This document shows positions 1 to 64,000 of a DNA stretch of 64,000 nt, in pieces. Under the pieces are notes generated by a model, which made no database searches, was not told where the DNA came from, and worked only from the letters and a program-made list of their open reading frames with translations. The stretch's first letter is position 1. The number at the start of each line of letters is the position of its first letter. Origin of the DNA: Clavelina lepadiformis (Eukaryota; Chordata; Ascidiacea; Aplousobranchia; Clavelinidae); assembly GCF_947623445.1 (NCBI RefSeq), contig NC_135241.1, positions 3,226,501 through 3,290,500 on the forward strand, given 5' to 3'. A program made the position numbers and the translations under genes.

Positions 1-1368
1 TTTTCAAGGTCTTTCTTTTAACCAAAATTTTGTAGCGTAAGTGCCGAGTCATGTCGTTTACTATGTGACAGTGCACCTCTGCGGCGAACCCTAGCGCACG
101 CAAACTATGTGGTTACTTCGTAATTTCACATAGTCGACGCTGACACGTCTCGGGCGCGAGTTTAACAGCAGCAAATTGTGCTTTGTTTCTAATTTTGCGA
201 TTGTTAGTTTCGCGCTGAACTTTTAACAGATTGTGAACTGTCGGTATTTCTGGAAAGCCAATCACCAGTAGAATTAAATTATTCCGCGATCACTTAAAGG
301 GTATGTACGGTGTGGGGTCAACCAATTGTTCCCCTTTTGCGTACGGTATGTCCAGAACTTTCATCGACGTTGTGACGTATTCAAATCTAACGAGTTTAAA
401 AACTTTCAATCCATTGTTTTATCCAAAGTAATTGCATGCTGTGCGATTATGCTCTGAAGGCGGTTGAACATAGAGTCATAGACGGACGAAGTCACAGATA
501 CCTTTTGCGATTCTGCATTAAAACGAACTACAGGTAGTTTTATTATAGATTTCATTACCGGTCATATCCACATACAGTGATCTCTATACGATGGTTTAGC
601 GCAACAAGTGACCTTTTTAATAGCAGGTCTCTGTAAAACGCAATCACTACAACCCAAACCCTTTGACCTCAGTTCAAATCTAGCTTCCATTCTAAATTTA
701 ATTGCATTTGATTTGAACTTTCTGCACGAGAGGTTTCCAAATTCAACTGCTTATGGATTCCAGTACCTTACGTGACGTCGTTTCGCGAAAATGTCAGTTG
801 TAATTACTAGCTTACATTACATCCAACGATTCCATTTGCGCGGCTTATAAACAAAGAATATATACACGAAGGTTTACTGTCAAGGCAATAGCGAATATTT
901 TGGTCAACAAACTAATTCTTAACACGCATAAAGATTTTGAACGGCCATACAACGGATAATGGTGGTTGATGGCCGAGTTGCATCACACACGGACTCAGTT
1001 TAACCAACGTACCTTTAAACTTTTAAGCCGGGCATCTATTATGGTCTGCATTTGTTTGCTTGATGTAAGTATGCTACCGGCGGCAATACGCAGACTTCGG
1101 TCAAATATCTTCCCAATTTCGCTCAAGTCCTAAAAATGGGACATAAATAACTTGTAAGCGGGAATATGACAGCTCTCCATGCTAAAATGCAAATATTAAG
1201 TCTACTCTATAGAATTAACGCACCGTAAAATTCAAATAAACATCAACCACACATTTAACGCTTTTTATAACAACTGGGAGGAGGGCATTGCCAGTTAAGC
1301 ATTCAACGCCGCATTTTATCTTGCTCAGCGTTTACGCATGATGGAACGGATCGGTGTTGGTGGCGTAA
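1..1368. other. Left flank without a recognised gene
   Basis: This stretch lies beyond the NAA25 stop codon and would hold its 3' UTR. I see no convincing coding exon, RNA gene or terminal-repeat element in it. Short open frames are present but show no family resemblance. Confidence 0.5.
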
Positions 1369-4300
1369 TTACTTTACCTTTCCACAAATTTCTTCATCAC
1401 TTTTTAAGACTTCAATGTTTTCATTATTGGTTGACACAGGATTGGATGAATGTTCATTGGATGTGGACGAGTTTTCATCTTTTACATCACAACAAATTTC
1501 ATTGTTCTGCTGGTTGCTCTGATTCGCAGCATCAGTGATGTTTAATTTGTTTTCAAGTGTTTCGTCCAATTCTGCTACTGAATCTTCATCATCTTCTTCG
1601 CTAAGTTTACAGCTGTCTCTCATGATCTTGACGTCATTTTGCAACCTCTTCATAGCAGATGTGAACTGCGCTCCGATTTCTTTCATTCCTTCAACACTCG
1701 CTTGGTAATCGTTGATGAAAGATGGCTGCTCAAAAATTTTTTGAAATTAGCAGAAGTGTCGGCCCGGAAAAATTTTCCTTTAATGTTAAAAAATGTTTCT
1801 TTATACATAAAGCAAAGATGTTACTTAAATAAAAAACTTCGAGCTTATACCAACTGTACTGGGGTTTGTTTTCCTTTCTTTTTTCGTTTTTTCCTCTGCA
1901 AATCGGACTTAACGGCCAGGACGTACGGCTGCATGCACACCAGTGACAACACGGATAAGCTAAACATCTCCATACAAAGTACGAGCCTGGATTCAATAGA
2001 AATGTTAGCAATGAAATAAGGGGTTTAGTGCAGCAATTATAAGTTTCAATTCACAAGCGACCAGATGCCACATGACACTAAAAAGTGAAATTAAATGCTT
2101 TTTAAATTAGGGCAGACGTGGCAATTTTATGGACGTAAACCATACCTTTCAATTACACCTGTCTTCACCCTTAACAGGTTTTCTGGTATAGGCTCTGTAA
2201 GCATGGAACCATCATTTATAGGGGCTTTAAAATCCTGCTTGCATTCTGCAAGAATGCCATGGCAGCAAGTCCCCAAAAATTCTGCACAAAATAACTGATG
2301 TCAAACTCAAATGATTGCTAAGTCTTTGAATTCCATTGGTAATAGAATAGCACAATTTGGTAAAGACCAGTATACTTATGGACTTACAATACCTTTAATA
2401 TTGTCATAGACATTCTTTATCTTGTCTGAAAGCTCATCCAGTTGTTGCATGTTATCTTCAGACGCACTTGACAGGCCTTGACAATACCTGAGATGCAGTC
2501 AACAACAGTCATGCAACGTGCCATAAGAAACAGGTTACGTCAAGGTTACAAACCTGAATAACGAGACCATAGTTTGTGGGTATTTAGCTTCAAAACAGAG
2601 ATGTAATTTTGTTGGATGAGGGCCATGGTATGGATACTGTGGAGGTGGTGAAAGTTCTTCGCTGCAGAACTTTTCAAGCTCTTCAACATAATCATCATCT
2701 ACTTTTCCGTTTGAATCTAAAAAAAGAGGATAAATGCTATAAACTTTGACACCCCACTCTTTCAGGATAATGTATCTATATGGGTACAGCAGCGTCATTT
2801 GGTGGCAGTTTTTTGCAACTAAATATTGTTTGACAGAAGAGATCAAGAGTATGATCACAGTCTACCATCAAGCTAACATCAACCCAACGTTATTCAATTA
2901 TTGAAATTGTCATAAGCAAAATACACTCGCAATCCTTCACTGGATTCTAAACCTTTCATTTTATTTCAATCCTTGATTTCTCTAAAACCCGTGGTTTGAG
3001 AAACAGTAGATAAGGAAGGCACAAGGCTTGCACTAATTTACAAATTCTTAGATGCACCAAAGAATTACAGACCACACATGATATCTTGTCAATATCAAGT
3101 CAATATCTTGAAACTTTGGAGACCAGACATACCAATATCACGAGAGTGGCCATTTTGTTGGGAAGTTTTGCTGCGAGCTCCATAAAGAATTGACTGAACA
3201 CTGCGAAGTAAAAGCTCACGGAAGCATAGCCACCTTTTGTCTTCAATGAAGCTTTTGTCAATTAATTCATCGCATAATCGCCTACAACAACAAAACCATA
3301 ATATTGATTATTATAATTGTAAATAACAAATTTTGGTCATGCGTTGATTAAATGGTGAAAAGAAAAATGCAAAAAATGTTAGTAATGTGAAATAATATGA
3401 ATAAATAATAAATAAGAATAATAAATAATATAATCTAATAATACGTAATCTGAAATAAAACTTACTTCTTAACTGGGTTGATGTCGGAAATGACTGAAAA
3501 ATCTCGATTGTCTGTTAGAAATTCAAATTCGATCCTGTCGGGATCAACGTTTTCGTGCAAACTGTCCAAGGCTTGATCACTGTAAAATCAGTTAAAATGT
3601 CTTGCAAAGTTTTTTAATCATGAAATGAGGTTTACACGTAACTGTCTACATCGATTTGTTCATACATGTCACATTCTGTATATAAATCCATGAGTACGTG
3701 TTCGGTTCTTATGTAAGCAGCATGTAGGGAGTTGCCGACTCTTCTCCTGTAACTTACAAGCTCAGATATCTGCGATAAAATAGAATTATCAGAGTTGGAC
3801 AAGTGATTACGGTCTGAATTCAATCTCAATCAATATTTTCTACCTTAGTTTTTATTTCACGATTGAATTGACTAATTCGTAATGAATAAGAAACGTACTT
3901 GAACAATAACAAACACAGCAAAGCCAAGATACGGATATATATATATATTATATATATATATATATATACAGGTATATATATATATATCATATACTTATAT
4001 TTAGCATAAGCACATATGTTACATTCTGTTTATAGCCATCTTAAGAAAGTGTTGCTTATGGTATTAAACTAACCAACATTTGAAGCTACACTATACCTTA
4101 TGAAAGGTCCCATTGCGAAAGCATGTAATAAGGCATTCCACAGAATCTTTGTTGTTTGTGACATAGAAGCTACGAGCGACTTGGAAGACTTGGGATGCGA
4201 GATGAAAGTGGCCAAGATTTCCGACTTGCTCACATATTAAGTAACTGAGAAAGGAAATTATGACAAACTCAAAGAAATTTTAGACGTAAAGTTACCTTTA

Positions 4301-7300
4301 ATTATTTTTCTGAAATTCACAACAACTACCCCAGTGTGTCATGTTGGATGTGTTTCAGTTCCAGTGAGTCATAGATTGAGGCGCACGGTGTGAAAAGGCC
4401 TAGCCTGCAGTAGGTTCTGATTAATAAGAGTTTCATTTCATAGTTATGTGGGCTATTTGTCAGCCCATACTCCAGTAAACCCACACATCTCCACAACCAC
4501 ATCGCGTCATCTGCGAGAAAGTCTTATTGTTGGTTTTTACTGCTGAGATTTCTATGATTTTGAAAAATCGAGTAGGATTTTTAATAATCTTAACCTGTAT
4601 CTGTGAAGATATCAATCAATAACCAAACCACGGAAACACAGTACGCATCAACAACTATTCCGTCTGTGAGAGGTCTGTCAGCACCTGGGTATGCAAAACA
4701 AACCATTACATGCAAAACTACAGCTATTAGTTTATTACTATATTTATAAATGAAACTGAAGCTTCGAATCCTACATAAATAACAAGATATAAACGACCTT
4801 TATAGGCCAGCAGTGGTTTTTAAAAATATAGCAGTTTAAAGAACTCAAAACTATACACAAACAATTGGTACAACATAATTTTAATCTAGTTTAATCCGGA
4901 ATTAAGGTGATCATAATTTCTCCATAGAATCCTAATATAACGAATAAACTGTTGAACTGACTGTAGCAGAGCCCCTTTTCATAACGTTCCATATAACCTT
5001 CGGCAAGTTTAATTTTTTCTTCAAGAGATAATAACTCGTGCTTGCCCAAGTACCTTCAAAAAACAAGAACATCGAGCAATCCAGTTTTATGTGAAATTTT
5101 TATATTTTGTATACAGATAAGTTCGCAAAGATACATAACAAAAGCTGTTAGTATTAACATGGTAACGTAATAATTGAGTTACAGTTTATGATCATATGCA
5201 AGCAACAATAAATCTAACTGAAGGAATAAAGACAGAGAAAGTTTAACCATACCGTGCTACTTGAACTATAAAAATATGTCGTTGTATTTCTTTTTCTTTT
5301 CCGCGATTAATTTCAGGGGTCGTAAGTTCACTCAAGTCGCTCTGCACATCACTTTCCATCAATTCATCCAGTTGATCTGACAACTCCTTAATAAACTGTA
5401 AAAAATACAAGTACAGTACCTAAAAGTTTATACATATACACTATTGGCTTTAAAAGTATTTGTGAGAAAAACAGTTAATGTGCATTGTGCGATGCTAAAT
5501 CTTCAACTTGCCCAATAGTCCCTACTCTCAAATATTGCATTACACACACACTGACTACAGAAGTATTAAGTAAGATACACCCTTTTAAGTATGTGTAAGA
5601 TATGGTTATAAAGTATGATATCTATGTGCATGTAGTAGCCTTACTCCTCCATGCCTTCAACACATTTGCTGCCATTACAGTTATGTGCTATGGAGTACAA
5701 GGCCATGCCTGGTAAGCCTGCTACAGTAGAAGGTTGCAATGGGTATCTCAACCATGTTACAACACACACCTCATCAACATCTTCCTGTGACAGCAGTGAG
5801 AGATACACCTTGACATCATGAAAGCAACAAGGCTTCGATGAAAAGTCTTGCGCATATTGCAGTAGAATCTTTCTTGGCGTTCCCAGTTGTTCTGTCTCAT
5901 CTAGTATGAGAACCAAGAAAAGCTTTTGCATACGAAGCATCAAATACAAAAACCACAGTAGAGAATCTATACACTTTATTTAAACAATGGAAATAAAAGA
6001 TGAACAACAAGTGTCACATTGTTAGTAGCAAGAACCTTGATTCTGTAGATTCATCTTCAACCTTAAAAGCATTTCTAACTTCAATAAATATGGTCCACGG
6101 CTTCTATTCCATTCATATTGGTTTTCTCTTTCCACTAGCCCATTAATGAAGGTGAATACTTGGTCCAGAGTATAATCAGGCTGGGGAATCAACCTATAAT
6201 TCATATAAAGAAATTCCGCTTGTTTTGAAAACAAATTCACATCACGAGTCAAGGCACTGTGTTAAATGATAAAATTACTTAATGTATGTATTTAAGCAAC
6301 AACAAAAAAATTTATAACTGAATGATCAATAAGAAAAGCTTGTAACTGACTTGTTAAGAATGCTGTTCTCTTCTTGTGCAGGTGGATTTTCATAAAGCTT
6401 GAAAAATGAGTTGAGATATCCCAATGCATAATTCCAAACATCTGGTCTGCAGGAGACAGTAAACAGTAAGAGCTGATATGTAAGTTTTTAGTTTGAAACC
6501 ATAAAAGTTTGATGAAACAAAACCTCTCGTTTAGAAGGCGTTTATATTCTGCATTCACTCTGTCCCAACGATTGGCCTTTTCCTCGGCAGCCAAAACAGC
6601 AAACGCAAGGCCTTTAAGTTCCGATGTAAGCTTTTCTGCACACATTAGTTTCGAAATAAGCTGTTTATTTTTAAAGAATGTACTTAACTACAGCTTATTA
6701 CACAAGCTAACTATCAAGCACTTACTTCCAAGATCTCCCTTTAACACAGCGAGAACTTTTTCATGTTTTTCAAGTAGATTGAGGATAAGAAGATAAAGAC
6801 GAACCTCTGAGGTATTAAACAAAAAAGCACTTATTCTAAAGCACTTGTGCAAGCAATCTGTGCATAGGCATGTAATGCAACAAGCATTTAAAAGATAAGC
6901 AGGAGCTAGTAACATCTACGAGTCTGTCTATCTAGCGAATGAATTTCAATCACTAAAACATACAATTATATGATTTTGGGAATTATTTTAGGACGTTTTT
7001 TTAATGTTGGTATACTTTTCAACATCTACGACAGTTCAAACCTGCTTCTGCTTCGAGCTTTCCTTTCTCAATGTGTTTTTCGATCATCTTCTCTGCTAGT
7101 GGCAAATACATTGTTTCTGAAAGTTTTTGGTTCGAAGTGCTTTTGGCCTGTTATCAGGTTGAACATTGTTAGTGCAAACCTTAATCAAAATGCAGTGCAC
7201 TAAACTACCAGCATATACAGTACTAGAATTAGAAAAAAATGTATTCAATGCCCTCTTCACCTGCAAAACAATTGCCATAATAGCCCAAAACAGGTACGGA

Positions 7301-9188
7301 TTTTTGGGATGGTGTTTATAGAGTGTCATGGCAACCTGAAATACAAATGTGAATTAACACCCGGGCATTCAAGTACACACCTAACAAAGATAAACAAACA
7401 AGTTATCAGTCTCCTTGTTTCAGGAGGAGTTAATCTGGATACTTTTCAATGTACAGCTAAAAGCAGGGAAAGAAGCAAAGTTTTAAAAACATTCGGCCCC
7501 AACCCGTTGCATCTCTTGAAATTTCTCATGTCTGACGTAAGACATGAAAAGATGGGTTAGGTAATCTTCATTTGTTGGGAAACGTTTAACTGCAGCCTCA
7601 TAGATTTTGCTGATTAATTCCGCTGAAACAAAAGCAAACAATTAAAATCATGTCTGCAACACTGTGAGGTTTCCACCAAGACATTAAAAAGGAATAAAAG
7701 TGCCTTTCCCATGAATTAAAAGTGGACATTTGCCTTAAACTTCCATTTAATTATTTGCATTATTCTCAGAACAATGAGGTGAGAACAAAAAATTGGAAGA
7801 CAAATTTGCAACAACTGGACAATAAGGAATGAAACACAATTAGTAACAATATAACAGCAACAAACTTTTTTGGATTTCTTTGTAATAGAGACTAAGTCCT
7901 TGCAGACTATTTTCATCAGTAGGTTCCTGCGCCACAATGTCATTTGAAATAGCAAAAGCTTCTTGTTGTTTTCCCATTCTATGGAGAGCAATTGTTTTCA
8001 GAACCTTGAAGTGATAAACAGAAACATGTGTCAATTCTGAATAGAAATGCCCATGTACACAGCTACAAACCAGGTAAATCGCCGCATTTTATTCATCGGC
8101 AATGAAAACTGCAAGGATACTGTTATAATTATTATGACTTAGAGCAGGGCTTCTCAAACTTTTTTGTTCTGCGACCCCATTTTGAAAAAGGTATTTCTAT
8201 GCGACCCCATTATGGGGACATTCACGTTAATGACATTAAAACGGGGTTAGTTCTTTTGTCTATTAAGACTAGGGTTAATTAGGATATCAATAATTGTTAC
8301 TATCTGGATAACGGATATATCCGGATATTTCCATTTAGTTAACCGGTTAACCAGCTAATTACCGCTAAACAAAACAGACCCAATTTGTTTCGGTTATTTT
8401 TGGCTTTATAATTCAATTGCCGAAGTAACAAAACAATATCGAAAGGAACATGAAAACAACAACAATGAAACATGAAATAAAGCAACGAATGAAAACAAGA
8501 AATAACAAACAAATAATCCGACCCTAATTAAGACTATAACATTGACATTGTTACCACATGAATCTACGAAGCCTAACCACTGATCCATACTAAATTAATG
8601 TTGTAACTGCTTTAAACTTTAGCCTAGGTTCCTTCAGAAACTAGTTACTAGGCTACTCTGAAATCGTAATGCGAGCGGTAAGGTTACTTTTGGTCAGCAC
8701 GTTACAGCAATCATAGCGTAACAATGCATCAATTGTTACGATTGGTTATATTTTATCTTTCGACATTTCACACCAACGGTTGCGGTCAATCCTTAAAAAA
8801 CACATTTCTTGGAAACGGATAGCCTATTAACATGACAATAAAAATATTTAATAGACCCCAAAATTTCATTACGCGACCCCATTTGGGGTCGCGACCCATA
8901 GTTTGAGAAGCCCTGACTTAGAGTATCATGAAGTAAAGAGGTGAAATGTAAAAATTCATAATCATACCTTTGCAGCAAGCAAATTTTTTTGCTTTCTTAG
9001 AACCTTCTCTGCTTCATGGAATGCTTTTTTATTGTTTCCATTGTCAAGTTGCTCTGGATAAAGATACAATAATTATTCCAGAGGAAGAAAACCAATTCCA
9101 TAAAGCCTATTTTATAGGCTCAAAAAATAACTTTACCATAAATCGGTCGCAATCTTCTTTCATTGACAGAATTTAAGGCAGTTGCCAT
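1369..9188 (-). CDS. NAA25: N-alpha-acetyltransferase 25, NatB auxiliary subunit, 23 coding exons
   Basis: NAA25 is the ribosome-anchoring TPR subunit that partners the catalytic NAA20 in the cytosolic NatB complex, which acetylates N-termini starting Met-Asp/Glu/Asn/Gln. All 23 exons join in frame with GT/AG borders: 9188-9137, 9053-8968, 8004-7866, 7622-7504, 7335-7261, 7147-7042, 6806-6726, 6635-6524, 6446-6351, 6256-6036, 5900-5770, 5395-5253, 5053-4950, 4684-4595, 4510-4330, 4244-4097, 3769-3636, 3579-3466, 3281-3133, 2716-2554, 2487-2393, 2281-2169, 1725-1369. The protein is about 1002 aa; human is about 972. Family landmarks are RRLRPIY at the N-terminus, LDNGNN, EPTDENSLQ, HPKNPY, EAEAEVRLY, SKPCCF, LKHIQHDT and a middle-region RTEHVLMDL. 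The start was chosen because it matches the conserved N-terminus. The least certain points are the donor at 2168 and the acceptor of the last exon, where CAGCAG-like options lie at 1728 and 1725. The last ~85 residues form an acidic, Asn/Ser-rich tail beyond the usual end. Intron 2 holds a hAT element. Confidence 0.93.
3935..3987. repeat. TA dinucleotide microsatellite in a NAA25 intron
   Basis: A run of alternating T and A, broken by short interruptions, lies between NAA25 exons 16 and 17. It is simple sequence with no sign of function. Confidence 0.85.
8145..8915. mobile_element. Non-autonomous hAT element, 771 bp, in NAA25 intron 2
   Basis: The ends are inverted copies beginning CAGGGCTTCTCAAACT, followed by a GCGACCCCAT motif repeated at both sides. 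The 8-bp direct repeat acttagag flanks it at 8137-8144 and 8916-8923, which is the hAT signature. No transposase reading frame is visible, so it is a MITE-like derivative. Confidence 0.92.
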
Positions 9189-11375
9189 GGCTGCTCTGCA
9201 CCAGATGTCAAATCACCACCAAAATCAACCACAAAATTATACTTAAAATGTCACCACACTGAGGCTAGTAACAACAACATGAAATCTATGAAGTATTGCT
9301 CATGGTACAACCAAATACAACTTGAACACCAAACAGGATGTACACAAAAACATTGGTTGGAAGAAAACAAAAATGTACCACTCAATGTTAAAATTCTGTC
9401 CTCAAAAAAGTAAAAAATTAAGGCAAAGTCGCTCGATACAATTTTGCACCTATGCAACTTGGTCCAATTCTGTTAATTTCCACTTGCTTCATAGCCGGAT
9501 TGCAGAATATGACCATTTTTAGCAAACATTGCGTGCGCCATACAACCAAAAATGACAAGAGTGGGTATACATAGTATACATAGTAAGGTATACAAGTGCA
9601 TATTTAGGTGTGCAATGGCACAGTTATAAACACAGTTTGACTAATTGTATACATATATATGTATAATTGCAATGTATTTATACTTCACAATCAGATGTAG
9701 CAAACTAGGCTACAGATCCCAAGGTGCATTTCGTGCAATGTGTACACGCAAGGTTAGATAATTGACATACATTGCAAATATGCCATAGATGTTATGTCAA
9801 ATGCAATTTCTAAAAAATGAGAAAGTGTGCTTTATTTCCTTTAAGGAAAAAATGAAAAGACAAAGTGAATTTGCAGTTGTGGTGGTTACAATAAGACTTG
9901 TATTTTCTCTGTGCTATGCTGAGGTCAAACAAAGTTTACACTGCTTGACCGTAATTCATGCTGAAGTCATCTTGGTATGGACCTAAAAGATCTTGCGCCA
10001 ACTTAATATGCCAACAACCTACTTTTATAATGAGAACAAGTAACATTTCAGATATTTCAAAGAATTCCTATAACTTGATTTAATTTGTCCAAAATGACTT
10101 AAGTTGACTCGAGTCAGGTTATGTTATGATTGCATGACAGATCACAGATGCGACAAAAATAAAGCTTTACAAGTTTAAAATGCATATTTTTCTAAACCAT
10201 TATCTTTCGCCGAAAAAAGGTTTATGAACCAGACTAATTTTGAGACAACCGTGACAACCCGGTCTGCAGCATATGTTCGTTTTCAATAAGATCTTATGTG
10301 TGCCAAACAACAAAAAATGACAAGTACGGCTGGACAAAAATACCCAAACACATTTGTGTGCAAATACACACTAAAGTGGAAAGTGTGGAACATGTATGCA
10401 CGAGACTTACCAACTAGCACACGGAATTTTTACAAGTTCACGCTGATATATCATAAACAAATCAAGCAAAGTTGGTTGTGTAACTACTTAAGTGCCAATG
10501 AAGCTTCAGTGCATTCCATCACGCCAAAAATCGCGTCTAGACACACACGATTTCTCGTCGAAAGCCGCCATGTACTTTTCAGTCAGAATTAAAAAGACTG
10601 AGAGGTCGACTGATTCAATTTCTATAAGACAGTACGAACTAAAAATTAAGTGTGCAGAAGTTTTGTCATTAAATGCAAAACCAGGCATCTAAAGTACGTC
10701 ATTGTTGCACATGAAAAGCAATATTGAGTGCGCTCAAGCTATAAAATCTGCAATTTGCCTGGCAACGACTGTATGACATAACATAACCAATTCAACACGT
10801 AATATGGCAAGAAAACTGTCCCAAATAAAAACAATTGACTTGACTCGAGTCAAAAGAAAATGACTTGGTTACAACCCTGCTAAAACCATGTAGCCAACAC
10901 CCTGACAGACTGACAATAGCAAACAGGCATAGGCTATCCTGTAAGATAACTCTGAAGCCCACGCTTGCAAATCAATTAACCAACGCACAACGTTAACATA
11001 GCACTTTGCTTCTTGTTGTCATGAACATCCTATATTACATCTCAACATAGATTGTAGGAGGTCGATACGGTCCATTAAGACAAAATTGCCGATCGGGGGA
11101 TAATTTGTGCTCTTCGCACGTACAAAAATGTTCCTATCTGTGGCTTATTCACATTCGTCAAATTTATTAATTCAATCGCAAAGAATTAGTGCTAAACGAT
11201 TGCGACGGTCGTATTTTGAACTCCATGCTTTGTTTGTTTTCGCCATTCGCAATGCCGAAACGCTCCATTCAAAATGACACTCCAAAGAGCGTAATAGCCT
11301 AGTGACCGTGCTAACCTCTATTGCTATAGGCTAGAACTACTGCAGTTAACGTCCTGCACGTTTTAAGCTCTAGGG
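9189..11375. other. Intergenic stretch upstream of NAA25
   Basis: No gene recognised. It should contain the NAA25 promoter just above 9188. Between about 10095 and 10868 there are GACTCGAGTCA palindromes and a GACTTGGTTACAACCCTG end similar to the hAT element at 50042-50341, suggesting a degraded relative whose left end I could not place. Confidence 0.5.
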
Positions 11376-11753
11376 CAGTGAATTTCAACCTTTTTTGGCT
11401 TTCGGCACCCTGCAAACAACGAAAAGACTTTGCGGCACCCACAGTCGAACCTAAGAGCTTCCACATGCAATCAAATCAAATTTAGGTGTAAAGTTTGAAA
11501 TCAAAATACTACATTGAAAAAAGTTTCGAAAAAAACTCAAAGTAAAGTACAGTAGGCCTACCTGTGCATAACATTTCTGACCTCAAATATAGCACCGGTA
11601 TTAAGGCATAATAAAAATTTATGACTTCAAAATAACATCACAGCACGCTATCGTATTCCTTGGACTAGTGAATAATGTGCAATAGCTCATGGCAACCTAG
11701 CCAAACGCAAATGGAACCCTAGGGTGCCGCGGTACCCCAGTTGAGAACCACTG
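11376..11753. mobile_element. hAT-type MITE, 378 bp
   Basis: The termini are CAGTG...TTCAACC and its complement GTTGAGAACCACTG. Subterminal GGCACCC-like blocks are shared by both arms. The 8-bp flanks ctctaggg and cccTAgag match at six of eight positions as direct repeats and are also mutually inverted, fitting a near-palindromic nnnTAnnn hAT target. No coding capacity. Confidence 0.8.
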
Positions 11754-11921
11754 CCCTAGAGCTTTTCCGCCTTTTCCTTTTCGTTCATTGTATGTGAGCG
11801 TATCTTGCCTGTTTTAGCATGCTATAGGGCTATGGCCCAAAAAATTGGGTTTGTGAGGGGTGTGGATGGCCCAATGCATCCTTAAATACGCTTGTGAGAC
11901 CGAATAACGATTAAGTAAGAC

Positions 11922-12780
11922 CAGAGGTGGCCAGTTGGTACTTTGAAAGTACCATCGGTAACGGTACCGGTACTTGGTAAAAAATGTACCGACTGTTCCG
12001 ATATTCGGTACTATTTTACAAAACTAGTTCGGTACTTTGTCGGTACTCGGTACCGGTACTTTTTGTGTAAAAGATGCTGCTGCAAATGCAATGTTTGTCA
12101 CTATTATGCCCCCGGTAGCGGTTACTCCAGGTCAAAACATTTGTTACGTTAATCGCTTGCAATTTTACCGGGACCGACTGAAATTTCTTGAAAAAAGTAA
12201 TTTGGTACAGAGATTCAATATTTTTTTCAAAAGTACCAGCGGTACAGGTTGTGACGGTTATGTCACGAGTCACGAGTTGTTTTCGAAATGCTGAAATTTT
12301 ATTTCGGGATTTTGCAATTCTATTGTTGACCGGACTTGAATTCTCCTTCATGACGTTCAGATAAATTACCTCGCTTGAACTGGTGTGCCATAGGCCTATA
12401 TATACCGATGTAATGTTTGCAATCCTGTAATGTTTACTACTGCGCAATGTAACATTCAGTAAGCTTTGTCCGAAGGTGAAAGCCTTTGTGTCTGATAATA
12501 AATAAAATGGGAACTTTATCATTTAGTAATATGCATAGCCAGAATTTAAGCAACTAACAACATTATCACGCCGTTTCAGAAATGAGAACTCAAATCATCG
12601 AAGCAGAAGTAAAACAAGTTATCAACCATTACTCGTCCTCGCTCATATTGCTACAGCCGCCAGTGAAGCCGGTCTTTATGACAGATATGTTTGTTGTGTA
12701 ATACTTCACACAAGAAATACACAAACGAACTAAAATTTGTCAAAAGGTATCGGTACTGAAAAAGATACTGCCCGCCTATG
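11922..12780. mobile_element. hAT-type MITE rich in GGTACC motifs, 859 bp
   Basis: The ends are CAGAGGTGGCCAGT on the left and the complement of CATAGGCGGGCAGTATC on the right. Flanks agtaagac and actaaaac agree at six of eight positions, consistent with an old 8-bp duplication. The arms carry many copies of CGGTAC and GGTACCGG, which fold on each other. A 168-codon open frame inside it has no domain likeness and is probably fortuitous. Confidence 0.7.
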
Positions 12781-14836
12781 ACTAAAACATATTGAATGAA
12801 GGTAAACATAACAAAATTAAGCCCTTATAAAGAAGAGTAGTCTTTATAACATAGAACAAATCAAATTAAAATATCCAAGTGGGGTAGTTGATGTCCCATT
12901 CTGTCACGCACAACGCACAATGATGACGTCAGGGGAATGTTTGTTTGGCAGCTTCTCGCAGAAGCGAAGGAGGATAGTATTCAATATTCAAAACCAGTTG
13001 CTTTGCCAGGAAGCCGACATAGAATGTAATGTATTGGCTTCTGATGAAGTTTTTCGCCAGTTGAAATTTTACCAAATGTTTAAAGTTCTGTGCCTATAAG
13101 TTATACTATAGCCTACCTAGGCCATCTGAAAGTGAAAGGCTCGGATAGCTGGTGAAAAGCCATACGTATTTTTACAGTACTATCATCTTTGTGTTGCCAC
13201 ATTGTAGTCTTGCACGGCAGTTTCGCTTTTATATTTGTGCAGTTTTATCGATAGAGAGAACATTCTCGCCTAGTCGGAAAGTAAACACAATCTTATTTGT
13301 AATGTTTTTCGCTGCGGCAAGGCACCGTTCAAAGCGTTATTGCGTTGTATGGTTAATAGGCCTACATACAAGCAAGCTCGTAGCATCATGTTCAATCCGC
13401 CTTGTGATATTTCGTAAGGTAATGGTCCGTAGAGGTAGAAGTTAGGGTTGCCAGAACTAAGGAAGGGAGCTCCTGTTTAATACTCAGTTTTTTGTGGTTA
13501 TTCTTGTCTAGCAGATTATTAGCATCTAACATTGTTGCTCACGCCGAAAGACGAATCGATCTTTGACAAGCACTGAGTGGTTAACGGGCCTAATTTACAG
13601 CGAAGTCGAGAAGTCATGTTCCGTAGGTCGTCGCTTTGCGATCTTTCGTTGCTGGGTAATGGCATTGTAGATGTTGAGGTCAAGGGAGAAGACAATGAAC
13701 AGTTTTATAGCAGGTTATGAGGCCACAAACACTCTGTAGATTGTATTGCAACCGAAGTCAAGTCGACCGAAATTTCCATGTTAACAAGAGTCAATTCGAG
13801 ATTTTTAAGCGCTAAAACACGAATCAAGCATAGGCGTAGCCAGGGGCCGGGGGAGGGGGCGAAAGGGGCCATGCCCCCCAAATTTTTGTGTCTATAGGCT
13901 TCTACATCAGGTGGCGGTGTCTTAAAATAAACACTTTATAGTTCCCTTAAACTCATGAAATATTTGCCCCCCCCCCAATTTTCTTTCTGGCTACGCCACT
14001 GGAATCAAGTCAAGTCTTTCTAAAGTCATGAACTCGAGTCTTTCGATCTCTGGGTCTAGCCTAGGCCAGTATCCTGATTCCGCGAAAAATGAAAAGTTGA
14101 GTTAACATTAACTGAAAATGGCCATTTAGATTTTAACAGTGGGTACCAAATGAAAAACCAAATGCCAGCGGAAAGGAGCATATTGATCAATCACTTTTAT
14201 AGCAGTTAAAGCATATTAAATTTTAAACACTGCGCAGCGCAAAGTAACATTACGCCATATTACTTTATTAGTATATATAGGCCACTATATCCGGTATTGC
14301 AAGTAGAATAGTGAAAAGCACAAACAAATTACAATCGCAAATCGGTTAATTTACTAGAACTTGGTGAAATGCTATTTATTAAAATTCAACAGGAATTGGT
14401 CGATGCGCTCTACTCATGCAAACGAATGCGTTTACATAGCCTGGTGAAGCTTTAACCTGCATACAGACGACCAAAGAAAACAAAAAGAACAGATAACAAT
14501 TGCTCTGCCAGGGCCACAGGCCGCTTTCGTCAAAGCAATAAACGATGCGATATAAGATGCAGTACGCATACTGAGGGAAATCTCACAATGCCAGTTATTA
14601 TGCGCAAGCTCGTCAACGGTTTCAAATTTCAATGCAGTTGGTTCATAATGATTAAAAAGCCTTTAAACTAGTGCTAAAGCCTTAGGGAATATCTGATCTG
14701 GCCTGTTCCTGTTGAAAGCCATAAAACGACGCGTTTTTATCGAAAGCTTATTCTATACCTTGCAGTCGTAGAGAAAGGTATAGCTCTGTAGCATACTTTG
14801 TAGATATCTATCTCATTCCATTACAATTAATGAAAG
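12781..14836. other. Intergenic stretch before the galectin gene
   Basis: No gene recognised apart from the short MITE at 13829-14001. The galectin promoter should lie in the last few hundred bases, but I cannot point to a specific element. Confidence 0.5.
13829..14001. mobile_element. Short hAT-type MITE, 173 bp
   Basis: Ends read CATAGGCGTAGCCAG on the left and, inverted, CAGTGGCGTAGCCAG on the right. A perfect 8-bp duplication gaatcaag flanks it at 13821-13828 and 14002-14009. The interior has G-rich and C-rich runs that can pair. Confidence 0.88.
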
Positions 14837-17797
14837 ATGACTCAACCAGCGTTGCGAAATGTGGTAAGTTTAACACAGTTTGTGTTTAACTAGAGTAGAA
14901 TTGTTTTACTATGAACAAAGTTCTGAAAACATTGACAATTTCATACCTAGTTTGTTAAACTGTAGTGTAGTATGGATGTGGAAAGTGTGCTAACTTGATG
15001 AATGTGTATTAACATAGTAGCACGATGCTTGGAGTTGCGACTCAAACGCACAAGGAAAAATAAAGCCTACACAATATTGCTTTTACGACTATAACGTATT
15101 TAAAATTACTCTTTGCAGACTCTGCCGCTTACGACTCATATTAACGGAATGTACCCTGGCCGTATTATCACAGTCAACGGGATCGTACGGCCCAACGCAA
15201 ACAGGTTAGTAAAGTATTTGTTGCCAATACGTGCCAGGTCGGAGAGCGCAAACACAACCCAGCCTAATCTGACAAGCTTTTGTGTGCAATAAGACTTTTT
15301 ATGTAGATATGGCAAACAAATATCGGTACAAAATTAGCGTGCAATACATTCCGGTAATACAAGCTCATCAATATTACAACACGATCCCTTGCTCTGAATA
15401 ATCTGGTAGAAACTGTCTTTGAAATACATGTGTATGTGCCCATTTAATTATCCACTTTTAATTACAAAGGAAGTGAGGGTAAAGTTTGCTTACGCACGTT
15501 AGTATGAAGATTGCGGACTGACTGATTATGACGTCATCATTAAAAAGACATTCAAATGTCATACGTAAGTGTAGGAGGCCCGTACTGGGCCAGTCCCACT
15601 CCATTTTAAAAGAAACGTTTGAAAAAAACAAGAATCTTTGGCGCGGTAAAATATCAATTTTAAGACCGCTCTAAATGCAATGAAGTGCTGGGTGCGGAAA
15701 ACTAAAACGTTGGACTCGTGTTAATAATCATCCAGAACTGAATTTGCAGTCCACACCAGAACTGACTTGGTGGAATGTTAAAGTTCAACTGTAGGTAAAA
15801 AGTAAAAACCCCCTTGACCAGTGGTGAAGTGAACAGTTCAATATACGGGTGAGATTAAAGTAAATGAAAAAATTTCAAAAAATTACTTTGAAAAAAATCC
15901 AATCGTGCAGGTAAGATCGGTAATTGGGGTTTGAAGAAAAATTGGATTGAACTTACAAGCAATGCAGAGACTTCTCTCAAACCGTTGATAAAAGTTCCAT
16001 TAGGCGTAACAGCGCTGATGTTGCCCGAATCGCAACAATAGAACTTAACGACTATGCGTGAGGAGTAAAGATGAGTTTTTTTTGTTTACAGGTTCTCTAT
16101 CAACTTGCAAACGGGCTTCGCAGATAACTCGGACATCGCCTTGCACTTTAACCCACGCTTTAATGAAGGGAACATCGTAGTGAGGAACAGCCGGTTGAAC
16201 GGGCAGTGGCAGGGTGAGGAAAGGGAAACGCCCAAGTTTCAATTCCGTCATGGACAGGCTTTTGAAGTTTCAATTCTTTGCAACGAGAACAAATACAAGG
16301 TGAAAGAAACTGTTGGCTATAGAGAACGATTTTCCGTCGGACGTTTTAATTCTTGGACATATATCGAGTACAACACGTTAAACGCATAAGTTTTTAAATA
16401 AAATTTTTGTTATTCTTAACCCAGCTGGGGCTGGAATGAGTATTTAAATTGTAAGTTTGCTAATACACACCTTTTGCGTATAGACTAACTATACCCTCCT
16501 TCCAATCTATTATTCTTTAATTGCAACCCAATATAGTCTACGTCTACGGTATTATTCTTGTCTCAGATATCGGTCAATGGAAAACACTTTGTTGGCTTCA
16601 AACATCGCATGCCCTTCTACGCCGTATCTCATCTTAAAATCCAGGGCGGTATTCAAGTGAGCAACGTGGCCTTCCTTACGGAGAACCAGGTACTTGGAGA
16701 TTTTTTATCATTTACTGGCGACACGAAGAGATCTTGTTTCATTTGCCGTGCACGGACCTAGCTCTGCAAACAGCTACGAGTTTTTGCCGTTTAATTTAAG
16801 CTAATTGAATTACAGTTAGATAATAATGTATGTAATTATTTACTTGGAAGTTTATCAATACAACATCATAAATGCTATGTGTAGCCTTACACTATATCCA
16901 GTATGCGGCAAAAATCAAGTTATTAACTTAAACTAAAGATGTAGGCTTAACTGCTGATTTATTTTACAGTTTCCTCCGATAATGTCATCGTTAAGATCTC
17001 CAGTAAGTTAATTGTTAGCTGCGATTGTTACTTTTATTTCATTTGCTTAGTCGTTCATTGCTTTGGCAGCTTATAGCTAGTTTCATGCAAACTTTTAGGA
17101 TTGTAACGTTTTGTAAAAGCTTTAATGCAAGCTATTTCCTTTCTAGAGTCCCGGCTCTACGGTGGGTATTCCATTCCGGAATATTCGTGATCACAGCGTG
17201 CATATCATTGGAAAAATGAAGCCACAAGCAAATAGGTAGAATGAAAAGCTGAAAGATGGTCGAATGTCGATTCAGTTTAATTCAAAGAAACGGATTTATT
17301 TGTAGAAAACTTAAAAATTCTTACCGCAAATTTTAACTTTCGGCTTAACAGACACTTAAAATAAATTATTTTTACAGATTTGCCATCAACTTTTTAAATG
17401 ACGAAGGAAAGATCGTGTTTCATCTTAACCCGCGATTTGAAGAGCGCGTTATCGTGCGAAACGCAAATCTCGGAGGCTGGGGCCCGGAGGAGCGACAACT
17501 TAACGATGAATTTCCAATGGCCAAAAACTCGCCATTTGTGGTAAGCAATAAGCATACGTAATTCGTAGCGGGCTTCTCGTTAAATATATCAATTCCCCAA
17601 CTGGTGTTGTCGCACAAGCTGTAACTTTTCTGTTTTATTTTTTTCAGTTTGACATTGCTGTGAACAAGCAAGGCTACCACGTCAAATTGAACGGGGTTCC
17701 TCAATTTCTCTTCAATCATCGCTTCCGTCCAATCAATAGAGTGAAGTGCCTCCAGGTTACTGATGGCGCTTTTATTTACGAAATCCTGTTCTATTAG
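14837..17797 (+). CDS. Tandem-repeat galectin, 8 exons
   Basis: Galectins are cytosolic or secreted beta-galactoside-binding lectins lacking a signal peptide. Exons 14837-14863, 15119-15204, 16092-16299, 16567-16689, 16970-17002, 17147-17235, 17378-17540 and 17648-17797 join in frame to 292 aa. Domain 1 (about residues 10-148) has GMYPGR then the sugar-binding set H56, N58, R60, N70, W77, E80, R82 in the HFNPR...VRN...W-x2-E-x-R pattern. An 11-residue exon makes the linker. Domain 2 (about 160-292) repeats the set as H204, N206, R208, N217, W223, E226, R228, so both domains should bind galactosides. The start was taken at the second of two nearby ATGs (14837, not 14830) because only it stays in frame with exon 2. 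There is no transmembrane or signal segment. The number and type of vertebrate paralog cannot be assigned. Confidence 0.93.
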
Positions 17798-18122
17798 ACA
17801 TTTGTCACAAATCACAAATGCAAAGACGGATGTATCAAATACGTCACTTGCGTATTCCTATAGATCGTGTGGATTTTTAATTCGATTCTTTCGGCCGTGC
17901 TTCGTTGAGTTTTAGTATGCAGTTGTTTTGTGCATTCTCGAGTTTCAAACAATACAGCAAGTGAAATATCGAGACGAGTTTGGATTGTAATTGTGGCCTG
18001 AGGAGACTTAGATGTTTCAAACTTATACAGCCAATTTTATTTCCGTCCGAGGTGTTGATGTTCAAATGTATGAAGCACAAAACGCTCTAAATGTCGCTGT
18101 ACGTTCCAAGCAAAGGCCCCAA

Positions 18123-18128
18123 AATAAA
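18123..18128 (+). terminator. Poly(A) signal of the galectin gene
   Basis: AATAAA about 325 bases after the galectin stop is followed by a TG/T-rich stretch (cttgtgttca). It is the first canonical hexamer after the stop codon. Confidence 0.65.
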
Positions 18129-19321
18129 TCATCTTGTGTTCATATTTCCTCTCGAGTAAACAACAGTACATAATCGTTGTGTAACAAATCTGCACCTGCT
18201 TTCCAATTTAGGAGCGACTGCTTGGTTTGCAGCCCAAGCAAAATGTTTAAAGGTAAAAGCCGTTTTTATGGGGTTAAACACAACAGAAAGCCGTATTTGA
18301 TGAGCAAGTACGTTTCATCTCTGGTGTTCAATAAAACTGTATTTCGAATTGTAATGCATTCTTAAAGCTCTTTTATTCTGACATTCAAACATTGAAATAT
18401 CATCCCATTTGAACAACAAACCTCTACGATAATTTCAATATGATCTCCAGATCTGAATTAATGAAACGTGAAAAAGCGCAGAAATATGTCAGACCTGTTT
18501 ACACAGAAACAAGCTAAACTACACTTGAAAACTAGCAATAAACTTGCAGGATACTCCTTCAAGTGCGATCTGATACTACAGTATAACAGTAAGAGCTTTT
18601 AGTAACTACTTCGAATCATGCAGTCTGATATGCCAAGGCGTACAAAAATGCCACGGACTGATTTGTAAAAAGTAATCTAAATTCTATTGGGGATATAATA
18701 TACAAGCTTCATGGAAATTATTCGAAACGGTAGGACGGTGTTACTTCCATCAATGATATTGTACGTCTAATGCAAAAAATACGCATTTTACAGTAACATC
18801 ACAAAAAATGTGTATGCCATTGAGTTCGTGAAAAGCTTTATTTTCTACTTCAATACATAATAACTTGGCATAACAAAAAGTAGATGCCATTCGGAGTCAA
18901 TTGTTGACAATGTTAAACGATATTTTTAACGATATTTCAACAGTTTTCATTCAATAGTGAGTATAGAAAAATCAACTTGACACGGATATTGACAAAGCAG
19001 ACACATTTTTAAGTATAAAAAACAAATTGCTAACCACTTTCGCTTTGCCACTTTCTATACGACAGAAGAAAAAATGTTAAACGTCTTCGAAGCAAAAATG
19101 CATTTGCACAGGGAGTCTTTTTCAAAGGACCTTACAAAGTCAGACTTGCAGAGGAAGAAAAAACAAAAACACAAGCCCGAAAACAGCCAAAATATTTAAA
19201 CAACAACAAATCTGGGTTCACACAGTAAAGGGACAAAAAAGAAAAGTGATGTTTGTTACCAAATTAAAAAACTGTAATCAATGAATGCACCACGATAGAT
19301 AAACTTTCAAAATTTACTAGT
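18129..19321. other. Spacer between the convergent galectin and UNC119 genes
   Basis: The two genes point at each other, so this holds their 3' ends. An AATAAA on the minus strand at 18842-18837 is a plausible poly(A) signal for UNC119, 480 bases past its stop. No other feature seen. Confidence 0.55.
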
Positions 19322-22138
19322 CTATTGGTTTGTTGCATTGTACGCATAATCAGCTTTGTTGTGCATCACTAACTTGCCATTGACGAAGTAGAAACTATCC
19401 GATTTGGTGTCGAAAGGGCTTTCTATCATAGTTGTAACTGTAAGAAAATGACAACAATCAGTGCGTTAAGAATTGTCAACATCGTTTTACACAATATCTA
19501 AAAAAACAACAAATTATATAAAGATTTAAACGTGAAATTAAAAAATTAACAGCGGACATACAATATCGCAAGCTTTCGTAAAACCTATTAAAATCACTGC
19601 TTCTATATTGTCAAAGGCTTTTTCCATTACTCCTGCTCATACTATGTTGAAACAATAAATATCAGTCACCACTTACAGAAGTGACTAAGCAAATATTTTT
19701 CAACAAACAGTTTTCCCCCTAACTATTTCGGCATACACAATGATAGTTAGTTGAGAAAAGAAGAAGCTTCCTTTGTACAAATAGTGTAGCAAAGGAATGT
19801 AGCACAAACATACTATACGAGAACAAGAAACATGTCTGTATAATTTTATGTGACAAATAGCAATGGTCCAATTTTTAGCAAGTGCTGTCAGTTCGAAATC
19901 TTCCGAATTCAGTCAGTTGGGTGAAAGAAACTAACACATTCATATAAGTATTCTGAAAGCAACATTAAATATTTACTTGATTCCTTGCTCAGTTGTGGAA
20001 ACTCATAAATGTGTTCACACGTGTTGGTGCTGTTTGGAATGCAGAAGCCGAAGTCAAAATCGAAACTCTTAAGCAGTTGATCACGGAAATAATGACGCTC
20101 GATCATTCGAAAACTTTCCACAGGTTTATCGCCCACCACAAACTCAACTCTAAGAAATTCAAAGCATATATGAACAAAGATTCAAAACGACCCGGGATTC
20201 AAGCAGCTACTTATATTAAACTTAACAAAAAATACATGCAAAGGAAAACACCATGCTTTACAATATGAGTATTACTTTTGTATATATGTAACTAGAGCAA
20301 TGGAGCCAAGTTGGCAACAGTGGAAAATAGTAAAAGGCTTAAAATGTAGGCTATGCAAATTTTCCACTACTTTTGAAAGCAAGAGCTTTCTTCATTGATA
20401 AGGTGAGTAAAGGCGATATTGATGGGTGGTTTCAGATTTCAGTTCAGTACGCTGTAGTGACTGTACACAGCTAAATGGTCGAATTGCATACGAAATCAAT
20501 TTTAATGTTGAATAACAGGTTTTCAAAGCATTAAGCTTAATATTTTGATATCGTGGCACCAAAAGTACACAAATGCAGTGAGTTTCACTACTGTTAAAAG
20601 TAAAAACTAATGACAAGCAGTACAATTCAAACCATACTTACGTTGCACCAACAGTCCTCAGCTTCAAAAACATTGGAGTGAACTGATAACGAACAAAACG
20701 TCCGGCATTAGGATCTGATGTATCAAGAACTGCTGACATTTCAGACATTTCATCTGAAAAATATTAATGTATAAGATTTGCAATAAAATTGATTGCTTAC
20801 ATACACGATAAATTCAAAACCTATTCTCATGAGCCAATTCTTGTTACATAATGGTATTACATAACAAAAATATGGCCCCCAGCAAAATATTATACCTTAT
20901 ATATATATATACAGTAAAGTAGATACAGTAGATATGCTCTTCCTTTAAACATAAGATAAATTCCAACAAGCAGTAATATGATGCAAGTTCACACTCAGTA
21001 TGGTGCAAGAGGCACAAATCAGCGAATGTCTGTTTCACAATTTACCATATATGCAGGCAAAAGGAAGAAGCTATTGTTGTTACAAAGTTGCCTTTGCCGT
21101 TTCTGACACTTGTTTTAAGAAAAAAGTAGGTGGTATAAAGTGGCCTTCAAAATAACAACTCTACTAAGTTTAATTAGAATCCAACTACTTGTACAGTTTC
21201 ATTACTTATTCATAATGTACATCGATCTAAAAAGCATTTCCAATGCAGATATGTCATAACATGTCAATGCATGCATTTAATATAGTTGTACTCAGTTTGA
21301 TTAAAGGAAACTGAACTGAACGGTTTGAAAGGTAACTGAACTGAAAATGTATTTATCTAAAACAGCATGAAGTAATTGTCTAACGGCATTGCAAATGTGT
21401 GTGTGTGTGTGTGCACTAAGTGTGTTTGGTGAAAGTTTTTACCTGGAGATGGTTTTGAAATTTCAAACAGCACATTCTCCGTGTCCAAGTCTCTTATTCG
21501 AAACCTTGTAAAGTCGATACCGTAAATGTTGTCTTCGACATCACACAGATAATCTGCACAAAAATCAATAACATTACAATTTACATCTGACATAGCACTG
21601 TCAAAAGCTTAGATTCAAATGAATTTAAAGTTTTGAAAAACACAAAGGAATTAAGAAATTGCATGTGCTTGCATCACTGGTGAAATCAACATTAAACGCT
21701 TTTCCCTTTCCAAGCTAAAGGTCATACATGAATAAGTTTTGCATATTTTATGAAGCAGTTGGTGCAATCCATTAACTTAGCAATGCATTTAAGGTAGCTT
21801 TAAACACTGTTCCCAAACGGCAACTAAATCAAATACAACAAAAACTAAAGGTAAAAAAAAACCTGATCTGTAATCTGTAATTACATAATATAGCCCACTA
21901 ATAAAATCACAATTTAATACAAAGTACTGTTATTAGACACCATAAACTTACTATCTGTTGGGGCTATGAGCCGTAGCACATCTTCAGGAGATATAGTTTT
22001 CTTTTGCAAAAGTTCTTCTTCTGTTAGATAATTTTTTGAGGAGTCTTTTGGGTCCTTGCCCTTTCTTTTTGTTCTTGACAGTAAACCACTTTTCTTTTTG
22101 TTGCTTGAACCACTCATTGTCTTAGAAGAACTAGCCAT
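19322..22138 (-). CDS. UNC119: UNC119 lipid-binding chaperone, 5 exons
   Basis: UNC119 proteins have a PDE6-delta-like immunoglobulin-type beta-sandwich. They hold myristoylated N-termini of cargo such as transducin alpha or ciliary NPHP3 and release it under ARL3/ARL2 control. Exons 22138-21952, 21553-21443, 20753-20642, 20149-19977 and 19437-19322 join in frame to 232 aa (human about 240). A variable basic, Ser/Lys-rich head of about 45 residues is followed by ISPEDVLRL, the [12 protein letters not shown] block, [53 protein letters not shown] and DSFYFV near the end, all hallmark family blocks. The start is the only ATG upstream in frame with the conserved core. UNC119A versus B cannot be decided. 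It is convergent with the galectin gene. Confidence 0.95.
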
Positions 22139-24131
22139 AAGTTGTCATTAAAACAAGTATATAACGTTTATTGGCTTTCTACAAGTGGCAAAGACTTAGA
22201 GTTTAATGCATGAATTAACATACATATTGGGCAAAAAAATACTGTACAGTATATCCAAATTCTTTAACTTCTAGTGCGCCTCACTCTTTAATTTGTCAAA
22301 ATTTGTTAAAATCTGTCTACATTTTTGTACCAATTAGTGACAACCTTTGACAAAGAGCTAGGTAATATATATAGTTTATCATGGTTAATATTGCAAAGAT
22401 ACAGTTCAAACAACTTTCTGAAAGAACATGTTAATTAATGAAATTTTATACAAATACAGTCAGCATTGCATATAAATATAGTAAACATTATCAAAGTTTT
22501 TTACATTGACCCCAGTAATAATTTTGCTGCAAATCTTCCAAAACAGTCTTTACTTTCGTCCCTATCAGGCTTTCATAATTAACAAACCATTGCGGATTGA
22601 TCAAAATACCAAAGGTCTCAATTTAAAGCCTAATCCTCATCGTTTCATCCATACACCAAAGTGTTAAAGTACTTGTGTCAGTAATTTAATATTGTGTTTT
22701 CAATTGTCGGTCAAAGTTGATGCTTTCTTAATCCAGAAGAAGAGTTATATAATTGTTTTCATTTATCCATTTCGGTAATGAAACCAGAAGAAAATAAGTT
22801 CTAAACACAATGCTTTTTAATTGGATTAAAATAGTAATGTGTAATCTGTAAGTTGTGCTAAGTGTCTTATAATGTACTTATTGCAGGCTTGTAACAATTT
22901 AAAATACATTGTCTGTCACGCCTTTGAAAGTCATTATAAAAAGCTTGACAAAAATATGGTAGGGAAGGATGGAGTGATACAAATTTGTCGCGTAATGATG
23001 CAAAAGTTTTCGACTTCAAATTTGATTGCTCTGTGTTTGCTCTGTGTTTGCTCTTTAAGTTCGACACACTTTACATAAATTTATTGGTACTGGTGCAGAT
23101 AGGTACAGTAACCTTGACCATTTCATTTGTTGTACAGGATGGTTCAATTTAGTGTCAACAACCAATTTATTTAGGTTTGACAAAAGATTTCCTTGAATTT
23201 TAATGGTCTTAAAGGCTAAAAAGGTTGAAAATCACTAGTTTAGCCAATCGAATGCATAAGTAGTTTGAAATGCCAACGATTCTGTATACAAGTATGCGAC
23301 ACGATACCAACACTTCACATTTGTCTGCATAGTTTTTGATATGGAAAAGCAGTTTCACAAAATATAAAAGATTTTCTTGACATGTTAGGATCTAACCAGC
23401 TAACATAATAACTACTATTTAGAAAAAAAAATATTCACATTTGGTTCAGTTTGCAGGTTATCCATTCTTAAGAGTTCCTGTTCTGAAGAAAGGAAACCCC
23501 ACACTAAGCATTTAAGTGTGGGCGATTTTTGCAATAAGCACCATCTTCGCTTGATTTATTTTAGCAAAATGCTACAGGCTATGTATTGTGCGACACTACA
23601 ACTGCAGTTTTTAAATCTCCAGGATATGGGCCATTTTGGGCTAGTTTTTCACTGCAGTGGTTTATTCAATCATCTTACTTTTTGCAATTGCCACGACTGG
23701 TGTAAAAAAACAGTGCTAAACCAGTTGGCAATATATGCTAATGCGCAAGAGGCAACATATGCTAATGCACAAGAGAAAGTGACACTGGGTAGTATGGTGA
23801 TTTGTGGTATAATAATTCTTAATGTTAATCCCCCACGCACTTAGCAAACTTTCAAATCTGGATCACGACAGATTTCAGCTTCAGAAATTTTTAAGCATAT
23901 TGCTTTTTTTTCGTGAGCTGGTATAGCTACCGCTACTTATTTAATAATTATTAGCTACATGTAACAGGATCAAGATCGGAGTCCATTGTCTTAGGCTAAG
24001 TCTCCTTTATCACCACTGGTGCAAATAAATACGAACAGTCCAAATCAAAAATTCTCACAAAATATTATTTGAGCAAAATCAGCTTTCAACAACAGTCACT
24101 GTGTTTATTTCACATCCTAAAATGTCATTGC
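22139..24131. other. Intergenic stretch upstream of UNC119
   Basis: No gene recognised. Around 23740-23785 a 24-bp unit containing atatgctaatgc is repeated almost twice in tandem. Open frames of up to about 108 codons here resemble nothing known. Confidence 0.5.
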
Positions 24132-24268
24132 GGGCTCAGTGCAGAAGTGCACAAACAGATGACGTCACAATTTCAGTACCTAACTGTATAGGGTCTAGTA
24201 TACAAAGGCATCCTGTGGATATGGATAAATTGAATGAATGAATGGCTGTGCACTTCTACACTAGACCC
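24132..24268. mobile_element. Palindromic CRE-bearing MITE, copy 1
   Basis: The left end GGGCTCAGTGCAGAAGTGCA and the right end GTGCACTTCTACACTAGACC are imperfect inverted repeats. The core has TGACGTCA at 24160-24167 and the family block TAGTATACAAAGGCATCCTG. About 25 extra bases (GAATGAATGAATG) interrupt the right arm relative to the other copies at 35132, 41711 and 48557. Confidence 0.8.
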
Positions 24269-24935
24269 GTTAAATTGCAATGTGGTCAATAATAACATTT
24301 CTTTATCGCTAGTGAATAAAGGTATAGGCCTACGTACCAGAAGTGGCATATTATCATTTTAAAAATAATGTAAGAAACAGGACATAGTTTGGCACTCTTA
24401 ATATAAAGCCGTCGAAAAATATTAAGTTAACCTTAATAGTACCAAACTATATCTCGTTTCTTATATCACGTTTCAATATTGTAGCCTTATAGTTATGTTG
24501 TTCATTACCGGTAGTACCAGTTCATTCAGTCTATGACACTCAAACTGCGTTTTTGGCCTAAGATCTTGGATGTGCAACAGATCTAAGGGCACACTGACAG
24601 TTTGCCACTCCGGCACGAAAGTAGATTAGTCTGGCAGTTTTCGGTGAGAAATAGCCTAACCGGTCTTGATAAGTTGATAAACACCGTAAAAAAAACTTTA
24701 CCAGAATTACGCTTAATATGGATACCAAAGTTTCAAAGCTTGTCCGCGAGTCCAGTTCAGGTTACCAGTATGCAGTATGCTACTTTATTCTCCACATAGT
24801 TACATTTCTTTGTTCAAAAGCACTTGGGTCCGGTAAAACTTTGGTGTTGAATACGTAACTTGAACCTGTCCACCGACCTTTCCCATGGTCGAACTAGGAA
24901 CCTTTCGCCCTTACAGCGATTGTAATACTGATAAG

Positions 24936-25945
24936 TAGGGCCCGCAAAAGTCAATAAAGTCAAAAATTTTTAAGGACCTCGTCTGACCAGGAATTAAAGA
25001 GTAAAGTTGTTTTCAGCACCTAGGCCGGCTAGGGGATCGTTTCTAAGAAGTTTATAGGTCAAAATAAAGTCAAAATTTACAACAAAGTCAAAATTTTCAA
25101 TAAAGTCAAAATTTGTCAAAATATGGATTTTTACAAAGTTTTTGTGTTTCTTGAGAGTAATTCTTGTAAAAATTCTCGTGGAAGCATTGTATATCAGGAA
25201 CTGCGACACAATTAAACCATATTAACCCATAAAAGCATGAAATAAGTCACAATGCCCACTTGGATCAGCAGTAACTTTTATCGCAAAATGTCCATTCATT
25301 GTTACGTATTTAAATACTGTAATTCTTATAAAACACTTCCTCTTCATAAACGTGGTCTTTTCGAAGATCAACAGTCTGGATTTTAGGAATAGCCTACTGA
25401 CATTCTGTAATACAAAAATGCCTAAGCAAGCTAAATCGTCTTCAGCAAAAGTTAGACAGATTTGTCGAGATTTTTCTGATGAATTTAATGCAACTTCCGG
25501 GGGTGGTTTAATGTGCAATTTTTGCGAGGTTATAGTGAAGTGCGATAAAAAGTATTTTGTCGAAAGCCACAGGAAAAGTAAACGCCATCAAGCTGGATTG
25601 ATTGGAGCAGCAACAAGCATTCCCTGTTTAATTTGCTGTTTATTAGAATTTACCATGCGGAGAAAATCGAGGCAAAGTGCCCTTTTCACAAGGACAAAAT
25701 AACACAAGCTACCTAAATCTATCGCCAAAAAACACGACACACTTTTTATAATCCATAAAACACCTTAACTTTTCTACAAAATATTACGTTTGGGTCTGAA
25801 ATCGACAAAATATTATGTTTGGGTAACTGGAGGAAGAACTGTGGCCTTTACAAATAAGCAATTTCGTTAGGTCAAAATAAAGCCAAAATTTGATAAAAAT
25901 AAAGTCAAAAAAAAATTTTTTCAGGTCAAAATAAAAATGGCCCTA
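24936..25945. mobile_element. hAT element keeping a BED-like zinc-finger exon, 1010 bp
   Basis: Ends TAGGGCCCGC and, inverted, TAGGGCCAT are flanked by a perfect 8-bp duplication ctgataag (24928-24935 and 25946-25953). Both subterminal regions carry several direct copies of AAAGTCAAAATTT, as expected for transposase-binding repeats. The transposase catalytic region is absent, and only the short zinc-finger frame at 25418-25702 remains. Confidence 0.85.
25418..25702 (+). CDS. BED/CGGBP1-like zinc-finger fragment of a hAT element
   Basis: The 94-aa frame begins MPKQAKSSSAKVRQ. It contains a C-x2-C pair (CNFC) and a downstream H-x-K-S-K-R-H motif (HRKSKRH), about 25 residues apart. This arrangement resembles the DNA-binding BED-type finger of hAT transposases and of the vertebrate protein CGGBP1, itself derived from a hAT. 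It lies wholly inside the hAT element 24936-25945. The last ~30 residues look non-conserved and may be read-through past a lost splice donor. It is probably the remnant of a transposase first coding exon; whether it is expressed is unknown. Confidence 0.6.
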   Translation: MPKQAKSSSAKVRQICRDFSDEFNATSGGGLMCNFCEVIVKCDKKYFVESHRKSKRHQAGLIGAATSIPCLICCLLEFTMRRKSRQSALFTRTK

Positions 25946-27711
25946 CTGATAAGTGATTTCTGATAACAGCTACAACTGGACTACGAAAACCGATTGCTTC
26001 TGGGCAACAATTGCTTGATTTTAGTCACCAAAATGATATTTTTTTGTAAATGTACATTTTAAAGACCTATCAAGTTTGCCAGTGTTAAAAATCATGCACC
26101 ATTTTTGCCCAGGATCAAACTGGGAAGAGTTTTCGTGAAAAATGGACATTTGAAGTCACGGTTTTCCAATTCCACCATTGGTTGGCACAAGCATTGCTAC
26201 CTAATCGTAAGAATTTAATCAGACTTCATCATAAATTCTAAATCTCTTGCAAGACTTCATGTTTCCGCCAACCATCAAAATGGACACCTTTCGCGTGTTG
26301 GGCGAGTTATGTGATAACCGCTACAATAAGGGAAGAGGACGTAATGCTAGTTTTAGTTTTGACGTATTTAGGAAAGGGCATTCCTTCTGTCACGAATCCA
26401 ACGTTTTTAGGCCATAGACCTTTTTACGTCATCATAATTTTTCGTGTAAGATCAGAACTAACGTGCAATTACCCAAAATAAGCTTTTTATTGATTGAGAC
26501 CGTAGTTATAAAACAATACTTTGATAAACATATGATAAATTAGACCAGCAGTTTATTAGGCGGTCATATTGATTGCATTTACATTTTGGCACATGGTTGG
26601 GGAAGGTTCGGCCATTTGATTCGAAGTATCCAGTAAAAAAAGGTCTTCTTCATTGGTGAAGTGATTGACTTGGCAAACTCTGACGATGAAGGGCAAGACA
26701 AAAATCTCGACATTAAATTTTATAGAAAGAACACCAAAAGTTCTTAAATCATTTGTTGAACCGCAAGTAGAAGATATCCACGCTGTGGAAAGCACACGAA
26801 TTGCCTTGGTGTTGCCAAACCCTGTACGAGTGGGAGGATATAAACGGCAAATGGCCGCCCTTAGGTTTCCCATTAACCTTTCGTTTTACAACATGCGCTA
26901 ATGTGCTGGTTGTAAAACGCTTAATTTTAATTTCTTTATTTCGTTAAATAAACGAAAAATATCTGTAAAATTTATACTGCCCGAGATGATCCCAAGCATA
27001 TACGAAATTACCCCTGTACCGTGGTAATTTCGGACACTTGAGGACTGCACAGATAAGGCTTTTTTTAAGGACTTTCGGATACCTGAAACAAACGATCCTA
27101 CAAACAAACGATAGACATGCAGTATGGATTGTTGAATAACGTAATATAGCCTACCAGATTTCGAGAGTGGTAATGCAACGAACGTGTTGGCCGCTACACG
27201 TACTACGGAAACACCACATGGAATGGACTAAAGTTAGGCCTAAGTGTTTTTTTTAACTTCTGAACAAGTAGGCCTACAGTATGCTGAGGGCAGTAAAATT
27301 CGATCCACAGTTTAAATTAAGAACAAATTTTATAAAGATGGTAATGTAATCTTCGACAGAGAAAGAGCAAGTTAAACATCCTTCAAAAACTTTAATCAAA
27401 TGAAATCCAAATCAATTTATACGACAGCTTCAAATAGAATCATTGTCTGAGTAAAGTCTTCTTCTGCTTAACCGAATTTCCACTAGATTTTTGAAATTCG
27501 TTTTATCAGGCAATTGATCGTTGAGATGACGATGAGGAACCTGCGTATCTTGTCTGAAACAACTGGCTTGGTTATGGTTTCACAATCCCCAAACTCGTAG
27601 AGAGGGTTCTTTCGGTTTGATCCATGTAGAAATTGATTGCACTGCAAAACTGGGTTGCTCCCTCACGTTGTTAAGTTTTGAATTTCTGTTGTTGCTTCTC
27701 CAGGCAATTCT
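25946..27711. other. Intergenic stretch downstream of the sulfotransferase gene
   Basis: It holds the expected 3' UTR of the minus-strand sulfotransferase near its right end. Overlapping open frames on both strands at 26556-26901 have no recognisable domain; the plus-strand text around 26670-26890 may be an eroded repeat. Nothing else supported. Confidence 0.45.
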
Positions 27712-30475
27712 TTACAAAGGACAACCGCCGTGGTTTGCAACCATGTATCTTGCCATATCATAGGCCAGGTTTCCTCTGATACGGTTTGCTTGCTTTTTTA
27801 ATTTCTTATATAATATGTCAATTAAATAAGTTTCATTGTAGACCTTTGGGATTGAATAAAACAGTTTTTCCAAGTCGACGTTCGTTGTTGAAGATTTTCG
27901 TCGCGGTTTTCTTGAATTCATAGCTTTATCCAATTCTTTCATTTTTCTCAGTTGTGTGACATCTCTATTCATTCTTTCTCGCCCATATTCATCTACTTTC
28001 CTCCACAAGGTGGCGTTGAAGTGGCGATACAGAATTAAATCCTGTAAACAGCAGTAACCATATGTAAGCAAGATTTATGTTTGAAACAGCAATGCAACAA
28101 AGTTAGACATTTCTTTCCATTGGGAAGTTTTAGCATAAACATAACTGGTGTTGCCATCAGTACTATGGACATACCAACTTAAAGAAATGTTGAAAATTGG
28201 CGTATCTTTCTGAATAACTTTTGAGATCAAAATGGATGTAATCTAGTGCTTTACGATCTCCCTGTAAAAGGTCTTCCCAATCCATTTTCAATTCATTCTG
28301 CGAAAATGCAAGGCTTTAAGTTAAGGTACTAGATAGTATAGCAGATAGCTTGTTATACGTACTTGATATTTAAACCAAAAAATAGATATAAGGTTACCTT
28401 TAACAAAACGAGGGATTCATCAATGTGTTCATTTATCATTACTAGATCCAACCCAGATTCGAGATGTTTGATCTCTTCTTCTATTTCCTCCTCATTGTCA
28501 ATAAATGGATCAATACCCAAGTCAAAACCTTGCGGATTTTTACTTCTATTTACATAAGAATTGGATAATGGCTTTGGCTAGTTGGCTATAAGGCATATAA
28601 ACTTAAATCCAGTCAATCATGTCTTAGTTTTTCAAACTTTTTCATTCTTATGTTTTTGACAAAAATCGTAGGCAAAATAAAGGTAAAAACCTACCTGAAG
28701 AAATAAGGAATGCTCCGGGTGAGATTTTCATAAGCTAAATCTAGATATTCCAAAACATTTATGAAGCGTCCTTTAGCTAATTGCAAGTAAGGATAAGGCA
28801 AGCAATTTGAGCCAAACATATTTTTTTCTCCCAATTTAATTTGGTTACCCTTTACAGCATAGTAGTAATTAAACGATGATTGAAACTGTCTCCAGGGTTC
28901 CCGAACGATAGAAAGTATCCTGTACAATTTTAGCATAAAACAGCTTCTTTGGGTTTGATTATTATATTGCCGAGAATAATCTAGCATAGCACTGGCTATA
29001 TGTCTATGGACACTCAAACACACTACTTTTACTTAATTGAAAGACTATACGCTGCACATACTTTGCTCTCTTTGGCATAACACTTTTGGCAACACTGAGG
29101 TTCAAACGAAAATGACCGTTGATCACAGAGAATTCACATGCGCTGTTCTGGCACATTGACCCCAGCTCTGGTGTTGTGTCGTCGTTGTCGAAGAATACGA
29201 ATTTGTTTTGCATAAAACCAGGATATCCTCCGATAAACGGAGGAGGAAATTTATGTACCTGTTCTCGAAAACAAAATTTTAATGAAAGCTACTATACAGT
29301 ATTTCATCGTTTCACATTTTTTTTGAAGGTCACCCAGCCAGTAGTTGAAGATAGAAGTGTAGGTTTTTTTATTTAAAGCAAAACTGAAGTTAGATTTAGA
29401 TAGAAGATCATAATCAGGTTATGTTTTGGTTACTATGTTAGAAATTTTCCAGTTCAAAAATCGGTGAAAACAGCTTTTTCTAATAGCAATTGTTTCGGGT
29501 GTAACAATAACTTACGAAGTCATTATTTCACCATGCGTAGGTCACGTAGCATGATGTTGCTAAAGATATACGGTTAGGGTAGTTATGGAGACAGATATGC
29601 AAAAAGTTAATTTTAATTTAAACGTTTAACTGGAGTCAGATTTAGATTGGAAGTTATATTTAGGTTACCATGTTATAACATTTTAGTTAGGTTTACAAAA
29701 AAATTGTGAAAAATAGCTTCAAACACACAATTATTTTTCTGGTGAAATGTTGGCAGCCAATAACTAAATAGTGACAGCCAATTTCATTACGGTAAAATGT
29801 GCGCTGTTCTTTACGATATTGGAACATAATTATGACGTACGTATGAAGAAAAAAGTCTCCGTAAAACATGATTATAGTTCAAGTGAAAAGCTTGGATCAA
29901 CAGGCAAGTTTAATATATCGGTATTGATAAGGTCACCTTTCTAATGTGAAGTCTTTCTGTATAATGGTCCATCATGGCATTAACAGTAGAACTACCAGTT
30001 TTATGGGTCTTTACAAACACAAACGGTCTAAATGTGGTCCACTCACCAATAGTTTCATTACCCCAGTCAATCTAAATGCAAAAAGTTCAATGCTTGTCTA
30101 ATGTAAATGCAATTGTTTTGACTTTAAAACTTTAACGCCATTCTTAATTTCAATTTGGCAGCGGTTTTACGGGTACAGAGCAATAGCCGGTATCACTATT
30201 ACCGCTGTCAAACTTACGTAATTGTCGTCATAAAGCACACTTCTTGTAGTTGAGTATTCTTCCTGTAATAAGCTTTTGGAATTGTTAACAGTCGAAGTTG
30301 ACATCCTCTCAGGTAACCTTTCTCCCAATTCTATGACCGCATAGGCACGTTGAACTACAAAAAACTTGACGTACCAAATATTCAAGCAAACAACTATGAC
30401 TAGGAGGGTAATTTTATAACTAGTTTTGAATAACCCATTCAGGCGACTCCATTTCAGAAAGTACTCCATTTGCAA
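27712..30475 (-). CDS. Galactose-3-O-sulfotransferase-like Golgi enzyme, 7 exons
   Basis: The GAL3ST family transfers sulfate from PAPS to the 3-OH of galactose on glycolipids or glycoproteins in the Golgi. Exons 30475-30218, 30071-29937, 29258-29062, 28919-28695, 28545-28398, 28297-28175 and 28041-27712 join in frame to 471 aa, near the family's 420-490. Residues 1-20 are a short cytosolic head, and about 20-40 form the single signal-anchor of a type II membrane protein. The 5'-phosphosulfate loop KTHKTGSST is at 107-115. The 3'-phosphate-binding region IVREP...SSFNYYY begins near 201. Further family blocks are GFDLGI, EHIDESLVLL, and YRHFNATLW in the last exon. The C-terminal ~100 residues are basic and less conserved. 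I cannot say which GAL3ST1-4 member it matches. The intron between exons 2 and 3 contains a copy of a dispersed repeat also found in the neighbouring gene. Confidence 0.9.
29372..29775. repeat. Dispersed repeat, copy in the sulfotransferase intron
   Basis: The block reading ATGCAAAAAGTTAATTTTAA, then GGAGTCAGATTTAGATTGGA, then GTTATAACATTTTAGTT and GTGAAAAATAGCTTC recurs with modest change at about 34585-35131 in the next gene. A second, shorter partial copy seems to precede it at 29372-29500, so the unit may be partly tandem. Its class is unknown; no terminal repeats or coding frame seen. Confidence 0.65.
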
Positions 30476-31738
30476 CTAAATTTATGAAAGATTAGCCTAC
30501 TTGTAGCTATTGCGCTAATTTGAACTCGTTATTGCAGTTTTAACTATGTGTGACACCATACATCTGAGATCAATACTATCATATTCGATGTAGGCTAAAA
30601 CATCACAGCGCAAAAATAAAATTTACAATACAGAACTTCCGCCCATATATGGTCACACGCTATACGCTTTCCGCAGATGTGATCAGAGTCATGCTTTTTC
30701 GACCAACGCTCCTTCAAACAATTTTTTGAAAAAAAACTGAAAAAATTGGCTGGCTAGTAAGTAACAAGCTTTTTCGGAAACGATTAATATCTAGCGTACC
30801 TCCCGACGTCCAAATCTTCACTTCCTGCAAAACATTGAAATTCCGCAGCTTGAACTTGTCAAACATAACCAAAACACTAACAACAGCAAAGAGCACTATC
30901 GGAAATGGCAATACCTGCTTTAAAACGCGGTTTCTCTATTGAACGGTAAGAGCTGTTTTTACTCTGAAAGTGAGTATTTAAAAGGAAAGTGAAACAAGTT
31001 TCGTTATCACGGTATTTTCATTCTTTTTTCCCGCATTTGCTGTACATTTCTTTTTCTATTCAGGGATAAAAAAAAGAATTAGTGAATTTTTCACTGTCAG
31101 ACTTCGCCTTTGGTTGCATGCATGGACCACGGTTTGACCACTGACCATGCTTCGATAGCATGAACTATTCAAGCTAAATGCTTGTCGCCACCTGTTAAGC
31201 AGCTGTGAGCGCTATCAATTTTTGAAAGTAAGGCCACTCCCTCTGCCAAACGATGTCACGTTGCTTTAAACGACAATGAATCTACTATAAAAAGCTGAGT
31301 ATTCATAATGCGAAAATGGTCATTGGCTCCGTATCAATCAAAACTACTGTAATACCACCGACCGACCGCCTACGTCAGTACAACGCTTTTGTCCACCACA
31401 TTTATGGCGAAAAGTAAAAAATATGAATTCTTCATAAATCGATGTTTTAATACTCTGTTTCGATACCAATGCTATATCGAAGCTGAAATATGCATCAAAA
31501 TGATTTAAAACAGAACAGATAGAGCAATCTACATTTTTTGGTTAATTCTCTCTTTAATGAGTAAAACACTATGGAAATGGGGACTGAAAGATTTTCCCGC
31601 CCCTATCACTATCTGTGACGCAAAATACGTTAAAACTTGTGCAACTTGGCATGGAATAACATTATTTTATCAGTTGAATTTTAAAATTTCAAAGTGGAGT
31701 TATATTGAAAAAAAGTTTTCGCGTCACAAATATAGTTG
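30476..31738. other. Intergenic stretch with an orphan signal-anchor-like frame
   Basis: It lies between the sulfotransferase start and the RDH13-like stop. On the minus strand at 30911-30800 a frame starts MPFPIVLFAVVSVLVMF, a strongly hydrophobic start, and ends at a consensus donor (phase 1). It cannot be spliced in frame to the known sulfotransferase exons. Otherwise nothing recognised. Confidence 0.4.
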
Positions 31739-34700
31739 TCAGCTAGACGTCTGTTTTTGAGAAATTTTCTTTACGTCAGATGTTGCAATGTTGTTTTGAT
31801 TTTTAGGCTTTATTTTATTTCTTCTTTCTGCCAGGTCAGTCCACTCCTCACACTTCTTCCACAGTTGATCAGCCAAGTCGCCGTCACAAAGATCGCAAGT
31901 GGGCGCTATGGATTCGCAATCGCTTCAACATAAAAATCATCACATTGAAAGGATATGACAATGAGTAGTCACTGGTGTCGTACAAGTCTGAAGGACAATG
32001 CTCGGAAAAATCCAAACCTTACCTATAGTACCACCCGCTCTTATGGGTCAGACTAGGATCAGTTGCCAAATGTATGCTTGTCTGAGCTCCCTGCAGTGGA
32101 GTCTTCATTGCTGTGAGTAGCTTAAACGGCTCTGCAATTATGACAAAATCGTATACTCGGTTCTAAGTGTTAAAGCATAAACTGATACAAGGAACGTTTC
32201 TCCACTTCAAAATTTAATGTCATCATAAAAGCGTGTAGTTGTAGAAGAATAACTCACTTACTGAATAAGCTGTACATTGGAGCAACATAAAAAGGCACAG
32301 TTGAATATTGACTGATGTTAGTATCCACTATCCCGGGGTGGATGCAATTGCTGACAAGCTTCTCGTTATATTCCGACTTTGATCTGCGATTGAGTGAGTC
32401 TGTAAAGAGAACGTTGGCCAGCTTGCTCTGGTAATAAAGTTGGTTCAATCTCTCTTCTCCTTCAACGTCAGACTTGTCTATATTTTCGAGATCAATCTAA
32501 ATTTTACATATACACAATGATATGGGACTGTAAGGAAAACACAGGGACTGAAATAGTCCCACTTTCCAAAATAAACCATGTTGACAATTACAATTTCTTG
32601 ATAATCTGGGATAATTTTGTTAAAAAACTTTTGGATTATTCCAGGGTTGGGGTTGCGATTGAGATCAGACACTAATATCATAGTTAACAATACATTAAAC
32701 CTAATGTTAAACTACAAAATTGGAATCTCCTGTTACAAGGCTTGGCGTAAAAATTAAGCCAGATGCATATCAGCAAAACAAGGATTTAAACATGTACGTA
32801 AGCAAAACAAAACTACCACTACTTAGCACACATCATTCACTGGGTGAGAAAAATGGACTTCCGCGTTGAAATACAGCTAATGCCCCATACTGAACTTTGG
32901 TTACTTACACTTCCTTGCTTGTAAGCGTCTGAAGTAATATTTATTACTCGTCCTGGCTCTTCGCCATTAGTTAGTTTCTCCAGCAGGAGGTTGGTTAGCA
33001 GAAAATGGCCTGAAAATATTTAACAAGGAATGGAAAGCATGCACTAGGTCCACAATGCACATGTATGCAAAGTCAATACTTTTCAGACGTCTGGGAAACT
33101 GCTAGCTCTTAAAGTATCTATAATAGTGACTTATGCTGATAGTCACAATGCTACGAGCTATCACTCGAACTATAGTGAATAGAGGAGAAAAATTACCAAG
33201 ATGATTGACTCCAAACTGACGCTCGAATCCATCATCGGTTTTGAAAGTAGTCTTTGGGGGTCTCGGTTTCAAGACACCAGCGTTATTGACTAATACATCA
33301 ATGTGTGGAAGTTCTGTAGCAACAGGATTGAAACAACTTAATCAACATTAAACGAAATAGGACTGAAAAAAATGAGACAATTTTACTCTATCAAATGCAA
33401 ACAACAAGTACAAATTAAGAAGAATAACACACAAATGGAAAGTACTGATCGGTCCTTCTACTTTACCTTTCTGAATTGTTTCAGCAAATTCCTTCACAGA
33501 ATTAAGGTCGGCAAGATTTAAGAATCGACAAACAACATGTTTGTTTTCAGACAATCTCCTAATTTCAACAGCTGCATCTTCACACTTGCCCATGTGACGA
33601 CATCCAAGAATAACAGTAGCACCTGGAATACAAATAGGCTTTGGAGAAATTATACTAAACATAAAAGAAAAAATATCTGGTATACTGCAAAGTATGATAG
33701 TTTTCAACAAAAAATTGCAGAAACAAAAATTTTGGAGTGATGCATTGAAGCCTCAATTTTTTTGGTGTCATAATGGCTGAAATTTTCTTGTTTATTTATT
33801 ATAATATAAATTAGCATGAATGTGAAAAAGTTTGGTGTGCACATTGATGGGTCTCATTCATGCAGAAGCCACTTTCTATAAAGGATCACATTCATGCTAT
33901 AATATATAATAATTATCATAATTATCTGTGCTTTGAAGTTAGAAAATTTCAAAACAAAAACCAAGTTCAAAACAAAAATTTCCAGAAGCAGAAATATATC
34001 ACAAACAATGCTTAATTTAAACCTCTTTTTGCAACTTCCTTGGCAGTTTCTTTTCCAATTCCAGAGTTAGCCCCAGTGATCACAACAACTTTGCCATCAA
34101 CTCTATTAGTATTTGGACACTTTTTTCCACCCTTTGTTTCCCTGTCAAGGAACACTTAGTTCAGTAGTATAGAGGTTTGAATACTGGACTAGAAATTATG
34201 CAACTGCTAGCCGAGTTTGACGCCTGGCAACACTATACTATTGTTGCAATGCCATTAGGCTAGGCATCAACGATACTAACTAGTGCCAGTAGTAGTAGCG
34301 CCACTACTAGCACACACATTAGCGCAACATTTTCAAACTCAGGTACAATGACAAAAAACAACCTAACAACTGATGATTTGTATCCATCAAAAAGTGCAGT
34401 AAAACAAGATTGGTAACAAAGGGCTTGAGTCTGCAAGCTCTCAGGAACCATCAGTAAGTTCATGTCGTGCAAAAACTTCACTCAGTTCCAAAATGAAATA
34501 TTCCGGTGCCATATCACAATAATAAAATAAATTAAAAAAATAAGTTTGATTTCATACTTTACACATTAAAGCCGAAATATTTTCGAAGTGAATATTTCAC
34601 CATAAGTAGCTCACACAGCCTGTTGTTAAAGACAGGCAGTTAGGTTAGGAGAAAGATCATGCAAAAAGTTGATTTTAATTATTTAAAATTTTATTGGAGT

Positions 34701-35388
34701 TAAATTTACATTAAAACAGGGGTTCTCAACCTTTAATGGTTCATGCCTCTTTACCATGACCCTCAAAATCCATGGCTCCCTGTTCATCAATAAAAAATGT
34801 AGGTCTTTGTTTGCAAAACACTTTTTACTTCACTACTACGTGTGTAGTAGCCTTTGCGCCACTAATTTTGCAAAGCAAGCACAAGCACACAAACGTGAGA
34901 AACTTGTGTCTCGCTTTGTCTCCTCTTCCCCTACTACTACACTATAGCTCACTAGTGAGGCATCTGTTCGTGGCTCCCGTAGAATGCCCCCGGGTTGAGA
35001 AACCCTGCATTAGAAGATAGATTTAGGTTACTGTGTTATAACATTTAAGTTGGGTTAACAAAAATCTGTGAAAAATATGCTTCCAACGCACGATTTTTTC
35101 CCTGTGAAGTAGTAGCAGCCAAATAGTTTGGCGTCTAGTATACAAGTCCACAACCAGATGACGTCAAAATTTGAGCAGCTGGGTTCTAGTATACAAAGGC
35201 ATCCTGTGGTTGTGCACTTGTATACCAGACTCATATTTTGTACAAGCAAGCTAGGTCTAGCCTGTCTAATTCCAAGCCAAGCACAAGCCTACCGTATACC
35301 TCAGTAGTAAAATTCCACCACAGACTGAAGATACAAGCGACAGTGGCACAATAACACGATTGAATACAGGTCCGTTGATGAAAGACAT
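31739..35388 (-). CDS. RDH13/RDH11-14-like short-chain dehydrogenase, 8 exons
   Basis: A classical SDR of the retinol dehydrogenase 11-14 group, expected to reduce retinal or other aldehydes with NADP(H) at an organelle membrane. Exons 35388-35300, 34141-34023, 33622-33467, 33313-33197, 33009-32909, 32496-32262, 32110-32023 and 31922-31739 join in frame to 362 aa (human RDH13 is 331). The first exon encodes [18 protein letters not shown] and a hydrophobic anchor to about residue 29, matching RDH13's N-terminus. Cofactor motif TGANSGIG is at 52-59, NNAG at 131-134, catalytic Ser187 in NITSDAY, and Y215-x3-K219 in YYQSK. YYSDC and LADQLWKKC match the family's late motifs. About 30 Lys/Asn/Gln-rich residues extend the C-terminus. 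Intron 1 holds a SINE, a hAT MITE, a palindromic MITE and a dispersed repeat. Confidence 0.92.
34148..34545 (+). mobile_element. tRNA-derived SINE, copy 1, next to RDH13-like exon 2
   Basis: The 5' end is tRNA-like: TTAGTTCAGTAGTATAGAGG serves as box A and GAGTTTGACGCC as box B, with tRNA-like spacing. The body shares AGGAACCATC...AAGT..GTCGTGCAAA and the following ACTTCACTCAGTT with the copy at 54384-54720. The 3' end is an A/T-rich tail ending AATTAAAAAAATAA. It stands antisense to the gene, and its 5' edge abuts the acceptor of exon 2. Confidence 0.72.
34585..35131. repeat. Dispersed repeat, copy in RDH13-like intron 1, split by a hAT
   Basis: The two parts (34585-34708 and 35008-35131) align with 29520-29775 in the sulfotransferase intron: ATGCAAAAAGTTGATTTTAA, GATTTAGGTTACTGTG, GTTATAACATTTAAGTTGGG and GTGAAAAATATGCTTCC. 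The hAT MITE at 34717-35007 sits exactly where the other copy is uninterrupted. Confidence 0.7.
34717..35007. mobile_element. hAT-type MITE, 291 bp
   Basis: Ends CAGGGGTTCTCAACC and, inverted, CAGGGTTTCTCAACC. Flanks cattaaaa (34709-34716) and cattagaa (35008-35015) form an 8-bp duplication with one change. The interrupted dispersed repeat around it shows an empty-site equivalent at about 29645. Confidence 0.9.
35132..35230. mobile_element. Palindromic CRE-bearing MITE, copy 2
   Basis: The left arm GTCTAGTATACAAGTCCACA pairs with the right arm GTGCACTTGTATACCAGAC. TGACGTCA lies at 35159-35166, followed by TAGTATACAAAGGCATCCTG. No clear target duplication was seen at this copy. Confidence 0.8.
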
Positions 35389-37575
35389 CCTTATTTTCAA
35401 CAACTTCTTTCATAACCAACCACACGACGTTCTTACTTTTGACTTAAATAAACCAACAACATGACAAATTTCCTTTGCTCTACAAAAAGCCCCTAATGTG
35501 AGTTTGGATTTAACGTTGTTGTCAGCATTAAATCAAAACGGGGAGAGATACATAAACAAAGTAATTCCAAGAAATACAAAGAACAAAGAAGGTGTTGATA
35601 CAAAAAATTACATTGAATTAAATTTTATGAATTTTTGGTAAATTTAGTTAGCAATAGGATATTTTGAATGATTGTGTGGCCGTCCCTGCACATCAACAGC
35701 ACGCCTATAAAGCAAAAACCGACAACAATTTGCAGTATTGTATTGTTATCTACTTTGATGACTTGGTTACGACTCTGCTACATATTTTTTCAAAACTCTC
35801 CAAAGAAAATCCCTGTAAGTCGATCATAGGCCTAAACACCTATTCTCTTAAGTTACATTTCTTACAGCCTATTACACTATTTATTGTAGGACTTTTACCT
35901 AACTTTCTATCCCGTTTGGTCGATGCCGAAGCCCTAAATGAGCCTTGAGGTTACCGCTGTAGCGGGAGGAAAAAAACAATTCCGCAAACTGTGGCATACA
36001 AAAAACAAGAAAAATTTATAGGCTAAATTGACTCGATGAAAATGAATAAAAGGTTAGCACCTAAACATCAGGCATAGTGCATTTAGATTCGTGCATCATC
36101 TAGCCTACTTCTTTTTCTATTGGTAGCGACTTACAGTAACTAATGTATACCTATGAACAGGGCACGTCGCCCTTTACCACAAGTCACTTGAACGGGTACT
36201 CCAGTTTCTTGAATGGAGTTCATTTTAGTAAGGCTCATTCATCCATCCATCCAGAGTCCAGAGAAATATAGGCTGGGTCGTTTCCATTATGACTTTAGCT
36301 CAAAATGCAACCGTCCTGCCAATTCACTACAGCTTCACTTTGGTTTTAATCTAATAAACGTAAGTTGCGTATTTAATCTGGTGATCGTGTTTGTGCTACG
36401 ATCCTCTTTTTCTTAAATTACGTTGAAGCAACTTGATGCACGTTTTTGACCTCAAAGCTTTGCTCCAATTCCTTGCTTTAATTGTGGTATTTCATGGGCG
36501 TTGTTTACTTCCACAACAATTATGGCGGAAACTAAAATGAACCACAGCGTTAAAACAAAAAACTTGATTTGCATTTTAAAGTTTTGAACAAGGAGCTACG
36601 GAGAGATGGTAAGCAACTACAGCCTACACCTAGTGACTAGCTGCTTTTCCTGATATACGTTTATTCTAAAGATGCTTAATATTTTATTTTGAATGGGCAG
36701 ATGAATATGAAGGTTTAATTATGCTTAGCCTATAGTAGGATTCTGTTCTATAATAATTAGGCTGTCATACTGGCGCAGTAATAATTCTTCGTTTCATGTG
36801 TTCTCCCCTAAGAACAAAGAAACTAAAAACTAGTGAAGCAAAACGTTGTAGGCCTACTGCGTTAGCTATTTAAGAAGCGTTGCTCTTCTGTTTACGCTAT
36901 GAGTGAAATTTGTACAATTCCAGCGACAGGTTTGTTTTATTATGTATAGCCTACGGTAAAAATTAACTCACCACAAAAATCCGTACCGTTTGAAGAAGAG
37001 CAGTGACAATAAAATAACTAATGATACAGGGAAGCATTTGTTGAGAGAAAAGACTAAACGTTAACTATATAATTAATACGTAATGACTAATGAGGTTAAA
37101 ATAACCAGATCATGCACCTTGTAATTAGCGAGGTAAGAGAACACGTGGCCAAAAAGCAGTGAGCGGCCATAAACTGTTTAAATTTTAGCGGCAGCATTTA
37201 ATTAAGATGACGCAAATATTTTGTCGTCTATGATTTTGATACTTGTACTACAACAACTATTAAATAATTGCGGAGTTTGAACAACTTTTCAATAGGTACA
37301 GCAATAAAGGCAATTAAAAGAAAGTTGGAACAAAAAATAGCAAAGACATCATCTAAAAATACATTCAAAAACAATTTCAGAGCATGCAAAGCTTGCTAAA
37401 TTGCATTGTGCAAGGCATAATAAACTACATAAGCACTTAAACTACTCACAAATTCAAAACGGCTTTTGAAGCTGAACTTACAAGGCATCTTTGGAATCGG
37501 ACATTACTAAAAGTGCAAGGCGTTCAAAATTAAACACAAAATTAAAAAGCAGCTAAACTAAGTGACGTGGTAACT
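35389..37575. other. Intergenic stretch between the RDH13-like and MIOX genes
   Basis: It should contain the RDH13-like promoter on its left and the MIOX 3' end on its right. A 94-codon frame at 35664-35948 shows no family resemblance. No terminal-repeat element or RNA gene was recognised. Confidence 0.45.
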
Positions 37576-40500
37576 TTACCACTTTAATTTGCCTGGAGTG
37601 TATTTGTCAATCAGTGATTGATAGTAGGGTCTAAGCTCCTCAATGTCTGGAAAATCCCGAGATTTTGTGTAGAGATCGTGTTCACTGCGTATAAGCGTTT
37701 AAGAAATCGTTAACTACACGGTAACTCAGTAATAAAAGTATTTCCTAATAATCACGAAGTCATGCCTGAACCTTACTGCAGTAAGATCAAAGAAAAACAT
37801 TTCTAATATTGTTGGAAAATGGTAAGGAATATAAAGAGGGTAATTTTTCTCAACACATTAACGGAAGTTTGTTTTGTACTTTTACCTTTTAAATAAATTT
37901 TCATATACACACACATAACGTTTTGACAATATAGCACGTTTTAGTAACACCATGTCTACTACTGATATGATTTTCTTTTCAACTTTAATCATTTCACAAA
38001 TGATTAACCATTTCCGCTACTATCGAAAAAGGAAGGGGGCGTCACCAATTTCCAAGTAAGTAATTGGTTTTCGTTCAGGACGCAAGGAGGCCAAATGTTG
38101 CATTCTACAGCAGGGTTAATGGAGCATCGCATGGCGAACGTCTGTTTAACTATTCGTTTCTGATATACTAAAACATTAATCGGAAAGGCAATTGTCCCAA
38201 AGAACAGGAATTGACAACCACACAAATATTTAAAGTTTACAAGACCACGCCAAAGTTAAACAAAACAATTGTGACAGCGAAGTACATACGTAAGACAGCA
38301 AACAAGAAGCGTTAACATAAGGTACAACGTTTCACTTTTATTTCTGTTTGCTAACTCCACTGCAGAAGGTTAAGGCACAAAAGCATTCTCTGTTTTGCTG
38401 AATAAGAGTTTCATCAAAGCAAGCATTTAAAGAATAAAGTAAACATCGAAGTTTAAAATTAAACTTCCAAAGTACACAAACGGGACAAAGAACCGCGTTG
38501 TTCCCTGTTCAACAACAAACTAACAAAATAACCGAACAAACTAACTTGAATTTCAAAATCCATGGCTTCATCTCTCTATCCTTGTCTGAGCAAAAGTAAT
38601 CATAGTCACCACCAGTGTGCCAGGGATAAAACGAGTGATAGCGAATGCAGTACAAACCTTCCTCGGGAATGTTGCAATTGTTATGTTTCAGAACCCGATA
38701 CAAGTACTCTAGAAACAGCAAAATTTTGTTACAATTTCTAGTTGGCTGTAACGATATTGTTGATGCATTTCCAACCAAACCTTACCATCATGACCCCAAG
38801 ACATAAGCACGTTGTCCAATCCACAATTAGGTTTATAGACGCCAAACTTTGTGCTATTAAATACAGAAAATAACAGTTTAGTACATTATAATACTGCAAT
38901 ACCAGTAATAAAACGAAAAAATATCAAAATTTTCTTAAGCTGCATAAATCCAAGGAAGTAAAACAAAATACAATATCAGTGCGCATTATTGACCAAATGG
39001 AGTATCACCTTGATATCATTTCTTATTGTATTTCTAAGCAAACAGAGTTTACTTGCCTGGGATGCTATTTCGTGTTAAACAACCTAAACTAGTTCAAATT
39101 ACAAAATATTTGCAATAAAACCATGAAAAGAGCAGAATAAATCAAATTATTTTTATTATCTTATCTTATGATGATTTTGTAAGTGTCTTTTTCTCTCTCA
39201 TCCCTTATTAAACAGGCGACAAGCAAAGTTTTTTCAGCATGTTACTTGTATCTCGGATCATTCAAATCAGGATTGTTCTGGAATGTGGTCTCGCGATAGA
39301 CAATTGATGGAGCAAACTCAGCTCCGACTACAAATGTATCCCCAACTGTTGCATATTGTGGTTCTCCCCAAATAGCCATGATTTTTCCAAGATCATGAAT
39401 GAACCCACACAAGTGAAGCCAATCTGCTCAATAGAAAATGTCAAACTAATCACAAAATTCTTAAATCTTGTGATAAATAAATTTTAGAAATGACAAATTA
39501 AATTTACTGCACTATATGACTCAAATTTATTTAAGACAGGTATGACAAAAGTGGCACCACAGGAAATGACTTGTGGTGGTAAGCGATGAGCTAGTAAGCA
39601 ATTTTGTACGGAGATAAAACATATACAACGTGGCTTATACAGACATGCATACGTATACTTAGATGCGTTGCTAGTTGCTGCAAATATTATTACAACAATC
39701 TCCCAAGCTAGTAACATAGCAAACTTTGAAATATTTACTGCATTGCTCACAATAGCCAAGTTTATTGAAAATAAACACAAACTAACCTTTGTCGGGATAT
39801 TTCTTTCTCAAGCCTTCCGCTGTTTGAAAAGCATGAAATGAATTGGGAAAGTCCACCTAAACGTTTTCAAAAGTACCAGTGCTGCATAAAAAGCATTACA
39901 CACTTTTCTCAATTTAACCCATGAAATGGGTTAAGATCTTGATGTATTAGTTCCATGTATGTAAATATTATGGCTAATTGTAAAGCTGGGAAAATTTATT
40001 CTGCTATAAGCCACTGAACGGGTCATGCTCTTAACAACAAAAAAATTAACCTAAACGTATATACATGCAAAAAAAACAATTTGGGGCAAAAGTTTTGATA
40101 ATTTATCAACCCGCGAAAATGAACTGCTTGTTAATCATTTTTGAAGGGAGAATATGTTATTTTGATGATATATGCTACAGAGTCTAGCAAGGCATACTTT
40201 GGAAATACAACAATTTTAATCCCGATATAATATTTTTGTTTGCAATAAACAATGTGACTTGACACATAATAGTAGTAGTTCATGGATACAGAAAATAAGT
40301 TAATTTTCCAGCTCTAGCTTACTGACATTTTAAAGCAAGGAGTAAAGATTTATATTTAATATTGTCTCCACAATCAGTATATGCTTACATCAGGATCACA
40401 TTCGTCTTCAAAGTGACTTAGTTTTCCAAGAATTTCCATGATAGTGTATTCACCATGTTCAAAATTCAACCACTTTTTATGCTACAGGGAAAGTTGGAAT

Positions 40501-43500
40501 TGTGTATTAAATCTTGGCAAATGAAACAATGTGCAGAGCAAAAGAAAGTGGTAATATACTGTACCATTTGTTGAACAAACTCAACACACTGATTTGCATG
40601 CATGTTTGCATATACATTGAAAACTTTTTCAAATCTTTTGTTTTCCTAAAAATATAAAATGATAGTCATTTCTCTTTAGTATAAAATAACATATCATAGA
40701 CCAGTTGATTAAAAAAGATATAAGATGTTTATAAAAAATTAACTTTAAAGCAAAAACTACGGTAGCCTGTAAAGGCCACAACAATTATAATTTGGGTTCC
40801 GCAAAATATTTATGATCACCACAAAAGTATTTCACGTTAGCGCAAAATATTTATGATCACCACAAAATATATATTTTTCTCAGCAAAATATTTTAGAAAT
40901 TCACAATATATATTTTGTCTCCCTCTAAAATTATTTTGTGCTTTCAAATTATTTTGTGCCTTGAAAAAATATTGCGACTTCGAAATATTTTGCGAAGTCG
41001 AAATATATTTCGCTGTGAAACTTCCACTACCGCAACAAATATAAATTCGCCGCACAATATTTTAGAATCGCCGCACAATATTTTAGAATCGCCGCACAAT
41101 ATTTTAGAATCTCATCGCAACATTTCAAAATGTGTGCTTACCGTATGGTAGGCGTAGTTGATGAGGTCTTCGGGAAAGGAATAAGGTTACCGGTCACAGC
41201 CACAAATAGTGAGAGATAGTAAGCTTTTGCAAGCCTTAACAAGCTTAGGTCTAGGCTACATTGTAAGGTCTTTTGCAAGTTCAGTATGCTAACAAACTTG
41301 TAAAGAAAATGTTGAAGGCTTTTGTCTTGATTACTATTAGGTATATAGGCCAAAGCTGGGTGGAACATTATAAAAAGTTACCTGGAACCAATGTTCCCTC
41401 TAATTTTTCACGAGTCTGAGCAAACACACTAACTCCCTGAGCGGTCCCTTGGACCACTGTGAGCAACATCAGACGAGCCAAGTGCGCACTGTCGCTACTG
41501 TGGCCATTATTAGGCGTTTATTTTATTTTTAATTCAAGTTGGATTATTTTCTTGTGCGCAGCACAGATTTTCTGTGCGCGGAGACCGTGTCAGCAGTGCG
41601 CATTTGCGCACGCGCGCAGCTTAGAGGGAACATTGCCTGGAACAGGACCAAACGCTATAGACACGTTTCAACCAAAAGTTAAAAATATTGTAGCCTTCCC
41701 AAATTAATAAGGGTGTAGTATACAACCTTGCAGTTGACGACATAGTTTGAGTAGTTGGGTTTCATTTTACAAAGGCATCATGTGGCTGTGCACATATATA
41801 CTAAACCCACATAATATATGATTGTCACTTTTTTTAAGTGCAGTTGTGTAATTTCTGTCACCAATTCTCCAAAATAGCTGTGTGCTCAGCTTCCCTTTCC
41901 CAGCTTCTTATAACTCTTCGACACGATTGAGTATTTTTATCAAGTTTTTTGAACATGTTTTGTTAAATATTCTTGCAAATGTGACATCAGCAAACATCCT
42001 TAAAATAGCAGTGGGCTATACTGGGGTGATTTTGACTTTTTTCAAGTAACACAACAGAACTGGAGTTTAAAAGGTGCCTATGGACATACCTAGGAACGTG
42101 CAAAAAAATTTTTTTGATTTTGTTCAAATTCCGGATGGAGCCCGGACTTTATATGAAAAATTCAAGATGGCCGCCATACAAATTGACGAATCTGCAATAA
42201 ATTTACTTCCAGTCAAGCTTTTGGGCTGATTTTGGTGTCAAAAGAAGAAGAAAATTGAGCCTGTTACTTTAAAACAGCAACAAAAAGCCCAGTATGCTTG
42301 AAAGTTCCCTAAAACATTGAAACTATTATATTTTGGTCATTATTTTTCATAGTTTTTTCATTTTTGTTGGTGCAACTTGAGATTACTGGTCGCATCCAAG
42401 AATAATGATGACAATTTCAACACTATATACAAATAACTTGTTACCGGTATATGAAATTCACATAAAAGTGTCATGAAATACACCAGAGATTTGAGAAACA
42501 TTTATACACTTTAGTAACGACACAATGGTCGTCACACCTTGGAACACCCATTCAGTCTCTACTGTGACAGGGGCGATTTGAACAGGAATAACATCCTGAA
42601 TGTCATCTCTTTTTGGTCTCCTCCACATGGTATTGTTGTTATCGTTAACCCGCTGGTATTGGTCACATTGTACAGTGCCATCATTGTTTAAATGGCAGAC
42701 CCTTGCCAAAAACTACTGACGTTGATTGTTTTCTCCGTCCCACACCACAGCCACATTCGTTCCTATAGGGTATTCTTCATGGAGTTCAGGAATTGCTGCC
42801 GCAATACACATTTTCACTGGTTGATCTGTGTCACCAGAGGAAGCTGCAGCAGCAGAGGTTAAGATGGCATATACCTCATCTTCTGTTGGGAAGATGGTCC
42901 CAACATCCTCATCCTCAGTTCCAAGAATCACAGCTAGGTTCACCAGCATGGTATCTACATTCAAGCTGTTTACTTTGTAGAGGCTAGGATTTGCCTGGCT
43001 GTCGTGTGGATGAATCATCCCTTGGTACTGGATCTCCATGCGGACGATTTTTCAGCGTGGATGATGATGCTGTTGGCAGAGCTCGGAGCTCTTCTACTTT
43101 TGTAATTGGGCCCCCATGTCCCTTACATTGATCCACCAGGTGGTTATATCCTTAGTTATAAAACAGGATTGTACTTGCGTATAATTTGTAGCCAGTATAA
43201 GCTATTTAGTCCAGTGGTTATGAAATTGGAGTGCACGTAAGGTTCTTAAGGTGGCACGAAAAATTCTCTTTGAGCTATGACGACGACAGCTGGATTTTTT
43301 TCACTGGATGGTTTCGCTACTGGGTTGATTATTTCACAACCAAGTTCAATTGCTGTCGGTTGGCAATGGTTTGTTTTCCAAATTGCAGTCCAATGATGAA
43401 AGTTACACGCACATAACTTGTTATTTTGTTTTATTTTGCAATAGGATAGAGACACAAGTTTTTTGGCACCATTTCTAAGAGTTTAAGAACCCCTAATTTC

Positions 43501-46500
43501 GTATTTTTGACTTAAACTATTTAAAGATGACCTAAATATGAAGAACTATGTTAACTTTCCACGTTATTTCACAAATACTATTATTGCTATCATGCATGTT
43601 TTAAGCTCTCAAAGTTTGACACTTTTTCCTGCTCATTAAATGTTAGTGACCATTGTGTTTTATTGTGCTATAACTGTAATAGTTAGCATCGTAACTATGG
43701 CACAGCACAACTATTGGCGAAAAATAAACAATGCAATTGTAGCGATAAGTCCAGCTGCTACACAGCAGTAATTACAATGATACATCACAATAATTATGAT
43801 GAAGTAGATGTTTGTTTGTGTATTTAGTGACGTTACCCGTTTGTTCATTATTTAACTATAGTTACACTATAATCGTCAGTTTACTTATATAAAAAAGTGC
43901 TCATAGTCAGTTTCACTTGTTGACAAATTGTCAGATTCCAGTACATTAGAATATTTAATGATCTGCACAATGTATTGCACAAACTGTGGAATAGTACTCT
44001 CTTCAACACATTTATTTTGCGGCTTTTGTGGGCAAGGTAAGTTCAGTTTAATCTTAAATACATTATACCATGTGACAGGTCTATGCAATACATGGAATAA
44101 GTATAAAGTTTTTTGTAACATATTACTTATGATAAACAGAATTATTGATTGATTGGATGATTCAATTAAACTGTAAGCTGTGAATCATATTACCATAAAA
44201 AGGTTTCTGAACGCATGTGTGATTGTCACTATTAAAGTAAAAGATGCCAGTCAAATTGGCTCGTTCAGATAATTGGAAACTAAGGGTATAATTGCAACCA
44301 AAATTTTCCTTAGCCAGGAATCTTCCCGCCTTAACGGCTAGTCACTCAGCCGGTTTTGCCTTGTTAGCGTTTAATGGCATTTTTTTTCATAAAAACATCC
44401 ACCTTACTCTAAAACCAAAACGTAACTACCGACAACCGTCGCCCAGCCGAGCACAGCACTACACCAAACAAATTCCACGCGATAAAGGAATCAACGTGGA
44501 ACGTAAAACACGATACTAATTAGGCCTTTGGGGTAACTACGTCAGACGTCACAAGAAATTTGATTTGAAAAATGTTGCTGTGCATGTTTCTGGTTTTTGT
44601 TTCAGTTATGGCTTTTTTTAGAGAAACCTCATTCCAGTATTGAGACACAGAACTTCTGTGATGAGACTAGTTCAAAGGAAAACGGAAGTAACTGCCATGA
44701 CAACTTGATGGACAACAAATCAAATGGTTTGAAAGTTTAAAGTTATTTAATTGTGTGTAATTATTTTACATTAGATTTCTAATTGGGTATAAGTTGATAG
44801 CGAAATCGGGTGGAAGTTACAGACAGTCTATAGTGCAGTGGTTCCCAAACTTCATCTACTCGCGTACCATTTTTTTGGTTTATGCAGCGTTCTTGTACCA
44901 CCTACATTGCAGGACTATAAAATTAAAAACTGACTTCAAGGATTTATTACCTAGTAATAAATGACGTTATATTTCGTCACAAAGAAACGCTTGTTTCACG
45001 ATCCAATGTGTCAATACCCTAAGGAATTAGTATTCAGTAGGGAATAAAGCATTAAATTTGCTCATACTCTACCTAATTTATGTGAATTAAAATATTGCCG
45101 ACCATAATAAAAGATCATTTGCGATCCGTTTGGTGTAAACTTGATAAGTTGCTGGCGTACCACAAGTGGTATGTGTACCATAGTTTGGGAACCACTGCTA
45201 TAGTGGTATTGTAACGATTTGTTAGAGGTTAAAAGCACTTCATCTTCAAGAAAATGTAGCCCTTTACATATGTTTTGTTACAGTGCTTACCAGTGCAAGT
45301 TTTTTTCTTTTTTGCAGTTTTGTCTATTTCTATTTGAAATAACTTACATATGCAGCATCTTTTTGGGACAATGAGAAATTACAGCATTACAAAGGAATCC
45401 ATTGCTTTTTGAACCTCTTTTTATCACATCGTCTGAGCGTGCTGTTGATGCAAATTATGTTGCAAGTCTGTTAATTCCCAATCACTCTGATGAAAATTCC
45501 TCGAAAAGAATTGTGGAAGAAAAAATAATGGATAACTTTGTGGATTTTTTAATGCATTTAGAGGACAATAAGGTAAATGTAACTGGACATGAAATCTTGG
45601 CTAACGACGAGAATGATTGTCATTTAATTTCATGTACTCCTCCTGACTTGACACCTGCAGGTGTGTTGGGTTGGCTAACAGGCCAGAAACACAGGCCTAT
45701 ATTTGGGAACGACCTTCAAATTTCGGTGCAGTTCGATCACAACTGTTTGGAAAATAATCCAAAACACAGTATTTGCTACCCTGTAGTTGGAGCATGCGGC
45801 AGGGTTGTTACACTACCAGCAAAGCACATGGAGAAAGAAAACGATTTTAGGTCTATCTTTTTAACGGCAATATGTAATGCTCAAGCATTTGGACTGCATT
45901 AAAATTTTATATTTTACATTAGTTTAGTTGTTGAACCTATTTCACTTGCCTTCAATGTGTAATGACCACTGTTTAATGTTTATAAACAAAGCTTGCCAAA
46001 CTGAGTTTTTCCTGAAATTAGTAATTTTTTTGTGTGTTTAGCAGTATTTATGTTGCATGCTTGTTGTGGTACAGTAGATATATTTCTGTGAGATTTTCAG
46101 TATTCTTTTCAAGTGTAATGTTTCTGTGAGCTACAGTTGTATTTCTTCAAGTGTATCTGCTAAAATTTCGATACATAGTTTTTCAGTGTAATAGAATCGT
46201 GCTTATGATGAATGCAATACAAAAGTAATACAAAACACGACATTTATGTTGATAGACTTAAAATGATAGGCAATAAACTTTACATTACTTGCTCACACAG
46301 AAATAAATAGTTCCGTTTATCGGTCTCTGGCTACATTCATAAGCATTTTATACAGATCTAAGGCTTCAGTGCAACAAGATGGCACTCCTTGTCCAAGTTC
46401 AGATGTAGCATAATCAAAATATTCTTGATAGTCTTCAGTTTCAGTTGGTTGTGATATTTCAGCCAATACCAAACTAATGTTGTGTGGTGCAACGTTTTTT

Positions 46501-49053
46501 AATAAGCCAGAAATTCCTCCATATCTTTCTGGCATGGAATATAGTAAATCTGGCCGTCCTGCAATTACATTATGTCGAGATTTTCTTATTCGGTGAGTAT
46601 TCCAGTGGTCCTTGAAAAAATCTAAGTCATTTTGAATTAAACATGAAAAGCAATACCACAAGCATTCTTTGCTGAGTGTTTGGGAGAAATCCACAATACC
46701 TCGAAACTCAAGGTCACTAAAAAAGTTGCGCCACCAACAGGCACGAAACCTGGAGAATATTGACCACCAGCTTTCTATCCGCTGATTTCGGGGTGATGGT
46801 ACATAATGATGCGAGTTAATGTTATCTCGAAAAAAGCACTGCGCTGCTGCCAACAATCCATTTTCTGTACCCAAATCTGATACTACTTCAATCGGACAGC
46901 CTTGGAAGTGAGTGACAGCTTTAATATACATATTAGCGACAACATGTGGACATTTGTTTGATCGTGTAACATTAAGCCACAGCACTTTTCGACTAAATCC
47001 ATCAATTGCACCATGTATAGAAAATCCGAATGGTTTCAGCTTGTCGTAACCATCTGTGTGCCATGCATAATTTGGCCCAGGGTTGTGATACTCTCTTCGC
47101 CTTAAACGGTGAGCTCTTCGAGCCTCACACCCTTTCGGATCAATATTACGTAGTACATCAGCTACATACAACCTTGGTACTCTTAAACCTTCCATTTGTA
47201 ATGTGTGCCAAACTGACCGATATCCACCAAAAGAAGAGGGTCCATCTAACAACTCCTCGATACGTTTTTCTGCCTGAAATAAAACGGTGATGTCTTTTTT
47301 CCAGCCACATTTTCTTCGCAGTCCAATTTTGTGCAATCGTCTCTTTAAAGTTCTCATACTGATTGCGTAGTTATGACGACTGTGTAGCAATTGTAAAATT
47401 TCTCCATACTCATATCCTGAATGGAAATATTCAGATATTATTTGATCTTGATCCAAAGTAGTAGCTGCAAAACATAAAAACAACATGTGGACTTTTGAGA
47501 CATGACTTGGCACGTTGTATGATATATTTTTTACTAAATAATAATTCGTTATTAATAATAATACACAGACACACAGTCGATTTAGGTAAAACATTTCTTG
47601 TTGGTGTAAAAAAGAAAACAAAAAATATGTTAGTCTACAGCCAAATTTTCATTAAAATATTTATATCTTCACTTGAAAGGTACGCTACTCACCGTGACCA
47701 CAGTGTGAACATATCACAAAAATGTCAGGTATTTCATTATGGCACTCAACACAATTCATTGCAATGAAGATCAGTTTTCACACTAAGAAGGTACACTTCA
47801 TTTTATAAAACAAATTTCTGAAAAAGTCAGTTAAAATTTATGCTGTTATGAACAGCTTTGGTCTTCGAGACAAAAAAAACAACATAGCCTATAGCCCTAC
47901 ACCTTACATTCGGTAGGCCTAACCTATACAGCCAAGCCCTAGAAAGTTTGTTGGCATACTGAACTTGCAAAAGACCTTACAATGTTTAACGTGTAGCCTA
48001 CACCTAAGCTTGTTAAGGCTTGCAAAAGCTTACTATCTCTCACTATTTGTGGCTGTGACCGGTAACCTTATTCCTTTCCCGAAGACCTCATCAACTACGC
48101 CTACCATACGGTAAGCACACATTTTCAAATGTTGCGATGAGATTCTAAAATATTGTGCGGCGATTCTAAAATATTGTGCGGCGAATTTATATTTGTTGCG
48201 GTAGTGGAAGTTCCACAGCGAAATATATTTCGACCTCGCAAAATATTTCGAAGTCGCAATATTTTTTCAAGGCACAAAATAATTTCAACGCACAAAATAA
48301 TTTTAGAGGGAGACAAAATATATATTGTGAATTTCTAAAATATTTTGCTGAGAAAAATATATATTTTGTGGTGATCATAAATATTTTGCGCTAACGTGAA
48401 ATATTTTTGTGGTGATCATAAATATTTTGCGGAACCCAAATTATAATTGTTGTGGCCTTTACAGGCTACCGTAAAAAACAACATAGTAACAAGTAATAAC
48501 CAGACATTCAAGCAGTTTGAACATGGCATTCAGTACTGTGTGGTATATAATATATTGATCCAGTATAAAAGTGCACAACCAGATGACGTCACAAATTGAG
48601 TAGCTGGGGTTTAGTATGCGAAGGCCTCCTGTGGTTGTGTAGTTGTATACTAGATCCTAATATATTAAATAAACTATTGTCAACAATTCAAAATATAAAT
48701 TATGTTGCTTACATGTGAGAAATCTCTATATCCAGGCCTATCACAATCGTTTTGGTATTTAAAAAGATCATCAGGATTACTCTGTGCTGTTTCTACTGCA
48801 GATGCCTGAAAATTAAGCAGCTTCACTAAAATGAACCTTCATAACAGAAGCAAATTTAACCTTTTAAAAGGTTATTTAAAGAAATATACCTTAGAAGTTA
48901 TAAGAATTAAGCGACATGGTTAAATTGCAGAATATGTGATAAACGCTATACAATGCTAAAACACAACTGAGCCAACAATCTTTAACTTTAATTATATAAG
49001 ATGAGGGAAAAGTGAATTACAGTGTAACATAAAACTTAATCACTTACTGCCAT
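37576..49053 (-). CDS. MIOX: Myo-inositol oxygenase, 9 exons
   Basis: MIOX opens the myo-inositol ring with O2 to D-glucuronate, the first committed step of inositol catabolism, in the cytosol at a mixed-valent di-iron centre. Exons 49053-49048, 48805-48713, 40645-40565, 40481-40389, 39856-39787, 39423-39246, 38853-38786, 38708-38546 and 37684-37576 join in frame to 286 aa (human 285). All six iron ligands are present: H99 in NSFHAFQTAE, H124 and D125 in HDLGK, H195 in MSWGHDE, H221 in YHSFYPWHTG and D254 in HDLYTK, each one residue later than in human. Exon 1 codes only Met-Ala, and its donor GTAAGTG follows directly. Intron 2 is about 8 kb because the 7.7-kb IS3EU-like transposon and a palindromic MITE have entered it; the remaining introns are roughly 90 to 860 bp. 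Confidence 0.96.
40758..41298. repeat. Left terminal inverted repeat of the IS3EU-like element
   Basis: It matches the reverse complement of 47944-48473 almost base for base. Internally it is repetitive: GCAAAATATTTATGATCACC occurs twice, and a 21-bp unit beginning CGCCGCACAATATTTTAG occurs three times (two on the right side). Such subrepeats are candidate transposase-binding sites. Confidence 0.92.
41389..41635. mobile_element. hAT-type MITE nested in the IS3EU-like element
   Basis: Ends CAATGTTCCCTCTAA and its exact inverse TTAGAGGGAACATTG are flanked by a perfect 8-bp duplication cctggaac (41381-41388 and 41636-41643). It lies just inside the left inverted repeat, so it is younger than the host transposon. 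Confidence 0.92.
41711..41808. mobile_element. Palindromic MITE, copy 3 (CRE lost), nested
   Basis: The left end GGGTGTAGTATACAACC pairs with the right end TATATATACTAAACCC. The block ACAAAGGCATCATGTGGCTG identifies the family. The central TGACGTCA of the other three copies is changed here to gacgacat. Confidence 0.75.
42458..43060 (-). pseudogene. Broken third gene of the IS3EU-like element, SH3/Tudor-like barrel
   Basis: Two abutting frames in the same register (43039-42713 and on to 42458) are separated by a stop. The upstream part reads LNVDTMLVNLAVILG and PIGTNVAVVWDGE; the downstream part reads FLARVCHLNNDGTVQCDQ and MWRRPKRDDIQDVIPVQI. The pattern of alternating hydrophobic strands with W-D-G-E and R-P-x2-D-D-I-Q resembles a small beta-barrel such as a Tudor or chromo-barrel domain, but this is only a fold guess. 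A further conserved-looking piece (GHGGPITKVEELRALPTAS) lies upstream in a different frame, so at least a frame change and a stop separate it from a working gene. It has the same orientation as the transposase. Confidence 0.5.
43958..45902 (+). CDS. Zinc-ribbon protein with HECT C-lobe, encoded by the transposon, 3 exons
   Basis: Exons 43958-44036, 44622-44726 and 45385-45902 join in frame to about 233 aa. Starting instead at 43970 would drop four residues. Exon 1 encodes C-x2-C...C-x2-C (CTNC and CGFC), a zinc ribbon. After an acidic/Asn-rich linker, the last ~140 residues match a HECT ubiquitin-ligase C-lobe. GVLGWLTGQKHRPI corresponds to the F-V-T-G-x-S-R-x-P strand, HSICYPVV carries the candidate catalytic cysteine (about C192), LPAKHM matches L-P-x-Y, and AICNAQAFGLH gives the AI-x4-GFG-type end. 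The HECT N-lobe, which binds the E2, is absent from this model. It is convergent with the transposase, whose first exon encodes the same ribbon. A hAT MITE lies in intron 2. The protein's role in transposition is unknown. Confidence 0.72.
44836..45197. mobile_element. hAT-type MITE in the HECT gene's intron, 362 bp
   Basis: Ends CAGTGGTTCCCAAACT and its exact inverse AGTTTGGGAACCACTG are flanked by a perfect 8-bp duplication ctatagtg (44828-44835 and 45198-45205). CGTACCA motifs sit at both subterminal regions. It lies wholly within intron 2, so the coding frame is spared. Confidence 0.95.
46317..47759 (-). CDS. IS3-like DDE transposase with N-terminal zinc ribbon, 2 exons
   Basis: Exons 47759-47693 and 47464-46317 join in frame to 404 aa. 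Residues 1-22 carry C-x2-C...C-x2-C (CVEC, CSHC). About 25-75 form a helix-turn-helix-like region ending MRTLKRRLHKIG. About 88-130 (SSFGGYRSVWHTLQMEG) match the HTH_21-type segment preceding IS3 integrase cores (Y-G-Y-R-x-I-x3-L). The catalytic core has D160 in WHTDGY, D219 in SDLGTENG and E253 in QRIESWW, with 33 residues between the last two. Reading straight through the intron would give a false N-terminus of about 50 hydrophobic residues; the acceptor TTTTGCAG and the homologous first exon of the HECT gene argue for splicing. The reading frame looks intact. Among eukaryotes such cores occur in IS3EU-type transposons and domesticated relatives. Confidence 0.85.
47944..48473. repeat. Right terminal inverted repeat of the IS3EU-like element
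   Basis: Reverse complement of the left repeat at 40758-41298, with two rather than three copies of the 21-bp CGCCGCACAATATTTTAG unit, scattered single changes and one short indel. The transposase start codon lies 185 bases inside its inner edge, so the repeat may supply the promoter. Confidence 0.92.
48557..48657. mobile_element. Palindromic CRE-bearing MITE, copy 4, in MIOX intron 2
   Basis: The left arm GATCCAGTATAAAAGTGCAC pairs with the right arm GTTGTATACTAGATCC. TGACGTCA lies at 48594-48601. A perfect 9-bp direct repeat taatatatt (48548-48556 and 48658-48666) flanks it, the clearest target duplication among the four copies. Confidence 0.85.
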
Positions 49054-50041
49054 TGCTATGAAATTAATCTGTTAAGTTTACAAAGTTAAATATAAGTGAA
49101 CGTTGATTAATGCTGACAGTTTTGTTGGTTCAACTGCTGTTAGCCTAGTAGAAAATAGCAATTTAGATTAATTAACTATTTAACTTTGTAGTCATAAGCT
49201 TATCAAAAACTATATGAACTAGGTGCAGACGTTAAATATGACAAATGGAAGCAAATTACGTAAATGGATAGGATAGCAAACTGATAATTCTCTTGTAAAA
49301 GACAATGATTGGTATTGGATATACCTTTCTGCCTTAAAACATCAGTTGCAAAAATCCATAGATTTATTACATTTTACAAACTAATTAAAAGTTATTCAGA
49401 TAGTGGTCTGCGAAACGTCTATTGCCTGTGGCCGAACGAAAAATAAAATGCGAATCATTATAGCGTGACAAATTTTAAAATAACAACTACCCTAAAAAAC
49501 AATAAGCGGTAAATCGCTTAAAACGAGCAGAAATAACGTAACCATATAATAAAAATGAATAATGGTTAGCACGTCCTCTGAATCAAAAAAAATGGTATGA
49601 TATCAAAGGTAGTATCTCAACTTTAACCAAGATTTACCTTCCAACAGTCTAGTTAATCTAAATCTAACTTAAATTAATTTCCCAAACATAGCTAAGATCA
49701 AGGTTTGCATACCCATTCTGCGGGTCCTATTTTTAGCAATAACAATGGGCTGCGTGACCAACTTACGACGAAGTATACAGCAGGTGATTATTATTATATA
49801 ACCAACTACCACAATCGCTAATTGCTGATTAGTCGCCAGCTAGGCGCAGCTCGTATTGAAGCAATCGCCCGCAGCAGAAAAAATATCTCGCGTTTCTAAA
49901 AAAAGAAAAAAAGAAAAAAAGAAAAAAAGACAATAATGACGGAACGCCCACAAGCATTAACTTCTCACGTTTGATGGTGGCGCTAGAGTGGCTAGACTAA
50001 CAACCGCGCTGTCAGGTTAAAAGGTTTGTAAGTGCTGACAG
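49054..50041. other. MIOX upstream region
   Basis: The MIOX promoter should lie here, but no core element could be singled out. At about 49898-49930 there is an AAAAAAAG-unit microsatellite. No gene seen. Confidence 0.5.
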
Positions 50042-50341
50042 CAGTGTTGTAATGACTCGAGTCATTGCGTTTGCTGAAGTTGATTCGAGTCTCGTTTTTT
50101 GATGACTGGACTTGGCTCGAGTCAAAGTCCAAAATGATTGGGGAGTTATCATGTTATAACGATTGTGACTGCAAAAAGACAACTTTTGGTAATAAAAACG
50201 GATATTTTTAAAAAACTTACAACTTTGTCATTGATTTAACTTGATTCAAGTCATAGTAAGCGAATCTACTGGACTCGAGTCACAACTTAATTTGACTCAA
50301 CTTGATTTGTGCCAGAAAAAAATGGCTTGGTTACAAGGCCG
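50042..50341. mobile_element. hAT-type MITE with CTCGAG palindromes, 300 bp
   Basis: Ends CAGTGTTGTAATGACTCGAG and, inverted, CGGCCTTGTAACCAAGCC. A perfect 8-bp duplication gctgacag flanks it (50034-50041 and 50342-50349). GACTCGAGTC occurs several times inside. It resembles the degraded element at about 10095-10868. Confidence 0.85.
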
Positions 50342-53300
50342 GCTGACAGCTAATTACCATTTGTTGTATTGCGATGTATTTGATTCTGTGCCGTTAATTG
50401 GCGTACACCATGCAACCATGACCAGGTTTGGGGAAATTACGTCTAGGGTACCACGTAATCAAGCAAATGTTAATTTAAATTGTTTTATTCGATTTGTAAT
50501 TGGCCTTAGTGGACTATTGTTCAGAGCTCAAGTTCTTATGACTAGTTATTGGTATATATAGCCTTTTACTCACCACTGAGAATACGAAAGAGAAAATGGT
50601 TATGGTCAAGTGATTTTGAATCTATGGCCGGCAAGCTTGCTGAAGCGCATCCAACATTCTGAAGAAAATACCCTCACTTTCGTATTCTGAATGGTGAGCA
50701 AAAAGCGCTACTCTTGACTGGAATACTACTCGAGTACCATTTCTGTAATACTTGGGTAGTAATTTCCAAATACTCGGGTGTACTTGATTGTTTTTAAAAT
50801 ACTTGAATGCGTGACCTACTTAGTTGTCAATTTTTATGATTGATTTGTTACTGCATATTAATCTTTCTAAATAGACTCATCTAATTACAGTAATAGCTTA
50901 AGTTAAGCTGTAGTTTATGGCGGATCTTATTACCAAACATTTCATTACTCATATAATTAAGTATCGTGCTTAAAAATGTAGCCTAAGGTTTTGTGAAACA
51001 GGAAAATGATTACGAATGAATGAAAAGCAAATGATTGAGACATGACAATATCGTAAGTGTCGATACAGTGGCGTATTTAAGATTGTGTGGACGGGGGAAA
51101 ACTTTTTCAAGCTAGTTCCAAAATGCCAGTGTTCTCCACCTTGCCTAAAATGCTGTGGCGGTCGTGATAGTAAATTGTAATAAGTTATATAATTGGCATT
51201 TTAATGTGTGTGTGTTCTCCAGTTAGATGTAATTGAATATTTAGACAGGTGTATTATTCTTTGTTAATCCTGTTATTCAAACAATGAATCCTAAACCGAC
51301 ATACTGACCTAGATATGAGTGTTTTCAAGTAGCATCGCATTTCACAGTGTATAAAGTTAGATGGTACTTGTGGTGAAAAGCTTCGCTGACGTAAAATGAC
51401 ATATCTATGAAATGACATAGTAATGAAATAACGTACGTGTCTTTCGTTGATTGGCTGGTAGGCTATGTTTCGATATAAAAGCTAAGGCTTGGTTCAAACC
51501 GTTCTCTTTTCTTCTTCAGTCTCTTCAGCCTTTCTGTTTTGCCCGTTTGGCTTATTCATTATTCAATTGAAGTGATAGCTCGATTCGGATGTGAAATGGT
51601 GATGAAATTGTTTCTGATGTGACTACGACTATATTTTGGACAATATAACAATTTAGACTTTATGAATGTTGTGCTGACTTAAAGAAACAATCAGATATAC
51701 CATACGCAACGGAGTCAAATATAAAATAGTCAAGGAGTTCTAAAAGAAAGACTAAAAGCCTTTGGCTTTAAGCCAACATAAACCAATCCACATCGCCATC
51801 CCCACAATGCACAAAGCGCTAGAATTTTGGGTTTATACACCTCATAAAACATTTAAAAACAATGTTAGCACTTACTGTTAATATTAGAAAATCAAAAGCT
51901 GGGAAAACCGACAAAATCTCAGCAGAATCGATTGAAATCACTGCATTTCTATCGCATCGCCCTTGGATCTGCTTTTTGTAGAAAACGTAAATTAGCTTAA
52001 AATGAGTACTCTTTCCGGTCAATTAGGGCGAGCAAAACAGACACCATCGAAAAGTAAAGCAAATTCCTGTTAATATTAGCAAATAAAAAGTGGGAATGCC
52101 GAGTTAGATTTCTCAGTGGAACCGATTGAAGTTTTTGGCTGAACCACTGCATTTTTTTTCACTTGTTAAGTGTTGTTAGTTCCCGTTAGTTACACATTTG
52201 TTTTAAATGTAAAATTTAATCTTTTTTGTTTTGTTTAACAATTTTATGCTTAACGTTACTTCAACGTAATTCTTGCTTGACCATCTCGTTTGGCAGCTGA
52301 ATGACTCATGTTGTTTTAGGTTCTATGGTCTTACTAGGATTTTGCCAGGATGACCAAAAATCATAGAAATCTACCAGGTTCTATGGAGAGACTTTGAGAA
52401 TGACAGGCAGTGCCAATGCGAATGCAGTGAGTCAAAAATAGCTTTCGGCATTTCTTTCAGTTGCAAGCTTCATGTGTTCCGTCCCGTTGTGAACTACATA
52501 TCAAGGTCTCGGCAATAGGCTAATAGCTTGCTAAGTGAAATTCACAAATCACGACTCGAATGAATGAAACGCCGTAATCAATCATGGTCCTGATGGTCAA
52601 TCAACAGCAGTTTTACATTTTTATTTTTGTTTGGTGCCGAGTTGTATCTATAACAGCAAGTTCAGGTTTGTAGGAGTTGGTTACCCTATGCTTTCTGAAT
52701 TATAGTTACCTGTCAGATTCTCATGGCCTTAATCAGTTTGACTTAAATAATGTGATTTATATCTTACAGGTCTGTTCCTGTGTTACAGTATTAGTCCAAT
52801 ATCAGTTAATGGTTCTCACCCACGGATTATAGAAAAAGTTATAGGTTTAATATGTTACACCGTACATTCTTTTATAACACATATTTTGCTTCATGTTGCA
52901 TCCTTTATTTTCGCAATTAACTGTGTGGACCAAAAATTACTTTGCTAACCGTTATAGCACTATAAAAAAACAAGCCCACGGGAAATTAATGAGCAGGAAA
53001 AATTGAAAAAGCTCCAAGGTTTTAAACATACAACATGGCAATAGTAGAACCGTGCTATAAGATTGTGATGTAGAAAATGAGTTACTTCGAACTTTACTGG
53101 GCAAAACTTGTGCTGGTAGTATGTACTTTGTTTTAACAACCTAATAATCTGTACGTGGAAGTTAATTTTACCTTGTCTGTCCACACAAAAACGATAGACA
53201 TCCCAGCACAAAAACATTCTAATTACTGCAACAAAAGGTGACCATAAAGGCAATAAGTTAAAAGCTACTGTAAAAGGCCGTGATAACTTATATTTGCTTT

Positions 53301-53665
53301 GGGCCAAGATTGAGATTACTTAAACTAAATGATGGAGTTTTACTTACCATTCCCTGCAATTGCACTCACCTGAAATTTAGATACATACTCAGTTAAAAAA
53401 TCTTTTTTTGAAAACAGTTAATAATCAGATTTTTGAGACAGAAAGTACAGTATAATTCAACCAGTTCAGGAGTAGCAAATTATTATGCCCATGGTTACCA
53501 CTGCCCACTACCATTATTTTGATGTTATCTGTGGCGAGGCTTTTAGTATAGAACTAACATATATATTCTTGTAAAAGTTTTGCTCCAGGTCTAATCTGCA
53601 TTTTCAAACAAACAATTTACTGCAAATAACTACATTGTAAGCATTTTAAGTTTTGTTACATTTAG
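50342..53665. other. Gene-poor stretch upstream of the PPxY membrane-protein gene
   Basis: The missing 5' exon(s) of the gene at 53666-54371 are expected here. A possible start with a hydrophobic opening (MVMKLFLM, followed by a GTGACT donor-like sequence) lies near 51597-51620 but cannot be tied to the rest. No other gene or repeat was recognised. Confidence 0.4.
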
Positions 53666-54371
53666 ATTGTGAAAAGTGTCTTGGAAAAACGATTCATGCC
53701 CGCCAGAGAGTTTGTTGCGAGATGAAGGATATTTTGGAAAAAGTGGAAAATGACGTTTCTAAACAACCCGCAGCTGATTTAAGCAAGTCAAGTCCTAATG
53801 AGGATCAAAACGATCCACCTGGTTTATCACTTTTATCGTTTGGGTAAATGTCACCAGCCGAAAAGACTTCTGTGCATAATATTTGTTAAAGTTTTGCTTC
53901 CGATTAATTGACCAGTTCCTGGAACTCTTCTTTTTCTAGGATTGGTGCAACTATTTGTGTCATCATTGGAGTTTTGATGCTTTGTCTTGGCTGTGGAGTT
54001 GCCCTTTACTACTGCTATAATGGTGAAAAGCAGTACAGCTATACTTCACCGGTCATTACTCGAAGACAATCAGGTTGGCTTTTTCATGGTATTGATATTT
54101 GTGCGACAGTTAATTGCTGTAACAGTGGAGGTGCTATAACAACAATATTTTTGAAGGAAGGAGTACTCTTGTGTCAGTTCCTATTCATTCAGAGCGTGGG
54201 AGATCACTTTTAAATATAACCATAACACATAACGAAGAATCAACTACTCGGCTTGAAGATCAAAATCCACCTAAATATGAAGATATTTCTAAAACATCAT
54301 TGCCAGTTCAAAAAAGCCTGCATGGTTGTTCCAATGATCTTCCATCCTACTATGACGCAACGAAGTTGTAA
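53666..54371 (+). CDS. Single-pass membrane protein with cytoplasmic PPxY-type motifs (5' end missing)
   Basis: Exons 53666-53843, 53940-54073 and 54157-54371 join in frame to at least 175 residues. The first begins in phase 1, so an upstream exon, probably with a signal peptide, is missing. Order: a short Cys-bearing ectodomain (CEKC...RVCC), an acidic Ser/Pro linker, a transmembrane helix (about 24 residues, IGATICVIIGVLMLCLGC then GVALYYC), and a cytoplasmic tail with NPPKYEDI and LPSYYDATK. P-P-x-Y-E-D and PSYYD are typical ligands for WW domains of NEDD4-type ubiquitin ligases. The architecture recalls Shisa, WBP1/VOPP1 and other NEDD4 adaptors, but the cysteine pattern is too sparse to name a family. 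A SINE starts just after the stop, probably in the 3' UTR. Confidence 0.65.
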
Positions 54372-54383
54372 CTTGTAATTGAC

Positions 54384-54720
54384 TCGTTAGACGGGTGGTT
54401 CAAGCACTGGCCTTGTGAAAATGCGGCTCAGGTTCTCTGTTCGATACCCAGTGGACAGTTCTAAATTCAGGCAATACTATAAAAACTATAATACTAACTG
54501 GAGCTTGAAGGATGAGGAATCATCTTCTGGTTAAGTCGTGCAAAGACTTTGCTCAATCTGAGGATAAACATTATCATACCATGCCAATTTTTCCAGCAAA
54601 TGGAAATTTTGTTTAGTTTCACGTAAAGGCCATCTGTAGACCAGGCCAATGTTTTCACAAATTCATTGTTGCTAGTGTGATGAGGAAAAAATGCAAAGCT
54701 CATTTTTCAAATCGTAAATA
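54384..54720 (+). mobile_element. tRNA-derived SINE, copy 2
   Basis: The tRNA-like head has GGTGGTTCAAGCACTGG (box A) and CTGTTCGATACCC (box B). The body AGGAATCATCTTCTGGTTAA then GTCGTGCAAAGACTTTGCTC corresponds to the copy at 34148-34545. The 3' boundary is uncertain. Confidence 0.72.
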
Positions 54721-57700
54721 ATTGCTTTTGTTGTATACATTGATGCTGTAAATGAGTGTTCATTGTTTTGTGTGCAGTGAGTTTTATAACATGCATGTTT
54801 TATTATCGAAATTTTGTTTTGCAGTAACTCAAAATTGCAGTTTACCTGAATGCTGTGCCCTTCAATTCCTGGAGAGCTTTTTTCTAAAAATATTTTTGTG
54901 CTATACCATTTGTTTTTGTTTAACCTAAGCTGTGTTCACGTATTAGGCTGCCACTGTCTACTTATCGTGCGCTTTCGCTAAGAAAAACTTTTTCATTGAA
55001 CGGCAAGTGGTTTTCACAGGTCAGTGTGGATTCCGGGAATGGTGTCAGAACATTTGAAGTTTTGACTTTTCCAAGAAGACCCAAGTTTTGAAGTTTCAGT
55101 GCGGCAATTCACGGTTTGAAAACATGGTTATTAGAAAATGATGACATGGCCAAACAATTTTCTGATATACTACTAGCTTCACATTCGCATCTGAATTAGC
55201 AAAACTAGAGTATGAAGTCATGCATCGCGAAAACGTACTGCAACAAATTTAGGAACAATGTTAACCAATTTATTAAAAATAATTGGCCCACCAGTATTAA
55301 ACCATGTCAAAGTATAGCCTACTCAAATGTCTATAGAATACAAGTGCCACATTTTCAGGTGCCGGAGTTTTGTAGAGCCTGCCATTTCCTATACTATTGT
55401 ATATATTACATTTCGTGTTTGAGCAGCGTTTAGGCAGCATTGCACTCAAGGAAAAGTTTACAAAGCGATATCTTTGCCACAATTCATGTTCGCCGTTATG
55501 GATGGATGTCATAAGCTTTCTCTTGCATTTAGGAGGCGTCAAAGACCTAAAATTACGATTTTGTTGGACGTCCTACGTAGGGCTTTAAAAAACATGTTTA
55601 AATCAGAAGGAAGCATGGTTGGTGTTGTTTTCTATCTGGGAATTACCCTAGCGGTCGGCGTCCTTCAATGTACCAGGTCGCGTGCAGAATTTGGCAAAAA
55701 ATTAGCATGAAGTAGTTAAAATTGTTTTTTTTAGGCCAAAAATTCTGGTGTTTATTTTGCGCCTCTGTTTAAAAAAGTTGGAATCATGGTTTTTTGATGG
55801 CATTTTATGGAATGGTAGTCCAAAGCATACTAAATTGACATGCAGAATTTCAGAGCCTCATGTAGGATTTTTCGAGTAATCGGTCTTTTAGAAAATTCAC
55901 TGTATAATAAAACAAAGATTTTATGGCATCTTTCTAATGTTTGACGCTATCTTTACGCGGTGCGGTAATCTGTGAGCTTTCCTGCCCAGGTTAAACCCTT
56001 GACCAACCTTTCCCGTTTTGCTTTCAAACACGGTAGTGGTAACATTTATAAAAAAACTCGCTCAAAACAGGCTTGGACGCCGCAATTCCAAACCTAAAAC
56101 TTAATTTCTCGTGTTCGGAAATGTAGCGCGAAAACGGTGGAATCCAATTTGAAACCTATCTGAACAGACAAGCAACTGTCATACAATAACTTGTACGGAA
56201 GAGGAAGTATGCATTTTATCATAACTTAATAAAGCGCTCCGTCGTGAGTCATATCCACTGATTCACGGAGAACAATTTCAAAACATCAATTGTTTTGTCA
56301 AGCAGAAAAGGGGGGAAGACATTAAATAATGCAATCTATGAATTGACTGAACTAGGCACATAGACTTGACATGTGGAAGCCTGACTAAGGTACTGTAGCT
56401 TTCAAAGAAAATAAAGGTGTCACTTTCCTTTTGATCACACATTTTTCTTTTTATAATCAAATGCTAAACATAATAGGGGACTGACCTTTATCCAAGCAAA
56501 TACACGTATCTTTCTGCCAAATACTGACACATCATTTTCGGTAATTATTTTAATATTATTGCATAGCACTCTTCACTTTTATACATTTGAACATGCCAAA
56601 CACGAAACTGAGCCCCAATACATCCTCTATTGTATTTCCAAACTATATATGCTTATAAGAAACTAACTCATAAGCTATTTCACCGCAAGTCGTGACAAAT
56701 AGTGGTAAAAATTCACCAATGTATTTTACATCCCTAAAATAAAATGGATACAAACCTCTGACAAGCCATAGGCACCCTTCTATTTCTCACTGAAGTATGG
56801 TTTCCCATGTGATATCATCGATGAGCAGGCTTCCTTTTCGTATAACCATATAGATGGTATATTTAAATACGTAAACTACAGTCTTTCCACGTTTTGGTCA
56901 CTCATCTTACGATTTCCAGTGCAAAGAAATGTGCATTTAAGGGTATACAACGTATTTAATCGCAATCAAAATGGAATGTTATTAAACTTTGATATAATAG
57001 GCTGCAATTCCAAATATCATCCAAACTCCAGATGATGAGCAAATTGTACGCAAGCATCCAAATTTATTACTTTCTATGAGAGAACATATGATTAGTAGTA
57101 AAAGTTAACATGTGATACATACTGCAATTGATTTTTCAGACACTGCTTGCCAAGATTGAGCTTAATGAATCATCAATTTCTATTTCTCTCAGAACCCAGA
57201 AATACCTAAGTTGTTGTTGAGCTTAGCACGCATTGTTGCATAATGATCAGTCGCCTATTGAGGTCTGCTTTGCAGGAAGGTGTTATTCCTGAGCATTGTT
57301 ATGAGATTCAGTCATCAATATTGCTGAGAGTTTAGGATTGAGAAGTGGTTTGTTTGATTGGATTGCTTGGATTTGATTGATTGATTGATTGACTGATTGA
57401 TTGGTACATGGCAGAAGACTATGGTGCCACAAATTTGCAGTTGATTCTAATATTACAAAAATGACAAAACAAGTTTAGAAAAGTCGTATTTACAATAATA
57501 TTGACAAATGCATTTAACTGTAAATCCATGCTTATCAATATGGCAAAAATTGCAATTTTTCATACATAAGTTTCATTTGCTTATTGCTTAAAAAACCACA
57601 GAATCGCATACATTATGAAAGCATATATTTCAAACTTCAATATTATAAGAAACCCATACATTTTGGAAAATGTATGACTCTTTGTTTAATAATTTTGTCT

Positions 57701-57818
57701 GCAGTAGTATTTCATACACAAGTCTAAATTCTTCAGAAGTGGCAAAAATAACTACAACACAGTACTTTTCTGTTCAAGACTATTCTCAAAGACAGACATC
57801 GCAGTATGTAGTACACTT
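54721..57818. other. Intergenic stretch downstream of the SR-protein gene
   Basis: It holds the 3' UTR of the minus-strand SR gene at its right side. A TTGA/GATT microsatellite lies near 57370-57402. No gene or terminal-repeat element was recognised. Confidence 0.5.
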
Positions 57819-58718
57819 TCAAGGTGAGCGTGCATTTGCATCAGGAGAGCCACTAGCGCTACGGTAACTTCCGCTATTAGGTGTAACGGAACGGCTATGT
57901 TGGTCATCTGATTGTTTTTCTTCCCTAGATCTTGAACGAACAGATTTCTTTTGGGGACTTCTTGAACCACTTCTGGAACGTGATCTACCATTTCGGTCAA
58001 CTGGTGACCCATTTTCTCTGCTTGTGCTTCTTCCGTAGCGTTTATTGCTATTATGATCCATACTCCGGCTTCGACTACGAGAATATGATCTACTGCGACC
58101 TCTTGGAGATCGAGATCTTGATTTGCTGGGCCTTGGTAGATCAGCAGTAACTTTAATCCGTCTTCCATTAATTTCTTTTCCATCAAGCTTCTCAACGGCA
58201 AGTTTAACTTCACTACGAGAAGCCAATTCCACAACTCCTTCATTTTTGCGATAATGATGTGCATCCGCATAAATAACTTCCCCGTAGGAGCGCACCATAT
58301 CTTTAAGATCTTGCCATCCAACACGACTGGAGAGATTTTCAACAATAATTCTGTAACCATCGTCACTGGGGCGACCAAAATAGCCACCCGTTCCACTGCT
58401 GCTGCGGCTGGATCGATGGTTGCGCGATGATCGAGGTGGTGCAGGGGGTACATAATCAGAAACAAATGCTCCACCAGCCCCACGAGGTATCCCTCTTGCC
58501 ATTTCAAGTAAAACCCTTTCACCACAGAGATCACGTCCATTTAATTCATGTATCGCATCTTCAGCATCCCTATAATCTTCAAATTCCACAAACCCAAAGC
58601 CATTTTTCAACATTATATCATGGATTTTCCCAAACCCTCGAAAAAATCTGTCCACATCGCTTTCTCGAGCCCGGTGACTAAGGCGCCCAACATATATGCG
58701 AGGTCGTGAGTGTGACAT
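57819..58718 (-). CDS. SR splicing factor, SRSF4/5/6 (B52) type, uninterrupted
   Basis: SR proteins bind exonic enhancers and recruit U1 and U2AF during spliceosome assembly in the nucleus. The 299-aa frame has RRM1 at about 6-75 (RNP2 RIYVGRL, RNP1 [10 protein letters not shown]), a Gly/Ser/Pro linker, a second pseudo-RRM at about 120-195, and an RS-rich tail from about 197 with many RS/SR dipeptides. The signature of the pseudo-RRM, usually SWQDLKD, reads GWQDLKD (G134). The frame is unbroken by introns, whereas relatives in vertebrates are split, so it is either an intron-poor lineage gene or an old retrocopy; the clean frame argues that it works. A purine-rich leader precedes the ATG at 58718. 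A 262-codon frame in another phase overlaps it and is a shadow. Confidence 0.92.
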
Positions 58719-60901
58719 ACTTTTTATATTACCTTTATCACTCCTGCTTTTGCCAAAAATTGATGTGAAATTAGGCCGGATATGTTCTTCCTTGTTGTCA
58801 ACTTCGAAAGCAAAATGGGCCAGAAAAAGCAGTTTTTAAAAATTTAATTTATGGATATTAGCTAATGTATGTGGAAACTGCAAAGAAAACATAAAATAGA
58901 ATTGGTAGACTACATACTGGTACATAGCATACCAAGTATCATTGCTGATAGGTAGGCAATGGGCAGTGGACAAAGACTATACAGCCTATTGACCCGGAAT
59001 AAAAAAATGGGACATACATGCACGAAACTTAACATGCAAGCTAATCCATTGCTTTTTCACACCAATAACCAATTTATAAAAAACAAGAAACAGGGAAAGT
59101 TTAGTTGTGTAAACATTGATTTATAATAAACAACAAATTTAGTGTCTACGACACACAATCCAGACCGCAAAGTATGGAAAGAGCACACTCAAGAATTTTT
59201 GGCCGAAAAGGTAGTGCACACTGGGAGAAGACCTATCTCTCCGAAAAAAAGGAGACACTACTTTTCTCTGTTTTATATTATAAAAGGCCAAATCTTGCTT
59301 ATCACAAAGCCGGATGTGCTGCCGCAGTGTATACTAGCTGTTTCCTTGTATACCTGCAAACTGGAATTTTGCTTCTGTGCCCCAAGATCTCAGTAAAAAC
59401 TGCCATACTCACAAGTTTAGCGAACCATCAGGCTAAACCTGTTATTTGCCGGTATAATTGGTGTCATACCTTCCAGTTTAGCACTTGATATTGTCTTTAA
59501 GTTAAATAACTTTGAATATAGCCTATGAATGTTAGACAGTGTAAAGATAACTTTGTATCACAATTTTTCTCTTCATAGAAAAGAGCATACCAAACAATCG
59601 ATACTAGTCAAACTAGTTGGTATTGTAAACGAAATTTGTCTACAAAGATAGGGCAGTAGACGGTGTAGCCTTGAACTGACATGTTGACAGTTCTAAGGCA
59701 AGGCATTACCGTGGCCTGTCAAACGTTGTAAAACGGTAAATAATAACTTCATCTTCACTAATAACACTCGTTTTCCTTTTCCAGCCAATTAGGCCTTGTG
59801 CAGCAAGCGCTTGGCGTGTCCCACTTTCCGACTTTTAATTACTGAAAATATTACAAGACGTATGAGCTTGGGGGTGTCCTTTAGTTTTGTTCACCAAGAG
59901 CGAAATTAAATAAATATTACATCATAAGTTTTCTATATTTCCTTATAACTCTATCCCATACAGGTCCAAAGGTTTGCGTTTTACATCATCACTCATCATA
60001 AACCTGCACCCCTACCGTACCGCCGTACTTTAGCCTAACCTAGTTCAACAAACGCTCGTCATAAGGCGATTTGCGTCCATGGAGTGCGGTTGTTTCGTTT
60101 CCACATTTTTCTAGACTCACAGCAGCCGTTATCACGTGATGTAAAGCGCGAATTCATCCATTGTTACTTGTTAGAAGCGCAAGAAAGAGAGAATTTATTT
60201 CACCAATCAGATAAATAAATAAACAACTCAGCTTAACAGAAAGTAACAGTTGCTTGGGCTGGCCTAACTGTTTATTCGAAAAACTCTTGCGAAAGGTGGT
60301 GATATTAGCCTACTCAGAGGACTTATGGCCCACTGGACTACTACCATATCATAAAGTTGTTTTTTACGTCATTACATGTTTTCACGTCATACTGGCCCAA
60401 TGGGCCCCCTTAAATTAGCTGGTGTTTGAGGGTGAGAGTATGGCTTTGAGAGGGTTAGACTAGTGATTAGCCGGACTGCAGAGTGTGGCAGTTTTTGCCA
60501 GTTTTCTTTTAACGTTTATTTAACTTAATACTATCTCTATTATCAGCCTTTAATTATCACATTGCATCAGTGTCCAAATTTAACTGTAACAATTATTTTT
60601 TTGGTTTATTTTTTATTGTTATTTGCACGTTGGGTTTAGTGGCCGTGGTAACCACTGATTGTCTTTATCTTGTATTAACATCATTTTTGCACGTTTTAAG
60701 CCCATGGCCTTTGCTGCTTATCCTAGTCACTGTCTGCTGGCTAAACTGTGATGTTTTTACATTGTAATGGTTAATATTTTGTTTTTCGTTCCCTCAGTGA
60801 TGGTGAAAATAAATAAATAAATATTTTCTGAGCCTTTATGTCAGTTAACTGCTAAGTCTGCTTGAGATACATACAGTGGTATAGTCTTTTCTTTCAAAAA
60901 T
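58719..60901. other. Spacer between divergent SR-protein and unrecognised genes
   Basis: The SR gene and the gene starting at 60902 point away from each other, so their promoters should lie here. Open frames at 59142-59488 and 60570-60767 have no family likeness. Nothing else recognised. Confidence 0.45.
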
Positions 60902-63900
60902 ATGCCTTGTTTCCCTGGGATGCTACAAGCCCCAGTCAAGGGATTTTTAAGGCCAGGTGTTTGGATGCCTTGCGCACGAGACTTTCATCAGCATGTAGAA
61001 AGGTGAGAAAATTTCCCAGCTGGTCCTATATTTTAGTGTTCAATGTGCAGTAAAATACGAACAGCTGTGTATGTTGAAATCATGAATTTTGAAATGCCAG
61101 ACGCCTTTGCAGTTGGATTGAAAACTGTCTGACTAACATGAATTAGGTTGAGTTACAAAATAATTTAGTTAGGTATGGTGTAGTCTTTAGCTTAATCTTT
61201 AAAACAGTGTTGTTGCAGTTGCATTATGTGAAAAGAGGGAATTTCTGTGGTTATAACTGCATGATTACGTTCAATATTTTTTTGGAGATAGCTGTATTTC
61301 AGAAATGAATGGCCTGCTGTGAAACATTGGTTTATATATATATATATATATATTTGCCAAAACGAACATACATATACATTTGTTATTTTTCTTGGTTAAA
61401 TACAAGTGATATTGGTATGCTTTTTTAACAATGACTTTGCCAGTTTTCTTCTCATTTTTACCTCACCATTCTTTTTTCTTATGCCCCCATATATATTTTT
61501 TTTGTTTTCATTGATGGCCAAACGGGAACTTTTGGTTAAACAAAACATTTCCTCTCTAACATTATGTAGTTCTTTTGACATATAAAGTATGCATATTTAT
61601 AAGTTATTTAGCTTACATGTAAAATATCTATAAGTTAGCTTACATATATGATATATATATATAATATTTTTATATTTTTGTCATATATATACATATGCTA
61701 AAAACATTTATTAATTTATGTAGTTGGAAGATAGATGATGATCCAACTCATTGTTTAGAAGAAATTCTTATTGCTACTGAAAATTTAAATGAAGTTGAAC
61801 ATCCAACTGAGTTTTATGTTAATAAGGTGCACAATATGCATTATTTGACTTACTAGTAGTTTAGAATGTAAACAGTTATATATATATATATATATGTGGT
61901 ATATATGTATATTTTTTAGTTTATACTTTTTTCAGATTTTGTGGCAAAGTATTAGTTCTTTTCATAGTTATAAAACTTCATTTAATAAAACCAGTGTTAG
62001 AGCCAACTGTAGCACTGGATATTTTCGAGTAACAGAGCAGCAGTATTTTGACAAATAAATGAGTAGTGTAACAAAGCACGAGTTTAAGGAGCACAAGAGT
62101 TACATGTAATATTGGTAACAACACCTGGCAATGTGACTGCTTTTATGCCTTCAACTATCATATCGATGATATAACTTTGTTTACTGATTATTGCTGTAGA
62201 TGCAGGCATGCTTCATTTTCTGACTTGTTTGTTGGCACATCAATTTAACGATAGTATTAGTAAAAACATAACAAAGTAAAATCAGTAGCACCTGCAATTT
62301 TTGTAGAAAATGAATGACATAGTAAGACATGAAGTATTAGTCTTAATTTTTGTATAAAGTGTCTGTAGTAGGCTACAGTTTTTTTTTATTATCTAGAAGC
62401 TTTTAAAATCATTAAGTCTTCTTTTTCATTTTTCACTTAACGATTCTTTTAAAAATTCTTGGAATAAAAAATGAAATTGTAACAAAATTGTTCACTTAAA
62501 GACTCCACTTTTCTAAGTAAATAAAATATGATTTGTAGAAATTATATATACGCTCACACGACGTGATTATGCAATAATACACAAGCCATTAAGCCTTCAT
62601 GCAAGATTGCTATTAGACCATTCTCATGTTCTTCATAAGTCAGACCCAATATATCTGGTAGACGTTTCGCACAAAAAAATGTGACTTACACCCGATTGCG
62701 ATAATTTTAAAACCTTAACGCCTGCTGTTGAGTGTATGAATAGCAAGTACATTTATGCAAGTAGCTGAGTATTCGCAATACAGTGAGACCTCGTTAATCC
62801 GTACCCCGATGAACCGGAATCCCCGATATCCGACACAAAACTGCCGGGAACGGATATCTTCCTATGCATTTTACCCCTTTAATCCGGAAACCCCGCTGTC
62901 CGACTCCGACACAAAAGTTTTGGAATAAATGTGCTAAATCAATAGCAATAAAATCCGATAAACCGGATTATTAACAGTTAAGCGAAAATGATTCACGATT
63001 GTCCTAATACAGTATGTAGTTAGTTGACAAAACAATAGCCGATTATCCGATTATCTACGCATAATAACGTTGCGGTCTTTATTGATTCAAAAGTACAGTA
63101 CTGTACAGCATTGCGCTTTGTAAAAAAATTTAGCTGTGCTAATCAGTATGCTCAACATAGGAACAAACAACGCTTCCGCGGTTGCAAAAAAATACGTACA
63201 GTACATCGGTTGAGTGCGGCAATCTATTGAAGACATACTGCTGCAACTCAATCGTGCTATCAGCTTTTGATATTGCATTGCGCAAAGATTAGAAACAGGT
63301 CAAAGAAAGTTCAAGACTGCTGATCCTGCCGGAATGCTTCGCCATGCAAGAGCGGTTGTCAAACCGATTTGCGGCCGCATGTTCGTCACTTCTGACTTAG
63401 AGCATTCGTCTTTAATACGGTGGTTCTGGGGTTCGACACTGGGTCGGATCATACAAAAAATATAATTTTGTTTTAGTTGCTGTCCAGCCAGAAACTCGGT
63501 ACTTAGAATTGGAGTAAGGTGCATACTGCGTTTTTAACACGGTACTGCATTTGCAAGATTGATTGATTTTTTACTTTCCAATAATCCGGATACCCCGCTA
63601 AACCGACATTTTTTGACGAAACGAAGTGGTCCGGATTAACGAGGTCTCACTGTACTCATATTTGTGGCACGCTGATTGATAAGTGACCTTGGAGATATCC
63701 AGATTGTGTTTGTTCTTACTCTTGATGCAATTAGTTCCCCATAATCTATCACTGGTTAACACTTATAGTATAAATGCTAATGTATCTGCATACTAAAGAA
63801 CAAATAAAGTATATTTTGCTGTTTTAGGTTAGATATGATGATAGTTGGGTGCAAATTTTTTGTTACACCCCTGCTGGTTGGCTTGATGTTATGGAAATAG

Positions 63901-63938
63901 ATTTATGCAAATACGGAGAAAATATGTCATTAGCAAAG
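60902..63938 (+). CDS. Unrecognised gene, first three coding exons (continues off the window)
   Basis: Exons 60902-61002, 61724-61826 and 63828-63938 join in frame with GT/AG borders to 105 residues, beginning MPCFPGMLQAPVKGFLRP. The exons read as real protein: PGVWMPCARDFHQHVE, then SWKIDDDPTHCLEEILI and a polar stretch to YVNK, then VRYDDSWVQIFCYTPAGWLD and VMEIDLCKYGENMSLAK. The last exon's aromatic-rich strands (DDSWVQIF...GWLDVMEIDL) hint at a small beta-barrel such as a Tudor domain, but I do not recognise the family. The ATG is the first in frame; an upstream non-coding exon is possible. Intron 2 contains a pogo-like MITE. After 63938 a GTAAAA donor follows and the window ends soon after. 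Confidence 0.6.
61332..61354. repeat. TA microsatellite
   Basis: About 12 TA units in intron 1 of the unrecognised gene. Similar shorter runs occur near 61648-61662 and 61879-61894. Confidence 0.8.
62781..63652. mobile_element. pogo/Tigger-like MITE, 872 bp
   Basis: Ends CAGTGAGACCTCGTTAATCC on the left and the same sequence inverted on the right, flanked by TA on both sides, as Tc1/mariner-pogo elements are. Further inward, CCGGAAT/CCCCG and GGATACCCCGCT blocks mirror each other. The interior has no transposase frame and holds a tRNA-like SINE fragment. Confidence 0.9.
63381..63452 (+). mobile_element. tRNA-like SINE head inside the pogo-like MITE
   Basis: TTAGAGCATTCGTCTTTAAT resembles the D-arm end and anticodon arm of a tRNA, and GGGGTTCGACACTGGG is a good box B/T-arm. 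Box A is degraded (cacttctgac). An A-rich stretch (acaaaaaatataat) follows. It is not a functional tRNA gene by eye because the acceptor stem does not close. Confidence 0.55.
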
Positions 63939-64000
63939 GTAAAATTATGACCGTTCTTTCATCATCTCATGTTAGAAATATGAACTTTTATAGTTTATCA

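Follow-up and report, generated by a model that had tools for sequence, protein, structure and literature searches.

A predicted IS3EU-type transposon family with a HECT-like second gene in the ascidian Clavelina lepadiformis

Introduction

Transposons of the IS3EU/GingerRoot type have been described as having TA...TA ends, a target-site duplication (TSD) which is usually 6 bp long, a DDE transposase related to those of IS3 and IS481, and no HHCC zinc finger (PMC10045372). In rust fungi, IS3EU elements have TAYGG..CCRTA ends and 6-bp TSDs and carry a second gene which is opposite in orientation to the transposase (PMC12730594). A connection to ubiquitin is known from Ginger1, whose transposases may contain OTU or Ulp1 protease domains, and a role of this pathway in transposition was suggested there (PMC2836005).

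Here we describe an element from the genome of Clavelina lepadiformis which shares its ends, its TSD, its type of transposase and the absence of an HHCC finger with IS3EU/GingerRoot, and which differs in having a HECT-like gene: neither HECT nor ubiquitin occurs in the text of that description (PMC10045372). As in the fungal IS3EU elements bearing TET, the second gene lies opposite the transposase in both of the families that we report, which have TACGG or TATGG ends; the accessory proteins of the fungal elements are a TET/JBP dioxygenase and an alpha-kinase, in fungal hosts, and HECT does not occur in the text of that paper (PMC12730594). Like Ginger1, the element is a DDE transposon with a putative ubiquitin-pathway enzyme. 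In Ginger1 the enzyme forms the C-terminal part of the transposase and takes ubiquitin or SUMO off, whereas here a separate HECT-like protein would attach ubiquitin (PMC2836005).

HECT domains have been reported in a giant-virus protein (PMC6027436) and in immune proteins (PMC8195603), neither being a HECT in a DNA transposon as far as the consulted parts go. The consulted parts of two further papers contain no word beginning with "transpos" (on animal HECT genes, PMC2837046) and no HECT in a DNA transposon (PMC5560861). In the literature that we searched, openly accessible text without the entries of Repbase and most subscription papers, HECT and IS3EU did not occur together in any paper, and no HECT in DNA transposons was found.

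Results

Structure of the element

The window is the whole stretch of DNA that was analysed (64,000 nt), and feature positions refer to it. Read directly from the sequence, the element is 7,716 bp long (40758-48473, Table 1), with the termini TAC...GTA (TACGGTAGCC...GGCTACCGTA). These boundaries and termini, the 6-bp duplication AAAAAC and terminal arms of about 530-540 bp had been proposed in a first-pass annotation and were confirmed, the arms being 542 and 530 nt long and differing by 8 mismatches over 521 aligned positions plus one 21-nt and one 9-nt indel.

Table 1 Features of the element and its flanks, with positions in the window.
Feature	Position	Strand	Remarks
Target-site duplication AAAAAC, left copy	40752..40757	.	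Identical to 48474-48479
Left terminal inverted repeat, 542 nt, starts TACGGTAGCC	40758..41299	+	513/521 aligned positions identical to right arm
247-bp insert within element	41389..41635	.	hAT-type by 8-bp duplication CCTGGAAC, inverted ends CAATGTTCCCTCTAA
Frame fragment with in-frame stop	42458..43051	-	Inside older nested insertion, outside core element; 5 copies
Predicted HECT exon 1, zinc ribbon CxxC-x10-CxxC-G	43970..44036	+	67 nt from second ATG; donor GTAAGT
Predicted HECT exon 2, 105 nt	44622..44726	+	Unusual donor GTTTGA; placed by comparison with sister-copy gene models
362-bp insert in HECT intron	44836..45197	.	hAT-type by 8-bp duplication CTATAGTG, ends CAGTGGTTCCCAAAC
Junction of 1,482-bp deletion	45380..45383	+	Identical in window copy, L040 and L041
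Remnant of HECT exon 3	45383..45902	+	C-lobe, Cys codon 45795-45797, stop codon
Transposase exon 2	46317..47464	-	Exon limits predicted; Pfam rva_4 E 1.7e-30
Putative catalytic triad	D 47052-47054, D 46875-46877, E 46773-46775	-	Assigned by motif
Transposase exon 1, 67 nt, zinc ribbon CxxC-x10-CxxC-G	47693..47759	-	Predicted; phase-1 donor GTGAGT
Right terminal inverted repeat, 530 nt, end GGCTACCGTA	47944..48473	-	Arm comparison
Target-site duplication AAAAAC, right copy	48474..48479	.	Matches left copy

Twelve loci were compared for the two hAT-type inserts. The 247-bp insert was found in the window copy only, an exact 21-nt string being missing in the 11 others, and the 362-bp insert was found in six (the window copy and L040-L044), which suggests that it was carried along with the element. 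The frame at 42458-43051 had no Pfam match; it was found in the window copy, L040, L041, L043 and L044, corresponds to positions 1464-2120 of the L043 element and is missing in L045-L048. As it belongs to a nested insertion, it was rejected as a third gene of the element.

The transposase is encoded in a single frame of 443 codons from stop to stop, as uninterrupted as the first-pass annotation had it, and is 404 aa long once a predicted 228-nt intron is removed. The residues of the putative DDE triad are separated by 58 and 33 residues. The second gene is tail-to-tail with the transposase gene and has its first ATG at 43958. In both genes the first exon is 67 nt long and encodes a zinc ribbon; the cysteines are equally spaced in the two, and both donors are in phase 1 (counting the HECT exon from its second ATG). 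The ribbons match Pfam Zn_Ribbon_1 at E 7.4e-5 for the transposase (22.8 bits vs a cut-off of 25) and E 0.001 for the HECT gene, also under the curated cut-off. The two exons are identical at 30 of 67 nt, which was reached by 240 of 20,000 codon shuffles, so that their likeness is only suggestive.

The window copy had been described as nearly intact, which was not upheld: its second gene has lost 1,482 bp (positions 4795-6276 of the L043 element), including the exon-3 acceptor and most of the protein with its N-lobe. The open frame which is left has 175 codons (45375-45899), nearly all on the C-lobe side. In the same place L042, L043 and L044 have an open frame of 592 codons, which together with two short upstream exons gives a predicted protein of 649 aa (splice sites predicted).

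Copies across the genome

Other copies with the same ends, for which the first-pass annotation had proposed a genome-wide search, proved to be numerous. In the 209,060,895 bases (95 contigs) of the genome, we found 54 occurrences of a 20-nt pattern taken from the end, allowing up to two mismatches, and none of its reversed control. The transposase query gave 59 matches, including six complete open 443-codon frames with 99-100% identity, one of them the window's own. We examined 20 copies (the window copy and 19 further loci), leaving out other end pairs such as C3:7905409-7909171, C4:2674254-2677095, C5:9413113-9417123 and C5:14167434-14171318. The full-length form is 9.3-9.4 kb long, nested inserts included.

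Both ends were seen in 18 of the 20 copies, and only one end in L046 and L050. Perfect 6-bp duplications flank 11 of the 18, every one different; those of the ten copies other than the window's are CTTACA, TATATG, CCATCG, TAATAG, GCTTTC, CAACCA, CATTTA, GGTTTT, TCTACT and CGCTTT. No perfect duplication was seen in the other seven (L044 and the short copies L051-L056). L040 is inserted in the right arm of L046, and joining its flanks restores this arm with a single CTTACA.

The window copy, L040 and L041 lie at three sites with three duplications and diverge by 0.20-0.29% (15-22 substitutions over about 7.4 kb), which supports recent activity of the family. A recent move had been proposed before on the grounds that the arms are about 1-2% apart. 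In cut-and-paste transposition the arms travel with the element and are not renewed in the way that LTRs are, so the similarity of the arms cannot date the insertion. The right arms of the window copy and L040 differ at 1 of 540 positions and the two arms within the window copy at 8 of 521, and dating by arm similarity was rejected on this comparison; recent movement stands by the divergence between copies.

Some copies have peculiarities of their own. L042 has a doubled left end (positions 108-223), with two TACGGTAGCC starts 115 bp apart, and a hAT-like transposase gene, assigned by eye, is apparently inserted in L048 (positions 961-3986). The short copies L051-L056 (C1:1.46 Mb and 3.24-3.65 Mb) are 2.3-2.6 kb long and have a common left flank, the reverse complement of which forms the right flank of L055 and L056; they look as if they had spread by segmental, partly inverted duplication. 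In viral contigs, protein scans gave four pattern matches for the transposase and six for the HECT remnant, none of which was confirmed, and 12 loci with a WLTGQ pattern (L001-L012) were rejected as chance matches by their frames and by tblastn (best E 0.021). A DDE-motif pattern had no match in viral contigs or in genome contigs.

Loss and conservation of the HECT-like gene

It had also been proposed to look for both genes in each copy, and here the outcome was mixed. HECT sequence is present in 13 of the 20 copies, the window's and others, whereas the whole predicted gene is found in three (L042, L043 and L044). A lack of HECT in all other copies, which would have counted against the first-pass interpretation, was therefore not observed. 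In the other 10 of the 13 it is broken or truncated; a second deletion is common to L045, L046 and L047, and the frame of L048, with 521 codons left, lacks the end of the C-lobe. Genome searches found no HECT sequence in L057 and L051-L056 (7/20). The deletion junction of the window copy is identical in L040 and L041 and their duplications are different, which suggests that the deletion arose once and that the deleted form then moved. The presence of this form at three sites, the seven copies without HECT sequence and the TSDs which several broken-HECT copies have of their own all indicate that the gene is dispensable in cis.

We compared the number of changes in the coding sequences and in other internal DNA, which includes introns and nested inserts, counting aligned positions with a local identity of at least 0.8; as all of these comparisons share the reference L043, they are not independent. 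Between L042 and L043 there were 14 changes in 1950 positions of HECT coding sequence, 4/1215 in transposase coding sequence, 74/4093 in other internal DNA and 26/997 in the arms, and the HECT rate was lower than that of other internal DNA (Fisher: p = 7.6e-4). It was also lower in L048, despite its cut gene (12/1692 vs 63/3907, p = 0.007). The differences were non-significant for L044 (2/1950 vs 18/5150, p = 0.13) and for the remnant in the window (3/704 vs 30/4486, p = 0.61), and two copies with the second deletion showed no reduction (L045: 17/876 vs 59/3392, p = 0.67; L047: 15/865 vs 62/3381, p = 1.0). For the HECT coding sequences of L042 and L043, dN was 0.0043 and dS 0.0137, from 11 changed codons (6 nonsynonymous and 5 synonymous).

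A second, divergent family with the same pair of genes

A search of the whole genome with the HECT model placed HECT segments beside divergent rva_4 transposons at C5:9570186, C5:9577468 and C2:9144509, the second being a tandem duplicate of the first. The frames at C5:9570120-9570416 and C2:9144482-9144706 scored 35.7 and 29.7 bits for Pfam HECT (C-lobe), and the transposase frame beside the latter scored 70 bits for rva_4. In this second family transposase and HECT C-lobe are again tail-to-tail, both over the Pfam cut-off, and pieces of the transposase are about 26-50% identical to the window transposase where they align. The C2 element (C2:9143216-9147031, positions 1217-5032 of L068) has the ends TATGGAACGCC...GGCGTTCCATA (TATGG...CCATA), the duplication TGATCG and arms of about 1.3-1.4 kb. 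Relatives lie at C5:15688500 and at C5:9565500-9581500, the latter being a tandem duplication in which two HECT/rva_4 pairs are spaced by 7,282 bp.

HECT adjoins three of the six divergent rva_4 places, two of the three being tandem duplicates. C5:15691232 is a transposase remnant with no HECT, and the whole-genome search with the HECT model gave no match at C5:15705164 and C1:2153590. That search also gave similar matches at C1:2.87, 3.13 and 3.46 Mb and at C6:19.4 Mb. A HECT gene at C1:3034000-3039500 was considered as a possible transposon gene and set aside, as the three inverted repeats there (35, 23 and 22 nt) do not flank it; no rva_4 was listed at this place in the genome search.

By these sequence matches, the pairing of transposase and HECT recurs. 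The first-pass annotation had regarded the combination of a transposase with a ubiquitin-pathway protein as undescribed; it is borne out as a recurring feature, in 13 of 20 copies and in the second family, and is not new as such, being known from Ginger1 (PMC2836005). What we could not find described, in the literature and parts of papers covered here, is a HECT-type partner which would attach ubiquitin.

These data bear on whether the HECT gene is only a passenger, captured by the element, playing no role in transposition and slowly decaying. Outside the elements, at least three relatives of the HECT-like protein were listed in the genome (C1:3.52 Mb, C4:21.79 Mb and C4:24.87 Mb), and all are decayed, whereas the family retains three whole predicted genes with fewer changes than the non-coding DNA (p = 7.6e-4 for L042-L043), and the divergent transposase lineage has HECT in the same place and orientation. 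We therefore think a passenger unlikely, although it would agree with the seven copies without HECT sequence, with the damage in 10 of 13 HECT-bearing copies and with the separate TSDs of several broken-HECT copies. The relic at C4:21789000-21793000 (L060) is about 67% identical to the element C-lobe and has other element pieces present, with no transposase match.

Relationship of the second protein to HECT ligases

A spliced second gene ending in a HECT C-lobe had been proposed for the window element. A HECT-type second gene is supported by the full-length sister copies, with matches under the Pfam cut-off, and by the second family; the C-lobe remnant in the window, searched alone, matched no Pfam HECT model, and its PDB hits up to E 10 did not include a HECT. 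The assignment thus depends on the full-length copies and the second family and not on the window remnant. The 592-codon frames match Pfam HECT at 17.1-19.1 bits (E 0.0012-0.0045, cut-off 23.9) over profile positions 35-83 of 306, and match UBE3A at E 0.0035, both hits being in the N-lobe part. The element protein would share with UBE3A-type HECT E3 ligases this weak N-lobe match and a C-terminal lobe with a Cys, and differs from them in being very divergent, in its N-terminal zinc ribbon and in being encoded by a mobile element. In a profile comparison, the reference consisted of HECT segments from the host (three) and C-lobes from the second family (two), and the element side of one effective sequence. 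The best alignment paired the C-lobes and matched their Cys residues, and was non-significant (E 0.059, HH-suite probability 0.9 of 100). Single-sequence structure predictions had a mean pLDDT of 33.0 for the HECT remnant and 33.5 for the transposase core.

The strongest support for HECT is indirect, and comes from the HECT segments beside divergent rva_4 transposons elsewhere in the genome. Given sub-threshold Pfam and PDB matches, an unmatched C-lobe, a non-significant profile comparison and a structure model of such low pLDDT, the second protein might be an unrelated transposon protein which resembles HECT at two motifs by chance. We consider this quite unlikely, because the N-lobe and C-lobe resemblances are in the right order and the second family has a HECT C-lobe which exceeds the Pfam cut-off at the equivalent place.

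Superfamily of the transposase

Besides rva_4, the transposase matches the NCBIfam models for IS481 (E 3.2e-6, 26.9 bits) and IS3 (E 7.2e-6, 25.5 bits), weakly in view of equivalog cut-offs at 224 and 160 bits. It also matches a phage transposase family (E 1.3e-8). The IS481 and IS3 matches extend over the stretch before the DDE core, consistent with the IS3-type pre-core segment of the first-pass annotation, which had suggested such a profile search. The N-terminus has a CxxC-x10-CxxC ribbon, which is different from the HHCC zinc finger of integrases, and no integrase HHCC zinc-finger model was hit in Pfam at E values up to 1.

The element fits the published descriptions of IS3EU in its ends, duplication and type of transposase, and is set beside IS3EU by these. 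The window copy and its sisters have TACGG...CCGTA ends, with the left end of L044 (AACGG) as the exception, and the second family has TATGG...CCATA, in agreement with TA...TA and with the TAYGG..CCRTA of rust fungi. The 6-bp TSD was perfect in 11 of the 18 copies with both ends and, in the second family, in the one copy with both ends; the DDE transposase is related to IS3/IS481 and the HHCC zinc finger is absent. The H2C2 zinc finger and TGTNR ends of Ginger1 and Ginger2 were not found in the window element. Membership of another integrase-type superfamily (Ginger, Polinton or LTR-derived), to which a weak rve match below the cut-off (E 2.4e-4) might point, is very improbable given the IS481/IS3 matches, the lack of an integrase zinc-finger model up to E 1 and TA...TA ends where Ginger1/2 have TGTNR (PMC2836005).

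Discussion

The copy in the window probably belongs to an IS3EU-type cut-and-paste transposon whose full-length form additionally encodes a HECT-like accessory protein; it has an internal deletion, and its transposase gene is intact. At the level of the sequence, the copies display the ends, the 6-bp duplications, complete transposase frames and a second gene in whole and broken states, and forms without the whole gene have evidently moved. The transposase would pair the two long arms, cut at the TA ends and insert the element into a target that is cut with a stagger of 6 bp. The HECT-like protein would act as an accessory which puts ubiquitin on the transposase or on host factors for repair or silencing, and so would aid the spread or persistence of the element. 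The accessory gene is lost from the window copy, in which the transposase remains, and full-length copies may supply the accessory in trans.

We tentatively propose, as a possibility which we hold with less than even confidence, that the second gene of the IS3EU-type transposons in this genome is old and conserved and encodes a HECT-type ligase owned by the transposon, acting in transposition or against silencing or repair; as part of the same proposal, the ligase would write ubiquitin and thus be a counterpart to the proteases for ubiquitin and SUMO in other transposons. The zinc-ribbon exons of the two genes agree in cysteine spacing and intron phase, and the ligase may therefore be directed to the DNA or complex to which the transposase also goes.

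These results suggest that some transposons bring their own ubiquitin-ligase-like enzyme. Ubiquitin-removing enzymes in transposons are already known; if the proposal is true, mobile DNA would also bring its own means of marking proteins, for example for destruction. Closely similar copies with and without the whole HECT gene in one genome make the role of the accessory directly testable, and multi-copy HECT-like genes in animal genomes may be explained as transposon genes.
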